From positions 3,100,001-3,164,000 of the forward strand of contig JAHREC010000011.1 of the NCBI GenBank assembly GCA_020081605.1: a stretch of 64,000 nucleotides of DNA, written 5' to 3'. Under the pieces are notes generated by a model. That model was not told where the DNA came from. It was given only the letters and a program-made list of their open reading frames with translations, and did not search any database. The position numbers and the translations under genes were made by a program. Below, piece after piece: positions 1 to 64,000 of this stretch (the stretch's first letter is position 1; each line of letters begins with the position of its first letter). This stretch comes from Albifimbria verrucaria (lineage: Eukaryota > Ascomycota > Sordariomycetes > Hypocreales > Stachybotryaceae).

Positions 1-3000
1 AAGAATAGAATATTATATTTTATTATATTTTAATTAAAAATATTTAATAAATTATTATTATATTATTTTATTTATTATAAAGAATTTATAGTAATTATTA
101 AAAGCTTTAAGGAGTTATAATATTATTTTTAAGAAATATATATAAAATTAAAGTTTATATTATTTATAAGAATATTCTCTATTTCATTATAATATAAACC
201 TTAATAATAAAATAAATAAAATATATAGAGATATTAAGTTCCTTTGATTATAAAATTATTTATTAAAAGAAATAAAAAATAATAAACTTAATACTTTTAA
301 TTATAAATGAAAGTATGAATAAGAGATATTAATAAGAATTATATAAATCTTTTAATTAATTTTAAAGAAAATTAACTTAAAATTAATAATTAAATTATTT
401 TTATATAAATTAAAGCCTTAATAGCTTTTTTAAAAAATCTAATAAAAATAAGAAAATATAAAGTATTTATAAAAAACTAGGATTTTAAGAAAATAAGTTA
501 AATATAATTTTATAAAAAGAAGATATAGATACTTAAGAAATTAATAAAGAAATAATCTAAGAATACTATAATTATCCTTTAATAGAATACCTTAGAATAA
601 GAAAAATATATAAATAAATGAATAAATATTATAATAAAATAAAATTATAATAATATATAAAAGAATTTATTAAAAATTATAATATATATAATTAAACTAA
701 GTTAATATAGTATAAAGTATATAAATACTTAAGATTATTATTAATATTTAAATAATAAAAGAAATTAATTTTTAAGATTTTATAATTAAGTTATTTAGAT
801 AAAAGGAACTAAGAATTAAAAACACTTATAATAATATTTTTATTATTAAAAATAAACTTATAAAATTTATATACTTTATTCTATATAATAAAGTAATAAA
901 TATTAAAAATATAGTATATTATATCTTAAGGTTTATAGTATTATAATATAAATTATTAAATATAATTATTTTCAATAAAGAATTAATGTTTATATTAAAA
1001 TTCTAATAAGAATTAATAATATAAATAGAAATTAAATATAAATTTAATATTAGTTATTATATATAGAAAGATAGATAAATAAAAGAATAGATAAATCCGT
1101 ATAATAATATTTATGATATTTTATGAACTATAAATAAAATAATTACATAAAATAATTATTTATTATATAAATTACTTATAACTTTAATATTTTAAAAATA
1201 ATAAAATTAATATAATATTATATAAATAAAGGATTTAATTTAATATTCTATAAACAAATTTTATTAATAATAGAATATAAAAAGAAAAATCAAAGCCAAT
1301 AAAATAAAAAAATTATATAATATATTTTATAAAGAAATTCCTTTTATATAATAAAAATAAAAATATTTTATAATAAGAAAAGATTAAAAGGATTAATCTT
1401 TTAAGAGAAAAATATAGTTTATATATATTATATAAATAATAAAACTATAAGACTTAATAATAAATTAAAATATAAAAAATCAAGATTATTTTTAATATTA
1501 TAAAATATCCTTATATAATTATTATTTATTATTTATGATTAAAAAAATAAATTATTTAATAAATAAAATTATTTAATATTAATATATATAATTATTAATT
1601 TAATAATTAATTAATATTTATAAAATATTATAAAAAATATTAAGAAAAAATATTATAATATTATTTATTTTTTTAAAGTTAATCTTAGCTTAAGCTAAAT
1701 TCTTTAGTATATATATATAAGTAGTAATAAAAACATATAAAATATTATTTAATTAAATATCTTAAATTTTTTTAATAATAATATTATAAATAATTTATTA
1801 AATAAATATATAAAGTATTATTCAATTAATTATCTTAAATTCTTTTTAATAATATTATTTTAAATAATTTATTAATTAAATATCTATATAATATTTTATT
1901 TAATTAACTTTATAAGCTTTAAATAAATAATAAAATATAATTTTAGAAGGTAATAGATAATAAAAATTAACTTTTTATTTTTTATTATTTTAATAATTAA
2001 TATTAAGCTATTTAAAAAATATTTAAATATTTAATCTTTTAATAATATATAAAAGATTGATTATTATAAAATATTAATATTTAATCTTTATAGAATAATA
2101 TTTATTTATAAAATCTTTTATATTATTATTATTTTTATAAATAAAAAAATTAAATTTTAATTTATTTAAATTATTATATAAATAATAACATTATTAAAGG
2201 AATTTAAAATTAAAAAACTAAAATTGTAATTATTAATTAGGATATTTATATAATATAAATATTAAATATTAATATATTATTAATAAAGAATATTATATTT
2301 TTTTTATTATAAAGTTTTTTTAAAAATATAATAAAAATTCCTATAATAAATAATATAAAATAGAATATTAATTTAAAAATATTTTTATTATTTAGAATAT
2401 ATTTAATAATAAATACTTAAAAACTTTTTAATAAATAATTTATTATATTTATTAAGAATCTTAATTAAATAAAAAATATAAAAATATATATTTAAAACCT
2501 AGATATAACTATAAATAATTAATTATTTATTTTATTAATAAATATTTATATTTTCATAATTTACTTATTTTTCTTATTAATTTATTTTCATAATACTTAA
2601 AAATATATATTATTATTAATATAAATAATTTTAATATTATTTTTAGAAAATTATTATTATTTTAAAATAAATAGAATATAATTATTAATTTAGAAAACTA
2701 TTAAAATAAATAAAATACAATTATTCAATTAATAGAACTATTAAAATAAATAAATTATTAAATATTTTATTAAATATTATATATATAAATATTTTTTTAA
2801 AAATCCTTTTATTAATTTTAAATTAATATAGAATAAGTTTAAATAATTATTAAAGGATTTTAATATTAATATTAATATTTAAAAATATTAAAAATCTAAA
2901 TTTTATAAAATTATTATTATTTATAGTTTTTATTATTATTATTCTTTTATTTTTTTATAAATAAAAACCTATATTATTATTAAATACAGATTATTATTAA

Positions 3001-4376
3001 TATTAAAACTAAATATAATAAATAAAAATAAAGCTATAATCCTAGATTATTTTAAATAAATAATTATTAAAAAGGAAATTAATTAAAAAATATTATTATT
3101 TTAAATAAAATATCAAAAAATAATTTAAGGTATAAATTCATTATATTTAAGTATATAAAAACTCTCAAATAGGTTAAAAAAATATAACATAATTTTTATA
3201 TTATTATTATTAATTATACTTATCATATTATTTATAATAAAGATAATTTTATTAAAATTAAATTATAATATATTTTATAATTAAATATAAATAAAATATT
3301 TATATAAATATTATAAATATATTAATATTTAATACTTATTAAAAATAATTATAATAATCTTAAAATTATAACCAATTTTAAACCTTTTAATCTTCTAAAT
3401 TTATTATTAGTAAAGATATTATAAATAATTCTATCTATTTATATAGCTAATTTAAACCCTTTAATATTAAATAATTAGAATAATATAAATAAACAAGAAT
3501 ATTAAGTATTAATTAAATTATTATTAAAAAGATTAATTATAGAGTAATTATAGTATAAGCTAGAACCTAAACTTATAAATAATAATAAATTAATATAAAT
3601 AAATAATATTAATATATATAAGACTTAATAATATAGCTAAATAACTTCCTAAAGGTAGGTAAATAATATTAATAAGTTAATATATTAAGATCCCCTGCTA
3701 AAATTCTATATTAAGTATAGATTAAGACTTAGCTATATTTTATAATAGAAATAATACGTATCTATCGATTTATAGTGGGTATAAAGTCCGTTCTATAATA
3801 TAAAAGTATATATTATAGAGAATACTATAAATAGGAATTTCTTATAAATAATAAAAGGTTTAAAAAATATATATCCTAGAAGAATAAAACTAAAATATAT
3901 AAAGGATTTATATATAATATTAACTTAATAAATAATAATAATGGAATATTATAAAAGGATAATTAATATAAATAATATAATAATATAATAAGATTAATAG
4001 ATTATAAGAATATAGATTAAAAGAATTTATTAATAAGAGTAAAAGTAAATAATAGAATTATTATTTTTAAGAATAATAATAAATAATATTATTTTAAAAA
4101 TATGGAAATAAGTTATTATCCTTAGATAAGAATATTAATAAATAAACAGGAGTTTTTTAGTTATTAATTAAAACACTATTAACTATTAATAATATATAGA
4201 TAGTTATTAAGCTACCCTTAATCTAAGTTTTTAAAGGTAAATTTATTTAATTAATAATAATTAAATAATATTAGTTTAGGTTAAAATAAGCCTTATTTAT
4301 TTATTTAAAGATAATTTCTTAATTTTACCTACCTTATACCCTTTATATAGTATAGAATAACCCTGATTATTATATA

Positions 4377-4558
4377 TTATTCTATTATTCTATTATTCTA
4401 TTATTCTATTATTCTATTATTCTATTATTCTATTATTCTATTATTCTATTATTCTATTATTCTATTATTCTATTATTCTATTATTCTATTATTCTATTAT
4501 TCTATTATTCTATTATTCTATTATCCTATTATTCTATTACTCTATTATTCTATTATTA
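4377..4558. repeat. 8-bp tandem satellite (TCTATTAT)n
   Basis: About 22 head-to-tail copies of an 8-bp unit, TCTATTAT, with only a few substitutions near the right end (TATCC and ATTAC variants). Its near-perfect periodicity inside heavily eroded AT-rich DNA implies recent slippage expansion. Confidence 0.9.
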
Positions 4559-4980
4559 TAATATTATAAAAAGCTTTTAAGAATAATTAATTTATATTTA
4601 AGTACTTTAAAGTCTATAATAATTCTCTTTCAAAGAATTATAAATATAGCTCAAACTAGCTTTAATTTTAATTATCTTTTGATTGATTTTTATAATACTT
4701 TTTTCATAATATTAAAAAGACTAAAAAGTGAATTAAATAATATTAAATATTTAAAAATAGAAATATATATTTTTATTTTATTATTTGATATAATTAATAA
4801 AATAATAATAACTATATAGAGATATCAGATATATTATAATAAAATAAATATACTTTCAATTTAAAATTAATTAATTAAACTTTTAAATTATTTTAAAGAA
4901 ATTAAACTTAAAATATTTAATAGGAATAATATATATAATATAAATAAAAGAAAATATTATTTTATTTTTAATATGAATAT

Positions 4981-5095
4981 TAATTTATTTTAAATATAAA
5001 TATTTATTTATTTTAAATATAAATATTTATTTATTTTAAATATAAATATTTATTTATTTTTAATATAAATATTAATTTATTCTTAATATAATTAT
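4981..5095. repeat. 23-bp AT-only tandem repeat, about 4 copies
   Basis: The core TTTTAAATATAAAT recurs at 4988, 5011 and 5034, with a fourth diverged copy near 5057, giving a 23-bp period. The units contain almost no G or C. Seen directly; no function can be assigned. Confidence 0.75.
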
Positions 5096-8000
5096 TTATA
5101 AGAAACTTTTTAATTCTTTAATATAATAATATATTTAAAATTATTATACTTTATATTTATATAAGGCAGCTTACCCACTAGCTTTAAAATCCTTCTCCTT
5201 TTACTTAATATATATATAAAACTATTAAGAATATAGTATATAGTTAATAAAATAATATATAAAGGCTTATATATTTAAATAAAAAGAATTATTATTATTA
5301 ATAATAATAATCAAGGCTTTTAATAAAGTATATATTATTAAATAAGTAATAAATATAATATATAAATAATTTATAATTAAATTAAATTTATATTTAAGAA
5401 AAAACTTAATTTTATAAATTCTATCTATATTAAAGCTTTTAAAGATATTATTAAGCTTTTATTATAAAAGTTTATTTAATTAATTTAAATAATCTTTTAA
5501 AAGATATTTAAAAGATTTATAGTTTAAATCTATAATTATATTAAAACTATATTAAAATAATTTATATTTTATAAATTTAATATAAAAATTTTTTTAAACT
5601 ATATTATAATTAAATTAAATATTTTTTTATAAGATTAGCTTTAATACTCCTTTTAATAAACCTTAAAGTTATATATTAATTCTTATTATAGAATTTTATA
5701 AAAAAATAATAATACCTATAATATAAAATTAATTTTATTAGAATATTATAAGTTCTTTATAATATATATTTATAAATTTAAGTTTTATATTAATATTAAA
5801 TTATATTTATATATTTTAAGAATAATAAATAATATCTTTAAAAATTATATTATAATAACTATATATTAAATATAAAATAAAAATTAAATTATAACTTTTT
5901 AATTAAATATAATTTTATAAATAAAAATTATAATATAAATTTATAAAATATTTAAATTAATTATAATTATTAATAAAAGGATTTATATAATAATAATAAA
6001 AAGCTTTTTTATTTAGAATATAAATTTAATAAATTTCAAAATATTTATTAAAAAAATAAAAAATATACATTTATTATATATTATAAATATAATAATTAAT
6101 ATAAAAATAAATTATATATAATATTTTTAATAAATATAATTATTTTAAAAATATTAATAAGCTTTATTATAATAATATTATATTATAATTTTAATTATTA
6201 AAATATAAATTATGTAAAAAAAAATAAAGCTTATTTAATATTATAAATATTAAAAATAAAAATATATAATTAAATATTAAGTTTTAAAATTAAAATATAA
6301 TTATTATATATATATATATAATATATTTAAAAAAATAGAAGTATTTATTTTATAATAAAAAGTATAATTTTAAAGTAATATATTCTTTTTAAAAAGAATA
6401 TAGAGCTTAATTTAATATTTATTTTATAATAATTATAATATATATATATATATATATATAGAATATTTATTTATTAATTTTATCAATTTAAGATTTTAAT
6501 TTTCTAAACTTAAGAAATTTAATAATATATTAATCTTCTTATAATAGTATAAATTTAAAGCTTAAAATATAATTAATTTTATATTAAATTTAATATTAAA
6601 TCCTTTAAAAAATATTAAAAAACTCTTAAAATATTTAAAATTTAATCTTATATATAGTAATTAAATTAATATTATATTAAATTTAAAGTATAATAATTAA
6701 TATTCTATTCTTATCCTATTAATATTAATCTTTAAATTTTATAAAAATAACTTAAAATATAAAATCCTTTTTTAATAAATATTATAATAAAATTTTTAAA
6801 AATATTTTTATAAGATATAATTAATTAATAAATAAATATAAATTTAATATTATAAATATAACTTAAATCTAATTATATTATATTATAAAAGTTTAGTTAA
6901 TTTATAATTTATTTAATATATTATAATAAATATATAGTAATTTATATATATAATTATTATAAGCCTAGCTTATAATAATCCTTCTTAAGACTAAATTAAA
7001 TAATTATATATTTTATTATTTTAAATTTATAAATTTATAATTATTATTCTATTTTTAATAAAAAAATAAAAATATTATACTTTTTATAAATATTATACTA
7101 AAAATAAATAATAATAATCTTTTTATAAAAACTTTAATTTATATTATTTATTATAGAATAAATATAATTAATAAAGTTTTTAAATAAAATTATATTAGAT
7201 TTAGTTTAAGCTTTTTATATTTTAAAAAATAAATATTAAATAATAAAAATATTAATATTAATTTAAGTTAAATAATTTAATATTTCAAATTAATATAAAT
7301 AAATATTAATAATATATTAAATAGCTTTAATTATATTATATAAATACTTTATATTATAATTATAATCTATTTTATTATATTCTAATATTATTATATATAT
7401 ATAAAAAGAAGAAGTATAATTAAATTAATAGCCTATTTTAATATATTTTATATTATCTTTAAATTAAAAATAAAAATAAATAAGCCTATAAATTAAATTA
7501 TTAATTAAATTTCAATTATAATTAATATATTAAGTTTTAAAAATACTTTAAAATCTAAATATTTAAATTTATAATAAAACTATAAAATAATAAAAAGTAT
7601 AAAAATTATATAATAAATATATAATAAATATAATATTTAAATAATTCTATAATCATTAATAGTTATAAGATAATATAGTTTATTTAAGCCTATAATATCT
7701 ATAATATATAATATAATATATAAAAAGCCTTATAAAATTAGCTTTATATAATTTTATAATTAAAATAATATAAATAATAAAATATTAAGTTTAATTAAAA
7801 TATAAATATTAACTTAAATTTATATATATTTTATATTTTAAGAAATATATTTTAAATATATATATACTTATTACTATAAAAGCATTTTAAAAATAGCTTA
7901 TATTTTAATAAAGAAATTCTTCTTTATTTTATTAATTATCCTAAGAATTATTAATATAAATATAATAATATTATAAAATTATATTATAATAAATAATATA

Positions 8001-8427
8001 TTAAGTAATATTAAAATTATAATTATAAATATAAAATATATATTATTTTTATAATAAATATAAAAAGCTTTTAATAATAATAAAATCCTAGCTAGCTTAT
8101 TTAAAGCCTATTATAATCCTTTCCTTAATATAATAATAACTCTAGCTTAAGTTATTTTTATTTTTAGTTATTTTCTAAATTATTTTTATATTATCTTTAT
8201 AATAAAATTAAAGAAACTAAGAAAATCTATTAAATAAACTTAAAATCCTAGAGGCTAGAGGCTTATTTTATTATTTAATATACTTAAAAATAATAATAAA
8301 AATAATATTAAAAAGCTATATTATTTTTATTATAGAGAAATATAGTTTTTATTTAAGGATTAAATAAATAATCAACTAAGCTAGTCTTAGCTTTTTTTAT
8401 TTTTAGCCTTCTTAGGGATAGGGAGGG

Positions 8428-8639
8428 TGTTACGGCATTTGCCACACAGGGAGAGTCAGGCAGAGGCGGCACAAGATATACTTCAAGGTAGCTATACCTA
8501 TATTGCAAGACTAAAGCTTGCAGGCTCAGGGCTTCGCCCGTGAGCCTCAAGCTAACTCTAGGGATCGTTAATATCACGTGACCTACCCTGCAGGTCACTT
8601 ACCCTATGCTATAGGGTAAGTTACCTTAACTTCGTAACA
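8428..8639 (-). mobile_element. Solo LTR of an LTR retrotransposon
   Basis: A 212-bp island of ordinary base composition within the AT-rich block. It begins TGTTACG and ends CGTAACA, a perfect 7-bp terminal inverted repeat of the canonical TG...CA type. It is flanked on both sides by GAGGG (8423-8427 and 8640-8644), a 5-bp target-site duplication. No second LTR, primer-binding site or pol coding sequence is adjacent, so this is a solo LTR left by recombination between two LTRs. A perfect inverted repeat (CTTACCCTAT, loop GCT, ATAGGGTAAG) sits at 8598-8620. The orientation given is arbitrary because polyadenylation or promoter signals were not resolved. The short ORF spanning this region is not considered a gene. 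Confidence 0.85.
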
Positions 8640-8787
8640 GAGGGAGCTATATCTAGGGTTAAGGTAGAGATAGGGTATCTCTCTTTCAAAGGAGTATTAA
8701 TAGTAGGGGGAAGAAATGAAGCTAAATCGCTAGATATTTATAAAATATTAATATATTTAAAATATATAAGTAATAAGTATAATATAA

Positions 8788-8940
<153 letters not shown>

Positions 8941-9240
8941 AATAATAAAATTATTTTAATAAAATTAATAAAAATATTATTAAATTAAATTAGTTTTATT
9001 TATTAATAACTTATATATAAACTTATTTCAAACATATATAATATGATATTTTTAATAAATATATTTATTTAAACATTTTTATATATTCTATATTCTATAT
9101 TTATTTCTCTATTTATATATTTAAAAAGAGAAAATAAATTATATATTAAATTACTTATTTAATATTCGACTTAGTAACTAGTTCGTAGCCACTTCCCTAT
9201 CTAACCAGTATACTATCTTATTTTAATACCACTTATATTA

Positions 9241-10147
9241 AACCTGTTATAAGGCATAAGAAAATGCAGCCTCAGCTCTCTTATCTTTTGGCCTGATGGT
9301 TTAACAACTGACGCCTACGCTGTTTTGGAACGGAACATACGACTCCGGGTCGTGCCGTTACTCAGTCTTGGCACCCCACAAACCATTTTACTCCTCTCCA
9401 CGTCGTCGCCTTGCGCTGTAACACTGGCCGCAGCATGTAAATGAACGGGATGACGTTGGCGGCTTCATGTCAGTGTACCTGCAGCCACGGGTAGGATCGT
9501 TGGTGGTACTGCAGGTGAAGCCATTGCCTCTGTCGTGATTGGGTTTCATGGGGCTTATATTTAACCTTCAAAGCTGAAAATTGTCTAGACTAGTAGTCTC
9601 CCCAAGGAACAAAGTTAGCAACCCTGAAACAAGCCCAGCTACTTTCCAACATGCTCCAAATTGCTGTTCTTGCAGATCAGCATCATTCATAAGCCTTTTG
9701 ATCCTGTCTGTACTTGTTTCCTTCGAACCATTAGAGAAAGCTGTCTCTCTTGGCTTAAGGCCTGCACACGGCAATGATCACCCATCGACTGTCCAGGTGC
9801 GCACTATGTCCCGCATCTCAAGTTTTTCAAAGGCTCCTTCTTCAATCTTATCGGATCCGCTTGTGTCCACGCATGGTTTCAATTTCCTTCCGCTGGTTTA
9901 TTAGGCCATGATCGGCAGATGAGGGACGGCTCAGCGGGGAGCTGTTCCGCGAAGGACGATGATCTTCCCGTGGCGGGAAGAAAGGAAGGTTGGCAGTTGC
10001 AACTTAATTGATCATTTGACTTGGTGCCAATGCCTCGCCCCGGTGTGGAGGCGGTCATGGAATTGTGTTTCTCCCAACTCGGTCGCGTACCGTGATTCAT
10101 GCACTGAAAAATAACAAGGATATGGACCTGACGAGAAGTATCTAGCA
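9241..10147. other. Transition and upstream region of the AA9 gene; no supported gene
   Basis: Normal-composition DNA starts abruptly here. Overlapping short ORFs on both strands (9568-10205) have no recognisable domain, splice structure or signal peptide and are treated as chance. The right part is the promoter region of the AA9 gene. Confidence 0.6.
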
Positions 10148-10157
10148 TATATAAAAA
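10148..10157 (+). promoter_or_regulatory. TATA box of the first AA9 gene
   Basis: TATATAAAAA lies about 180 bp upstream of the ATG at 10327. It is followed by a C/T-rich stretch (roughly 10200-10260) typical of fungal transcription starts and leaders. Confidence 0.6.
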
Positions 10158-10326
10158 GGCGCCATGTCTCCCAGAGGTCTCCATCTGTTCAAGGAACAAA
10201 ATCATCCTCGGTATTCTCTAACTGCCTCTGCACTCGACTCTCTTCTTCTATATTTGGCCTGGTTTGCCATATTTCTTTGCTATCATCTGGGTTTCTCGAA
10301 AACAGAGAACCACGATAGACTTCGCC

Positions 10327-11058
10327 ATGGCTCCCACGAAGGTCACTGCCTCCCTTATTCTCTCCGTCCTGGCCGCCACAGTCCAGAGTCATGGTCACGT
10401 CTCAGCAATCGTCGCCGACGGCGTCGAGTATCCTGGTGCCATCCCCGCCAACACTTCCCCGGACTCGCCAGGCTGGACCGCTAGCAACCTTGATAACGGA
10501 TTCGTTGAGCCAGCCTCGTTCTCATCAGCTGATATTGTCTGCCACAAGGAGGCAAAGGCCCCTACCGCATACGCCAAGGTTGCCGCTGGAGGCTCTGTTA
10601 CCCTTCAGTGGAACACTTGGCCCGAGTCTCACAAAGGCCCGGTTATTGATTACCTGGCATCCTGCAATGGCGAATGTGCCAGTGCAAACAAGGAATCACT
10701 GAGCTTCGTGAAGATCGCTGAGAAGGGTTATATTTCCGGCTCTAACCCGGGGACCTGGGCTGCTGATGAGCTCATTTCCAACGGTAACTCCTGGACCGTG
10801 GAGATCCCGGCTTCGATTGCACCTGGAAAATATGTGCTTCGACATGAAATCATTGCTCTGCACGCGGCTGGCCAGTCCAATGGAGCACAGGCTTACCCCC
10901 AGTGCATCAACTTAGAAATCACTGGCAGCGGATCAACAACACCTTCAGGCGAGCCCGCTACATCATTCTATACAGCCAGCGACCCTGGCATCCTTTTCGA
11001 CCTGTACCAGTCCTTCAGCAGCTACGACATTCCCGGCCCGGCAGTATTCTCCGGTTAG
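10327..11058 (+). CDS. AA9 lytic polysaccharide monooxygenase (no CBM)
   Basis: Secreted copper enzyme that oxidatively cleaves cellulose or related beta-glucans outside the cell. Single exon of 243 aa. The start is the ATG at 10327 in the good context TTCGCCATGG; the open frame upstream begins only with TTG. A 21-residue signal peptide ends at S21, so the mature protein starts with His22 (HGHV), half of the histidine brace. The second copper His is H102 in ESHKGP, and the axial Tyr is in the AQAYPQCINL motif together with the conserved Gln. The C-terminal DPGILFDLYQ and IPGPAVFSG motifs are family-typical, so the domain is complete. There is no linker or CBM1. No frameshift is present, unlike the second AA9 at 27.4 kb. 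Substrate and regioselectivity cannot be read from sequence. Confidence 0.95.
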   Translation: MAPTKVTASLILSVLAATVQSHGHVSAIVADGVEYPGAIPANTSPDSPGWTASNLDNGFVEPASFSSADIVCHKEAKAPTAYAKVAAGGSVTLQWNTWPESHKGPVIDYLASCNGECASANKESLSFVKIAEKGYISGSNPGTWAADELISNGNSWTVEIPASIAPGKYVLRHEIIALHAAGQSNGAQAYPQCINLEITGSGSTTPSGEPATSFYTASDPGILFDLYQSFSSYDIPGPAVFSG

Positions 11059-14000
11059 ACAGGTTTCAATGTGTTATTAGAAACTGGCTGCCACTACAGA
11101 AATGTTTTTATGAGTGGAAGGGCCTTGCGTGCGAGGTCAGGTGGGCTGAACCACCAGATTGGTGAACAGTAGATGTGCCGACAGAAGCCGACCATTGTTT
11201 TATTCAATTTTATATATTATAGGCTGTTTCCATAGACCTTACATATAAATATCCGTCCCCATGTGGCTCTTCCGCACACTCTAAACTTTGCTATTAGGTG
11301 CATGCTTATGAGCCCGGCCATTTGACAGCAGCTCAAACTCCCTGTCGCCCATATTATACTCGCAGACCTGATTGAATTCAGAACAATCGCAAATTCAGGG
11401 CGGCAACAGTATTTCAAGCACAACTATGCCTAAGAAATGGAGTTGACCAAGACAAAATCTTGCTTCGCCAGGCCTATAAGCGGACAGGGCTTATGTTGGA
11501 CACAGAATACTGCTTCACAATGTCAATGACCAAGCGAACCAATGAATGCTGGACACAGAGGCCAAACCCCAGGGGCGAAACAACTAGAATCCCTACGAGA
11601 GCTGACGCCTTCCCCATGCCTGTTCGCCTTCATCCTCTTAAACCTTTCAGTCTATTCAACTGCACACAAATACATGGCTTTGAGTTCATAGCTTAACACT
11701 AAACCGTACCCAGATTGATGGGAAGCATCAAGCTAGCACCATTAGATCTCCGAATCATCTATTGATTATCATGTCTGCTTCTTAAGACATGTAGAATTAC
11801 TTTCTGAAGCCTTTCATGTGATAGCCCTAGCACAGGAGCCTTCTGCATAGTACTCCAATGTAGCGCGGATATAAAAGCAAGCTACAGTTAGTGGGAATTG
11901 AACTAACAACACCGGGCAGGTCCTCCACGTTCTAGGTTGGGATGGAATTCTTTAGCCGATGTATTTGCCTTTGAGTTGGTTGGCGACACTCTGTCTGAAA
12001 TGGTCGTATTGGGAACCATGTTGCGTGAGAGAAGAAACCTCCTTGTGCGATTTGTTCACTTATCGAAATTTCGGCCACGAAGGGACAAATATTCATGGTC
12101 TTGATAGGCAGGAAGAGTGACATTCTCCTCGTTCTGTTCAGCCCACTGCTTTCAATGTAAAGCATAAAATATAGGCTGGACCTCTAGAGTCATACAGGTT
12201 AGCAAACGTTATGAGATAGAAATCTTGTCTTTGAAATATATTCCTGTTCCATCTTACCTGATGTTTCGAACCCCCAGTTGGAATTGAAGAATCTCAGTTC
12301 TATGGTTGACTTCCACTAAGTTTGGCGATACATGATGACATGTAAGTCCACACGGACTGTCTCAGCATAAGGTACGGCAGTAAGAGTTTTCACCCGCCTT
12401 GAAAAAGACAACAAAAATTATGAGATCTTCATTCTACATAAGCTTTCCCAATGCAACTATTAAGTGACCACTATCCCTGAAGTGTCAAGAGTGTAATTGT
12501 TATTTTCAATCCAAGATTTGGAGTCTAGCTCTTTTAAAAATGCTTGAACTTTTGTTTATAAATCAAGCGAACATGATCAACACCCGCATTGTTCCAGAAG
12601 TAGAAGCCAGACCAAGGAAGCCAAGGCCTATAACGCGTTACTTCACGCTTAAGCACATAGCAACCGCTTCTCGAAAGATGATATTGGTGCTTTTTACATG
12701 AAATATGAGGAAAATATTGGCAATAGCGGTAGTTCAAACCGGACAGAGGAAGTATTCTCTCAGTATGGAGAATGCTTCCTCGTTCCGGTTTGCCTTTAAC
12801 CCGTCCGAATTCGTCTCGGCGTGGATCATTCATTTTGCAAGGGCATACATACATCTACTACTCATGGACAATGAAGAAATAATGCAATATTCAAAGGTGG
12901 GTTGAACGCATGGAGCATAAACTAAGCCATGATAAAGCTAACCAGAACAATAGGACGACAATAGGGAAAGAGCAGTCAGTCGCTAGGGATCATGCAGTTT
13001 AGCTGCAAGCCTTATGGAAACTAACTATTATGAAGAGAGTATTTCTGGAAGTGAATCGTTGCGCAAGTGGCTAAGCTGCTTCATTCCATGCTTGCTCAGA
13101 TTAAGGTAAGTAGTGCATGTTGTGGTTTGGCATATACCAGCAATAGGCGATTGAATACGAATTAATGGAGAGTGAATGACAAAGCCTAACAGACACCACG
13201 GCCTGGGTTCAACCGCGTATAAAATAAACATGGAGCATAAAATGCCCATGGTTGGCTTGAATTAAGGAGAATGAGGCTGGTGGTGACTGAACTACTTGTC
13301 TCGGCTGTTGAAGGCAAAGGAGCTACACTGTACACCAGGACCAGGGCATCGCGGGAGACACCCGCCTAAGTGACGAGCTCAGGAGTCGGATGCGCTCCCG
13401 CTCCGTTAGTCCACGGACAGACCCAGGGTAAGAAGGAGGGGAAGAGGATGGAACAAGAACACACCGTATTTGTCTGAAGTTGCTGGAGAAAAAATTGCTC
13501 TGATAAACTGTTACGACCCAAGTGCAGAGAGAGGGGGGCAGGTGAGCGTTCCAGGAAAAGGTGAGACAAGAGATGACGAAGAAGCTCACTGCACCGGACA
13601 ACTCCAACATGGACAACAGCGTTGCATCGATTGAGACAAGTGGGGTGGGGTAGACGTGACGACTCAAGGTGAGCCAGTATTCGACCCCCGTGCAAGGATC
13701 CTGGTAAGCAGACACCTTCCAGATCCTCTGATAGGCTTAGGAGAGAGCACAACGCCTGTCAGACAAGCAAGCCGGTCGAACCAGGGCCATGGATAAAAGC
13801 CTCCCTTGAGAGCAGGGGTGGGGGTTGGTGACGGACTCTCTCAGCGAGGTTCGGAATGGCACGGGTATGTAATAGCACAACAGCAAGATATAATGCGCTG
13901 GTTGTGAACCGGCCAGAGAGCGAATGGATACATGGCCTTGTCGAGTAGTTGGCTAGACTTCGAACGACCAAAGAAGAAAAATGGATGCACATGCTTGGGA

Positions 14001-15607
14001 GCGAGCAAGGAGACTCTGGACACGGACGTCACAGGCACTGTCTGGTTCCATGGTTCTGGGATTGAGTTGGGTGCTGTTTGGTGGCGGCTGATGAAGAGAA
14101 GAAACGGAGGGCTGAGCAGGAAACGTGCCCAACGAGGCACTAGGGAGTGCAAAGGACCAGCTACCGAGGACATGGGCGCATGCTAGTTGTTTTTACTCCA
14201 GCACCGGCCTGACTCTGACTCTGACTTGGCTTGACCCAGCCTGACCATGCAGATGCAGCTGCTATTGTCCGGTTAAGGAGGTATTTTTGCTAGTCGCAGC
14301 CACCGAGCGAGGACTGTTGTGAGAAGTGAGCAAGTCAAGGCACGTGTGCTTTGAGCTAAACTCTGGCCTGAAATGCCTTCAGCACGGTACCGGTACCTCC
14401 TGTGCTAACCCGCCCTCGCTTAATGTTACCTCGGTAAAGTACTAAAGTAACCTAGTAGATATTTCGGTACCTACCTACCTGTACCACCTAAGTACCTTAC
14501 CTAGGTACTCCCCTATCGTGCCTAGATAGTACTATACCTGCCTGGAGGTACCTACCTAGGTACTAAGCCAGCCTGCAAGGTTAACACCAAGGCTAGTACG
14601 AAGCTCGAGTTGCTGGCAGGCGCTACGAGTTGGGCGCTACCAACAGAGACAGCCACCGCCCCATCATCGTGGTCCAGCAGCACCATCCCTTACAGGGCTG
14701 CTACCTTTAAGCGAACAAGAAACCCCCAGTGGCTGCAGGGCCTATATGCACACGCCCAGCCATGACGCCGTTTGGAACGAGAGACCAGCTCCCCGGAAAC
14801 GCGAAGAGAAATAGCGTCGTCCGTCTCAATCCCTCTTTTCCAACCCAGCTAATCATCCCCGCTTGCCTGCAGAAGGATGGGCCACCACTGTCAACAGTTC
14901 TTTGTACAGCAAGATCATTGCGTGTATTTGTATCGCACTGTACAGATAGCTCAGATGAATCAAGAATGGGGACGCACCTGATAGAGAGAACACAGGAAAA
15001 GAAAGAAAAAGAAAAAAAGAAATTCAGAAAAAGAAAGCTAGGAACAAAAACCCTCGGTGGCATCCCATGCATGCTCCATTACTCCTCCTCCCCAGCAAGT
15101 CACACTTGTCGCAGGGCCAGGTCTGTGACTGACTCCCCTCACTCACTCACCCGCGCACTCACTCACCCCTTCCACATTCTCACAAGTGCAATTGATGATC
15201 CCTGTCTTGCTCCTTGCCATGTCCTAATCCCGGCCACTGTTCTTGGGAAAACGTGTCTGCCTGCCTATCTTCAGCTTACGGATGCAGGAGCAGCAAATGC
15301 ACGTCTCTGCGTCTGACATGACCTCTTTGGCTTTTGCCACCACCACCACCACCACCTTTTCCTCCATCATCCTTACTTCCTTGCTCTCCTCTTTCCGTAT
15401 CTTCAACTCTCCTCATCGACCCGAAACCACTGCCACAATCTTCGTCGCACGCCGCTCCTACGCTTGTTCCCACGACTACCTCCAACGCAACGGAACTCCA
15501 CCACCCATGGCTCTCGTCCAATCCGCCTCACAATCCAGTCAGCCCTCGACTGGTGTCTGCTGTTAAATGAAGTGCTTCTCCTGGTTCCTCGGCTACTCGC
15601 CATCACA
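11059..15607. other. Long intergenic stretch without a supported gene
   Basis: Many short ORFs exist on both strands (for example 13323-13752 minus and 14729-15316 plus), but none shows a recognised domain, signal peptide or in-frame intron chain. Pairs of ORFs on the same DNA in different frames (13323-13715 and 13366-13752) argue for chance. The segment 14386-14570 is dense in GGTACC, CCTAGG and TACCTACCT words. From about 15100 rightwards C/T-rich DNA with a CAC repeat (15340-15356) probably forms the promoter and leader of the next gene. Confidence 0.55.
14386..14570. repeat. Cluster of palindromic GGTACC / TACCTAGGTA words
   Basis: Within 185 bp the words GGTACC, GTACCTACC, TACCTAGGTAC and AGTACC recur many times, several as perfect palindromes. 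A smaller similar patch occurs at about 38875-38935 (GTAGGTAGGTA, GCAGGTACCTGC). Comparable sprinkling of TACCTAGGTA words is familiar in intergenic DNA of Sordariomycetes. It may be a worn transposon end or a protein-binding array; this is unproven. Confidence 0.5.
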
Positions 15608-16486
15608 ATGAATGTCCAGGCTGGACCGCCGCCGTCCACGCCTTCTCGCTCGTCCTTGCCCTCCTCGGCAGCTATCTCTCGACACCAACAAGACCAGATT
15701 GAAGCATCAGAGCCACCATCGCCGCCTGACCTGGCTTCTCTTTCTGGCGGTCATGTCCTCGCTATGGTCCGCCGCCGGCGTGCCCCAGACACTTGCCACC
15801 CGCCCCAGGTACCTATTTTCACTTTCTTTCCGCTTGCGCCTTGGTCCCTTGACTAACCGTCGTTTTTGGCAGGCTCGTATTTTTAAAAGGGCTCGTGTAA
15901 GTATTCTACCTGCCACTGGTGTCACGCCATTGCATCGTACCTCTCTTTTATCTTCTGGTCGATGGCTAACGTTCTAACTCGTCGACAGATGCGCACGCGT
16001 AACTGGTCTGAGCTCCGCCAAAGAACCCAGCAGGAGCAACAACAGGAACTACAACAGGAACTACAACAGGAACTACAACAGGAACTACAACAGGAACTAC
16101 AACAGGAACTACAACAGGAGCAACAACAGGAGCAACAACAGGAGCAGGATCAGCAACAACAGGAAGGGCAGCAGGAGCAAGACCAAGAGCACCAGCACCA
16201 GCCGTCGCCGACGCCCAGTTCTCAAGCTGCATCTGCCGACATTGATATATCCGAAAACCTGAACTCTCAACCCGAACATGCGGCCCATGGCGCCACCCAA
16301 GCGCCTGCCGTAGTAGGAGTTACCAATCTGGAAGAAGCACCACCAGGCTTGCAAACGGGTTTGCTTCGAGCTTCTCTTGAACCCATCGTCGACCCTGTAG
16401 GACCAGTTGCTTTACCACGCGACCACCTTCTCCTCCTTGTTCCACCCGCTCGAGGCCACACACCCGGCTCCCAACACGAGATGTAA
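15608..16486 (+). CDS. Q-rich orphan protein with a 24-nt micro-exon
   Basis: Proposed exons are 15608-15808, 15873-15896 and 15989-16486, giving 240 aa. Both introns have strong signals: GTACCT with a CTAAC branch and GGCAG acceptor, then GTAAGT with CTAAC and GACAG. All junctions are in phase 0 and the frame stays open through three exons, which is the main support. Residues 1-67 are Pro/Ser-rich, residues 68-75 are a basic octapeptide from the micro-exon, and residues 76 onward start MRTRNWSELR before a long Gln-rich tract. That tract is encoded by a 12-bp minisatellite (QQEL repeats, then QQEQ). The tail is acidic, then Pro-rich. I do not recognise the protein. A start inside exon 3 (ATG at 15962, with intron 2 partly retained) is possible but less likely. 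Confidence 0.5.
16029..16150 (+). repeat. 12-bp minisatellite (CAACAGGAACTA)n inside the Q-rich gene
   Basis: About seven copies of the 12-bp unit, then variants with GAGCAA, encode repeated QQEL and QQEQ. The opposite strand reads as a Val/Pro repeat, which explains the spurious minus-strand ORFs here. Copy number is likely to vary between strains. Confidence 0.85.
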
Positions 16487-18496
16487 CGCACTCTATCATA
16501 TTTCATTCTATATCTTATCCGACCCCTTGCTGCCAAGCTTTGTGGCTATCTGCATACAAAACAGAGCATTAGACAGCGCCCATTGCAAATATCGCCAAAG
16601 TCTGCTTTATTCGGATCTGACTATCATTATGGTCCTTGCCCTATATATCTGGGGACAGCTCCCGTGTGACCCACCAACTCCACGTCCCTCGCCGTGGCTC
16701 TTGGTGCTTTTTCTTGCTCGAGAGCAAATCATGTTGGCCTTCGCCGATAAGGCGAAAATCGTGACAGGCATTGCAGTTTGATTCGTCTCACCACTCATCC
16801 TCCCCTCCTCCTCGAACCTCATTCTACTACAACAATATCATTTTTTCAGCAACCAAGGCTCGCCTGGCCTGTTACCAGCTAGAGCCACATTGTCACCATC
16901 ATCCATCTTACATACGCCACTCAAAACAAACATCTGTGTTAATGGGATATAAGTTTGTGATCCGGTTGTCCTGGTTCAAACCTATTTACCTACATTGAGT
17001 TGCTTTACCTGGCGTTACCGACGTATATACCCAGTCATAAATAGTGTGTATCCACTCTCTGTAGTGAGAGGCGAGAAAATTTTGGGAGTTTTACGGTTTT
17101 TGTCTCAATCTTAGCATGTCCGGCGTTCTTATGCATTATCTCAGTATAGTTTATGTAGATAAGGGGCCATAAGATCTAACTTATGGAAAAGCAGGCTGGG
17201 ATTCGCATTGCGGCTTTGGCCATGAACTTGAATTCACGGAAACGATGGCCATATTCGCCCTCGGCATTCATCACGGCATCATAATGCACATCACTGTCAT
17301 ATTTATCTCGCCTTTCGTAAACAGTGATTTTGTCTCTTGTATATCAGCGAAGAGGCAATTTAGATAGTCCGCCAAAGAATGTTGCTGTTGTGAAGCTTAC
17401 TGTATAGCCTAATGGCCAACCTCGGCAGGCAGCCCTATTCCTATGCCGCTGTCCGTTCCTCCATCCCATGAAGTTGTTGTAGCATTGCTTCCTAACTCTC
17501 TTCTCGCAACCTCCTCATTTAATAGCCCACGGATCCATCGAAGAACATACCTAAGGGCATCTGTACCTGTGAGCACGTGTAACTTAGAGTGCTTTGTAGT
17601 AGTAAGTACTAGGCTTAAACAAACATCTTCATATTCACGGGGCTCAAGTTTGCCCCAATACGATAGCTTGAGCGTACTTGCTCTCATCCTCATGCGGGTG
17701 CAGGCTCGATACAGGGCCTATCCTGTAGAAAGTTCTGTAATTAGAAAGACATCAAACTGGAGGATATAGCACCATCCTTAGTATAACGAATTAACTCAGA
17801 AGTTATAGGTTGGGCCTCTACTATGACTCGCCGCCTTAGCCATCCTTAATTGCAGAAGACACATACCACAAATTTGATGTCATCTACCCATGGGCGAAAG
17901 TTACATGTTAGGTAAACTATAAAAAAACCGGGCAAGTTGTAAATGCTCAAAAGTCGTGCCTTTGACCAGACCCTGTTTTATACTCACGCCCCTTCATATG
18001 TCTCGGGTTTTATTTTATCGTCGACTTATGGCTCACAGCCATGTCGCTGCATAAGCTCGAGCCATAAACCTCCTTGTCCTCATGAGGAATGATGATGTAA
18101 CCATGCTGGAAATATCTGTTTCAGAATAAGTCTGGAAATTTTGAGGAATCAAAGTATATAGCATTACGCAGAAAGGCTCTACTGCATTAAAAAAGACTAT
18201 TAAAAGGTTGGATGGATCAGGACTTAGTATCGATCGCTCAACGGCAATTATATAATTGGCAACTCCTAATGGGTAGCTCTTGGAGTGAAAGCATTTGACA
18301 AATCACAAGATGCGTTAATTAAGTTCCTGGGTAGCAACTCATGCAAAGTAGCGTAGGTCAACTATCATTTGAGACGGGGTAATGAAGTCAGGTAGGATTT
18401 AAGACTGCCGGAAGTGCTGTAGCATTGTCACGAAACAAATGTAAAAAGCACAGCACATTATCGATTCCGATGATCTCGTATTGACAACCCCGAGGA
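16487..18496. other. Intergenic, nothing recognised
   Basis: Only short unrelated ORFs (for example 17409-17693 minus and 17443-17769 plus, on overlapping DNA). Local matches to a tRNA B-box lack the complementary T-stem. The right end is the 3' side of the carboxypeptidase gene. Confidence 0.55.
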
Positions 18497-20011
18497 TTAT
18501 TTCATGTTTTGGAGTAGGTATCGAACTCCAGCCCAAGCCTCTTGCCCGCTGGGGACAATTTGGCTGGCAGGAAGAACGAATCCATACCGACCTGTGTCCC
18601 GGAGCTCGGCAGTGAAGGTGTAGTCTGCCCCAACTACATCGTTTACGTAGTCGACACTGCTGCCTGTCGCCTGGTAGATGGTAGTACAAATCGGCCCATA
18701 CTTGAACGAGGTCCCAAAAACACCTCGGATAGCGGCGACAACACCAGCGGCAAGTCTCTGGAACTCAGTGTTCTTGGCAGCAACGGCAGTGCAGGAATAG
18801 CCGTACGCTATAAAAGGCATGTTGTTAGTTGCAATATCCTTGAGCATCGGCCTCTAACGAAAATTGATGGTTACTTACGGGTCATAAACAGCTGGGAATA
18901 GGCGTGCCAGTCAATGTACAACTTCAAGCCCTGGGAGCTCTTAATCTGTCGAAGGAAGGCAGCCAGGGCCGTTGTTTCTGGGGCGCTGCTGGCAGAAGTG
19001 CCTCTGTAGTCTTGAGCACAAGGGTCTGTCGAGGCGCCACCGCTGACATCCCACTTGAAAGGCCAGTTACGGTTGATGTCGTGGCCAAGGCACGAACTAC
19101 CAGAAGTGGATTGACGGTTCTTGCGCCACAAGCGGTCATTGGTCTGGGTATACAGGAATCCTAGTCTTGTCAGAAACTTCGCGTGGACATCCACAGGAGA
19201 ACAGGAGTGTCTCACCATCCGGATTCACCACAGGGAAGAAGTAGAAATCGTATTTATCCACAAAGCCCTTGATCTCGGAGCTAGAAGCGTATGTGGATAG
19301 AAGAGTCCATGCAAAATACTCGACGACCTGAGGTGAGACTGTCAGTAAAAACACCGACGAGATACTGAACCTGTACGGGGAATGTAGTACCATAGTAGTG
19401 ATCCACTCACGAGCGTGGACAGTGCCGTGGAAGACGATGGCAGGCTTTGTGCCTGGTCCGCCACTACCATAGACATGAATGCCAGCAATGTTGTTGCCGT
19501 TTAGAGAGCGCCCCGAGGAAACGAGTCGGGAGTTGCCAGGATACGTTGTCTGAAGATCTGTGAGGAAACGAACATGGTCGGCATATGAATGGTACGAGTT
19601 GAACCAGGTTGCGTTTGCAGAACCAGCTTTAATAGAAATATGGTCAATATCACAGTCCAGCAGATATCAAGTACTGCAGGTGCTTACCAAGGTAAGTTTG
19701 GAAGCTGGTCTCATCGGCGATGGATGCGCCCAAGTCCTCATGCATCGTCTCAACATGGAACTTGGCAGTCTCTTTCTCAAAGCCTTAACTTGCTTGGGAC
19801 CAACCAAGATATCGGCAAAGGACCCCGGCTGACGGGGATACTCCCAGGTGTCCAGACCGAGTTTTGAGACAATGCCATCAATTTCAGCGGTATCCTTGCC
19901 GACGCCTACTCGGAAAACCTTGAAGCCATCGTAGGAGACCACGCGAGGGCGAGGAACCGAGCTAGCAGAGCCGGCAGCCAAGAGGGCTGCGATAAAAGCG
20001 ATGGTCTTCAT
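18497..20011 (-). CDS. Secreted M14A zinc carboxypeptidase (MCPA-like), one apparent -1 frameshift
   Basis: Exons on the minus strand are 20011-19688, 19626-19391, 19327-19216, 19160-18879 and 18807-18497. All four introns (55-71 nt) have GT...AG ends, and the exon phases fit. The start MKTIAFIAALLAAGSASS is a signal peptide; a propeptide follows, with EVMHEDLGASI-type processing context (MHEDLGASIADE). Zinc ligands are H179 and E182 in HAREW and H310 in DWHAYSQ; the catalytic base is E386 in AELRDTGRYGF. NPDG and RLWRKNR motifs are intact. The reconstructed length is 421 aa, normal for the family. The frame breaks at about 19779-19783 (AAGGCTTTGAG): one missing T would give KAFEKE and restore the phase required by the next junction. 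Since everything else is intact, this is more likely a base-call loss than a dead gene. Confidence 0.88.
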
Positions 20012-21854
20012 TGCACTCGGGTTTCTCTGCAGTCTAAAAGAAATGGACCGTGCGAAGAGGCGAAAGAAGTTTGACAATGGGCTTCTGTGTGGGAAATTTA
20101 TACGTGTTTCGAAGCGTACCTGGTCTGTGACGAGCTGCCATCAATTGTGTGCAATATCACCATCACCTAAAGACCGGTTCCCCATCTATGCTCCTTTATC
20201 AACCTTCCGCTTCGGGCAGGTCCATGTCGACGACGCGACCTGGGGCTAAACGGAGTGCGACCCTGATTGCCATAGGCGCCGATGCATCGTGAGAGCCGAG
20301 ACCAGCAGTAGTTAATTTCATTGCACTCAACTCCTACCCAGAAGCGGAACGCTTGCCGAGTTGAGGGGAAGAAAAGGAATCTGTGAGAGCTGAGGGCTAT
20401 GACCTACTGCATTTGGCAGGGTGTTTTGCGATTGTATAATTGCATCAATCTACCGGAGGATCAATGCAACGTGGGTCGGCAATGCGGCGATAAGACATGG
20501 TAGGACCATGTTCTCCACGATCCACCCCGGGACTCGATGATGTGCCATATGTCGACAATGATGGATGGGGAGGATCTCGCTGGCCGTAACCTGCAGGAGA
20601 ATGCTCCGCCTGTTGCACCATCCAGCCGCCTACAGAGGAGGGGTGAATACCTCAGACACGTTGTTTGGCTAATTCCGCAAACAGAAACCAGTCATAATTA
20701 CCTAGGTAGGCTGTAACGTGTGCCCAAGTTGCCAAAACGTCAAGAGCAGTCGCGCAATACTGCTCTCACCTTCCAAATCTGCTCGTTCAGATAGCGCAGT
20801 GTGACACATCTCTCCTGTTGCCTACCATGTAGGTAGGAGGGCATTTGACGCATCGGCTCAGTCATCCAAAGAGGTCTAGTTTGAGTCGCGAGATCGGTGA
20901 TGGAAAAGTCGTAGGCTATCAGGACTTCTATCAGGACATATATATCAAGGCCGTGGGCAAACTCAGCCGCGGAGGTGTTGATGGAGGCAGAGAAATGGCT
21001 CACGCCAGCTTAGCTCAAACCGATTCCCAGGGCAATCGAGAGGGACATGGTAGGACACGGAGGTATCATGTTACCGGTCTTGAGCTGATGCACGTATTTT
21101 GTGGCCAAGCCCGTTGCGAATCCGGCCACTAAATCAAGCACGGAATGCCGATGCCATATGCTGGAAGTACCTGATGCAAAGTATGATGGAGATGTAGTAC
21201 ACCCACAGTGCAATAAGGCTTCCTGCTGGCCCTGCTTGGCCTGCTTCGTAGCAGATCATCGGCATTGAATGCCTGTCGGATCCTTGGCCTATCAGGCTGC
21301 CTCAACTGGGAAAGAAGCCAGGACTAACATGTCCATCGCAAACAAGCGTGGTGCTGGTGCTGTCAGGGCACAGGCTGCACGTGAGCATGCGTGCAGTCTT
21401 TGCCGACCGGGGCGAAGATCACGTAGAGCAGCCATGGTCTATGGCCAGATTACTGCCATCATAACTGTAGTCGTCCATCGCTAGGTTCAACATATGGGGC
21501 GGAAACGAGTAATATTATGAGCCGTAGCTGCTCCAAGGTCTTTGCGTTCTTAGCTCCAAGAGTTGATTCTACATTGACGAAACAATGACTTGTGAGAGTG
21601 GGCAAAACATCCTGGATGCTTCTAGCATCTGAATAATACACAATCCACGTCAGGAGCTTTAGGACAGTCTCGCGACCCCGCTCACTGGGTCCTCGACAAA
21701 TCGTGTAGCAGGGCAGATGACCAATGGGATAGGTCGGCACGTGAGACAATCGGGTGAAACTTTGGGAAGGCCGTCAACCCAGGCAGCTTGCGTTTGACAA
21801 GAAACAGACCTGAACTTTCTCCCATTGTTCATCAACAGCGTCCGCGGGCACGAG
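20012..21854. other. Intergenic between divergent carboxypeptidase and SDR genes; no supported gene
   Basis: Minus-strand ORFs at 20740-21003, 21010-21213 and 21459-21749 read fairly naturally (the last contains ETVLKLLTWIVYYSDARS). However, no domain, start or splice chain links them, so no gene is called. A worn gene fragment cannot be excluded. Confidence 0.45.
20097..20102 (-). promoter_or_regulatory. TATA box of the carboxypeptidase gene
   Basis: TATAAA on the minus strand about 90 bp upstream of the ATG at 20011; position and orientation fit a core promoter. Confidence 0.5.
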
Positions 21855-22667
21855 ATGGTGGCAAAACTCTACAACAAGGCGGTCGTGCTAGGGGCCAGCT
21901 CCGGAATTGGTGCAGCACTGGTTGGCAAACTAGTCGCTGCTGGTACCAAAGTCATTGCCGTAGGTCGTCGACGGCCACTCCTCGATGCCCTCGCCGAGAC
22001 GCACGGGGTTGCCATGGTGTCGGCCATTACATTTGACGTGACGGATCTGGGAGGTATCCGAACTTTCGTCGATTCAATTCTTGAATCTCATGCGGACGTT
22101 GACTGCGTCGTCATCAATGCCGGCATCCAGCGAGCATTCGATTTTGCAAATCCAGAAACTCTCGACTTGACCGCCTTTGATCTAGAGTTGAAAACCAACT
22201 ACACCTCGCCTGCGCACATCACGGCTGCCTTCCTACCCCACCTCAAGGCCCAGAGACAGGGTCATCTGGTCTATGTCAGCGCCACCCTCGGCCTTGTACC
22301 CAGCTTGATCAGGACACCAAATTACAATGCGTCCAAGGCAGCGTTGCACGCCTTCATCATGGCCATTCGTCAACAGCTCAAGGACGCAGGTCATACAAAT
22401 GTCCGGCTGGTCGAGGTGTTTCCGCCTGCCGTGCAGACGGAGCTGCATGATGAGCACCATCAGCCTGACTTGGTCAATGGTGGTAAGATTGGTATGCCGC
22501 TCGGCCTATACACGGACCTGATGTATCAGGGACTGCTCCGAGGCGATGATCAGTTCGCAATTGGCCCAGGTGAGGATTTATTGAGGGACGGAGGGGTCGA
22601 GGACCAGAGGCAGAAGCTCTTCCAGACCCAGCAGTCGGCCATGAAAAAGTCCTTCAGCCTTACTTGA
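21855..22667 (+). CDS. Short-chain dehydrogenase/reductase (DltE-like classical SDR)
   Basis: NAD(P)-dependent oxidoreductase of 270 aa in a single exon. The start is the ATG at 21855; the open frame extends upstream only to a TTG. The cofactor-binding motif is GASSGIG at residues 13-19, followed by the GRR stretch that in many SDRs favours NADP. NAG is at 88-90, catalytic Ser142 is in YVSATLG, and the catalytic pair Y157-K161 is in YNASK. FPPAVQTEL after the active site corresponds to the family's PG-motif region. No membrane segment or signal is seen, so it is probably cytosolic. The gene is alone, about 1.8 kb from the divergent carboxypeptidase, and gives no pathway context. The substrate is unknown. 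Confidence 0.92.
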   Translation: MVAKLYNKAVVLGASSGIGAALVGKLVAAGTKVIAVGRRRPLLDALAETHGVAMVSAITFDVTDLGGIRTFVDSILESHADVDCVVINAGIQRAFDFANPETLDLTAFDLELKTNYTSPAHITAAFLPHLKAQRQGHLVYVSATLGLVPSLIRTPNYNASKAALHAFIMAIRQQLKDAGHTNVRLVEVFPPAVQTELHDEHHQPDLVNGGKIGMPLGLYTDLMYQGLLRGDDQFAIGPGEDLLRDGGVEDQRQKLFQTQQSAMKKSFSLT

Positions 22668-23788
22668 AGTGAGACACTTCGCGTACGGAACATGATGTAC
22701 GTAGCCATTTTCCAGATGCTCCAAATGCCTGCAGCTTGCATTGACTTCCGGCCACGGAGCTTAATTCCGTGAACCATCTAAGCCTTTTTGGTATTCGATA
22801 CACGCTTCCTCCGACTTATCTAAAACAACGGCTTGAGGCTCAGCCCTGCTATGTGGCATACTGTTTTTTTTCGTGTGTTGTAATAGTAGTAGATCGCAGA
22901 GGAGAAAGGCCAAACGTCTGACCTTACTCGTCTTAATTTGAGACGTTGGGTTCTCCACTGTCATCTAATTTTGATGTACACTATTCATGCCCTAGCGACC
23001 TGACTTCTTCATCTGAGGCCGATTGTAGTCTGGTTTCACAAAAACCAGACGCCAAAGTTGGATTGTATGAGACAGTGAGCCTAAATACCTAGCCTTGTCG
23101 ACACATGTAGATCGTCAAGGTCTTCACCACTGGGATGAGGACTGGTGAGGAAACCCCCTCGTCGTAGGATGTTTCGAGGCGATGATAATCAGTAATGCTG
23201 ATGGGATCTGGCTTCTCCGTGGCTTTTAAGGGCATATCTGAATGTTCTCCATCACTATCGTGGAGGCTATGAATAGATATCTAAATCGACATTTCGTCCA
23301 GTGTCGGCTAGCATATCTTAGATGGCTTGAGATGGTCTGACTTGTGCTTTTGCCGACAGTCAAAACGCCGGTCTAAAAAGATGTTGCCTGTCCTGACTCG
23401 GGACAATTCTAGTAAAGACGGTTCCCATGCCTCAGTCGGCTTTACGACCAGCATACGAGCCCCTCTCATTTGTTGTTTGGCCCTTGAACCGGGTCGATAC
23501 TCTCCAACTGGTTGTGCCCCGTGTACTCTAACAAGGACTGTATCAAGGTAGGCCTGGAAGGCTTGGTGTATTCGTAGTTATATAACCAGACCATGGGCCT
23601 CGTCCAATACAAGCCAATTCAACTTTTAGCATGCCTTTCAAGATTCCCATCCAGCCATTCATTTTCACACACGATATATCGACTGACGACCCACACCAAA
23701 GTCTGTGTAGCACTACCCGTGCCACTCCCTGATACGCTGTTTCTCTCATTTCTATCGATCACAAGAGAGGAACAACCTCCAAAGACAA
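22668..23788. other. Intergenic, nothing recognised
   Basis: Only short ORFs without domains. The last 150 bp form the leader of the Gly-rich gene. Confidence 0.55.
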
Positions 23789-24670
23789 ATGAAGCTCCTC
23801 CAAGTAGCATCGGCAGTTGCCGTACTGCCGGGCATGGCTGTGGCGACCTTTGGTCATGGCGATCTGGGCGGAGGTATCGGTGGTGAAATTGGTGGCGGTG
23901 CAGTTGGAGAGGTTGGGGAGGTGCTGGGGCGAAGCTGGTGGAGGCACTGGGGGCCATGTTGGCGGTGGAGTGGGCGGTGGTATTATCGGTGGAGTCGGAG
24001 GAGGAATCATTGGTGGTATTGGAGGAGGCATAGGCGGAGGTGTCGGTGGGGGCATAGGCGGTCATATCGGCGGTGGTGCCGGTGGAGGTGCCGGTGGAGG
24101 TGCCGGCGGTGGTGCCGGCGGTCACGTTGGCGGAGGAATAGGTGGAGGCATTGGTGGTGATATAGGTGGCGGGGTCGGCGGCGGCATCGGGGGTGGTGCC
24201 GGAGGAGGTGCCGGTGGTGAAGTTGGTGGCGGAGGCGACAAAGGAGGTGATAAAGGAGGAGGTATCGGCGGTGGTATCGGAGGGGCATTGGAGGAGGCCA
24301 CGAAGGAAGCCCGCCTTGCGACTGCCAGTCTCCTCCGACAAGCACTGCAGAGCCGGCGGCTCCAGTGAAACCGGCTCCATCTACTGCATCTGCCCCAGCA
24401 ACAGAGCCTGTATCGATGGAACCTCCCAAGTCTCAGCCCACCAAGGCTGAGCCTACCTCGGTCGAACCTACAACTGCGCCTTTAACTAGTCTTGTCGACG
24501 AGCCTCCAGCCACTCCTTTTCCGATACCAAGCAACAGTACACTCACCAAGGTGCCTCGGCCAACTGGCGGCTTGCCAGGATCATTGCCAACACCCATCAG
24601 CAACGCAGCGATGCTTGAAGCCGGGCTCTTTGTTCTAGCTCTTCCTGCCCTTGTGATGGCGGTGTTATAA
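23789..24670 (+). CDS. Gly-rich, GPI-type cell-wall protein, three apparent -1 frameshifts
   Basis: The start MKLLQVASAVAVLPGMAVA is a signal peptide. A domain of about 160 residues follows, made almost entirely of GGG[IVAH]GG-type repeats. Next come a Pro/Ser/Thr/Glu-rich spacer (PAPSTASAPATEPVS) and a hydrophobic C-terminus (FVLALPALVMAVL) after a small-residue stretch, as in GPI-anchor signals. The Gly-rich frame changes three times, at about 23915-23918, 23926-23929 and 24278-24281. Each site is a GGGG run where five Gs would keep the repeat in frame, and three lost bases carry the frame exactly onto the C-terminal ORF. Reconstructed length is about 294 aa. The opposite strand is also open by virtue of repeat codons and is not a gene. 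A structural role in wall or surface is inferred from architecture only. Confidence 0.7.
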
Positions 24671-25610
24671 AGCGTTAGAATGAATACTTTTGATCGGGAG
24701 AAGTAGGTCAGGGCAAAGCAGGGCAGGGCAAGGCAAAGCCAACACTTTGTAACAGCATTTCGTGTGAACAGATAATGTGTAATATCTGAACACTCAACAC
24801 ATTATCTTTCTCCTATCCTAAGTACGTAGTATCGGCACATCCTACTTCGGCGAACGCTCAATTGTGAATATATTTACGATCCATCATTCATAGTCTAAGG
24901 ATATTGACTTGCTGGCCACATCGCGTGGGTTTATCTAAATTGATACATGAAATTGCTACGCCTTACTGTACTTTACCAAAACCATGAACTCCAGCTCATG
25001 GTATAAAGGGAAGTCAGCGAGTCAACATCCCCGAGTCGAGCTGTCCAGTTTGTGCATCTACATTCATTTCTGCCTAGAATAAGCGATTTTGTACCACTTC
25101 ACGTAGCCGTGAACAAGTGTAAGGACGACAAAATCAATCCACCACAGCTGCAAGCTTCAATCAAGAAATTGATTCGTTATTATTGTCTGCAACCCCTCCA
25201 TGAACATGGCATCAACCTGCATTTCACATCCTCGAAGGCTTGTGGTGGTTGGACAAAATACGCACGCACCAATGCAGATCTGGTTACGTTTCTCTGAGTA
25301 CATGGTGCGAACCTTAGCCTTCGTTGATTTTATCGGTAGGCAACAAATCATCATGGTTCTAGATTCTGATCCTCGCATTCGCTTCACGGACTTTTCCGAA
25401 ATGCCGACAGGGAGGTGGCAGTTGGTATGCCTCGTGAACTTTGACGCCAAACGGAGCGCCACGAAAGTCCGTGGTTAATCTTTGCTTAAATATTAGATGG
25501 CGAGATCAATGTCATTAAAAAACGAACCATCTTTACTTTCCTTCTACCTTCTTCTTGTTTACCGAGCGAAATTGCATTTAATCAATACGGGGCCCTAAGA
25601 GTTCACAATC
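24671..25610. other. Intergenic, nothing recognised
   Basis: Contains a short direct array of GGGCA(A/G)GGC-like words near 24710-24740 and chance ORFs (25052-25478). The right 100 bp is a C/T-rich leader for the VOC gene. Confidence 0.5.
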
Positions 25611-26067
25611 ATGACCATCGACCACACCTCTATCAACACTCCCGAAGACAAGTTTGATGCTTGCCTTGCTATTTACATCGCTGGTTTAGAGCCTCTAGGG
25701 TACGAGAAGCGTATGCAGTTCAGGCCCACCAGGGTTGGATTAGGGAACGATGATGCAGCGATCGCAGACTATAAGCAATCCAACTTCTGGATCATAGGAG
25801 TTCCTGGGGAGTCCACGCATACAGTTCACGTCGCTTTCCGGGCAAAGAGTAAGAAGCGCCAACTTAACTGCTGCTCTACCAATTAGTACTAACACGTATG
25901 ATGCAGATCGTGCTACCGTTGACGCCTTCTACACAGCCGCTATTAAGGCTGGAGCTAAGGACAACGGGCCGCCAGGCATCCGAAGTTACTACCACCCCAA
26001 ATACTATGCTGCATTTGTACTCGACCCAGCTGGGAACAACTTTGAGGTTGTTTGTCATGATGCTTAG
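25611..26067 (+). CDS. VOC (glyoxalase/bleomycin-resistance fold) protein
   Basis: Exons 25611-25848 and 25907-26067 encode 132 aa. The 58-nt intron has a GTAAGA donor, ACTAAC branch and GATGCAG acceptor. The N-terminal MTIDHTSINTPEDKFDAC strand carries the conserved His of the first beta-alpha-beta-beta-beta unit. LGYEKRM and SNFWIIG follow, then after the intron a helix (ATVDAFYTAAIKAG) and YYAAFVLDPAGNNFEVV, whose DP.GN.FE pattern includes the metal-site Glu. Fungal members of this single-domain group are about this size. They are metal-dependent lyases, isomerases or dioxygenases, or resistance proteins, so the reaction cannot be given. No frameshift and no signal peptide, so cytosolic. 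Confidence 0.88.
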
Positions 26068-27416
26068 ACCAAAACGGGAGGGCAAAAGACGGCAGTTGGC
26101 CACTCATAGGTCGAGACGAGAGGCGCAAGGAATTTTATGTGAAGTATGGGAAGTTGATCTGATAATGTGAACAAAATGAGGGTACAAGTAGCTATCCATA
26201 GGACTGCCCTGTTTACCTTCTTTCCCCCAACCTTGCTCTTCTCAGGCAGCAAGAGTCATGTTCACAACATCGACAACTCTTTATTCCGAACAATTAATTT
26301 CCTTTCCATGATCATTCTGCCAAGTTGTGAGGAGTGATCGTCAATCGATGTCTAACTGCTCGTTGCTGGTCATTGCCCAGCTTTGCCAGCCTCCCAAGCC
26401 GCCCCTTTCTACTTGCGTCCGCCCAATTAACGTGGATGATCAAATGTCATGATTTAAGCGATTGAGATCTCCTGGGCAATTCTTCTGAGAGCCAATCCGA
26501 TACGATAAAAACTGGCAGCTCTTCCGAACCCACCCCAGTAATCCACAAGGCCCCTGACTGGTACACTTGGCATCCAATTACCAAATGCTAGGCTGTTTCG
26601 AATAAGCTACCTGCTGTCACAAATTAAAGATGTCTCCTGAGAAGTGGGGCGGGTGCCTACATCTGGCTCATGAACCCATCCATGATAAAAGTTTTTGATC
26701 AATTGCAGGAACAGGACATGCGCGGCTCAATATGTACCGCTGATTAATATGTCCTTTCAGGTCCAGTTAAGCATTGAATGCCAAATACTCACATATTGTC
26801 GTTGATTCTAGGGAAGGAGGTTAACCCTATCCGCGCAATTTGATGCCGCAACATCCGCTGAATATGATTCCCGTGTCTACAACGGCAATACACACGGGGC
26901 CCTACACCAAATCTATCCATGTGTCAAAAAGCCGACCATGGCAGTAAATTTCGTAGATATGCAATCCTTCTCCATTATTCAGAACAGTTTGGCCAGGGCC
27001 TCGTTGTGGTTGGTGGAAAAAGGGGAGCAGGGATAAGACGCCCGTACCTCGTTTCAGGACGTGCAATCTATAATATGGGGAGAACCGATGGGATGAAACA
27101 TACAGAACATGCGAAGATCAATCGGAGCTCGATGGAACAATCCAAAAGCAAGGGTTCGTGTTAAGTGGACCTCTCTTTCGGGGGAATATAAGTTCTCGGC
27201 TGGCTCCGGTCTTTGGCTCGACTTTCCTCAGGTCAGGCCTTTGTCGTCCACTTCTTCACCTCGTCGTCATTCTCTTTATCGCAGCCTTGGCTCGCGTTTC
27301 ATTCATTGGTTCATACCTTCATTCATTCTAACCCTGGTGGTTCATCTTCCTCGCTTCACCATATCGTGTCGCTTCTTTTCTAAACACCATCTTTTGAAGA
27401 TATTATAACCGTCAAC
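26068..27416. other. Intergenic, including promoter of the second AA9 gene
   Basis: No supported gene. TATAAG at 27187-27192 lies about 225 bp upstream of the AA9 ATG, and a C/T-rich leader runs from about 27230 to 27410. GTGGGGCGGG at about 26645-26654 resembles CreA/Mig1-type sites (SYGGRG), which would fit carbon repression of an LPMO; this is inference from a short degenerate motif. Confidence 0.45.
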
Positions 27417-28479
27417 ATGCGTCAGTCATTCTCTACGCTCTTGGCCCTGGCCGCTTCCGTGCCTGCAGCTCTGGCCCACTACAACTTCGATGCCCTCATC
27501 GTCAACGGTGAAGTTACCAAACCCTACGAGTACGTTCGTCAGACTACCAACTCCAACTCGCCCGTGGAGGATGTTACCTCTCCGGACATTGTTTGCAACA
27601 AGGGTGGCCTGGATGCAGCTATCAGAAGCAAGACAAAGACCCACGACGTTGCTCCTGGTGATGTGGTTGGCTTCACCGTCGCCAACGACATCGGACACCC
27701 TGGCCCGCTGGCCGTTTACCTGAGCAAGGCTTCTGACGGCACCGAGGCTTCGGACTACCTCGGTGATGGCGATTGGTTCAAGGTTTATGAGCTTACCACC
27801 AGCGACATCACTGATGCCGGTTTGCAGTGGGCAACCTACATCAACAACCAAGGTATCCACAACTTCACCTTCACTCTACCGGAGCAGCTGCCTGCTGGAA
27901 ACTACCTGATGCGTGCTGAGCATGTTGGTCTGCATGGCGCTGGCTCTTTGGTGGTGCTCAGTTTTACATTGGCTGTGCCCAGCTCTCTGTCTCCGGCTCC
28001 GGTTCCGGGTCGCCCTCTCCTGTTGTCAAGTTCCTGGCGCTTATGACGGCAATGAGCCCGGCCTGTTGATCAACATCTACTACCCGGCGCCCAAGAACTA
28101 CACTGCTCCTGGACCTGCAACATGGCCCAATGCTTGTGAGGACCACACTGCCAACCTTGACGGTCAAACCAGTGATGGGGACTGCACTGGCAGCGATGCT
28201 AATCCTGCTCCTGCTCCTGGCAATGGAAACAGCACTCCTGTTCCCACTTCTGCCGTCCCTGTCGCCACCTCGGCTGCTCCCCAGCCTGACAATAGCAGCG
28301 CCGCCAGCACTCCCATCGCTGCCGCACCCACCCCTGTTGAGGTCTCGTCTTCTGCCACATCGGCTGGCGCCGCTGCCCCTACCAAGACCCCATCAACTTG
28401 CGCCAAGAAGCGAGAGCTGCGTAAGCAGCGCCGTGCTGAGCGTGCTGCTGCCCGCCGCAACGCCAAGCGATCATCTTAA
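27417..28479 (+). CDS. AA9 LPMO with Ser/Pro linker and basic tail, two apparent -1 frameshifts
   Basis: Secreted copper polysaccharide monooxygenase, single exon, about 354 aa when reconstructed. A 20-residue signal peptide (ending AALA) leaves His21 as the mature N-terminus (HYNF). The second copper His is H94 in DIGHPGP. The axial Tyr lies in AQFYIGCAQL, which is readable only after correcting the first break at 27947-27949 (TCTTTGG, one T short). A second break at 28033-28034 (TTCCTGG, one C short) restores VVKFPGAYDG and the INIYYPAPKNYTAPGP end of the domain. A linker of about 100 residues rich in Ala, Ser and Pro follows, then a final Lys/Arg-rich tail (KKRELRKQRRAERAAARR). The two breaks add to a full codon set, so a base-call cause is likely. 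The tail replaces a CBM and might bind anionic polymers; that is speculation. Confidence 0.88.
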
Positions 28480-28857
28480 GACATGAGATTTTGTATTAAG
28501 CAGGGATGGTCTCGAACCCAATATTTTCATTGTAGATAGTTGCGTGATAACGTGGTAAAAACGTAACGCTTTTTTATATATATCGAAGGCATATTATACT
28601 ATTTTTGTAGGCCCATATACTTTTGTCATTTCATGTGATTTATGTGGACGTGTGACTAGCTAAGCAACCCCTAGTTACATGCAAGGAATAGATCATTTGT
28701 ACCCATTCGTGCGGTAAATCGACCAATATAATAAGTGTGTTCTGTATCGGGAGGGATGATCATTCGACCTTAGAATCTATTCGACCTGAGAATCTACTGT
28801 AGCTTGAACAGTCGTAGCCTGACCTACTAGGACCCGGCTGATACAGAAAATACCAAC
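28480..28857. other. Convergent 3' intergenic region (AA9 and mannanase)
   Basis: AT-leaning 3' flank of both genes, with poly-A-signal-like AT stretches near 28570-28620; nothing else seen. Confidence 0.5.
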
Positions 28858-30201
28858 TCATGGTTTGCAATGATGGTTGAGGCCCTCAACAGCCTTAGCG
28901 TGAGCATATACAAGCTCTTGTGCTTCCTTATCATCCAAGTAAATCGTGAAGCCATCGTCGTGGTTCCGGCCATATGAGTAGCCGGAGTAACCGAATTGCC
29001 AGTACATGTCTGACAGCTTCTCCTCGACACTAATCTTTGCCAACCACCCACGGCCTCAATTCTTGTCGTGTTGTTCACCTTGCCCAGGTATTCTTGACGA
29101 GCCTCGGGAGTCAACCAACCATATTCCTCATGAACAACCGGCTTGCCAGCTCTTCTTCCAGACTCGGCATGATCGCGGATCCACTGATCGGTCCATTCCA
29201 CTGTCTTAGACCACCAGTCAGGGTACGAGTGGAAGACTCCAAAGTCGATATTATCTAGGGTTAGCTCGTGATCGAAGTCGCCACCATCAGATCCGTTATA
29301 CGCCCAATCGTCCGATTCGATATTGAAACCGCCTTCGCCTCCCCACGTTACGAGGTGATTGGAATCGAGACTCTTGATGTAAGTACTTATCTCATCAATC
29401 CAATTCCCAATAACTTCGGGGTTGCACGAATCTGGGCTGCGTGGGAGATTCCGAACTCCATCAGCACCGCAGCGAGGCTCGTTTCCGAGTTCCCAGGCCA
29501 TGATGGCTGGTGAATCTTTGAACCGTGTGACCATTTCCTTGACGTATCGCTTGAAGTGGTCTTTGATGTGCGGCAGACGGTAGAACTGAAATCGTAAATT
29601 ATGTTAGTTCATGAGGTCGGTATAGGAGGCAAAAACAGCCATTACTAACATCGTCGTGATAACGGCCACCCAGATTTACGGTATACATGTCCATGCCTCC
29701 ATAGTCGGCCCAATTGTTGGTTAAAGCAACAATCAACTTAATACCAACATTGGAAGCTGCATTCACGACCTTGTCGAATAGAGCTACGTTAATGGTTGAG
29801 GTGCCATTCGCCCAATACTGGAAAACAGCATCTGTAGCACCTGCGCCTTCACCGCCGTATTTTGGAAGACCGTTCGGATCGTACGTCACATTTTTGTCGT
29901 TGAAACCCCAGGTGCGGAAGACCCTTAGCCCAGCATCTTTGGCAGCTTGCATTCCCTTCTCAACATCGGCTTGATCCTGACTTATGATTAGCAATTGCGT
30001 GAGCGGTCGTTAGCAGATAGGAATATGCGAACTCCGTTGAAGGGAAGTAGTAGGCGTTACTTCCCGCAAAGTAGAAGTCCTTGCCATCAAGCTGGAACTT
30101 CCCATTGTTGACAGTAACAAACCCTCCGGGGCTTCTCTTGGAGCAGATGGGGCGGCAATTGCTCCTATCCCAAGCAATACGGTCCCTAGGATGGAAAGCA
30201 T
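28858..30201 (-). CDS. GH5 (subfamily 7 type) endo-beta-1,4-mannanase, three apparent -1 frameshifts
   Basis: Secreted enzyme that cleaves internal beta-1,4-mannosidic bonds in mannans. Exons on the minus strand are 30201-30033, 29976-29650 and 29585-28858; introns are 56 and 64 nt (donors GTTCGC and GTTAGT). The start [17 protein letters not shown] is the signal peptide. [19 protein letters not shown] and WELGNEP (acid/base Glu about residue 202) are seen, as is VVHEEYGW (nucleophile Glu at 319 or 320). The C-terminus has [19 protein letters not shown]. Breaks at 30119-30121 (GGTTTG), about 30039-30046 (TTCCCTTC) and 29035-29038 (CAAAG) each lack one homopolymer base; restored, the protein is about 408 aa with all exon phases matching. 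No CBM. The first intron donor is weak and depends on the second correction. Confidence 0.88.
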
Positions 30202-30285
30202 ACCGAAAAATTGATCAACGGGCTCTGTTACGAAGCTTTCCTCTTCCTGGGATAAAAACATACAAAAGATCGAGCATCAATGGAG

Positions 30286-30293
30286 TTTTTATA
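30286..30293 (-). promoter_or_regulatory. TATA box of the mannanase gene
   Basis: TATAAAAA on the minus strand about 85 bp upstream of the ATG at 30201. Confidence 0.6.
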
Positions 30294-30479
30294 CTCGGCT
30301 CGCTCCGACTTACATCGTCCCGATGATTTCCATGCAAATCTCTTAAAATGCACTCGGCACATTTGCCGCCGTGTCCCTGAACGGGGCATTATGGTCCGTC
30401 TGCATACAGTAGGGAAACATAAGAGTTGGAGATGCGGAGTAAGTAGTAAGTGGCTCTGGATATATAATTACGGCGGCCC

Positions 30480-30538
30480 GACAACCCCACCCCTCCCTTC
30501 CCCTCCCTTCCCTCCCTTTCCCTCCTTTTTCGTGGGGA
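30480..30538. promoter_or_regulatory. CCCTYY-rich polypyrimidine tract upstream of the mannanase
   Basis: About 50 bp of nearly pure C/T on the plus strand (CCCCACCCCTCCCTTCCCC and continuation), ending GTGGGG. It lies about 300 bp upstream of the mannanase start. Words match stress-element (CCCCT/AGGGG) and CreA-like (CCCCAC, GTGGGG) consensus. A regulatory role is inferred. Confidence 0.4.
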
Positions 30539-31628
30539 CATCTTGGGAATTCGGACCTCAAATTGACCAAAGACACGTTGCGGAGCGGGACAATAACATA
30601 AAATGAGGCCTCGCCACGTTCCAGCTGCCCCATGGGGTTACATCGCACCTAGCATGGGGAAGCCCGCAGACGTTCTCCAAGTAAAATGAGGTAGCTCAGT
30701 TCGTTGTTTATGTCACTGGGTCGAATTTTCAAGGTGTTTGATCTTCCACATAAACGACATCTCAGGTGCATGATGTTGCATCCATCTAATTCTGTGAACG
30801 ATAGGACGATGAGAGATAAACCACATACCCGTATGTTCCCGCATCTAACTAGCGGTAAATATAATATTTTGATGCAGTACGTTCAGCGGGGTATTACTTG
30901 ATTATTTTTATACGGCAGCTGTTTTACTGGCCATGCCCCTATCGATGTTTAGCAAGCTCGACTGCAACCCTTGATGCTCATACGATTGATGACTCAAGGT
31001 TGAAGATATTCGAGCCTGTCTGTTGCTGGTCTTGCTATGTGCAGTTTTGTTGATGCCCTACAATGAAATATGTAGGAAACCGAGAACAGTATCTCGGCGT
31101 TTCTTCTAGGCATTCCAATCTAGGTGCAAATTTGTTTCCTGGTCTACTCACTCAAAGCTAGGAGAAAAGTGAGGTGATCACCTGTGGCTTCAAGTTGTCT
31201 GGGGTGTTATTGCGGGAACCTTAATACTTTGTGCCTCGATCTCGGGTGGATAAATGGTTACATAGACCTGCAAACCAGTCCATGTTTTAGCAACACCTGA
31301 GATTGGTGGAGCATATTAACTAACCCTGCACATTCATGGACCAGGCTGGGAGTTGCAAGCAACTGCAAGCCTTTGCAAGGAGGATCCTAATGTTTAGCCT
31401 AAAGTCTATAATGGGAGAGGATGCAGTGGCTCGTGGAATTGATGATTTCGAATGTAATTAGCTGATCTATCTTTGTTCGGGTAGCTTTATTATACATGGT
31501 CTGAAGGTGGTTAAATGTGTTAAATAATGAAGCGGACGTCATCAGTTAATTGATTGAGCTAAACTGTCACCGAGGACAATGGCACTTTATTCCAGCAACT
31601 GCATCATGCCGAATAGAAGTTGACAACA
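30539..31628. other. Intergenic, nothing recognised
   Basis: Short ORFs only; no domain or splice pattern seen. Confidence 0.5.
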
Positions 31629-32336
31629 ATGAATTTGGTACTATTCTTCACCCTTGTCGGCCTGACCGTTGCAGAGAATGGCCTGGATGGATGGCTTCGT
31701 TATACTCCAATTGCCAAATGCCGTACGGATAGATACATATCTCAGAGTCTGCCAAAGTCAATTATCATCCTCAATGTCACCTACAGGGGACCTTTGTAAA
31801 TTGCTGGTTCCGAGATCCGCAAGGGCCTCAGCGGCATTCTAGGTTTGGATGCGGATGCCAGCTCTGACGATGCATCGGTATGGATAGAATGCTGACCAGT
31901 AGTGCTGGAAATGACGGACAATGCCCTGCTGCGACCGCTGCCCAATTTGAGAAACATAAACTATTCCGGACACTTTGATGCTTTGGTTACGTCACGTACT
32001 GGAAAGACTGTTATTCAACATTTTCTATGATGCTTATTATGAGGGCGCTGTGACAGCTCAAAATTTCACCGAGACATGGAAGACAATAAACGGAAAAGTC
32101 GAAGCTGAGCGATTCGAACACGAGCTGTTCCGGCTGCAATACCAGGCAGGTGTCACTCGATTGTCTGGCGAGATTCCATTACGGAGTTTTACCGCAACCT
32201 CTCTGGAATACTGGATGAGACAAACAGTGTGCGAAACCACCTTTATAGAATCCAAGCTGAAGACATGGAACTACAGGGTTACAGTCCTGTGGGTGTCTCG
32301 GCTCTAGGAACTGTTGACCACGACATACATATGTAG
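31629..32336 (+). pseudogene. GH67 alpha-glucuronidase remnant with large internal deletion
   Basis: The left part (31629-31875) encodes a signal peptide followed by ENGLDGWLRYTPI, SQSLPKSIIILNVT and IAGSEIRKGLSGI, which match the N-terminus of secreted fungal alpha-glucuronidases. A TAA stop interrupts it before IAGSE. The right part (about 31965-32336) encodes TGKTVIQHF, YDAYYEGAVTAQNFTETW, KVEAERFEHELFRLQYQAG, then in another frame HSIVWRDSITEFYRNLSGI and RIQAEDMELQGYSPVGVS, the family's C-terminal region. About two thirds of the protein, including the catalytic barrel, is missing between them. There is also an apparent extra base at CATTTTCTATG and a truncated end. Unlike the frameshifts elsewhere in the window, this damage is heterogeneous, so the copy is judged truly dead. 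Confidence 0.85.
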
Positions 32337-32950
32337 TCCCGAAACTTAAAGATGAGTTGCTCGATGGAATGCATCTATCGTTACTATAGACGCTTCGGGT
32401 ATTTCGGAGTTTGCATTCGCTTCCGTCTGGGTACGGTGATGGGTTATCAGCATCTGGTGGGAGGCAAAATGGACGAGCTTGAGGTCCTTTCCTAGATGTG
32501 GGAGTTGCCTCCTTTTGGAGAATAGCAGCGATTTTTTCTTCCGAATCATCAACTTTGCGCCCTCGGTGGACTTTGGTGGTGATGGAACCAGGCCACAATG
32601 GTGTGATTAAGGTTATACAGTATCTGGCTATTCGGATGCACCTTCATTGACCTGTAGATGCGGGGTTGTCTTGTGTTCCTCTCCCTTCATGTGGGCATCC
32701 TGGTTAGGTGTATGTGGAGTAGGCCGATCGTGTTTGGAACGGTACTTGAATGGGGTATCTTAACTTTCCCATGCACATTTGTCTTTCTCCCTTTACTCCG
32801 AGTATCCCCAACCTCACCAGGATAGCTCATAGGAAGTCAATAGTAAAAATTTCCTGGAATTCCTAGACGCAAAGCGCTTTTTGTCAAGATCTGCCTGCAT
32901 TAATCTATAGCTTACGAGAAACTTGAGGACGTCAACTTACCATCAAGACC
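32337..32950. other. Intergenic, promoter side of the M20 gene
   Basis: Short minus-strand ORFs (32179-32598, 32346-32552) overlap the glucuronidase remnant and have no domains. Nothing else recognised. Confidence 0.5.
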
Positions 32951-34497
32951 ATGCGAACCCATGCCACCATCGTTCGCCATTTCCGGCAATACTCCTCCTT
33001 GACCAGTCCACCAGGACTCAAAATAAACTCCGAAAGACTCCAAGAGACCATTCATTACAATTGCCAATGGGGTGCTGCGCATCGCTATGGCCCGTAAGTA
33101 CCGCCTCAGGTTAATGAAGTAATTTGTTGCTGACACAGCCCCCATGGCTCTAGAGGACCTACAGAAACTGGTATGTGTCGTTTATCATTGTCTGAAGACG
33201 ATGCTAGGGCGCGACGCTGGTTCTTAAAAGAGACACAGAAGTTGGGTTGTACTGTCTCTGTTGACCAGATGGGTAATATGTTCGCCCGCAAGCCGGGGTC
33301 CCTAGCTTCTAAAGCTCCGATGACAGCCATGGGAAGCCATCTTGATACTCAACCCAGAGGAGGTCGCTACGATGGCATACTGGGCGTTGCTGCTGCTATT
33401 GAAGTGTTACGTACATTGCATGAGAATGAATACATGACAGGCTATGATGTTGGTGTTGTTAACTGGACAAAGTATGTACGCCAATCTTATTCCTTGGTTA
33501 ACTCAATCTAACCATAAATCCTAGCGAAGAAGGAGCCCGGTTTCCCAAATCTATGCTGGCGTCTGGTGTGTGGGCTGGAGCAATTCCCATCCAAGAAGCG
33601 TGGAGCCTGGGAGATATTTTTGATCCAGCCACCACGCTTAAGTCTGAGCTGGAAAGACATGGGTTTCTTGGCGATGTGGCCTGTTCCAGTGACGAAAACC
33701 CCTAGCTGCACATTTCGAACTGCATATAGAACAGGGTCCTAAACTTGAGGCGACAGGAAAGAAAATTGGTGTCGTTCAAGGCGCCCAGGCCTATCGCTGG
33801 TTAACAGTCAATGTTGTTGGCCGAGATGCACACACCGGCACTACACCATACGAAACACGGAAGGATCCGCTTCTGGCCGCTGCCAGAATGATCTCAGCGT
33901 GCAGCGACATTGGCCGAAGAATGGGGCCCTTGTTACCACGGGCGTTATCACGATACCACCGACCTCATCGACCAACACCATTGCAGCCAGTGCCAACTTC
34001 TCCTTAGATATCAGGCACCCCGAGGACGAGATTGTGGCGCAGACCCAAGCAAGTTGCATCGAAGTGATGAATGATTTGGCCGAGAAAGATGGCAAAGGCA
34101 TATCGTTTACTTGGGTCGTAGACTCTGACTCGCCTTCGGTCAAGTTCGACGAGAAATGTATACAAGTTGTCCAGGATGCAGCAAATAACTTGGTTGGCGT
34201 TGATGGATGGCGACCAATCACCAGTGGGGCTGGTCATGATACCGTATACACTAACCGGCGTTGTGCGTCGACCATGATATTTGTTCCATGCAAGGATGGC
34301 GTTAGCCACCATCCAGAAGAATACTGTAGCCCAGAGGACTGGTTAGTTCATCGCATTCAATGTTCCCGGCAGAGCGATGTCATTCTAACATCCATGCAAC
34401 TAGTGCCGTTGGAACACAAGCACTGCTCGAAGCAGTTGTAAGGTATGATAGGCTGAGGGTTAAGACGAACGACCTCAACCACCCGGCAGAAGGTTGA
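32951..34497 (+). CDS. M20-family amidohydrolase (N-carbamoyl-L-amino acid hydrolase / beta-ureidopropionase type), two apparent -1 frameshifts
   Basis: Exons are 32951-33093, 33154-33471, 33525-34341 and 34404-34497; introns of 53-62 nt have good GT...AG ends and matching phases. Reconstructed length is 457 aa. The family hydrolyses N-carbamoyl amino acids or related ureido compounds with two metals. Metal-site motifs are GSHLDTQPRGGRYDG, NWTNEEGARFP, FELHIEQGP and the late His in GVSHHPEEYCSPED; GVVQGAQAYRW and GRDAHTGTTPYE mark the lid domain. Breaks at 33700-33703 (AACCCCTAG, one C short) and at about 33920-33926 (ATGGGGCCC, one G short) restore NPLAAHFEL and MGALVTTGV. The N-terminus has a weak mitochondrial-like, Arg-containing lead (MRTHATIVRHFRQYSS). 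The gene converges on the ICL-family gene; a shared catabolic role is possible but not shown. Confidence 0.87.
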
Positions 34498-34624
34498 TGC
34501 TGGGGCTTGTGCTATAGCAGAAGTGGTTCCGACTCAATCGTAATGTTTCTGGCATAAATGGAAACCAGTATTCGGAGGCCACAAGCCATAACCATAGCCA
34601 TATTAGTGGTTGTTCAACGAGTAA

Positions 34625-35605
34625 CTACACCCCTGAGTAAGATGTACCTCCAGCCTCTGCGTCAATTCTCATAGCCTCGTCAAGTCCAACAATGGTAAAC
34701 AGCTTTTTGGGAGTGAAGTCTTGATCCAACCCTGTCTTTCCAGTGTCTTTGATACGCAGGAGACCATCCCGAATTGCCGAGTATGCAGGACCTATAGACG
34801 CAAATGGGAAGATAATAACCTTGAAACCGAATTCTTTTGCCTGTTCTGGAGTCCATGTTGGGGTTGCTCCATTGTCCACCATGTTCAGCAAAACTGGGAT
34901 GGGTGAGAGTCGCTTGCATACTTCTCTAGCCTCATTTTCATTCGTAATGCCCTCAAGAAATACCACGTCAGCGCCAGATCTTACAGCCGCCTGGAGCCTG
35001 CGAATAGAATCATCAAAGCCATGCACCTGAAGAGCATCTGTACGCGCGATGATGACCATGTCAGAGCCGAGTTTCACACGGGCTTGTACGGCAGCCCTGA
35101 TACGTTGTTCAAATATTTCGATTCCAACAACCTCCTTACCGTCCAAGTGGCCGCACCGTTTCGTCTGGATCTGATCCTCAATGTGCAAACCTGCGACACC
35201 AGCGCGATGATACTGTGCAACGGTGCGGGCAACCATGTTAGGCCCACCGTAGCCCGTATCCGCATCGGCTATGAGAGGAACCCGTTGGTTTAGATTTGCA
35301 ATCATCTCTGCATGCTGGCACATATCATTGAGAGATGCGAAACCAAGGTCAGGCTGACCTAGTTTAGAGGCGCAGGTCCCAGCCCCGGTCTGTGATGGGA
35401 TTAGCCGAGTTTTTTATGGCGAGGGCATTCAATTGAATTTGCTCAGGTTCGAACGTGCCATATACAGGCAATCAAAGCCCACGTTGAGTGCGACCCGGGC
35501 GCTGAGGCCGTCATAGACCCCGGGTGCAATGATGATGGTGTCCTTCTGGGCTAGTAGCTGCCTCAGCTTCGTCGCCGCTTTACTGCTAATGCTTTCCATA
35601 GTCAT
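34625..35605 (-). CDS. Isocitrate lyase / PEP mutase superfamily enzyme, with a GC-AG intron
   Basis: Exons on the minus strand are 35605-35459 and 35389-34625, encoding 303 aa. The start is ATGACTATGG at 35605; the upstream frame begins only with TTG. The TIM-barrel landmarks are IIIAPGVYDGLSARVA, CLYM|TGAGTCASKLGQPDLG across the intron, IADADTGYGG (metal site), VAGLHIEDQ, the catalytic loop KRCGHLDGK, IIARTDAL and VFLEG. The catalytic Cys loop (KRCGH) places it among C-C bond lyases such as oxaloacetate hydrolase, methylisocitrate lyase-like or dimethylmalate lyase enzymes; the exact substrate is unclear. The only junction that keeps phase uses GCACGT as donor with a normal CAG acceptor (35390-35458, 69 nt). 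The frame is otherwise intact. Confidence 0.88.
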
Positions 35606-36885
35606 TAGATTAGGCAAATGATATCTGGTGTACTGAGATAGACTGAGATTGTGCTTTCAGGAAAGCTCAAGGCGTTTGGAGAATATGGTTCATATCTTGT
35701 TGCTACGTGATGTTCAGTGGCTGGTCCCCTCTAGTGAGTATCTTAAACTTCAGTGATGCATCATAAATGAATGGCCTCTTGTATCCACTGTTTGAGCTCA
35801 ATCTCATTCCTGATTGGGTTAATGGCAGATAGAGCATCGTCATGCACCAAAGGAAGCGGGGCTTGCCTCGGCATATGTCAAGGGCTTAGGTGCTGTTCGA
35901 ACCAGCCAATATTGGTCATACAAACCGACAGATGTAGCAGGGCAAGGTCGTATAGGACTCTGCTATCCGAATATAGAGAGACTTGCTATGATAGTGGTGC
36001 CTCTGTGCAGAAATTTGCATTACAACCTACAGGCATGAAGGTCTAACAAGTCTACTGCAATTTTTGGAGTTTTCGGCTTGCCCGAGAATGTCTCACATAC
36101 CATGCATGCCACTACTGTACCTTACAGATGCATCAATCTCCAGAGCAATTCACCGCAGAACCCAAGGGCAATTCAGGTCCGATCAGAAGTATCTGTTGCA
36201 TGACCTCGTTCGATTCATGGTAAGCCTCGGCCGTAGGCCGTATGCCGGGATTCCTGAAAGCCTTCAGAATGTGCCATGAGGCTTCAGGATACCGATATGC
36301 TGGGAGGTGGACACTGCTACAGGTACGGAATGCGAGTCCGTTAAAACCTTGGTACTTGCTAGCCTCAGCCAGCTTACTCCATGTTTGAGTAATTAGCTAC
36401 AAGAAAGCAAGGATCGGCCAATAGCTGATGTTATTGGTAAAACTACACAATCGTCATGAACTTTATACTAGGCCATGACTCGACGTTTTTGCCAGTCAGC
36501 TTCCCGATATGCCCGGGTGAACGCGCATCTAGACTCGAAGCTAGCCAGCTTTGGTTATGGGCCAGGAGTTGCGGCGCTCTTCACCTCTTATGGTGGCCAT
36601 TGGAAAGCCTGACATTGTGGCGCTCTGGGGAAAACTTTGCCAGAGCAAGTTGCCGACTCAGCGTACGTGCGCTCGAGCAAAATATGGACGTGGTACCTTG
36701 ACACCCTGGGTCCTCCTCCATGTTGTCCTCACCATCTCACTGATTGCTCCGTTGGCCTTATCCTCGAGACATCTTCACACAGACGACCACTTCTACCATT
36801 GATAGAGTTCGGCAATCAGAACAGCATTCAGACATGCTACATTCGCAATAGTTCCTGATAGCCATTTCGTGGCTCTCCCTCAAGC
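35606..36885. other. Intergenic; possible eroded coding scraps, not called
   Basis: Between 36456 and 36860 several overlapping plus-strand ORFs read like pieces of protein (for example ASFGYGPGVAALFTSYGGHW, and DSAYVRSSKIWTWYLDTLG in another frame). No family was recognised and no splice chain joins them. Another scrap is 36064-36279. Confidence 0.4.
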
Positions 36886-38580
36886 ATGTACAAAAGCTGG
36901 GTATCGAACACGAGTTACCCTGGGGCTATTCCTCCTCCTGCTGGCGTTGATGTTAACCTCGAGAATCCTCCTGGAGTCAGAAGAACGGTTGTACTGGTCA
37001 CTTTGATTGTGTGCGCCGTCATCTCCACCTTGTTTTTCTTCACTCGTGCCTACGTCAAACTTCGAATTACTCGAAAAGTCCTGCTAGAAGATGGTCAGTA
37101 GTGCCTTTTGCAAGCATCATCACTAGGTCGCGCAAAGTTCTGACATGTGTGCTGTAGTCGTATGTGCGATTTCATGGGTATGGATCATGATTCCATAGTT
37201 CTTCAAGCCACTCACATAATGATAGGCTTTGCTCATGCTCTTCATATCAACTTCTTCCCTTAGTGAGTACTTGTTTTCAACCATCTCCCAAGGCAAATTA
37301 TCGGTACAGCGACTTACACGGCCTTTAACCCATTCAGTGGCTTATCACGGAGAGGGTTATCATGGTTGGAACCTTTCCGACGACTCATTCTCCAAGGTAT
37401 TGAAGGTATGCTAGGGCCCCAGTCTGCTAAGATACGCTGAATACATGTTCCATCTAATATAATTCCTTGGCCACATAGTGGCTTTATGCCAGTTCAATAA
37501 TATACTCCCCGACAGCTTTCTTCATCAAAACAACACTTCTCCTGATCATAGCGAGAGTATTCGCCGTCCGAGAACGTGTTGCAAGAGGTGTTTACATTTT
37601 CATAATTGCTACGTTTATCGCCTACTGCCCTATTCAAATCATAAAAATCGTCATCTGCAACCCAATAAGTGCGTATTGGGACCCCAATGTCCAAGGGAAC
37701 TGTCTCAACCAGTACAAACTGTACCTTGCAGACATTTCCCTTGCTATAGTTACAGACCTGTGCATTCTCATCATACCGATACCGCTTACTTGGTCGTTGC
37801 GAATCTCGCTGAGCAAGAAGATCAAGATTGTTGCGTTACTGGGCGTTGGTGGTATTGGAACAGGCGTCGCGATTTACCGACTAGTTGTTGCCATCCCCTT
37901 TGTAAACACATTGGATGCAAGCTATGGATTCGTTGTCCTTCATGTCACGACGTAAGAACTCCCTTGCAAGAATGGGGGCCGTTGTACTAATATCAACTCG
38001 CCATAGACTGATAGAGCTGACGATTGGTGTGATTTGTTCATGTTTCCCGGCCATCAACATCCTCGTTGAGAGGTGTCTGTCCCGACGGTCCGTCCTGTCG
38101 CCGAATTCTCCACGCAGCACCAGGAAGCATCAAAAGGCAAACACCCAGAATTCCGGCATCGTGGCAAGTTGGTGGGGCTCTGGGCTTTCAGAGACCTATA
38201 CAAGTATCACGGCAACATGCTCCACTGCCGATTCCGCGACGATGAAGAAACTGACAAGAATCTATGACCCGGAACGTTGCCGCCTAACCGTGTACCCGAC
38301 GCAAATGGCTGGTACGGAATCTGAGCGCCAAGAGCTGGAGATGGAGCGTTGGAATTACCATCGAAACAACTCCCTTGCATCCTCAGCCGGACGGCGTGAA
38401 GGCTGGTTCTCGCAGACACTACGTAAATCTTCAACTCATGGCTGGATCATGAAGACGGTGGAGGTCTCCTTGGAAAGATCACGTCGACAAAGCGTTCGCC
38501 AGTGGGACGCCATATGGGATGGCAGGAGGACAGGCTCCTTTGGCAACCAGCACCGTAGAACAACAGGGGCGGATGGATAA
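36886..38580 (+). CDS. SAT4/Pth11-type rhodopsin-domain integral membrane protein
   Basis: Exons are 36886-37093, 37158-37177, 37226-37262, 37338-37405, 37479-37951 and 38007-38580, encoding 459 aa. All phases agree; introns are 48-75 nt. Two exons are tiny (20 and 37 nt). Topology fits the fungal seven-TM family: TVVLVTLIVCAVISTLFFFT (TM1), short helices encoded by the micro-exons, SSIIYSPTAFFIKTTLLLII, VYIFIIATFIAYCPIQII, DISLAIVTDLCILIIPIPL (the family's polar-Asp helix), IVALLGVGGIGTGVAIY and LIELTIGVICSCFPAI. CNP...W following TM4 is typical. A hydrophilic tail of about 170 residues rich in Ser, Arg and Glu follows. Such proteins are orphan receptors or surface proteins, some linked to host sensing or secondary-metabolite loci. 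The ligand is unknown. Exons 2-4 are less certain than exons 5-6. Confidence 0.82.
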
Positions 38581-39515
38581 ATCTTATTGTGTCATGGCCT
38601 GCAACGAGCTGGCGGGGCCGTTCACAGGGTCACGATGCGCACGATTATGGATAGATACCCTTATGAGGTTGGCCTCGCCACTCTGAATTCTGGAGCCGTT
38701 GTGTTATGATTCGGTCCAGATGCCATTCTGGAGAGCCACCCTGATGGTTTATTGGAAAATCCTTGTTGTCCCAAGAAGACGTTTTGGAGTGGGTGAGCCC
38801 GAGCCACGGCTGGCGGCTGAACCGTTCAACGCAATCTAGATGTACGAGGCAGACTCCACCAAGGCAATGCCTTAGTAGGTAGGTATCCGTAGTAGCTGAT
38901 TCGTACCTATAGGCAGGTACCTGCCTGTCTGTATAAGCTTAAAAACAAGGGCTGAAGCCTTGTTTCTCGCTGGAAACAGAGTGGCTGGTGACATCGCTGA
39001 CCCCGTTTACAGCAACCTTGATGGCCAGTGGATCTGTCGCTGAGTACCTGGATGGCACTTGGCATCCGTTGACTAAACCAACATGGGGAGTGGCCAACAT
39101 GCCTTTGACAACAAGTGCAGCTTCCAGATCACCTGTTATGGGGCGGTGTGGCTATTCTATTGCTCCTTTTGTTTATGGGATGCCTGTTTCCTTCTCCACT
39201 GACGGTCCATCAGGACCAGCCATCTTGCCCGCATGCGATGGCTCTATACTCATCATTTTCGCCCTTAGAGCAGATCTGGAATGGTCTCGAGAATTGACGT
39301 CTAGGCGGACTGGATAGTGCGTTATTTTACGAGTGACTACTGCCGAGTTGCTGGGTTCCTCATTGTCATCGCGGTGACTTACACCACGGTCTTGTTTGGA
39401 CCGGTAGCTATAAGACATGCCCTCCTCGCTCTTTCGTCCAGAGACTCTCTGGAGCACTTGCATTCGCCGCTGCTAGATCCCATCGTCTACACGAGCTCAG
39501 CCGCCAATAACGAAA
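38581..39515. other. Intergenic; holds a second patch of GGTACC/GTAGGTA words
   Basis: No supported gene. At about 38875-38935 GTAGGTAGGTA and GCAGGTACCTGC echo the cluster at 14.4 kb. Short ORFs at 38988-39317 lack domains; the right end is the leader of the HRXXH gene. Confidence 0.5.
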
Positions 39516-40509
39516 ATGGGTCCCGTCACATTCATCACACCCCTTCTCATCACTCTGTCCCTGGCTTCGCCTGTGGCAGTGAGGCAAGCCACGACGACGG
39601 AGCTCCTGTCAGTCCCCGAGCCTTCATCAAAGCCCAGCACCTATGAGTGGACTGCGGGTTGGACGAGTGAATACCCGATCCACCAGTCCTGCAATGCAAC
39701 TCTGCGAAGCCAGTTGGAGGAGGCCCTTGACGAGACTGTTCAGCTGGCCAAGCATGCCCGTGATCATCTCCTCCGTTGGGGCGACAAGTCCGAGTTTTCC
39801 CAAAAGTATTTCGGCAACAGCTCCACCCTCGCCATTGGATGGTACGACCGTGTCATTTCTGCGGACAAGACTGGCATGACGTTCCGTTGCGACGACCCTG
39901 ATCGTAACTGCGCCACCCAAGATGGTACGTGAACGCAATGCAAGAACCGAGCTGGATACGTTACCATGTGCATGGCGTGACTGACATAAGAATAAAGCCT
40001 GGGCTGGTCACTGGCGTGGAGAGAATGCCACCGAAGAAACCGTTATTTGCCCACTCTCTTTTCGATTCGTCGCCACCTCTCCTCCGTTTGCGGACTGGGA
40101 TACACAGTGGCCGAGTCACCTCTGAATACCTTTTGGGCAACGGACCTGCTTCATCGTTTGCTGCACGTTCCCACAATCAGCCAGGACCTTGTGCACCATT
40201 ACGCCGACGACTATGCCGGTGTGATGAAGCTCGCCAAGACTGACCCAGCCAAGACCGTTCTCGACTCTGATGCTCTTCAGTACTTCGCTATCGACGTATG
40301 GGCGTATGATATTGCTGCCCCTGGTATTGGCTGCACGGGCGAAACGCCTGAGCTCGAGGACTCGCCATCAGCAACGGAAAGCTCCACTCCCACAAACACC
40401 CAAAGCGCTGGCAAGGTATGTTGGAACACCGAAGGTGTGAAAAGTCTTATATACTAATAGAAACTAGGAATGCCACACTCATGCTGACGGCACGCTCCAC
40501 TGTATCTGA
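39516..40509 (+). CDS. Secreted HRXXH-family putative zinc peptidase (Pra1-like), one apparent -1 frameshift
   Basis: Exons are 39516-39924, 39998-40415 and 40468-40509; introns are 73 and 52 nt with normal ends. Reconstructed length is 289 aa. The signal peptide is MGPVTFITPLLITLSLASPVAV. The mature part shows HQSCNATLRSQLEEALDE, RDHLLRWG, FRCDDPDRNC, WAGHWRGENATEETVICPLS, CGLGYTVA, and the defining HRLLH motif followed by HHYADDY and ALQYFAIDVWAYDI. This matches the fungal HRXXH group that includes Pra1/Aspf2-type zinc-binding surface antigens. The last exon adds a short Cys/His end (ECHTHADGTLHCI). The frame breaks at about 40058-40061 (CTCTTTTCG, one T short). Zinc scavenging or binding is known for relatives; peptidase activity is unproven. 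Confidence 0.85.
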
Positions 40510-40667
40510 AGTGTCACAAATTCCGTACGACGCTTCAGATTAGGATATAGTTCTAGCTCAAATGTTGATACTCTAGATATGCGCGGTATAAACTATCCGC
40601 ATTTAACAATTATCTACAATACTCATAAACAGAGCCATTCTTTCAACATGAACCTCATGACCCACCC

Positions 40668-43600
40668 TCACGCTCTTTCCTGTAGCTTCCTTCTGGCCAT
40701 ATCCGCAATCCCTATAATACTCGTCGCTGATAGAATTTCTGTGACACTGAGAACTACGCCAATGTTCCTCCTAATCCAGTTCCGCAATTCTACACTAACC
40801 AAAGAGTCCAATCCAATCATTTCCAAAGCTCCGTCGATGTCAACATCTTCTTCTGTCTGCATCATCAGCCCTCCAAGGGCCGCTCCAATCTCCCGGGCTA
40901 GACGAATGACAGCCTCTTCTGACTGTGCATAGCCTGAATCAGACAAGCATCGTTGCAGAAATTTTTAAGGGAACCAGTATCAGACGCTTGAAAACTGTCC
41001 ATGGCTTCTGGGACTTCGTTCCAGAATGCCTGTACCCTAGCATCATTTCGCCATCCCTTAGAATTGATCCTAATAGGCGATGATGAGACATTGAACTTGA
41101 CACCAAGGGCAATTTGCCACGGTGTTTGGAGATAGCAGTCACGGCCTGTTCTCATGTGAAGCAGACTGTCGCATCGGGGGTTGATTATGAACTCAACAGC
41201 ATCTAAGACGTCCTTTTCACACAAGCTGTGGGTTACTGCAGCGTCAAATGCTCGAAGACGATGTGTCTCCCTCGCCAAAATGCCAATGTCTTCAACAAGT
41301 CCGATGTCAAGCACAGAACATGCAAGACCATTCCGTTGGCGATATTGCACAAAGGCGTCCAAGAAACTGTTGGCAGCCGCGTAGTTGGCTTGTCCCACTT
41401 GACCTCCCAGTCCTGAGAGGGAACTCAGCAGAAGGAAGAAATCGACACTTTCAGGCTGGTCATTCAATGAGTTGTGTATATTCCAAGCACCAGCAACCTT
41501 AGGTAAAACGGCCGATTGCCACTGATCAAAGGTCATGTCAACCATGTCATTGTCCTGTATTCATCAATAATCGCTTGGTGCAGAAACAAAGAGTGACCTA
41601 CTTGTAGTACCATGGCAGCATGGATCACTCCGCCGATCGGATGAGTTGCACTACTCAGAGCTGTTTTAACATGTATCTCATCTTCAACATGTCCAGACAC
41701 CACCTGAATATGGCATCCCATTGATTCAAGCTCCTCGCGGTATTCCGGGTTTGATTTAAGGAATTGCTCGGCAGATCTGGAGAAAAACAGGAGATAGCGG
41801 ACACCTCTTTCAACTAGCAGTCTCGCGCAGGCCATACCAATCCCTCCAAGTCCGCCAATTAGAACGTACGTACGATTAGGTTTAAATTCTGATCGTATGT
41901 GCATTGACAACTTTGCTTTCAAAATCCAGGATTTCCCATGGTCAGCTTTGTCTCTATTGTCTTGTACTGATTCATTATTTGGTGGATCAAAACTATCGTC
42001 AGTGGGGATATGTTGTGACGTTGAAGCCTTATGACTGGATGGTCCGCAAGAGCCAACTTTCGCTACTAATTTGGAGATGTGCAATCTCCGAAACCGATTA
42101 ATGTGTATTAATCCCTGGGATAAAACATACTCGGACTCGAGAACGGGTGAAGGAGACGGCAGCCGGTTGTTGAAGGTCTCAAGGACATTGAAAACTGAAT
42201 TCCAAGATGATTCGGAGAATGTGTCCAACTCCAGAGTAACAAGGTCAATACCCAGCTCATGACGTATAGTACGTGTGAATCCAAGTGTGAGGGAGTATCT
42301 TGGATCAATGCAGTTGATTTGAGACGCCCCTGTCAGCCATAAAGCACCCGTGTCGTCTAGAGACTTGAATGTTGTTTTGAGTTGACTGAATTCTTCTTGT
42401 AACATATCGAAGAGGAATGGTGATTCCAAATCAAGCAGGAAAAGGGATATTCGTCCATGCGGAAGTATTTGACCGATGAGATACCTTGAGGTTTCGACTC
42501 CAAGATCTTCTAGATATGCGCTCAATCCAACCACAAGTGGGTGATTTAAATCTCTGCAGACAACATTGATGTTGATTTGAGACTTAATCCTTTCAGGTGA
42601 AACCAGAGAGACTGTAGGGCATTTTGCGTCACCAAGAGTCTCCATACGGAAGGAATCGAAGCCGGCAAGCTTCAACTTCCGTTTGATCTCGTCTTTGAAA
42701 GCAACGACCCACATCTGGAAGCATATGTGCAGGAGCTATCCGAAATGTTCGGATTGATCATGGCAGTAGATTCAGCTTGGTATAACAGCAAACGACCTGA
42801 TGGGCTGATGAGTTTACCAATTGCTCTCAATATTGCCTCGTCGAGTGCCCGTTCCCTCATAGCCGTCGGGGCAACTATGAGGTCAAAGTAAGCCTGTGGA
42901 AACTTCTGTGCTTCAAAACGTGTGCTGTTACTAAGAAGAAAGGTTCCAGCATCAGATTCTGCATGAAATAATGAATTGGTGGTTGAGAATATGTCCTTTG
43001 GTTCTGCAAAGGTGTAGGTCCTGTAGTGCCGCTCGCCGTGATCCGAAAGTAAAGCCTTCAGCGTAGAGGATTCCGACGATATGGCCTCTTCACCAAGTTC
43101 AAGAATTTGCATTGAAGGATATTTATGGCCGAGAAGCTGGATTGTTTGAGAGAGGTTATTGGAAATTCCTCTCAATAATGAATCCGAGGTTAGAAACGAG
43201 ATGTCAGGTTTCCATTCGAGGATGGCAGCAGCGTGTGGATCCTCATCCTCGAGCGATTTCTCCTTCAAAGAAGTGACCCCAGTCCTTCTATTATAAGACA
43301 TGCAGTACCATTACTATATCCGTGAATTTTGCCGTTTTTGATATGTCCTTGGGTGTAATCGGTCTCAGCTTGTAACTCTAAAGGTCCGCAAACCCCTCTA
43401 ACAGTTATCTGTTTTAGCGAGACAGGGATCTCTAACCCATCAAATTTGCGTTGCAGGCCTTGACTGGAGGCTATCATGCAGAGTTGAAGGCTTGAATCTA
43501 GAGCTGCTGGGTGAATGGTATAGAATGATGTGCAATTAGCAGGCCTTTCATCATCTACAATGCCGGATGCATATGATTTAGTTGTATCAGAGCGCACGTC

Positions 43601-46600
43601 GTGGAGTCCGCGAAATTGAGGCCCATATTCAAGCCCGTATTTCTTCCAAAGATTGTAGAATGGAGAAATTGGAACCTTTCGTGGGAGACGGATCAAGGTT
43701 GAATCAGAGGGATTCGAAGCTGCCTCTGATGCGGCACCACACAACCCCAAGCATGCTCATTCCAAACTCCTTCGTTTAAAGAGGAGATGGAGAAATTGTA
43801 TTGTACAGTATCCAGTTTCGAATTAAGTTTCTTGAGCGTAGTGATCAACTCAATGCTCTCATTCGCCATTGGTAAAGGTGCCGCGAAAGTAACATTTTCA
43901 AGTGTGTATGAAGTTGATTCTGTTAGCTGTCTGGTGGCTTCTCCAATCATAGCAACGAATGCAGTGGCAGGAAAGACAATCTCGCCAAGTACAACGTGGT
44001 CTTTAAGCCAAGGTATGTCTTCAAGTCGTAATACGCTTCTCCACATAGGTGTTGCATCAGAAGCTTCGGATGCTCGACTTCCAAGCAGCTCATGGTGGCC
44101 AAATTGACGAAGTCTTTGTTGTCTTGAGATTCGATTCTCAGCCCAATACTCATGTTCGTAATGCCAGCTATATGCTGGAAGGTCTGGGAGAAAGTTTCCT
44201 GGGCCGTTTACCGAGCTAAGCCGTATATCAACCCCATAGAGCCAAAGTTGACCAGCTGTGAAAAGTATTGAAGTCAGAGAGTCATTATTTCTGACAATCG
44301 TTGGCACATATTGGGCATTGAGCCTTGATTCTTGAAGAATTTGACGAATTGGACCAGCAAGAGCCGAATGAGGACCAAGCTCGATGAATATTGGGGACTT
44401 AAAGTCTTCCAAGAGACGCCGTACTGCTGGGCTGAATAGAACTGGGGATATTAAATTTCTGATCCAGTAGGACGAGGACAAATCCTCAGTGGGCTCCCCT
44501 GTGACTGAGGAGTAGAATGGGATAAGGGTTTCCGCCCTTTAGGAAGATATGCCAGCCGAGATGCGTAATCCGGCGCAACAGTGTTCATATGTGCTGTTTG
44601 ATTGTGAGCCCAAACTCAATGGATTTAAGTTAATGCCTGAAGATGACAAACCTGAATGATAGCCACACTCTACGCGAAGAGCTCTCACAAATGCTCCTGG
44701 AAAACTTGATTGAATAGCTGCCATAACTTTAGGAAGTACTGACGCTTCTCCTGACAAAGTGACACTTGATGGTGAGTTTTCACAGCCTACTATTACTCCG
44801 GGTAAAAGGTACGGCTCAACTTCGCTGCGTCCAAGGCCTACAGCACACATGCTACCATTGTGTGACGCCTTGAGTTGTGGTGTAATTTGGCCTCGGTGGT
44901 AAGCGATAATGATTGCTTCCTCTGCAGTAATAGCACCACTAGCATAAGCTGCGGCAGTTTCACCGGAAGAGTGGCCCACTACTGCGTCTGCTTCAACTCC
45001 CCAGGACTTTAGCAAATCAACAAGGGAGATTTGAATAGCCGCAAGGCAAGGCTGTGAGAATTCTGCCTCATACAAACGGCTTGTTTCCTTGGGTTTTGAT
45101 ATCTCTCCTACATTTCATTAACACATCTTCATTCCTGACCATGATGCTGGTGGTCCAAGATTACCTCTGATTGTCCACGGTGGTGGATTTGGTAAGCTTG
45201 CAAGTACATTGTCTAGCTCGTCAATCCGCTGCTTCACTAATGCATGACGCTCCAGAAGTTCGATTCCCATTTGTGCCCACTGAGCTCCTGGCCAGTGAAG
45301 ACCCAGATGGTTTTCAAACTGGAATTATTGGCTGGTTTGGTGGCTGGTGCGATGTTCAAAGTTGACCCATAATTGGCTACAGCAAACGTGCGATAAGGAT
45401 ATACCTCCCGACCTTTGATCAGAGAATGCGCAATATCAGACAGATTATTCGGGTATCTCGTTATGTAGCTTTCAATATTGACAACTGATCTCATAAGCGA
45501 AGCTGTGTGCTTCGCTGAGAAAACGAGAAGATGGGGACTCGTGGTGGCATCAGGGTTTTGCGCTGAACGACTGAACGGACTCCGTGCTGTGAAGCAGATT
45601 CTAATATAACCTATAAAGTTCAGTTACTGCAGCCGTTGTGAGTTTAAGAGGACATGTTGAGCTTCTCACGTGAGCGTTTGATCCGCCTATACCAAAACTG
45701 CTGACTGAAACTCGCTCAAGTCGATTAGAGGGCCACGGCATCGGCTTTACCGGGACTCGAAGCTTGGCTGAACCCCAAGGTACTAAGCAAAGTTAGTTCC
45801 ATATCCTGCATCGACTCTTGGTGGTCTTACTCATAGGATTTGGAGATTCAAAATTGATGTTTGGGGGTATTGTTGCGTTTTCTAGCGCCAGCACCATCTT
45901 CATGATACTGGATAGTCCTGATGCCCCTTCCCCGTGTCCAATATTTGGTTTCACCTCGGGAAAATATTAGATTATGAATGAAGGTTCGGGCCCATTATCG
46001 ATAACTCACTGATCCTATGTATATACCCTCCTCACCCCATACATTTGCCACTGCTTTGACTTCCAAAGGGTCACCAACCTGTGAACCATGGTCAAATTGG
46101 CAGGCAGTCACGGCTGGTTGGAATTTTACTTACATGAGTCCCAGTACCATGGCATTCTACCATGGCGGTCTGGGAGACATCATTGATGCCAGCAAGCCGA
46201 TATGTCCTTCTAATAAGTCTTTCGTGGCTAATTGGGTCGGGCATGGTCATCCCATTGGATCTTCCGTCTCCAGAAACACAAGTAGCTTTGATGACAGCTC
46301 TTATGGGATCACCATCACGCAAAGCGTCTGTCAGTCGCTTAATGTATATTGCAGAAACAGCATCGCCTCTCCCATAACCATCCGCATTAGCGTCGAATGA
46401 CTTACATTTGCCATCAAGAGATAGAACTCCCTGCTCTGTCATAGCAACAGTATCAGTATGAGACAAGATCAGATTAGCCCCACCAACTATAGCCGAGTCG
46501 CAAACATGGGATCGGAGATCCTGGCACGCCATATGGAGCGCGGTCAGTGATGATGAGCATGCCGTACGTACAACTATACTATAGCATTTCAGGTTTAATT

Positions 46601-47141
46601 CAAGGCTTCTGGAATGGTACAAAAGCACTCACCTCGGTCCTTTCAAGTCAAACTCGTACGATACCCGATTTGCAATGATGTAGTCGCCAAAGACATCGGC
46701 TCGTACGGGGTCAACGTCCAAGCTGTCCAAAGCTTTCATTTGCGTCCAGTCATCACCCATTACCCCAACGTAGACCCCAGTCTCCTTTCCTCGCCAACCA
46801 GTGGTCCCGGAACTTTCAAAAGCCTCATGAACCACTTCCAGAAGCAATCTTTGCCGTGGATCCATCAGACGAGCTTCCTGCTTGCTCATAGACCAGAAGG
46901 CCGAGTCTATATGGGCAAGATTCACATCTTTCAAGAAATACCCATATTTTGTTCCCACTTGAAATGGTTTGCCAGGTCCGTACCATGCGTCAATGTTGTA
47001 GCGGTCTGAGGGCACACGGCACCAGCCAGATTTCCCTTGATGGAGTAGATCCCAATACTGCGAATCCTTGTATACACCACCAGGCAGTCTCATACCCATT
47101 CCTAAAATGGCAATCGCTTCCATAGTCGGGCCTGAATCCAT
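40668..47141 (-). CDS. Highly reducing type I polyketide synthase, KS-AT-DH-(inactive MT)-psiKR-KR-ACP, no ER, seven apparent -1 frameshifts
   Basis: Exons on the minus strand are 47141-46633, 46578-46134, 46078-46010, 45954-45831, 45782-45670, 45610-45165, 45107-44652, 44593-41602 and 41554-40668. All eight introns are 47-59 nt and the phases agree once the breaks are restored; total is about 2015 aa. KS: Cys177 in TACSSS, His in VECHGTGT and [19 protein letters not shown] and Ser616 in GHSSGE. DH: His921 in [10 protein letters not shown] and Asp1088 in [10 protein letters not shown]. The methyltransferase region has [11 protein letters not shown] in place of the SAM-binding glycine motif, so it is probably inactive. 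A structural psiKR ([10 protein letters not shown]) leads directly to KR (GGLGGIG; active Tyr in [10 protein letters not shown]). ACP: Ser1971 in [10 protein letters not shown]. Breaks lie at 45551-45555, 45287-45288, 44525-44528, 43745-43748, 43277-43280, 42708-42710 and 40962-40966. There is no release domain. Confidence 0.9.
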
Positions 47142-48453
47142 TGCGCTTCCAAAAATACAGGAACAATGATGAGTTCAAAATTGTAGAGGTACATGAGCTT
47201 ATGGCAGTCTGTGGCTTATAGCCCAGGCTACCTTGGCGAACTGATGGTGTCTAACCTAACTGATTGGTTCGGTTACCAGCCGCTTATTGTTTTCTTGAAA
47301 CCAAAACTGCTAGCATCAGTCTTGACTATTGGCTTTAGGGTCTATTAGCCTTGATTTTCCAGGTTGGGTGGCCAGGATAGACAAATCCCTGCTTAGCTGA
47401 ATTGCTTCAATCTGCCTCCTACTCGTGAGGGGTCGACAAAGATCAACTAGTGCGTGACCCATGTCTCAAGCTGAACAAGTCTTACTGTATAGCCAAGAAG
47501 CCAAGGTCAGCTTACATACACCACATTAGATTCAAGTGTGAAGCTCAGTTCAGGTAAAAGAGTATTAACGAGGATACAGCCTTTAATAATTCTATACTCT
47601 CTCCAAAGCTTGTTACAGGCAGGAACTTAGATGCTTCTCAGTATAAACTCGAGGAATCATAAAACGTCAAACAATTGGAAGATTGCATGAAATCGGAATA
47701 CTGATTAGCGATCAGCTATTAGCATACCCCTTCGGCATGAGGAAATGTTTAGTCTGGTTGGCCAAACTATTTGTTCTATCATGCTAGGTGTACTAAATTT
47801 CTTCAACACAAAGGGGGTAGGCGACTGGTTCGCTATATACATGCGTTTCTCTCCCCAGTAGAGTACCAATCATTAAGGAACCGCTCTAATGACCCTTTTG
47901 CAAATGTCGCTGGGTCCTGTCGTTATGAAAAATTGTCCTGACTACTGCATTTAGGTGGCAGTAAAGCTGCATATTGACATTCACGTCATCTAAGTTTTAC
48001 CTCCTTTTTCTTTTTTTGTCTACAGCCTATAGATGTGGTTGTCGAACAAGACTAAGAAACCATAATCTTATTCGCTGATGTCCGACAAGCGCGCCAATAT
48101 CAAACGAACCGAGGTTTTGATTTGTGGTGGTCTGCAAACTTCCATTTAGAGTTATCCACAAAAGGACCGAGTAACTAAGCTCGGCAATCAATATTTTTGT
48201 TACTGGTGGCTACATACTTCGTCATCCAGTTATGTCTTTCTCTGTCAAAAACTCCAGGTCATACGACCAAGCTTCCCCGCGCAGATCGTTGGGTAGTTCA
48301 ACCAAGCAGCTGCTCTAAGCCGCCCGATCGTCGCCTCTAGCGTCTGAATCCTGTTGGCAATTGTAATCTATATATTGCGCGAGGCTTTCGAAGTATTTGA
48401 TGAATTCGCAATTGTTTCACTACCTGCCCCGAGTCCTTCCGAATATAATCAAT
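47142..48453. other. Divergent intergenic region between PKS and the glycosidase-like gene
   Basis: About 1.3 kb between two divergent starts; likely contains both promoters. No gene, TATA box or repeated regulator site could be picked out with confidence. Confidence 0.5.
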
Positions 48454-51019
48454 ATGAAAATCCCTACTGCATTTATAGTCACCTCAACCAATCTCTTTGT
48501 TGCGGCAGTTCGAACAACTAGTGAGGAGCTTGGTCTTCATGAAGGAGATTTGTGGTCCCAGCCGGTGGTGAGCAAACGCTAGCTAATTTAACTATTTCCC
48601 TGCTCTAATAATTTCAGGATACTGGCTATTGCCGCCAGAATGGTGATTTAGAGTGTGCCATTTCGAAAAGGAAAGCTATATCTAGCGGCGAGGAGAAATG
48701 TCGTGATTCCAAGGAGTCTTCGTTGAGTCAATTCCACCACTTTCGCTGTTACATTGACTTACAATATGTAGATGTGGGACTGATCAGCTTGAATATTATC
48801 CAGGTCATCTTTCAAGGTCGACTTTAAGAGCTGGGTCCTCGGCCGTACCTTCAGCAGCATCTTGTGATGTTTCACCAACACAGTTCGAACTGAAAGAACC
48901 GCCTTACACAAACTATTTTTATTCTGATTGCCACACAGCCTCCCAGATCGTGGTCACGAGTCCATTAAACACAAGTAATCTAGCCATCATCGGCCCCAGA
49001 CTTCTTGTGAGTTGTCGGAAATCCAAGTCAGAGGGCAGCTGGTACAAAGATACTAAACATTTCTGGAAAGGTGGCTTGGCCTGCTGGTAATAGTGGGATT
49101 GTGGCCTTTTTCCAACCGCAAAACGGCATAAATGGATCGCTGTCTATCTCACTGGTCAAGTCATCGGCAACCGGCAACGCTTTGGAGCCAATTTTTGGCA
49201 TGCCCACTAACGGAGAGCCAATTGTGGGAATTACCAGCTCCCTTTACCTTAACTCATCAGCCGTCTTGACAATTCCGATATTCGGTAGCATTAGGACGAT
49301 TCGCGACTTCACTGAAGGCAATGTCTTGACAGCTAGTATTCAGGCAGCTATTCGAACTTCCGTGCTTGAGGATAATAGCGTCGTTTTACAGCGCTTATGG
49401 CTGGATAATGTCACGACAACCAAGTTGTCTTTCGCTCCAACATCTTCGGATAGTAGGGTTTCGGTCATAAACAACACTCTACACTTTGATTCTGGGACCT
49501 ACGTATTTAACGCCTCATTCGACTATCCTCAGCTTCAACAGCTCAGCCCCGAGGCTGTGTTAAATCCTGGAGCACAAAAGCTGGTAGTACAGGACCCCAA
49601 CCAGACCCGGGCGCTCTCCTTCCTTTCATACAGCAATAAGATCCTCGCCGGTGCGTGGCGTTTTCTCACATACTTCGGCAGAGACAGCATGATATCTATG
49701 CTATTGCTGGAACCGGTCCTCAGTACTGGAAATGGGAGCGCTTTTGAAGCCGGAATAACAGCGGTTCTAGAGCGCATCAATAAAAGTGACGGCAGTGCTG
49801 CACACGAAGAGACTATCGGCGATTACGCAACGTATCTGAACCAACAAAGGAACTTAAGCTCAACAATGCCAGTTTATGACTACAAGATGATTGATACCGA
49901 CTTCTTTCTACCTATTGTGCTTTGCGACTATTTTGTCAAGAATGAGGAGGGAAGGGATCGTGCGCCAGAAGTACTACAACAAATGGCAACTGAGAACCCA
50001 GCAAACAGTGGTTTGACATATGGTGATCTCGCTCTATTGAATTCGGAGAAAATAATGAATCTTGCGGCACCATTTGCAGCACCTGATGGACAGATCAAAG
50101 ACAACCTTATTCACTTGAAAGACAGGGAGGTCGTAGGAGAGTGGCGTGATAGCAATGCTGGTCTTGGTGGAGGCCGTGTGCCTTTTGACGTGAACACAGC
50201 CCTTGTCCCTGCCGCATTGCGCGCTATATCAACTCTCTCGCACGCTGGAATTTTCAATCACTCGGATTGGGAGCAAACTGCGAATGAATACGCCAAGATT
50301 TGGGAGGATAAAACTCTACAATTCTTTGAGGTCGTTGTGCCACGAAACCAAGCAAAATCCCTGGTAAATGACTATGTCGCTTCCAATAACTTTCCTTTCC
50401 TTCTCACACAGATTCTATCGACTCTGATGTTTTTTTCTACGCTCTGTCTCTCGGGGATGAAGGCAGTCTGGAGCCTGTTCGAATCATGCACACAGATGAC
50501 TGCTTCCGACATTTTCTACTCAACACTACTGACCAAAAACAGCTCAGTTCCTTCCTCAACCAAACAGCAGATCATATACTGCGACCTTTTCCTGTCGGGT
50601 TGGGCACAGATATTGGTGTGATTGTGGCCAATCCAGCCTACGCCGGGCAAGTAGAATATGCGGCTAATTTCACTAATTCTGACTATCATGGAACGGTTGT
50701 GTGGTCATGGCAGCTTTCCATGATGGCTGCTGGCCTTGAACGACAGCTTGGACGGTGCGAGGATACGAAGCCTCCACCCGATTTTTGTAGTGACACAACA
50801 TTGCACAAGAAAATCATTAACGCATATAATTACTTGTGGGACCTGATCGACGCCAACTCAGCAAACCTTGGAAGTGAAGTTTGGAGCTGGAAGTTTGAGG
50901 GAGGAAATTTCGTATCAGTTGCTCTTGGGGAGTTGACAGCCACAGAGAGCAATATACGGCAACTGTGGAGTTTAACATTCCTTGCAGTCCGAAGGAATGA
51001 GGGGTTCAGAAGCGCATAG
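48454..51019 (+). CDS. Secreted glycogen-debranching-like six-hairpin glycosidase, one apparent -1 frameshift
   Basis: Proposed exons are 48454-48567, 48618-about 48699, 48804-49006 and 49071-51019, about 782 aa. Introns 1 and 3 are clear (GTGAGC...TTTCAG; GTGAGT...GGAAAG with a TACTAAC-like branch). Intron 2 uses a weak donor chosen by phase, so that junction is uncertain. MKIPTAFIVTSTNLFVAAVRT is a signal peptide. Landmarks of this fungal group are LTYFGRDSMISMLLLEPVL, YKMIDTDFFLPI, GEWRDSNAGLGGGR, PFDVNTALVPAALRAI, MHTDDCFRHFLLN, DYHGTVVWSWQLSMMAAGLE and the C-terminal RQLWSLTFLAVRRNEG. The frame breaks at about 50396-50402, where one lost base separates FPF from SHTDSIDSDVFFYALS. The fold is an alpha/alpha barrel; amylo-1,6-glucosidase-like activity is suggested by similarity only. 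Confidence 0.82.
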
Positions 51020-51720
51020 TTGTAGTTTTTGTGCTTCGGAAGCATATATGAGTGGACGCTTGAGGGATGGTTCTACTGTATTAGCTGATGAAATGGCCTC
51101 TACCCTGAGATCACAATTGATTGTTGGGCGAATATGTCTGGATTTCCTACTTAAGCATAGCAGTACTCTCTCCCATTTGAAAATAAATGTTTATGATAGA
51201 TCTTGAGCTGGACGCCCTCGGCTGTCTGCCATATCAGATGTCATGTCAAGCTCCAGCAGCGTATTTGCCACCCCTGTCGTCAAGGGATATAATCCTTGGT
51301 GGGTACTAAAGGGCAAAGAAAACACATGTGGAATTTTTCGAACCTCTGGCTTCCCAGAATTTGCCTGGTCACTCTCAAAGCACTGTTTTGTCTCGACTTG
51401 AGGCGGTATGCCAACAAGTGACATCATCATGATGGCAGGTATTTGGACGGTTTACAGAACACAGCGGTGCAGAAACTTGCAGGCTAGTTCAACATTCTTT
51501 TCAATCAACTGGTTTATTTTAATGTTTTGTTGAAAACCGCCCGTCAACATGTCACCGGTCAAGCTGTATCCTCAAGATCCAGCACTGTTGGCATCGTCTC
51601 CCACTGAGTCAACGGGCCATAAGTTTGTAGTGGGGTAATGATTTTCTAAAGCCAAACTTTATTTTTTTTTAATCGATGATGAAGCTCTGAGAACTATGCG
51701 CACTAAATATCCTAGTTGAT
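51020..51720. other. Intergenic between the glycosidase-like and ATP-grasp genes
   Basis: Likely promoter of the ATP-grasp gene. A poly-T run at 51661-51670 and chance ORFs (51191-51430 minus) are all that is seen. Confidence 0.5.
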
Positions 51721-53574
51721 ATGAAACAAATTACTGCAGCGGTTGAATGGGACGGCCCGAGCGAAGGCCTGGCTCATGGCATGACGTCAACAGTCATGGT
51801 TATGGAGGAAGACTTAGCTGTTTTGAGACATGACGAATCTCATCTTACCAGTCTTGGCCTTTCACTGGGCGAGACTGTATATATGCAAAAGGCCTTTTAC
51901 TCGAGGGATTAAGTCCTAAGGACACTGAACTGGCTACCAGTTATATCCTCCAAGAAGAGCCCCTTTGGCATCATAACTCCTTCCGCCAAATCAAAATGGC
52001 TGATCTTCCGCAGATTGTCCTCGACACAACGCTGGCAGACCTCTACCGCCAAGCTCCTGCATGTGCGAATAAGCGCATCGCCCAGGTCCTCTGCGGTGTG
52101 AACGCTGCATTCAACTTGACAGCCAATGTGCCACGGAACGTCAAGTATCTGTACCAAGACGGTAGCTTTAACAGCGTCGTGAAAAACACATCCGTATCGG
52201 CTGGTGTACAGCATAAGCGACAACTGGCAATGAAATACCTCTCCCTTATACCGCAGCGCGATGCCTTCATCTGTGGCGATACTAATGCGGTTTTGTTCCA
52301 CCTCGGTGACACACCACAGGCCACCGCACACGACAAGGATGAGGCGGAGAGAACTCTGAAGGTCCTCGCTGAATACCAGCGGCCGAATTTAATATTCTGC
52401 GCGGGTCCTAGTGAAATCCCCATCAAGGACATGGGGATTGATCTCATAGCGCACAAAATTATGCTGGATGGTCTGGAAAGCTACAAGCTCGTCGTTCATC
52501 CTGAAACTCATTGGTTTCTCAACTCAAAGCTGGCCTTGGCCCAGTCCAGTCTACCCACACCCGATTGTGAAGTAATCGAGCTCAAGGGCCATCTCGAAGA
52601 TGTTGAGAAGTGCTGTGCCGCGTGTCAGGATGACCCCATAGCATTCCCTGTTTCAGCACTTTGTGCAGGCACACGGCGCAAGTGGCTTGAAGAGCAAAGT
52701 CTTCTGGTTCTTAATGCAATCTCACGACATCCATTACCTTTTGTTTTGAAGAATCAACAGACTTTTGGAGGTGCCGGCACATACTTGATTCGCACCGAGG
52801 AGGAACGCCGCCAAGTCCTCGACGATTTTCGTCATGGCATTCTTCACAAGTTGCTTTCTTCGGTGATCCGCGCAAACGCTCACCTAAGTCCTGGCACTTT
52901 GATTCTCTCAGATATGGTTCAAAATCCTATAGGCGACTATGGCCTCACCTTCTTTGTCACTGACAACATCAACGACCCGATATTTTTGGGGCATCAGAAC
53001 AGATGACTGATGGCAATGGTGCTTGGATCGGAAGCACCATCAATTACGGCCATCAAGATGACCTGAAAAAGAAATTCTGGCCTTTGGTCCGTAAGATTGC
53101 GGCCTGGTTGCAGTCTTACAACTATATCGGGCCAGTGGGAGCAGACGTTCTGGAGACCAAGCCTCAGACCAACAATATCATTACAAACGGAACAGGGCTG
53201 GATAGTACCAATCCAAAAATCGCCCATACAAATGGAACAAGGGAGACACTAGCCCAATATCTCATTTTCACATTGTCGATTTAAATGTTCGCACTTCAGG
53301 TTCTCTTTGTCTCCCGCTTCTTCACAACCACTTTACAAGTCGGGGTCTATACTCTGCATCATCCTCATCAATTGCCACGAGCTACGACAGGAATTCATTC
53401 ATCAGCCATTTTCAAAATGAATTCAGATCCGGCCGCATGTGCATACTCAGTTGGTTCGAGGACGTGGTGGCTGGAATGAGTTTGGCAGATATTGCCATCG
53501 GCGCTGAAGACGACACCCGACTGAAACAAGCAATGGAGAGGGTAGATAAGCTTACTGAGGCAGTTACTTTTTAA
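51721..53574 (+). CDS. ATP-grasp domain protein (fungal solid-state-culture-specific family), three apparent -1 frameshifts
   Basis: Single exon, 618 aa after restoring three homopolymer bases at 51895-51898 (GCCTTTTACTC), 52988-52991 (TTGGGGCATC) and 53267-53270 (CATTTTCAC). The three segments then form one frame: an N-terminal MKQITAAVEWDGP part with SLGLSLGETVYMQKAF; a core with ADLYRQAPACANKRIAQVLC, FICGDTNAVLFHLGDTP and RPNLIFCAGPSEIPI; and the ATP-grasp half with PFVLKNQQTFGGAGTYLI (nucleotide-binding Lys and Gly loop), GLTFFVTD and FHIVDLNVRTSGS (metal-binding Asn/Arg region). SGRMCILSWFEDV ends it. ATP-grasp enzymes join a carboxylate to an amine or thiol through an acyl phosphate. 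Here it sits between a secreted glycosidase-like gene and an exporter, 4.6 kb from the PKS, so ligation of a polyketide or amino acid is an attractive inference. No signal peptide, so cytosolic. Confidence 0.83.
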
Positions 53575-53808
53575 GACGTTATCGTTCTGTGTTTGAGAGG
53601 TGTTTCATTTAGTTTAAGCATCGTCCAACCCCTCCCTTCCAAAGAATTGAGACTCTATTACTGCATTTTACTCCCACCACCTCATAACAGACGCGGCCTC
53701 TTTTCGATAGACTAGAATATGTCCTACACTTTACTTAACTCTAGAGCGCTTTATAGATGAATTGATCCAACCTTTCTTCTATGAAATGGAAGCACGTTTT
53801 GCATATGC

Positions 53809-55295
53809 TCAGACCTTTACCAATCCAAATATGCCAGCTCCCATCCGCCTTGTCAGAATTATCCTAGCTGCTACGGCAAATAACATGCCTAGAAAAAGGC
53901 ATGTCCCGGCAAACAATTGTGCTCCTAAATAGTCATGGTGTTTTGCATTTATAATTGCCCCAGTAATTGGGGTTCCAGTCAGTGACGCAAAACTCACAAT
54001 GGTAGTGGCCATCCCCATTCGAGTTCCTTGCCTTTGAGGGTCTGGTGTGATACTGCCCACTACTGCAAGAAATAGGCCTTGGAGTCCACCACCGGCAATT
54101 CCGTAAAGACTCGTCCACACATAAAGCCCTATTTTGGAGTGCACGGCCGGCCAGCAGTACATTGAGACAGCTGATAAGAAAGCAAGCGGAGCGTAAACGT
54201 TGATAGTACCCACATGGTCAGCTATATAATTAGGAAGAACGCGACCGATAGCACCAACACCGTTCAATACTAGAAGAAGATCGAGGGAGTGGGAGTACGG
54301 CATATGGAGTATCTCGTGAGCGAAAGAGGCGACGTAATGGAACGAGAAATAAATTCCCCAAAAACACTGCGCAAAGTTAGCCAAGCCAAATCAAGGGCAG
54401 GAAGACATTACACGCACCATGAAGGCTGCAATAACATAGAATGTATAGGCAAGATCCCGGAAAGCGCCCCACTCGATCAATTCTCCGGTTTTACGTGGCA
54501 GCACACGAGTCTTCATAAATACTGCACTCAAAATCAGAGTTCCTAACTGCACGAAAGCAATGGCACGGATCGTCCATGGAAATCCCACGCGTGGGAGTAG
54601 CTGTCGCACCATTGAAGGGAATATCAAGCCACCAGTGACCGCTCCAGCTGAGACGATGCCAATGGCTAGAGCTTTCTTGCGAACAAAATAGGTTGAGGTT
54701 ACTGCCATGCAAGGAGTGAAGAGAAGCCCGTTTCCGAGTCCCATGCAAATACCTTGAGCGAGGAACAACTGCCAATAAGTGGTGCAGAAGGAAGTGGTCA
54801 AAGTGGAAAGGATGAGTAGAAAGCAACCGGAGATGAATAAAGGTCGAAAGTAGCCAGCATCAGTGAGACGCCCAGTAAAGGTCCCCACAAAGAAGAGTAG
54901 AAAGACTTGGAATGAACCTATCCATGAGATATCGGCAGGTGGACGGGAGAGAGCCTCTGTATAGTAAGGCTGGAAGACCCCGAAAGAATTCACGACGCCC
55001 CTTCTTCAATGTTAGATCGAATACGTGCAGAAGTGTACGTTTAATGCTTACCAAGTGTCCATGATAACGAGGTGCGTGCCAAGAACTGGTTTCATCAGCT
55101 TACTACAATCAACTGCAAAGGCAAGCTCAAATCTGAGCAACCTACCCACAGTCCAAGCTTGCCAACCGCCATCGGGGCCAAGTCCAACCTCAGGGAGGCA
55201 GCTGGTAATTGCCCAGGGACACTTTGGGGATAAGATTGCGCATTACCAATGTGGGCGCTGGTTTGTCCTAAGGCCCTATGCTGACCATTCGGCAT
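53809..55295 (-). CDS. MFS transporter, monocarboxylate-permease-like, one apparent -1 frameshift
   Basis: Exons on the minus strand are 55295-55146, 55085-55052, 55000-54418 and 54366-53809; introns are 51-60 nt and exon 2 is only 34 nt. Reconstructed length is 441 aa. The family signature GPDGGWQAWTV at the start of TM1 is followed by VNSFGVFQPYYTEAL, WIGSFQVFLLFFVG, GRLTDAGYFRP, QGICMGLGNGLLFTPC, FRDLAYTFYVIAAFM and GVGAIGRVLPNYIAD, as in fungal MCT-type proteins with 12 helices. The start at 55295 gives a Gln/Ser-rich N-tail; the frame breaks at 55193-55195 (CTCCCTGAGG, one C short), after which PEVGLGPDGGW follows. It may export a carboxylated product of the adjacent genes or import monocarboxylates. 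Convergent with the ATP-grasp gene (234 bp apart). Confidence 0.86.
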
Positions 55296-56481
55296 TTTTG
55301 GAACCCCTGTTGGTTTTGGGTGGCCTCGACTGAATCATAGACCGTTGAAGATTTTTCCTCTTTGTTCGTCTTATACAAAGAGGATGATGCCGCCGAGTCT
55401 GCCTCTGGTCTTGAGAAAGCTGAAGACGCCATGGCAGCGGCCGTCGGTCACAGTCATAGAACGATAAGAATTAACTGCAGGAACGCAAAGGGAGCACTGG
55501 ATACTTATGCCAGTTGTGATGCTGATGCTTAGAAACCGTTGGTCCTCGTTGCAGTATCCTGGCATGTCCAAAGATTCCTGTCCGAAGACGGTCGAGGTGA
55601 CATGGAAAGCAACGGCTTCAGTTATACCGAACTAGGCGAAGCTGGGCGTTGACACGGAATTAAAAGACCCATCACCGACCATTGTCGAATTGAATCATTC
55701 GATGTGCTTCACCATGGTCCACTTCGCTAAGCAAGCTCCATCCTTGGCCCTAAGTTCAACCGAAGTCTGAGGGAGCCAGACCGAAACCCCGATCAAGGAG
55801 AGGAATAAACGAGGAGATATCCGAAATTACTGTGGGGTGAAGCCGGCTTCCCAAACTTTTGTAACGGACTTTGGCTCTAGTTAGTTTGGCTAAGATGGCC
55901 TTGTATGCCTCTGCGTGTGTGCCTGCACATATGGACTGTTGCTGTAAGCAAAAATATACAGGAAAGCATGTCCCTCCGCCATTAGGTATGTGGATCCATG
56001 CATGGATCATCACGACCGTACTTTGTAAGAGCTCGCCCCTCGGAAAGGATTCTGTATACGGCGCTCTGGTTCAATTACTGCATATGTGGTTAGCTCTTGG
56101 TTGTTTAGGCGTGTGCCAGCGCAGACTCCTCAGCGCAATGTCAGGAAGCGAGTCTATCTCAATCCCACAACACATTGTGGCTTTTTTCCACTATGCCTGC
56201 CGTGGTGGTTGTTGTCTTTGGCTTGTTATGATCAAATATGCATAACTCGCATTCTGAAAACGTGGGTCAGGGGTGAGCGTTTTTGGTCAGCACTGAGGGG
56301 CCGTGGCAGGCTTCTCCGCTTCATGAGAATGACTCAGGCTTAGCTAGCGGCGATGTTTAGTCAAGACCTTTTGCCTCGTTGCTAGCTAGACTGGACCAGC
56401 CGGTGAAGCTCCAATAAATACCTCTTTATTTCCGTCAAGTTGGTTTGCGGAGAGTTTTCGGTCCTGACAAATTTATGAAAC
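55296..56481. other. Intergenic between divergent MFS and GNAT genes
   Basis: Presumed shared promoter region. ORFs at 55756-56013 minus, 55871-56245 plus and 56086-56343 plus have no domains. Confidence 0.5.
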
Positions 56482-57241
56482 ATGGCAGCCAACAGCTCCT
56501 TCGTCGGCAACTCAGACGTTCTGGTTGAACTTGTTGAGCAGCCTCAAGATATCGAGCAGGGATTCGAATGCATCTGTGCTACTTTTGGGCACCAGACGCA
56601 TGACGGCGCATGGATTGCTAACAATCCTGGCTGGGACACGGTGGATGGCAAAGCTCGTGGAGCAGCACGTATGGTGGACCGATGGCGCAACGCAACTAAG
56701 AACAAGAATGGAGAGTTAAACACAATATTCCTGAAGGCAACTGTGCCAAATACACAAAATAATGAGCAACGTATCGTTGTCGGCCTGGCCATCTGGCTCC
56801 AGGCCTCAATTGTGCCTGGATACGGCGACGCACCCCGGAAGACCTCGGGACCGCTGTTGATTTGGAAGCCATTTACCCTGGCAATGAGAAAGAGCAGCGG
56901 TACCTACGCCAACTCGATTACAGCTTGCACCGCCAACGCATCGAGCTTGTTAAAGAGAAGGCGACTGAATTGCCTCCCGCCGTCATGGTGCTAGACCTTT
57001 GTGTCGTTGATCCGAATCACCAGAGGAAAGGTATTGCGAAAAGGCTGGTAGAATGGGGGTTGGAGGAAGCAAAGCGCCGCGGGGGCTTGAAGCTATCACA
57101 GAAGCTTCGACAATGGGTAGGACGGTTTATGCCAAGCTGGGATTCCATCAAGAAGGCCCAGAGATTGTTTACAACACGGATGCTGAGTTCGAAGACCGCG
57201 ACAAACCATCGAATATATTCATGCGTACTTGCCCACAATAA
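56482..57241 (+). CDS. GNAT-family N-acetyltransferase, two apparent -1 frameshifts
   Basis: Single exon, 253 aa after restoring one C at 56833-56836 (GCACCCCGG) and one G at 57081-57085 (CGCGGGGGCTTG). The start MAANSSFVG is at the ATG at 56482. The fold landmarks are ELVEQPQDIEQGFECICATF (strand 1 and helix 1), IVVGLAIWLQ (strand 4), VMVLDLCVVDPNHQRKGIAK with the acetyl-CoA pyrophosphate loop QRKGIA, LVEWGLEEAKRRG, LEAITEASTMGRTVYAKLGF (motif B) and a Pro/Asp-rich end IFMRTCPQ. Such fungal GNATs acetylate small amines or other nucleophiles; the substrate is unknown. Position next to the transporter and ATP-grasp gene makes a tailoring or self-protection role possible. It is convergent with the kinase gene (171 bp apart). 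Confidence 0.85.
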
Positions 57242-57412
57242 ATATACTAAGTAGTCATGTGAAATAGCAATATCCGTCATCAAATTGTTTTCCTCCTATA
57301 AACCAAAATTTAAGCGTAATAAACAGCCAGGCCATATTCACAAGCTGCGTAGGTATCCTTGCCTAAGATTTCAAGAAGTTTGCGGGAAAAGAGCCAGGCC
57401 ATTAGCCACACG

Positions 57413-60400
57413 TCATCCACCGGCGTGAAGGAATTGCTGCCAATCGTTCTCATCATACTGGCTGCCTAAATCATTGAACAGAATTTTGGATAGCTCCTCT
57501 TCCTCCTTCGTCAGGCAATTGGGGTTCCACATGTCAAGAGGATCAAGGGTTGGTTGCGCCTGCTGTGCTGGACCAGCCGTCTCTTTCCTAAATGCTCTAG
57601 ACGATTCCATCGAGGGCATTTCCATCCAAGAATCCTGGGATGACTGACTACATGCCATCTGGCTGAGGCCATCGGATACTAATGATGGAACTGAAGACAG
57701 AACGGTTTCATTTGCCGCCGTATGCGAGGTGGAGTGAGAGGTGGACTGGCGGAATTGCCTAGCTAGATCCAGGTACCCTTGAATCTTTGCAATAGTATCT
57801 GCATCCGCTCCTGGAATGACGCTTTGAGTCAAGAATTCGTCAAATTGCTCTAGAGACGTCGCATTGACTTGAGCAGTAGACTTTGGTGAGGATTCCTCTT
57901 GAGAGCTTGCACCCTCACAATCTAACACACATGTATCAGTGGCTGAGATCGATAACCAGAATGGACTTAGGGACTTACAAGGCCAAGGGACTGGATCAGA
58001 TTCAGAAAGACCAAAAATTATGCGATAAATGTCATTCCAAGCACCCTCTTCCGACCTTCCCCGTGGTCGCTTCCTCATCAATGCTCTCTGAGCCTCGGTC
58101 ACTCGAAATTGATGTTCCTGGCTAACCTGGCAAGGAACATCGGATTTCTGATGTTGGCTAAGCTCATAAGGGTCTGAGAAGGCTGACAAACACCTGGAGC
58201 ATGTATTTGCCTGAACGGAGTGTTTCCGGTCGATATGCTCTCTGTCACGTCCTGTTAGTTGGATAAAAATATGAGGAAAGGCGGCGTACTTGACACGATG
58301 AATAGTGGTCCATCCTGGACCCACGCAAGTCCTCCATCGAGGATCATGAATTCCAAATGTCTGTGGATCGTACTTATGAAAGGGACAGGCAAATCGGGGA
58401 GCTGAAGTAGCTGTACTCGGCTTGGGAGGAGAATCAACGCCGCATTTCTGCCGAGTCCCTTTGTTCTTTCTACCGGCAAGCGAGTTACCAATATTTTGAG
58501 GACAGGCCATAGGCTCTAGGCGTCTATGTTTTGTTTGACTCTCTTGAACTGCTTTACCCACACCCTCATACCGTCGCTTTGCACCTGGTGTTAGCTTAGG
58601 GACAGAATTGCTGTGTGAAACACCCGTGGGTAGTGCTGGTTCGGTAAGGTTATCGATGCACGCATCACTCCGTACAAAAGGATGTACAATTTGGCTAAAT
58701 GACGACCATCCAGGGGTACAGATAAGTCCGCGTGCACAATGCCTGGCTCCGTATGATACGACCTGTCTTGTTGTGGTTGAGTAAGTACGTCCATACCAGG
58801 AATCGATTGAGGCAATTCATCCAAAATGGCAGATGGTGTAGCAGGAGCTCCTGTGCTGTCTTCAGACGAGATTCTGGACTCCGTGGGGAAAAGTGAGCTC
58901 ATGTCTGCAACATTATGAATGTCTGATGACTCAATCTCCACAGAAGTAGCCGGTTGAGATACGTTGAGTTTTGATTGATTCAAGAATTTGTGGTGCATTT
59001 GCTGCAACCTGGTCACGATCTCGGAGCTAGAGCTTCTCTGAGTTTCTTCGACAACAAGCATGCTCTTTCCTATCAATGCAGAAAGTTCCTCGACGTATGC
59101 GTAGGCCGCTGGTGGTTGCTCCTGGCCATTGGCCCTGAGTCTGTCCATCCACTAGATTTTCTTTAGTGACATTTCTCCTTTCGTTTTCATGGCATACTGA
59201 CCTTTGTAACAGTCACCTTGACAGCGGCTTGAGTCCTAAGAGGAAGAGATAAATCTGCATCAGTAGTCTTGACATTCTCCCAAAAGCTTTATCTCCTTGC
59301 CATTTTCGTTTGAGATACTCGTCGTGGATCTTTGGTTCTCCAATTCCTTGATTCCGTCCAAGCCGACAAGAGACCATGTTAAACATTCCAGTAGAACACA
59401 TCCCAAACTCCAAATATCGTAAGAAACGCCGATTTCACGATCGGGAGAGTCGTATTCAGGGGCACGGTAGGCGGGTGTACACCCTAACCTCCTAGAGCCT
59501 GAAGCTGAGGGGCTAGAGCCAACCCCGACAAGCCGAAGTCGGCAATCTTCCAAGTACCCATCATGTTTGGGCTCTCTGGGTCCGGAAACCAGAGGATGTT
59601 TCCAGGTTTGATGTCTCCGTGATGTCCAACATCATTGGAATGGTCGGTATATGGTGACCCAAGGAATTGATGCACAGCACTCAATCCAGACGCGACACCG
59701 AGACATTGGTTGGACAACCACAACGTTGTCTTTAGACCTGGACCATCAGCTGGCAGGGGTTACTCCGCCACCACTCGCTCAGATCGCTGACAGCCCAGGG
59801 AAACATGATATTGAAGTAGCCGTCTTGTTGCCATGCTGACAGGAACTCGAGAATGTTGGGATGCCGTGGAACGCCAGGTGAATTGAAGCGTCGTAGGGCT
59901 CTCAATTCACGACAAAACGAGTCTTTCTCAACAGGGCGCACTCGTTTCACCGCGAACATGAGCATAGGCTAGCAAGCAACTTGTTGGTAAAAGAGTACAT
60001 TTAGACCATTACGGGCATGGGTATTGCTCCGCTCGAAGGAAGAAAACAGAACTGGACTGGTTCGCACCTCGCTTGAATCATTTTGGAGATGCGACGGGTG
60101 GATTTTCACCCGGAAGATCTTGGATGTGCCACCCCGACGTTGAGTGTCGGCGTCGTCGTGAATAAAAGGAAGGACAGCCTTTGGGGAGAGGTTGATAAAG
60201 GGTGCATTCTTGCCAAAGACTGGTGCTAGAACAACCCATTGCTGCTCTTCGAAGGCCTCGATGGCCGAGCGATCCCACAGGCCAAAGCAAGGGCGGAGAG
60301 AGGTCGTCTTATCCTTGGCCAGAACGTGAGGCTCGTTCCTGGAAGGTGAATCTTGGATGTATATCGGAAGTATATTGTCACTGGCCGTGTTCTCTATAAA

Positions 60401-60679
60401 GTCCGCAATCCTTTCGACACAGCCTAGCAGGGCAAGGATGGCAAACAAGCGGACCTTCCGAGTACTATGACTGACAGGCGAATCGAGACCGAGAATGTTA
60501 TTGACGAGAGCATCACCCTGCTCGGCGAAGAGTCCAAACAGGCGAGGGGTGTCGAGGAGCTCCTTTTCAATAGACTCTCTGGAAACGATAGTATCTATCT
60601 GGTCAAGCGGAATGAAGCCTTTGGCGGAGGAACCCGCCTGCCATTGAATGGCGGCTCGGAGTTGGTCTCCAATTCCCAT
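57413..60679 (-). CDS. Ser/Thr protein kinase fused to C2H2-type zinc fingers, five apparent -1 frameshifts
   Basis: Exons on the minus strand are 60679-about 60014, 59968-59202, 59151-58290, 58241-57979 and 57921-57413; about 1023 aa. Residues 1-222 form an N-terminal region (GFIPLDQIDTIV; RLFGLFAEQ) typical of fungal kinases of this group, ending in a short glycine loop (RRGGTSKIFRVKI). Kinase core: Lys230 in FAVKRVR, HHGDIKPGNIL with Asp341 (HGD instead of HRD), IADFGLSG with Asp366, and TPAYRAPEYDSP. Zinc-finger region about residues 735-805: FACPFHKYDP and HIDRKHS, then CSRCLSAFSDPYELSQHQ. Breaks at 59756-59759, 59523-59526, 59342-59343, 59282-59285 and 58713-58716 each lack one homopolymer base. 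The exon 1-2 junction (59969-60013) is unresolved: either a short intron with mismatched phase or an in-frame TAG. Role inferred as signalling, possibly incompatibility-type. Confidence 0.78.
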
Positions 60680-63600
60680 GTTGGGCGTGGTGAATCAGGC
60701 GCTGGTGGTTATACCGGTCAACCTACTCCAACAACTTGAAAGGCAGGGACCTGAGTTGTATGGCAGCCAGCTCAGGTCGCGCGTGCTTGAACACGGCGAT
60801 GGCTGGGTTGAAGGAGGGCGGCCGTTGACCACCAAGTCTTTCCCGACGGTGGGCAGGGGAAAGGTTCACAACAAAACAAACAAGGGACTCGTTAGGAAGA
60901 AAGAGATGAACACCAGAAATCCCATTCGGTACTGATCTTGCTTGTTTGAAGCCTCGAAAAGATGACAACTTGATGGTGGATGGGCCCGCTTGCTGGAGCA
61001 TGGCCTCAGCCTCACTAACTAGGCAGCAGCAGCCAATGAGAAGTGTGACTCGCAAGTGCGCAGTTGCGAGAGTCTTCGCTCGGCGACACCACGAACGATG
61101 ACATGGCATGGCGGCCCGAGCCACACTTCCCCGCTTGTGTGTGGCTGGTTCCAGGACCCTGCCTGCTGAGCTGTGGCGTCCTGATTTCCATCGGTTTCCA
61201 AACCGTTTCGGATCTGGACGAGCCGCCCAGCCTTTGCCATCCTTGGCCATCCTTGGCCTCCTGACTGAACCCATGTGTCTCAGCAGTGGAAAATGGCACC
61301 ATTTATGCTTGCAAAGGAGACGGCGGAGACGAGTGTTCGTCCCAAAGCTTGACGGGAAGAGTGGGATTTGACTACGTCGCACCTCAATCTGACCTTGGGT
61401 CTGATTCTGATTCCAGCCTTGTGAGACAATCTACTGCGGGAAAAGGCCAAGAGCGCATACCAAGGCAGCACTCTTTGGTGATGGAATATGGCATGAGGCT
61501 CTAACACGATCTGCCAGCCCTTCCCAAGTAGTCTTGCAGAGGGATGCAGGTCATGATGGAGAAGAAAAGAAAAGCCATGGCACCTTATGCAGTTTCGTGG
61601 ATACCGTGCTGCGCCTAGGTTATACTACTGTACAGAATACCTGCCATGGTAACGGAGAAACATCTCCGATGGCAATCAGAACCAAGCATGATGAAGGATG
61701 CTGTAAGCCTAGGTTTCTTGGGTAGGGCCTCCAAGGGTATGGGTGACAGCCGCCTGAAATGTGTTTCGGCTGGGCGGGACAGGTGCTCGATGGAAGAACA
61801 GTGTGGTGGTCACCCATGACGGTTATGGAAAAACAAAATAAATAAAAATATATAAAGAAAACCTCCCGACACACGACCCCTTGCAGGGAGAAACGGCCAG
61901 GGCGACGACATCTTGTGTGGGGGCTTAGTTGAGGTTTGCTAGGCAATATCGATCGTTTGAAGCCCCCACTCACCCCTTTGCAGCCCCCATGTAGGAGTCG
62001 GTCTAGTCCATCGCCTCCTGAATGGCTGTGCATGTGTCCCTGAAAAGCGCGTCTCAACTACAAGTAGCTACCCTATGTGCGTGGAAAGTGAGATATATTG
62101 GTTTGTTCTACGATTAACCGAGTTAATAAACTACTCGCTTTAATACAGCCTAGAATGTTTCTCTCTTACCTCCTACCTCCTATATGTTATCATGCTTATA
62201 TTCTATTAATAGTCAATGCCTGTGAAGATGGAACAACCAAGGCACTGCTGTGTCTGGCTGGTTGCTTCAAAAACTTGCATCTAATTTATGCCCGAAAGTC
62301 AAAGGGCTTAGTGCATTTGCCCTTAACAGTGTAGCTGTACAAACGAGTAGTGGCTCCTGCAATGATCCTGCTTCCCGCTGCTCTTCTGGCTATACAAGTA
62401 TATCCACTCATGTAGATCCGTTAATGAACGCTTGTAGGATCGCATAGATTTGGCCAGAGCCACCACCAGCGCTAGTTGAGTCTCGACCAGCCCATCCTAA
62501 CCATCAACCGTACATGACCTACCTAGGATGGGCGAAGGAGCGCTGTTTCAGCAGCGTTAGCCTTTAAGCTCAGCAACAAGCTTCAAACTTTAGAATACGT
62601 GCGCACCATCTGACCCTGGAGTTGGCCCGACAAGCAGAAGAAAGGAAAATGGCCTCTGGAAAGCAGCAGCCCTGACCCCATGAAACCCCGCAGCCGCCGA
62701 GCAGGGATTTTGTTTTCTTCAGATTCGCGTCGTTGATGCGATAAGCCGCCCGTCAAAGGACGGTGAAGTGGGTGTCCTACTTCGGCGGCATTGATCTGGT
62801 CATCGATCATCGACATCCAACCGAGCAGACATTTCGTCACTGTGCGGGACTCCAATCCTACCGGCACAACTGATTGCGTCTGCCAAAAGACATACGAATA
62901 AGGGTGCCGAAAGCTACCAGGTTACTGCAAATGTGGCTGCCTTCCGCCGTCGGAAGGCTGATGAAGCAGCTGGGTCGGCAATCGCCATCCGAAGACTTCA
63001 TGCGTGACCGGACGAGCTCATAAGAAGCCATTCACTTGTACCGGGGAAAATTGACGTCGGGAACATTCGCGGACTGTGCTGCCTGTCATCATGTAGCTTG
63101 CTCCTCACAAGCCGCCAGATAGGCAAGCCAAGGAGTGCTAACGACCGTTACATGTCCTGCATGGGGCCAAATCGTGCTCGGTAAATGGCCAAGCCAGCTT
63201 GGCACGTGCGCGGACTCGCTGCGCATTGCCTGACATGGGATAGCCACCCCCATCCTAGCACCCCAGTGCCTCGTCTGGAAGCTGGGACCTACCGCCCCAG
63301 TCCCTGTCTATCATCGGATCATTCACGTCTTGGAAATGATTCATCTCTCCCAGAATGGCTGGCGTGGTGGAGTCTTCGTGGCAGGGCTTCGTGTCCGAGC
63401 TTGCATAGCAATATCATGCCAAGAAAGTATTTGCCGAACACCTCTTGACGCGAGGCTCGGCAGCACAGCTCTGCTCTGTTCATCCCATTACGATTTTTAC
63501 CGACAGCAACGCACCTGCTAGGCTAAACTCCCCTTTTCTAACTCAACAAACTCTGCTCTCAGCACCTTGTTTGCAACTGCGCGCATTCATAAGAGAAACC

Positions 63601-63800
63601 CACTTGTCAATTCTGTTTCCAAGCTCCCGGAACCCCATCCTGAATGCTACGGAGTCGCTCCGGGCACCCCCTGCTGAAGCATGGCAACTTGAGACCGTGT
63701 GTATGAAACTTCGGACTCCCAATCGATCATCGAGTCTGCCCAACTAACCCCTGTCTAGTTGGGACCATCTCGATAAGCATGACTGGCACTATGGAGCATT
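60680..63800. other. Intergenic, no supported gene
   Basis: Several ORFs occur, the longest at 60723-61382 on the minus strand, but it overlaps other ORFs in different frames and has no domain, start context or splice pattern. Nothing else recognised. Confidence 0.5.
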
Positions 63801-63813
63801 AACTGGACCAAAG

Positions 63814-64000
63814 CTTATATATATTGCGAACATCACGGCCTTCTATCCGCCATTGCTCGGCTGGTTGACATCAACTCCCTGATTATCATTTCCTAGTCAG
63901 TTTTCGTTGTCTTCTTTCGTTTCTTAAAAGGCTGGCCCTTTCTCTCTTACCAATCACCTTATTTTCTAATTTCGTACTCATCATTCTTTGAAATATTTCC
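63814..64000 (+). promoter_or_regulatory. TATA-like element and pyrimidine-rich leader of a gene beyond the window
   Basis: CTTATATATATT at about 63814-63825 is followed by a C/T-rich stretch (63900-64000) without an ATG-initiated ORF. This is the usual look of a fungal core promoter and 5' leader running into a rightward gene outside the window. Confidence 0.4.

Follow-up and report, generated by a model that had tools for sequence, protein, structure and literature searches.

The soa cluster of Myrothecium sp. FJNU6 makes sorbic acid and sorbamide. In the parts of its description drawn on here, the hydrolase SoaB releases the chain and the asparagine-synthetase-B-type enzyme SoaC then amidates sorbic acid (PMC13284220). 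A second route to amide formation is offered by ATP-grasp enzymes, which phosphorylate a free carboxylate and then join an amine to it. Cp1B, AnkG and FsqD are ATP-grasp enzymes of fungal natural product clusters, and in the passages drawn on here Cp1B is described as structurally closest to homoglutathione synthetase (PMC12568646). In the portions of the open-licence PMC literature covered, which included PMC13284220, PMC12568646, PMC5999785, PMC8518118, PMC4713082 and PMC3202869, we found no report of a HR-PKS paired with an ATP-grasp enzyme.

Locus and gene content

The DNA analysed here, referred to as the window, is a stretch of 64,000 nucleotides from Albifimbria verrucaria (C8:3100001-3164000) in an assembly of 48,410,092 bases and 41 contigs. 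All three minus-strand frames of 40600-47201 and all six frames of 47301-57202 were searched for Pfam families, as were the longer open pieces of the rest of the window. The four genes that an initial annotation of this DNA had listed for a candidate biosynthetic cluster, and the debranching-like gene that it placed between two of them as a possible bystander, are present, as judged from Pfam matches, homologues and translations:

40668..47141, minus strand: HR-type PKS, KS-AT-DH-(degenerate MT region)-pseudoKR-KR-ACP (Pfam, KS matches, tblastn with P0122)
about 48454..51019, plus strand: secreted 'glycogen debranching enzyme'-like protein (homologues, P0199 alignment; N-terminus by eye)
about 51996..53574, plus strand: ATP-grasp protein of the 'solid-state culture specific' fungal family
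53809..55432, minus strand: MFS transporter (PF07690, 84.7 bits against a cut-off of 33.4; ends from translation, by eye)
56482..57241, plus strand: GNAT N-acetyltransferase (PF00583 above cut-off; ends by eye)

The region 57413-59631 gave a protein kinase match (PF00069) of 27.0 bits, below the cut-off of 31.7, and shows by eye a C2H2-like spacing of cysteines and histidines. Open pieces farther out in the window match two AA9 proteins, an SDR, a cellulase-like GH5 protein, an M20 peptidase, a PEP-mutase/ICL-type protein and an HRXXH peptidase. The first 8600 positions of the window form an extremely AT-rich block with a GC content of 9.5%, whose edge lies between about 8.4 and 9.3 kb. In this block the ratio (CpA+TpG)/(ApC+GpT) is 0.38, compared to 1.32 in 10000-64000, and TpA/ApT is 1.11 compared to 0.71, as expected for repeat-induced point mutation.

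Domain content of the PKS

On the minus strand the PKS matches the KS, AT, DH, pseudo-KR (PF23114), KR and carrier domain (PF00550) families, each over the Pfam cut-off. The open pieces of the gene match KS, AT, PKS_DH_N, PS-DH, PF23114 and KR, and the three-frame scan adds the ACP (PF00550, 29.1 bits against a cut-off of 20.8, together with PF23297). Motifs that we take to be those of KS, AT, DH, KR (S-Y-N) and ACP (DSL) can be read in the translation.

An ER is usual in a HR-PKS, though not obligatory, and an active C-methyltransferase is optional. The scan of the three minus-strand frames of 40600-47201 returned no ER family (PF00107, PF08240 or PF13602) and no methyltransferase family; the glycine-rich motif is absent by eye from the methyltransferase region, and the open pieces gave one sub-threshold match to Anamorsin_N. 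Neither a thioesterase nor a reductase was matched as a release domain, in the open pieces or in the same three frames. An identical scan of the closest PKS paralogue by KS (C10:479000-488900, the locus with the KS segment next most similar to P0122, a PKS discussed below) served as a control and returned, over three frames, families of the ER (PF13602, PF00107) and of the methyltransferase (PF08242 among them), along with KS, AT, DH, KR and ACP. Since the scan recovers the ER of this frame-broken paralogue, frame changes do not hide an ER in the window PKS, where the pseudo-KR and the start of the KR lie within a single open piece of 400 residues. The enzyme had been annotated as having no ER, no active C-methyltransferase and no release domain, and all three absences held.

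P0122 is a PKS of Paramyrothecium foliicola with 1987 amino acids that is named 'VdtX' in its record. Residues 7 to 1984 of P0122 align collinearly with 47120 to 40677 in a tblastn comparison, with an identity of 78% in the KS segment, 63% in AT-DH, and 69% and 54% in two other segments. Toward the KR end, where identity to the window is 54% over residues 1690-1900, the C10 paralogue is about as similar to P0122 (57% over residues 1599-1823); in part of the KS the paralogue reaches 66%. As the window locus is the highest-scoring match for P0122 in the whole genome, P0122 is likely, though not certain, to be the orthologue of the window PKS.

We aligned 14 PKSs chosen from the list of PKS homologues. 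P0122 is without two stretches between the pseudo-KR and the KR (125 and 155 residues in P0123), and on this alignment the missing part is the ER. It is also about 95 residues short at the methyltransferase region. Like the window PKS, P0122 has the pseudo-KR and matches no ER or methyltransferase family; at one position of the DH motif it has N where G is usual. An ER-less PKS is therefore probably common to the window and to P. foliicola, given that the two are likely orthologues.

If the window PKS is a working iterative fungal enzyme, the loss of its ER and the degeneration of its methyltransferase would leave extensions that are reduced and dehydrated but neither saturated nor methylated. 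The expected product would be an unbranched, conjugated polyene acyl chain on the ACP.

Broken reading frames

Several genes of the locus do not run in a single frame. In tblastn comparisons the PKS gene aligns with P0121 (828 amino acids in a single open frame, 96% identity over 97% of the scored region) as four pieces in three different frames, and the ATP-grasp gene aligns with P0001 as three pieces in three frames, in both cases with no room for an intron. The alignment of the debranching-like gene with P0199 falls into two pieces, 91% and 99% identical, each in a frame of its own, and a frame change inside the GNAT gene is seen by eye. Frame changes in four neighbouring genes are what decaying pseudogenes would show, but we hold decay to be very improbable here, as the near-identical P0001 and P0121 are open and conserved genes elsewhere in this assembly break as well. 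A search for the HSP70 family gave 22 matches, among which five successive pairs change frame with overlapping coordinates and no room for introns. These pairs fall in four loci, on C8, C10, C15 and C36; the largest HSP70 match, on C15, is unbroken from 28 to 598 of 599.

Given the open frames of the near-identical copies and the breaks in HSP70 genes, consensus errors are a likelier cause of the frame changes than decay, and the assembly consensus seems to have frequent indel errors. In positions 10001-64000 of the window, G/C runs of at least five are rarer than in one shuffle (24 compared to 70), while A/T runs of at least five are not (92 compared to 79). The scarcity of G/C runs fits run-length errors, and codon use could contribute to it. 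Broken frames in this assembly should therefore not be taken, by themselves, as evidence of pseudogenes.

The ATP-grasp protein

A 390-residue piece of the ATP-grasp protein is 99% identical to P0001 over 85% of its length and 75% identical to P0002 of P. foliicola; among the matches listed, those that follow P0002 come mainly from Colletotrichum and Stachybotrys. We take the fungus to stand close to Paramyrothecium. The protein is encoded at one locus, with no second copy in the genome at E<=0.001, and judging from its homologues the family is widespread in fungi. At E<=0.1 the family PF02655 was matched in 19 of 37 members, P0001 itself giving no match.

A confident model of the predicted structure has the ATP-grasp fold, and the nearest fold is that of Staphylococcus aureus SAOUHSC_02373 (PDB 7r8p, 7r8q), which is presumably an amino-acid ligase. 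The two proteins are 17% identical over the aligned part, the fungal protein being longer and having a conserved cysteine motif. A sequence search of the PDB with P0001 gave no match at E<=1, and a search with the family profile gave weak matches only (7r8p, E 0.16). Three cysteines, at residues 207, 210 and 223 of P0001, are invariant in 37 aligned homologues and form a C-x2-C ... C pattern that is possibly a metal site. The earlier suggestion that the protein could be a carboxylate-amine ligase agrees with the ligase-like fold that the model predicts. An uncharacterised and widespread family of fungal ATP-grasp proteins now has a confident fold model.

Linkage in other species

The initial annotation had named conserved linkage of the PKS and ATP-grasp genes in relatives as a test of the cluster. 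As a proxy for linkage we compared by eye the species names and contig sizes among the matches listed. Ten species appear by name in the ATP-grasp list as well as in the PKS list, and in one of them the two proteins come from contigs of equal size. This is P. foliicola, in which both contigs have 4,207,603 bases. With the size of the present assembly as a yardstick, the chance that two unrelated genes share such a contig is about 9%, so the support that P. foliicola gives to linkage is weak. The other nine are Colletotrichum species (orchidophilum, falcatum, sublineola, zoysiae, truncatum, trifolii, graminicola, chlorophyti and fioriniae), where the contigs differ in size, although some of these come from different strains or assemblies. 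These negatives count for less, since the PKSs listed for Colletotrichum have ER families and are perhaps not orthologues of the window PKS. The outcome is thus a weak positive from one species set against nine negatives.

The debranching-like protein has 1866 homologues, of which 120 were listed, many under the name glycogen debranching enzyme; a Pfam search at E<=0.001 gave it no family. Its list and that of the ATP-grasp protein have six species names in common, and contigs of equal size were found in two of the six, Stachybotrys chartarum IBT 40293 (196,344 bases) and S. elegans (2,084,969 bases). This was not seen in Sarocladium strictum, Verticillium albo-atrum, Monosporascus sp. CRB-9-2 or Bathelium mastoideum. 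Of the proteins with a species name, none of the 78 PKS matches is from Stachybotrys and none of the 120 debranching-like matches listed, out of 1866, is from P. foliicola; matches lacking a name could belong to either. These lists suggest that within this fungal family the debranching-like gene would be a better-supported neighbour of the ATP-grasp gene than the PKS is, that the pair (48454-53574) is possibly a long-standing block there, and that the PKS looks like a lineage-specific neighbour. The debranching-like gene had been regarded as a possible bystander, and with respect to the PKS this description fits; yet it has contigs in common with the ATP-grasp gene in the two Stachybotrys species, if not in the four others.

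It could be proposed on this basis that the PKS and the MFS transporter, perhaps with the GNAT, form a pathway alongside which the ATP-grasp and debranching-like genes persist as an older block. The equal-sized contigs in two Stachybotrys species, and a list of PKS matches with no named Stachybotrys protein, are what such an arrangement would produce. The MFS and GNAT genes, however, sit beyond the ATP-grasp gene on the side far from the PKS, and in four further species the ATP-grasp and debranching-like genes lie on separate contigs, which makes this arrangement quite unlikely in our estimate.

One pathway or several neighbours

ATP-grasp enzymes activate a free carboxylate (in the passages drawn on from PMC12568646), so the polyketide chain would have to be released before an ATP-grasp enzyme could act on it; unloading of an acyl-ACP thioester by the ATP-grasp protein itself is not expected. 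We found no hydrolase in the six frames of 47301-57202 (Pfam, E<=0.001), where only the GNAT and the MFS transporter were matched, although the silence of Pfam is not proof, since the ATP-grasp and debranching-like proteins are also unmatched in that scan. On the other side of the PKS the search covered the longer open pieces, and a hydrolase there may have escaped it.

The earlier interpretation stands in part, with its domain assignments upheld and its case for one biosynthetic cluster weak. The genes are present and adjacent, but a single pathway is little supported, with weak evidence of conserved linkage, no hydrolase found in 47301-57202 and an ATP-grasp family that is widespread. In a real small cluster the PKS would make a polyene acid that is freed by a hydrolase from elsewhere, the ATP-grasp enzyme would couple this acid with an amine or amino acid, and export of the product would fall to the MFS transporter. 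The ligase-like fold of the model would suit such a role, and there is a precedent in Myrothecium, where a HR-PKS, a hydrolase and an amidotransferase are described as leading to sorbamide (PMC13284220). Adjacency in the window and the 4.2 Mb contigs of P. foliicola point the same way. Against these stand the contig evidence from Colletotrichum and Stachybotrys, the hydrolase not found in 47301-57202, the spread of the ATP-grasp family and the fact that Pfam revealed no pathway-specific regulator in the pieces of the window scanned. Weighing the two sides, we regard a single small cluster as unlikely.

What we consider rather probable is that a working, polyene-type PKS, broken in frame by consensus errors, lies beside unrelated genes and that the ATP-grasp protein acts independently of it. 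The polyene chain would then be released by an enzyme encoded elsewhere, or in a spontaneous or lactonising step. Independently of the PKS, the ATP-grasp enzyme would most likely ligate amino or carboxylic acids of small size, and the debranching-like protein, the MFS transporter and the GNAT would be ordinary neighbours. The equal-sized contigs of P. foliicola count against this explanation, as they make linkage within the genus possible.

Comparison with known systems

A likeness to Cp1B, AnkG and FsqD is one of class alone, as all are fungal ATP-grasp enzymes; Cp1B is not among the fold matches listed for the window protein, and its absence there is not evidence either way.

Trichothecene biosynthesis is an unlikely role for the window PKS, as the main match to TRI5 (trichodiene synthase family) is on C4, not near the window. 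The distance between that match and a PKS KS match is about 12 kb (C4:677912-691971).

The soa system resembles the window in having a HR-PKS without a release domain in a related fungus, and the unsaturated product of the soa PKS is amidated. Within the parts of the description drawn on here, the soa system differs in that SoaA has an ER, which the window PKS does not, and in that amidation is by the asparagine-synthetase-B-type SoaC, where the window has an ATP-grasp protein (PMC13284220). None of the five genome matches to PF00733 falls in the window. With no ER and no PF00733 match, the window PKS was rejected as SoaA. Elsewhere in the genome, at C33:515592-524230, an asparagine-synthetase-B-type gene (GATase_7 and Asn_synthase) and a PKS are about 7 kb apart in a soa-like arrangement; no hydrolase was matched at that locus, where one piece was scanned on both strands and the other on the plus strand only.

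The window contains what we rate as an ordinary PKS locus, specific to its lineage, and it has given a domain-level description of an ER-less PKS that P. foliicola probably has as well. We also considered a route particular to the Paramyrothecium lineage, in which the polyene acid of the ER-less PKS would be coupled to an amino acid by a recruited, amino-acid-ligase-like ATP-grasp enzyme with no need for an NRPS. We give this route a low probability, but if the two genes do function as a pair they would represent a fungal, NRPS-independent amidation of a polyketide acid beside the recently described soa route.
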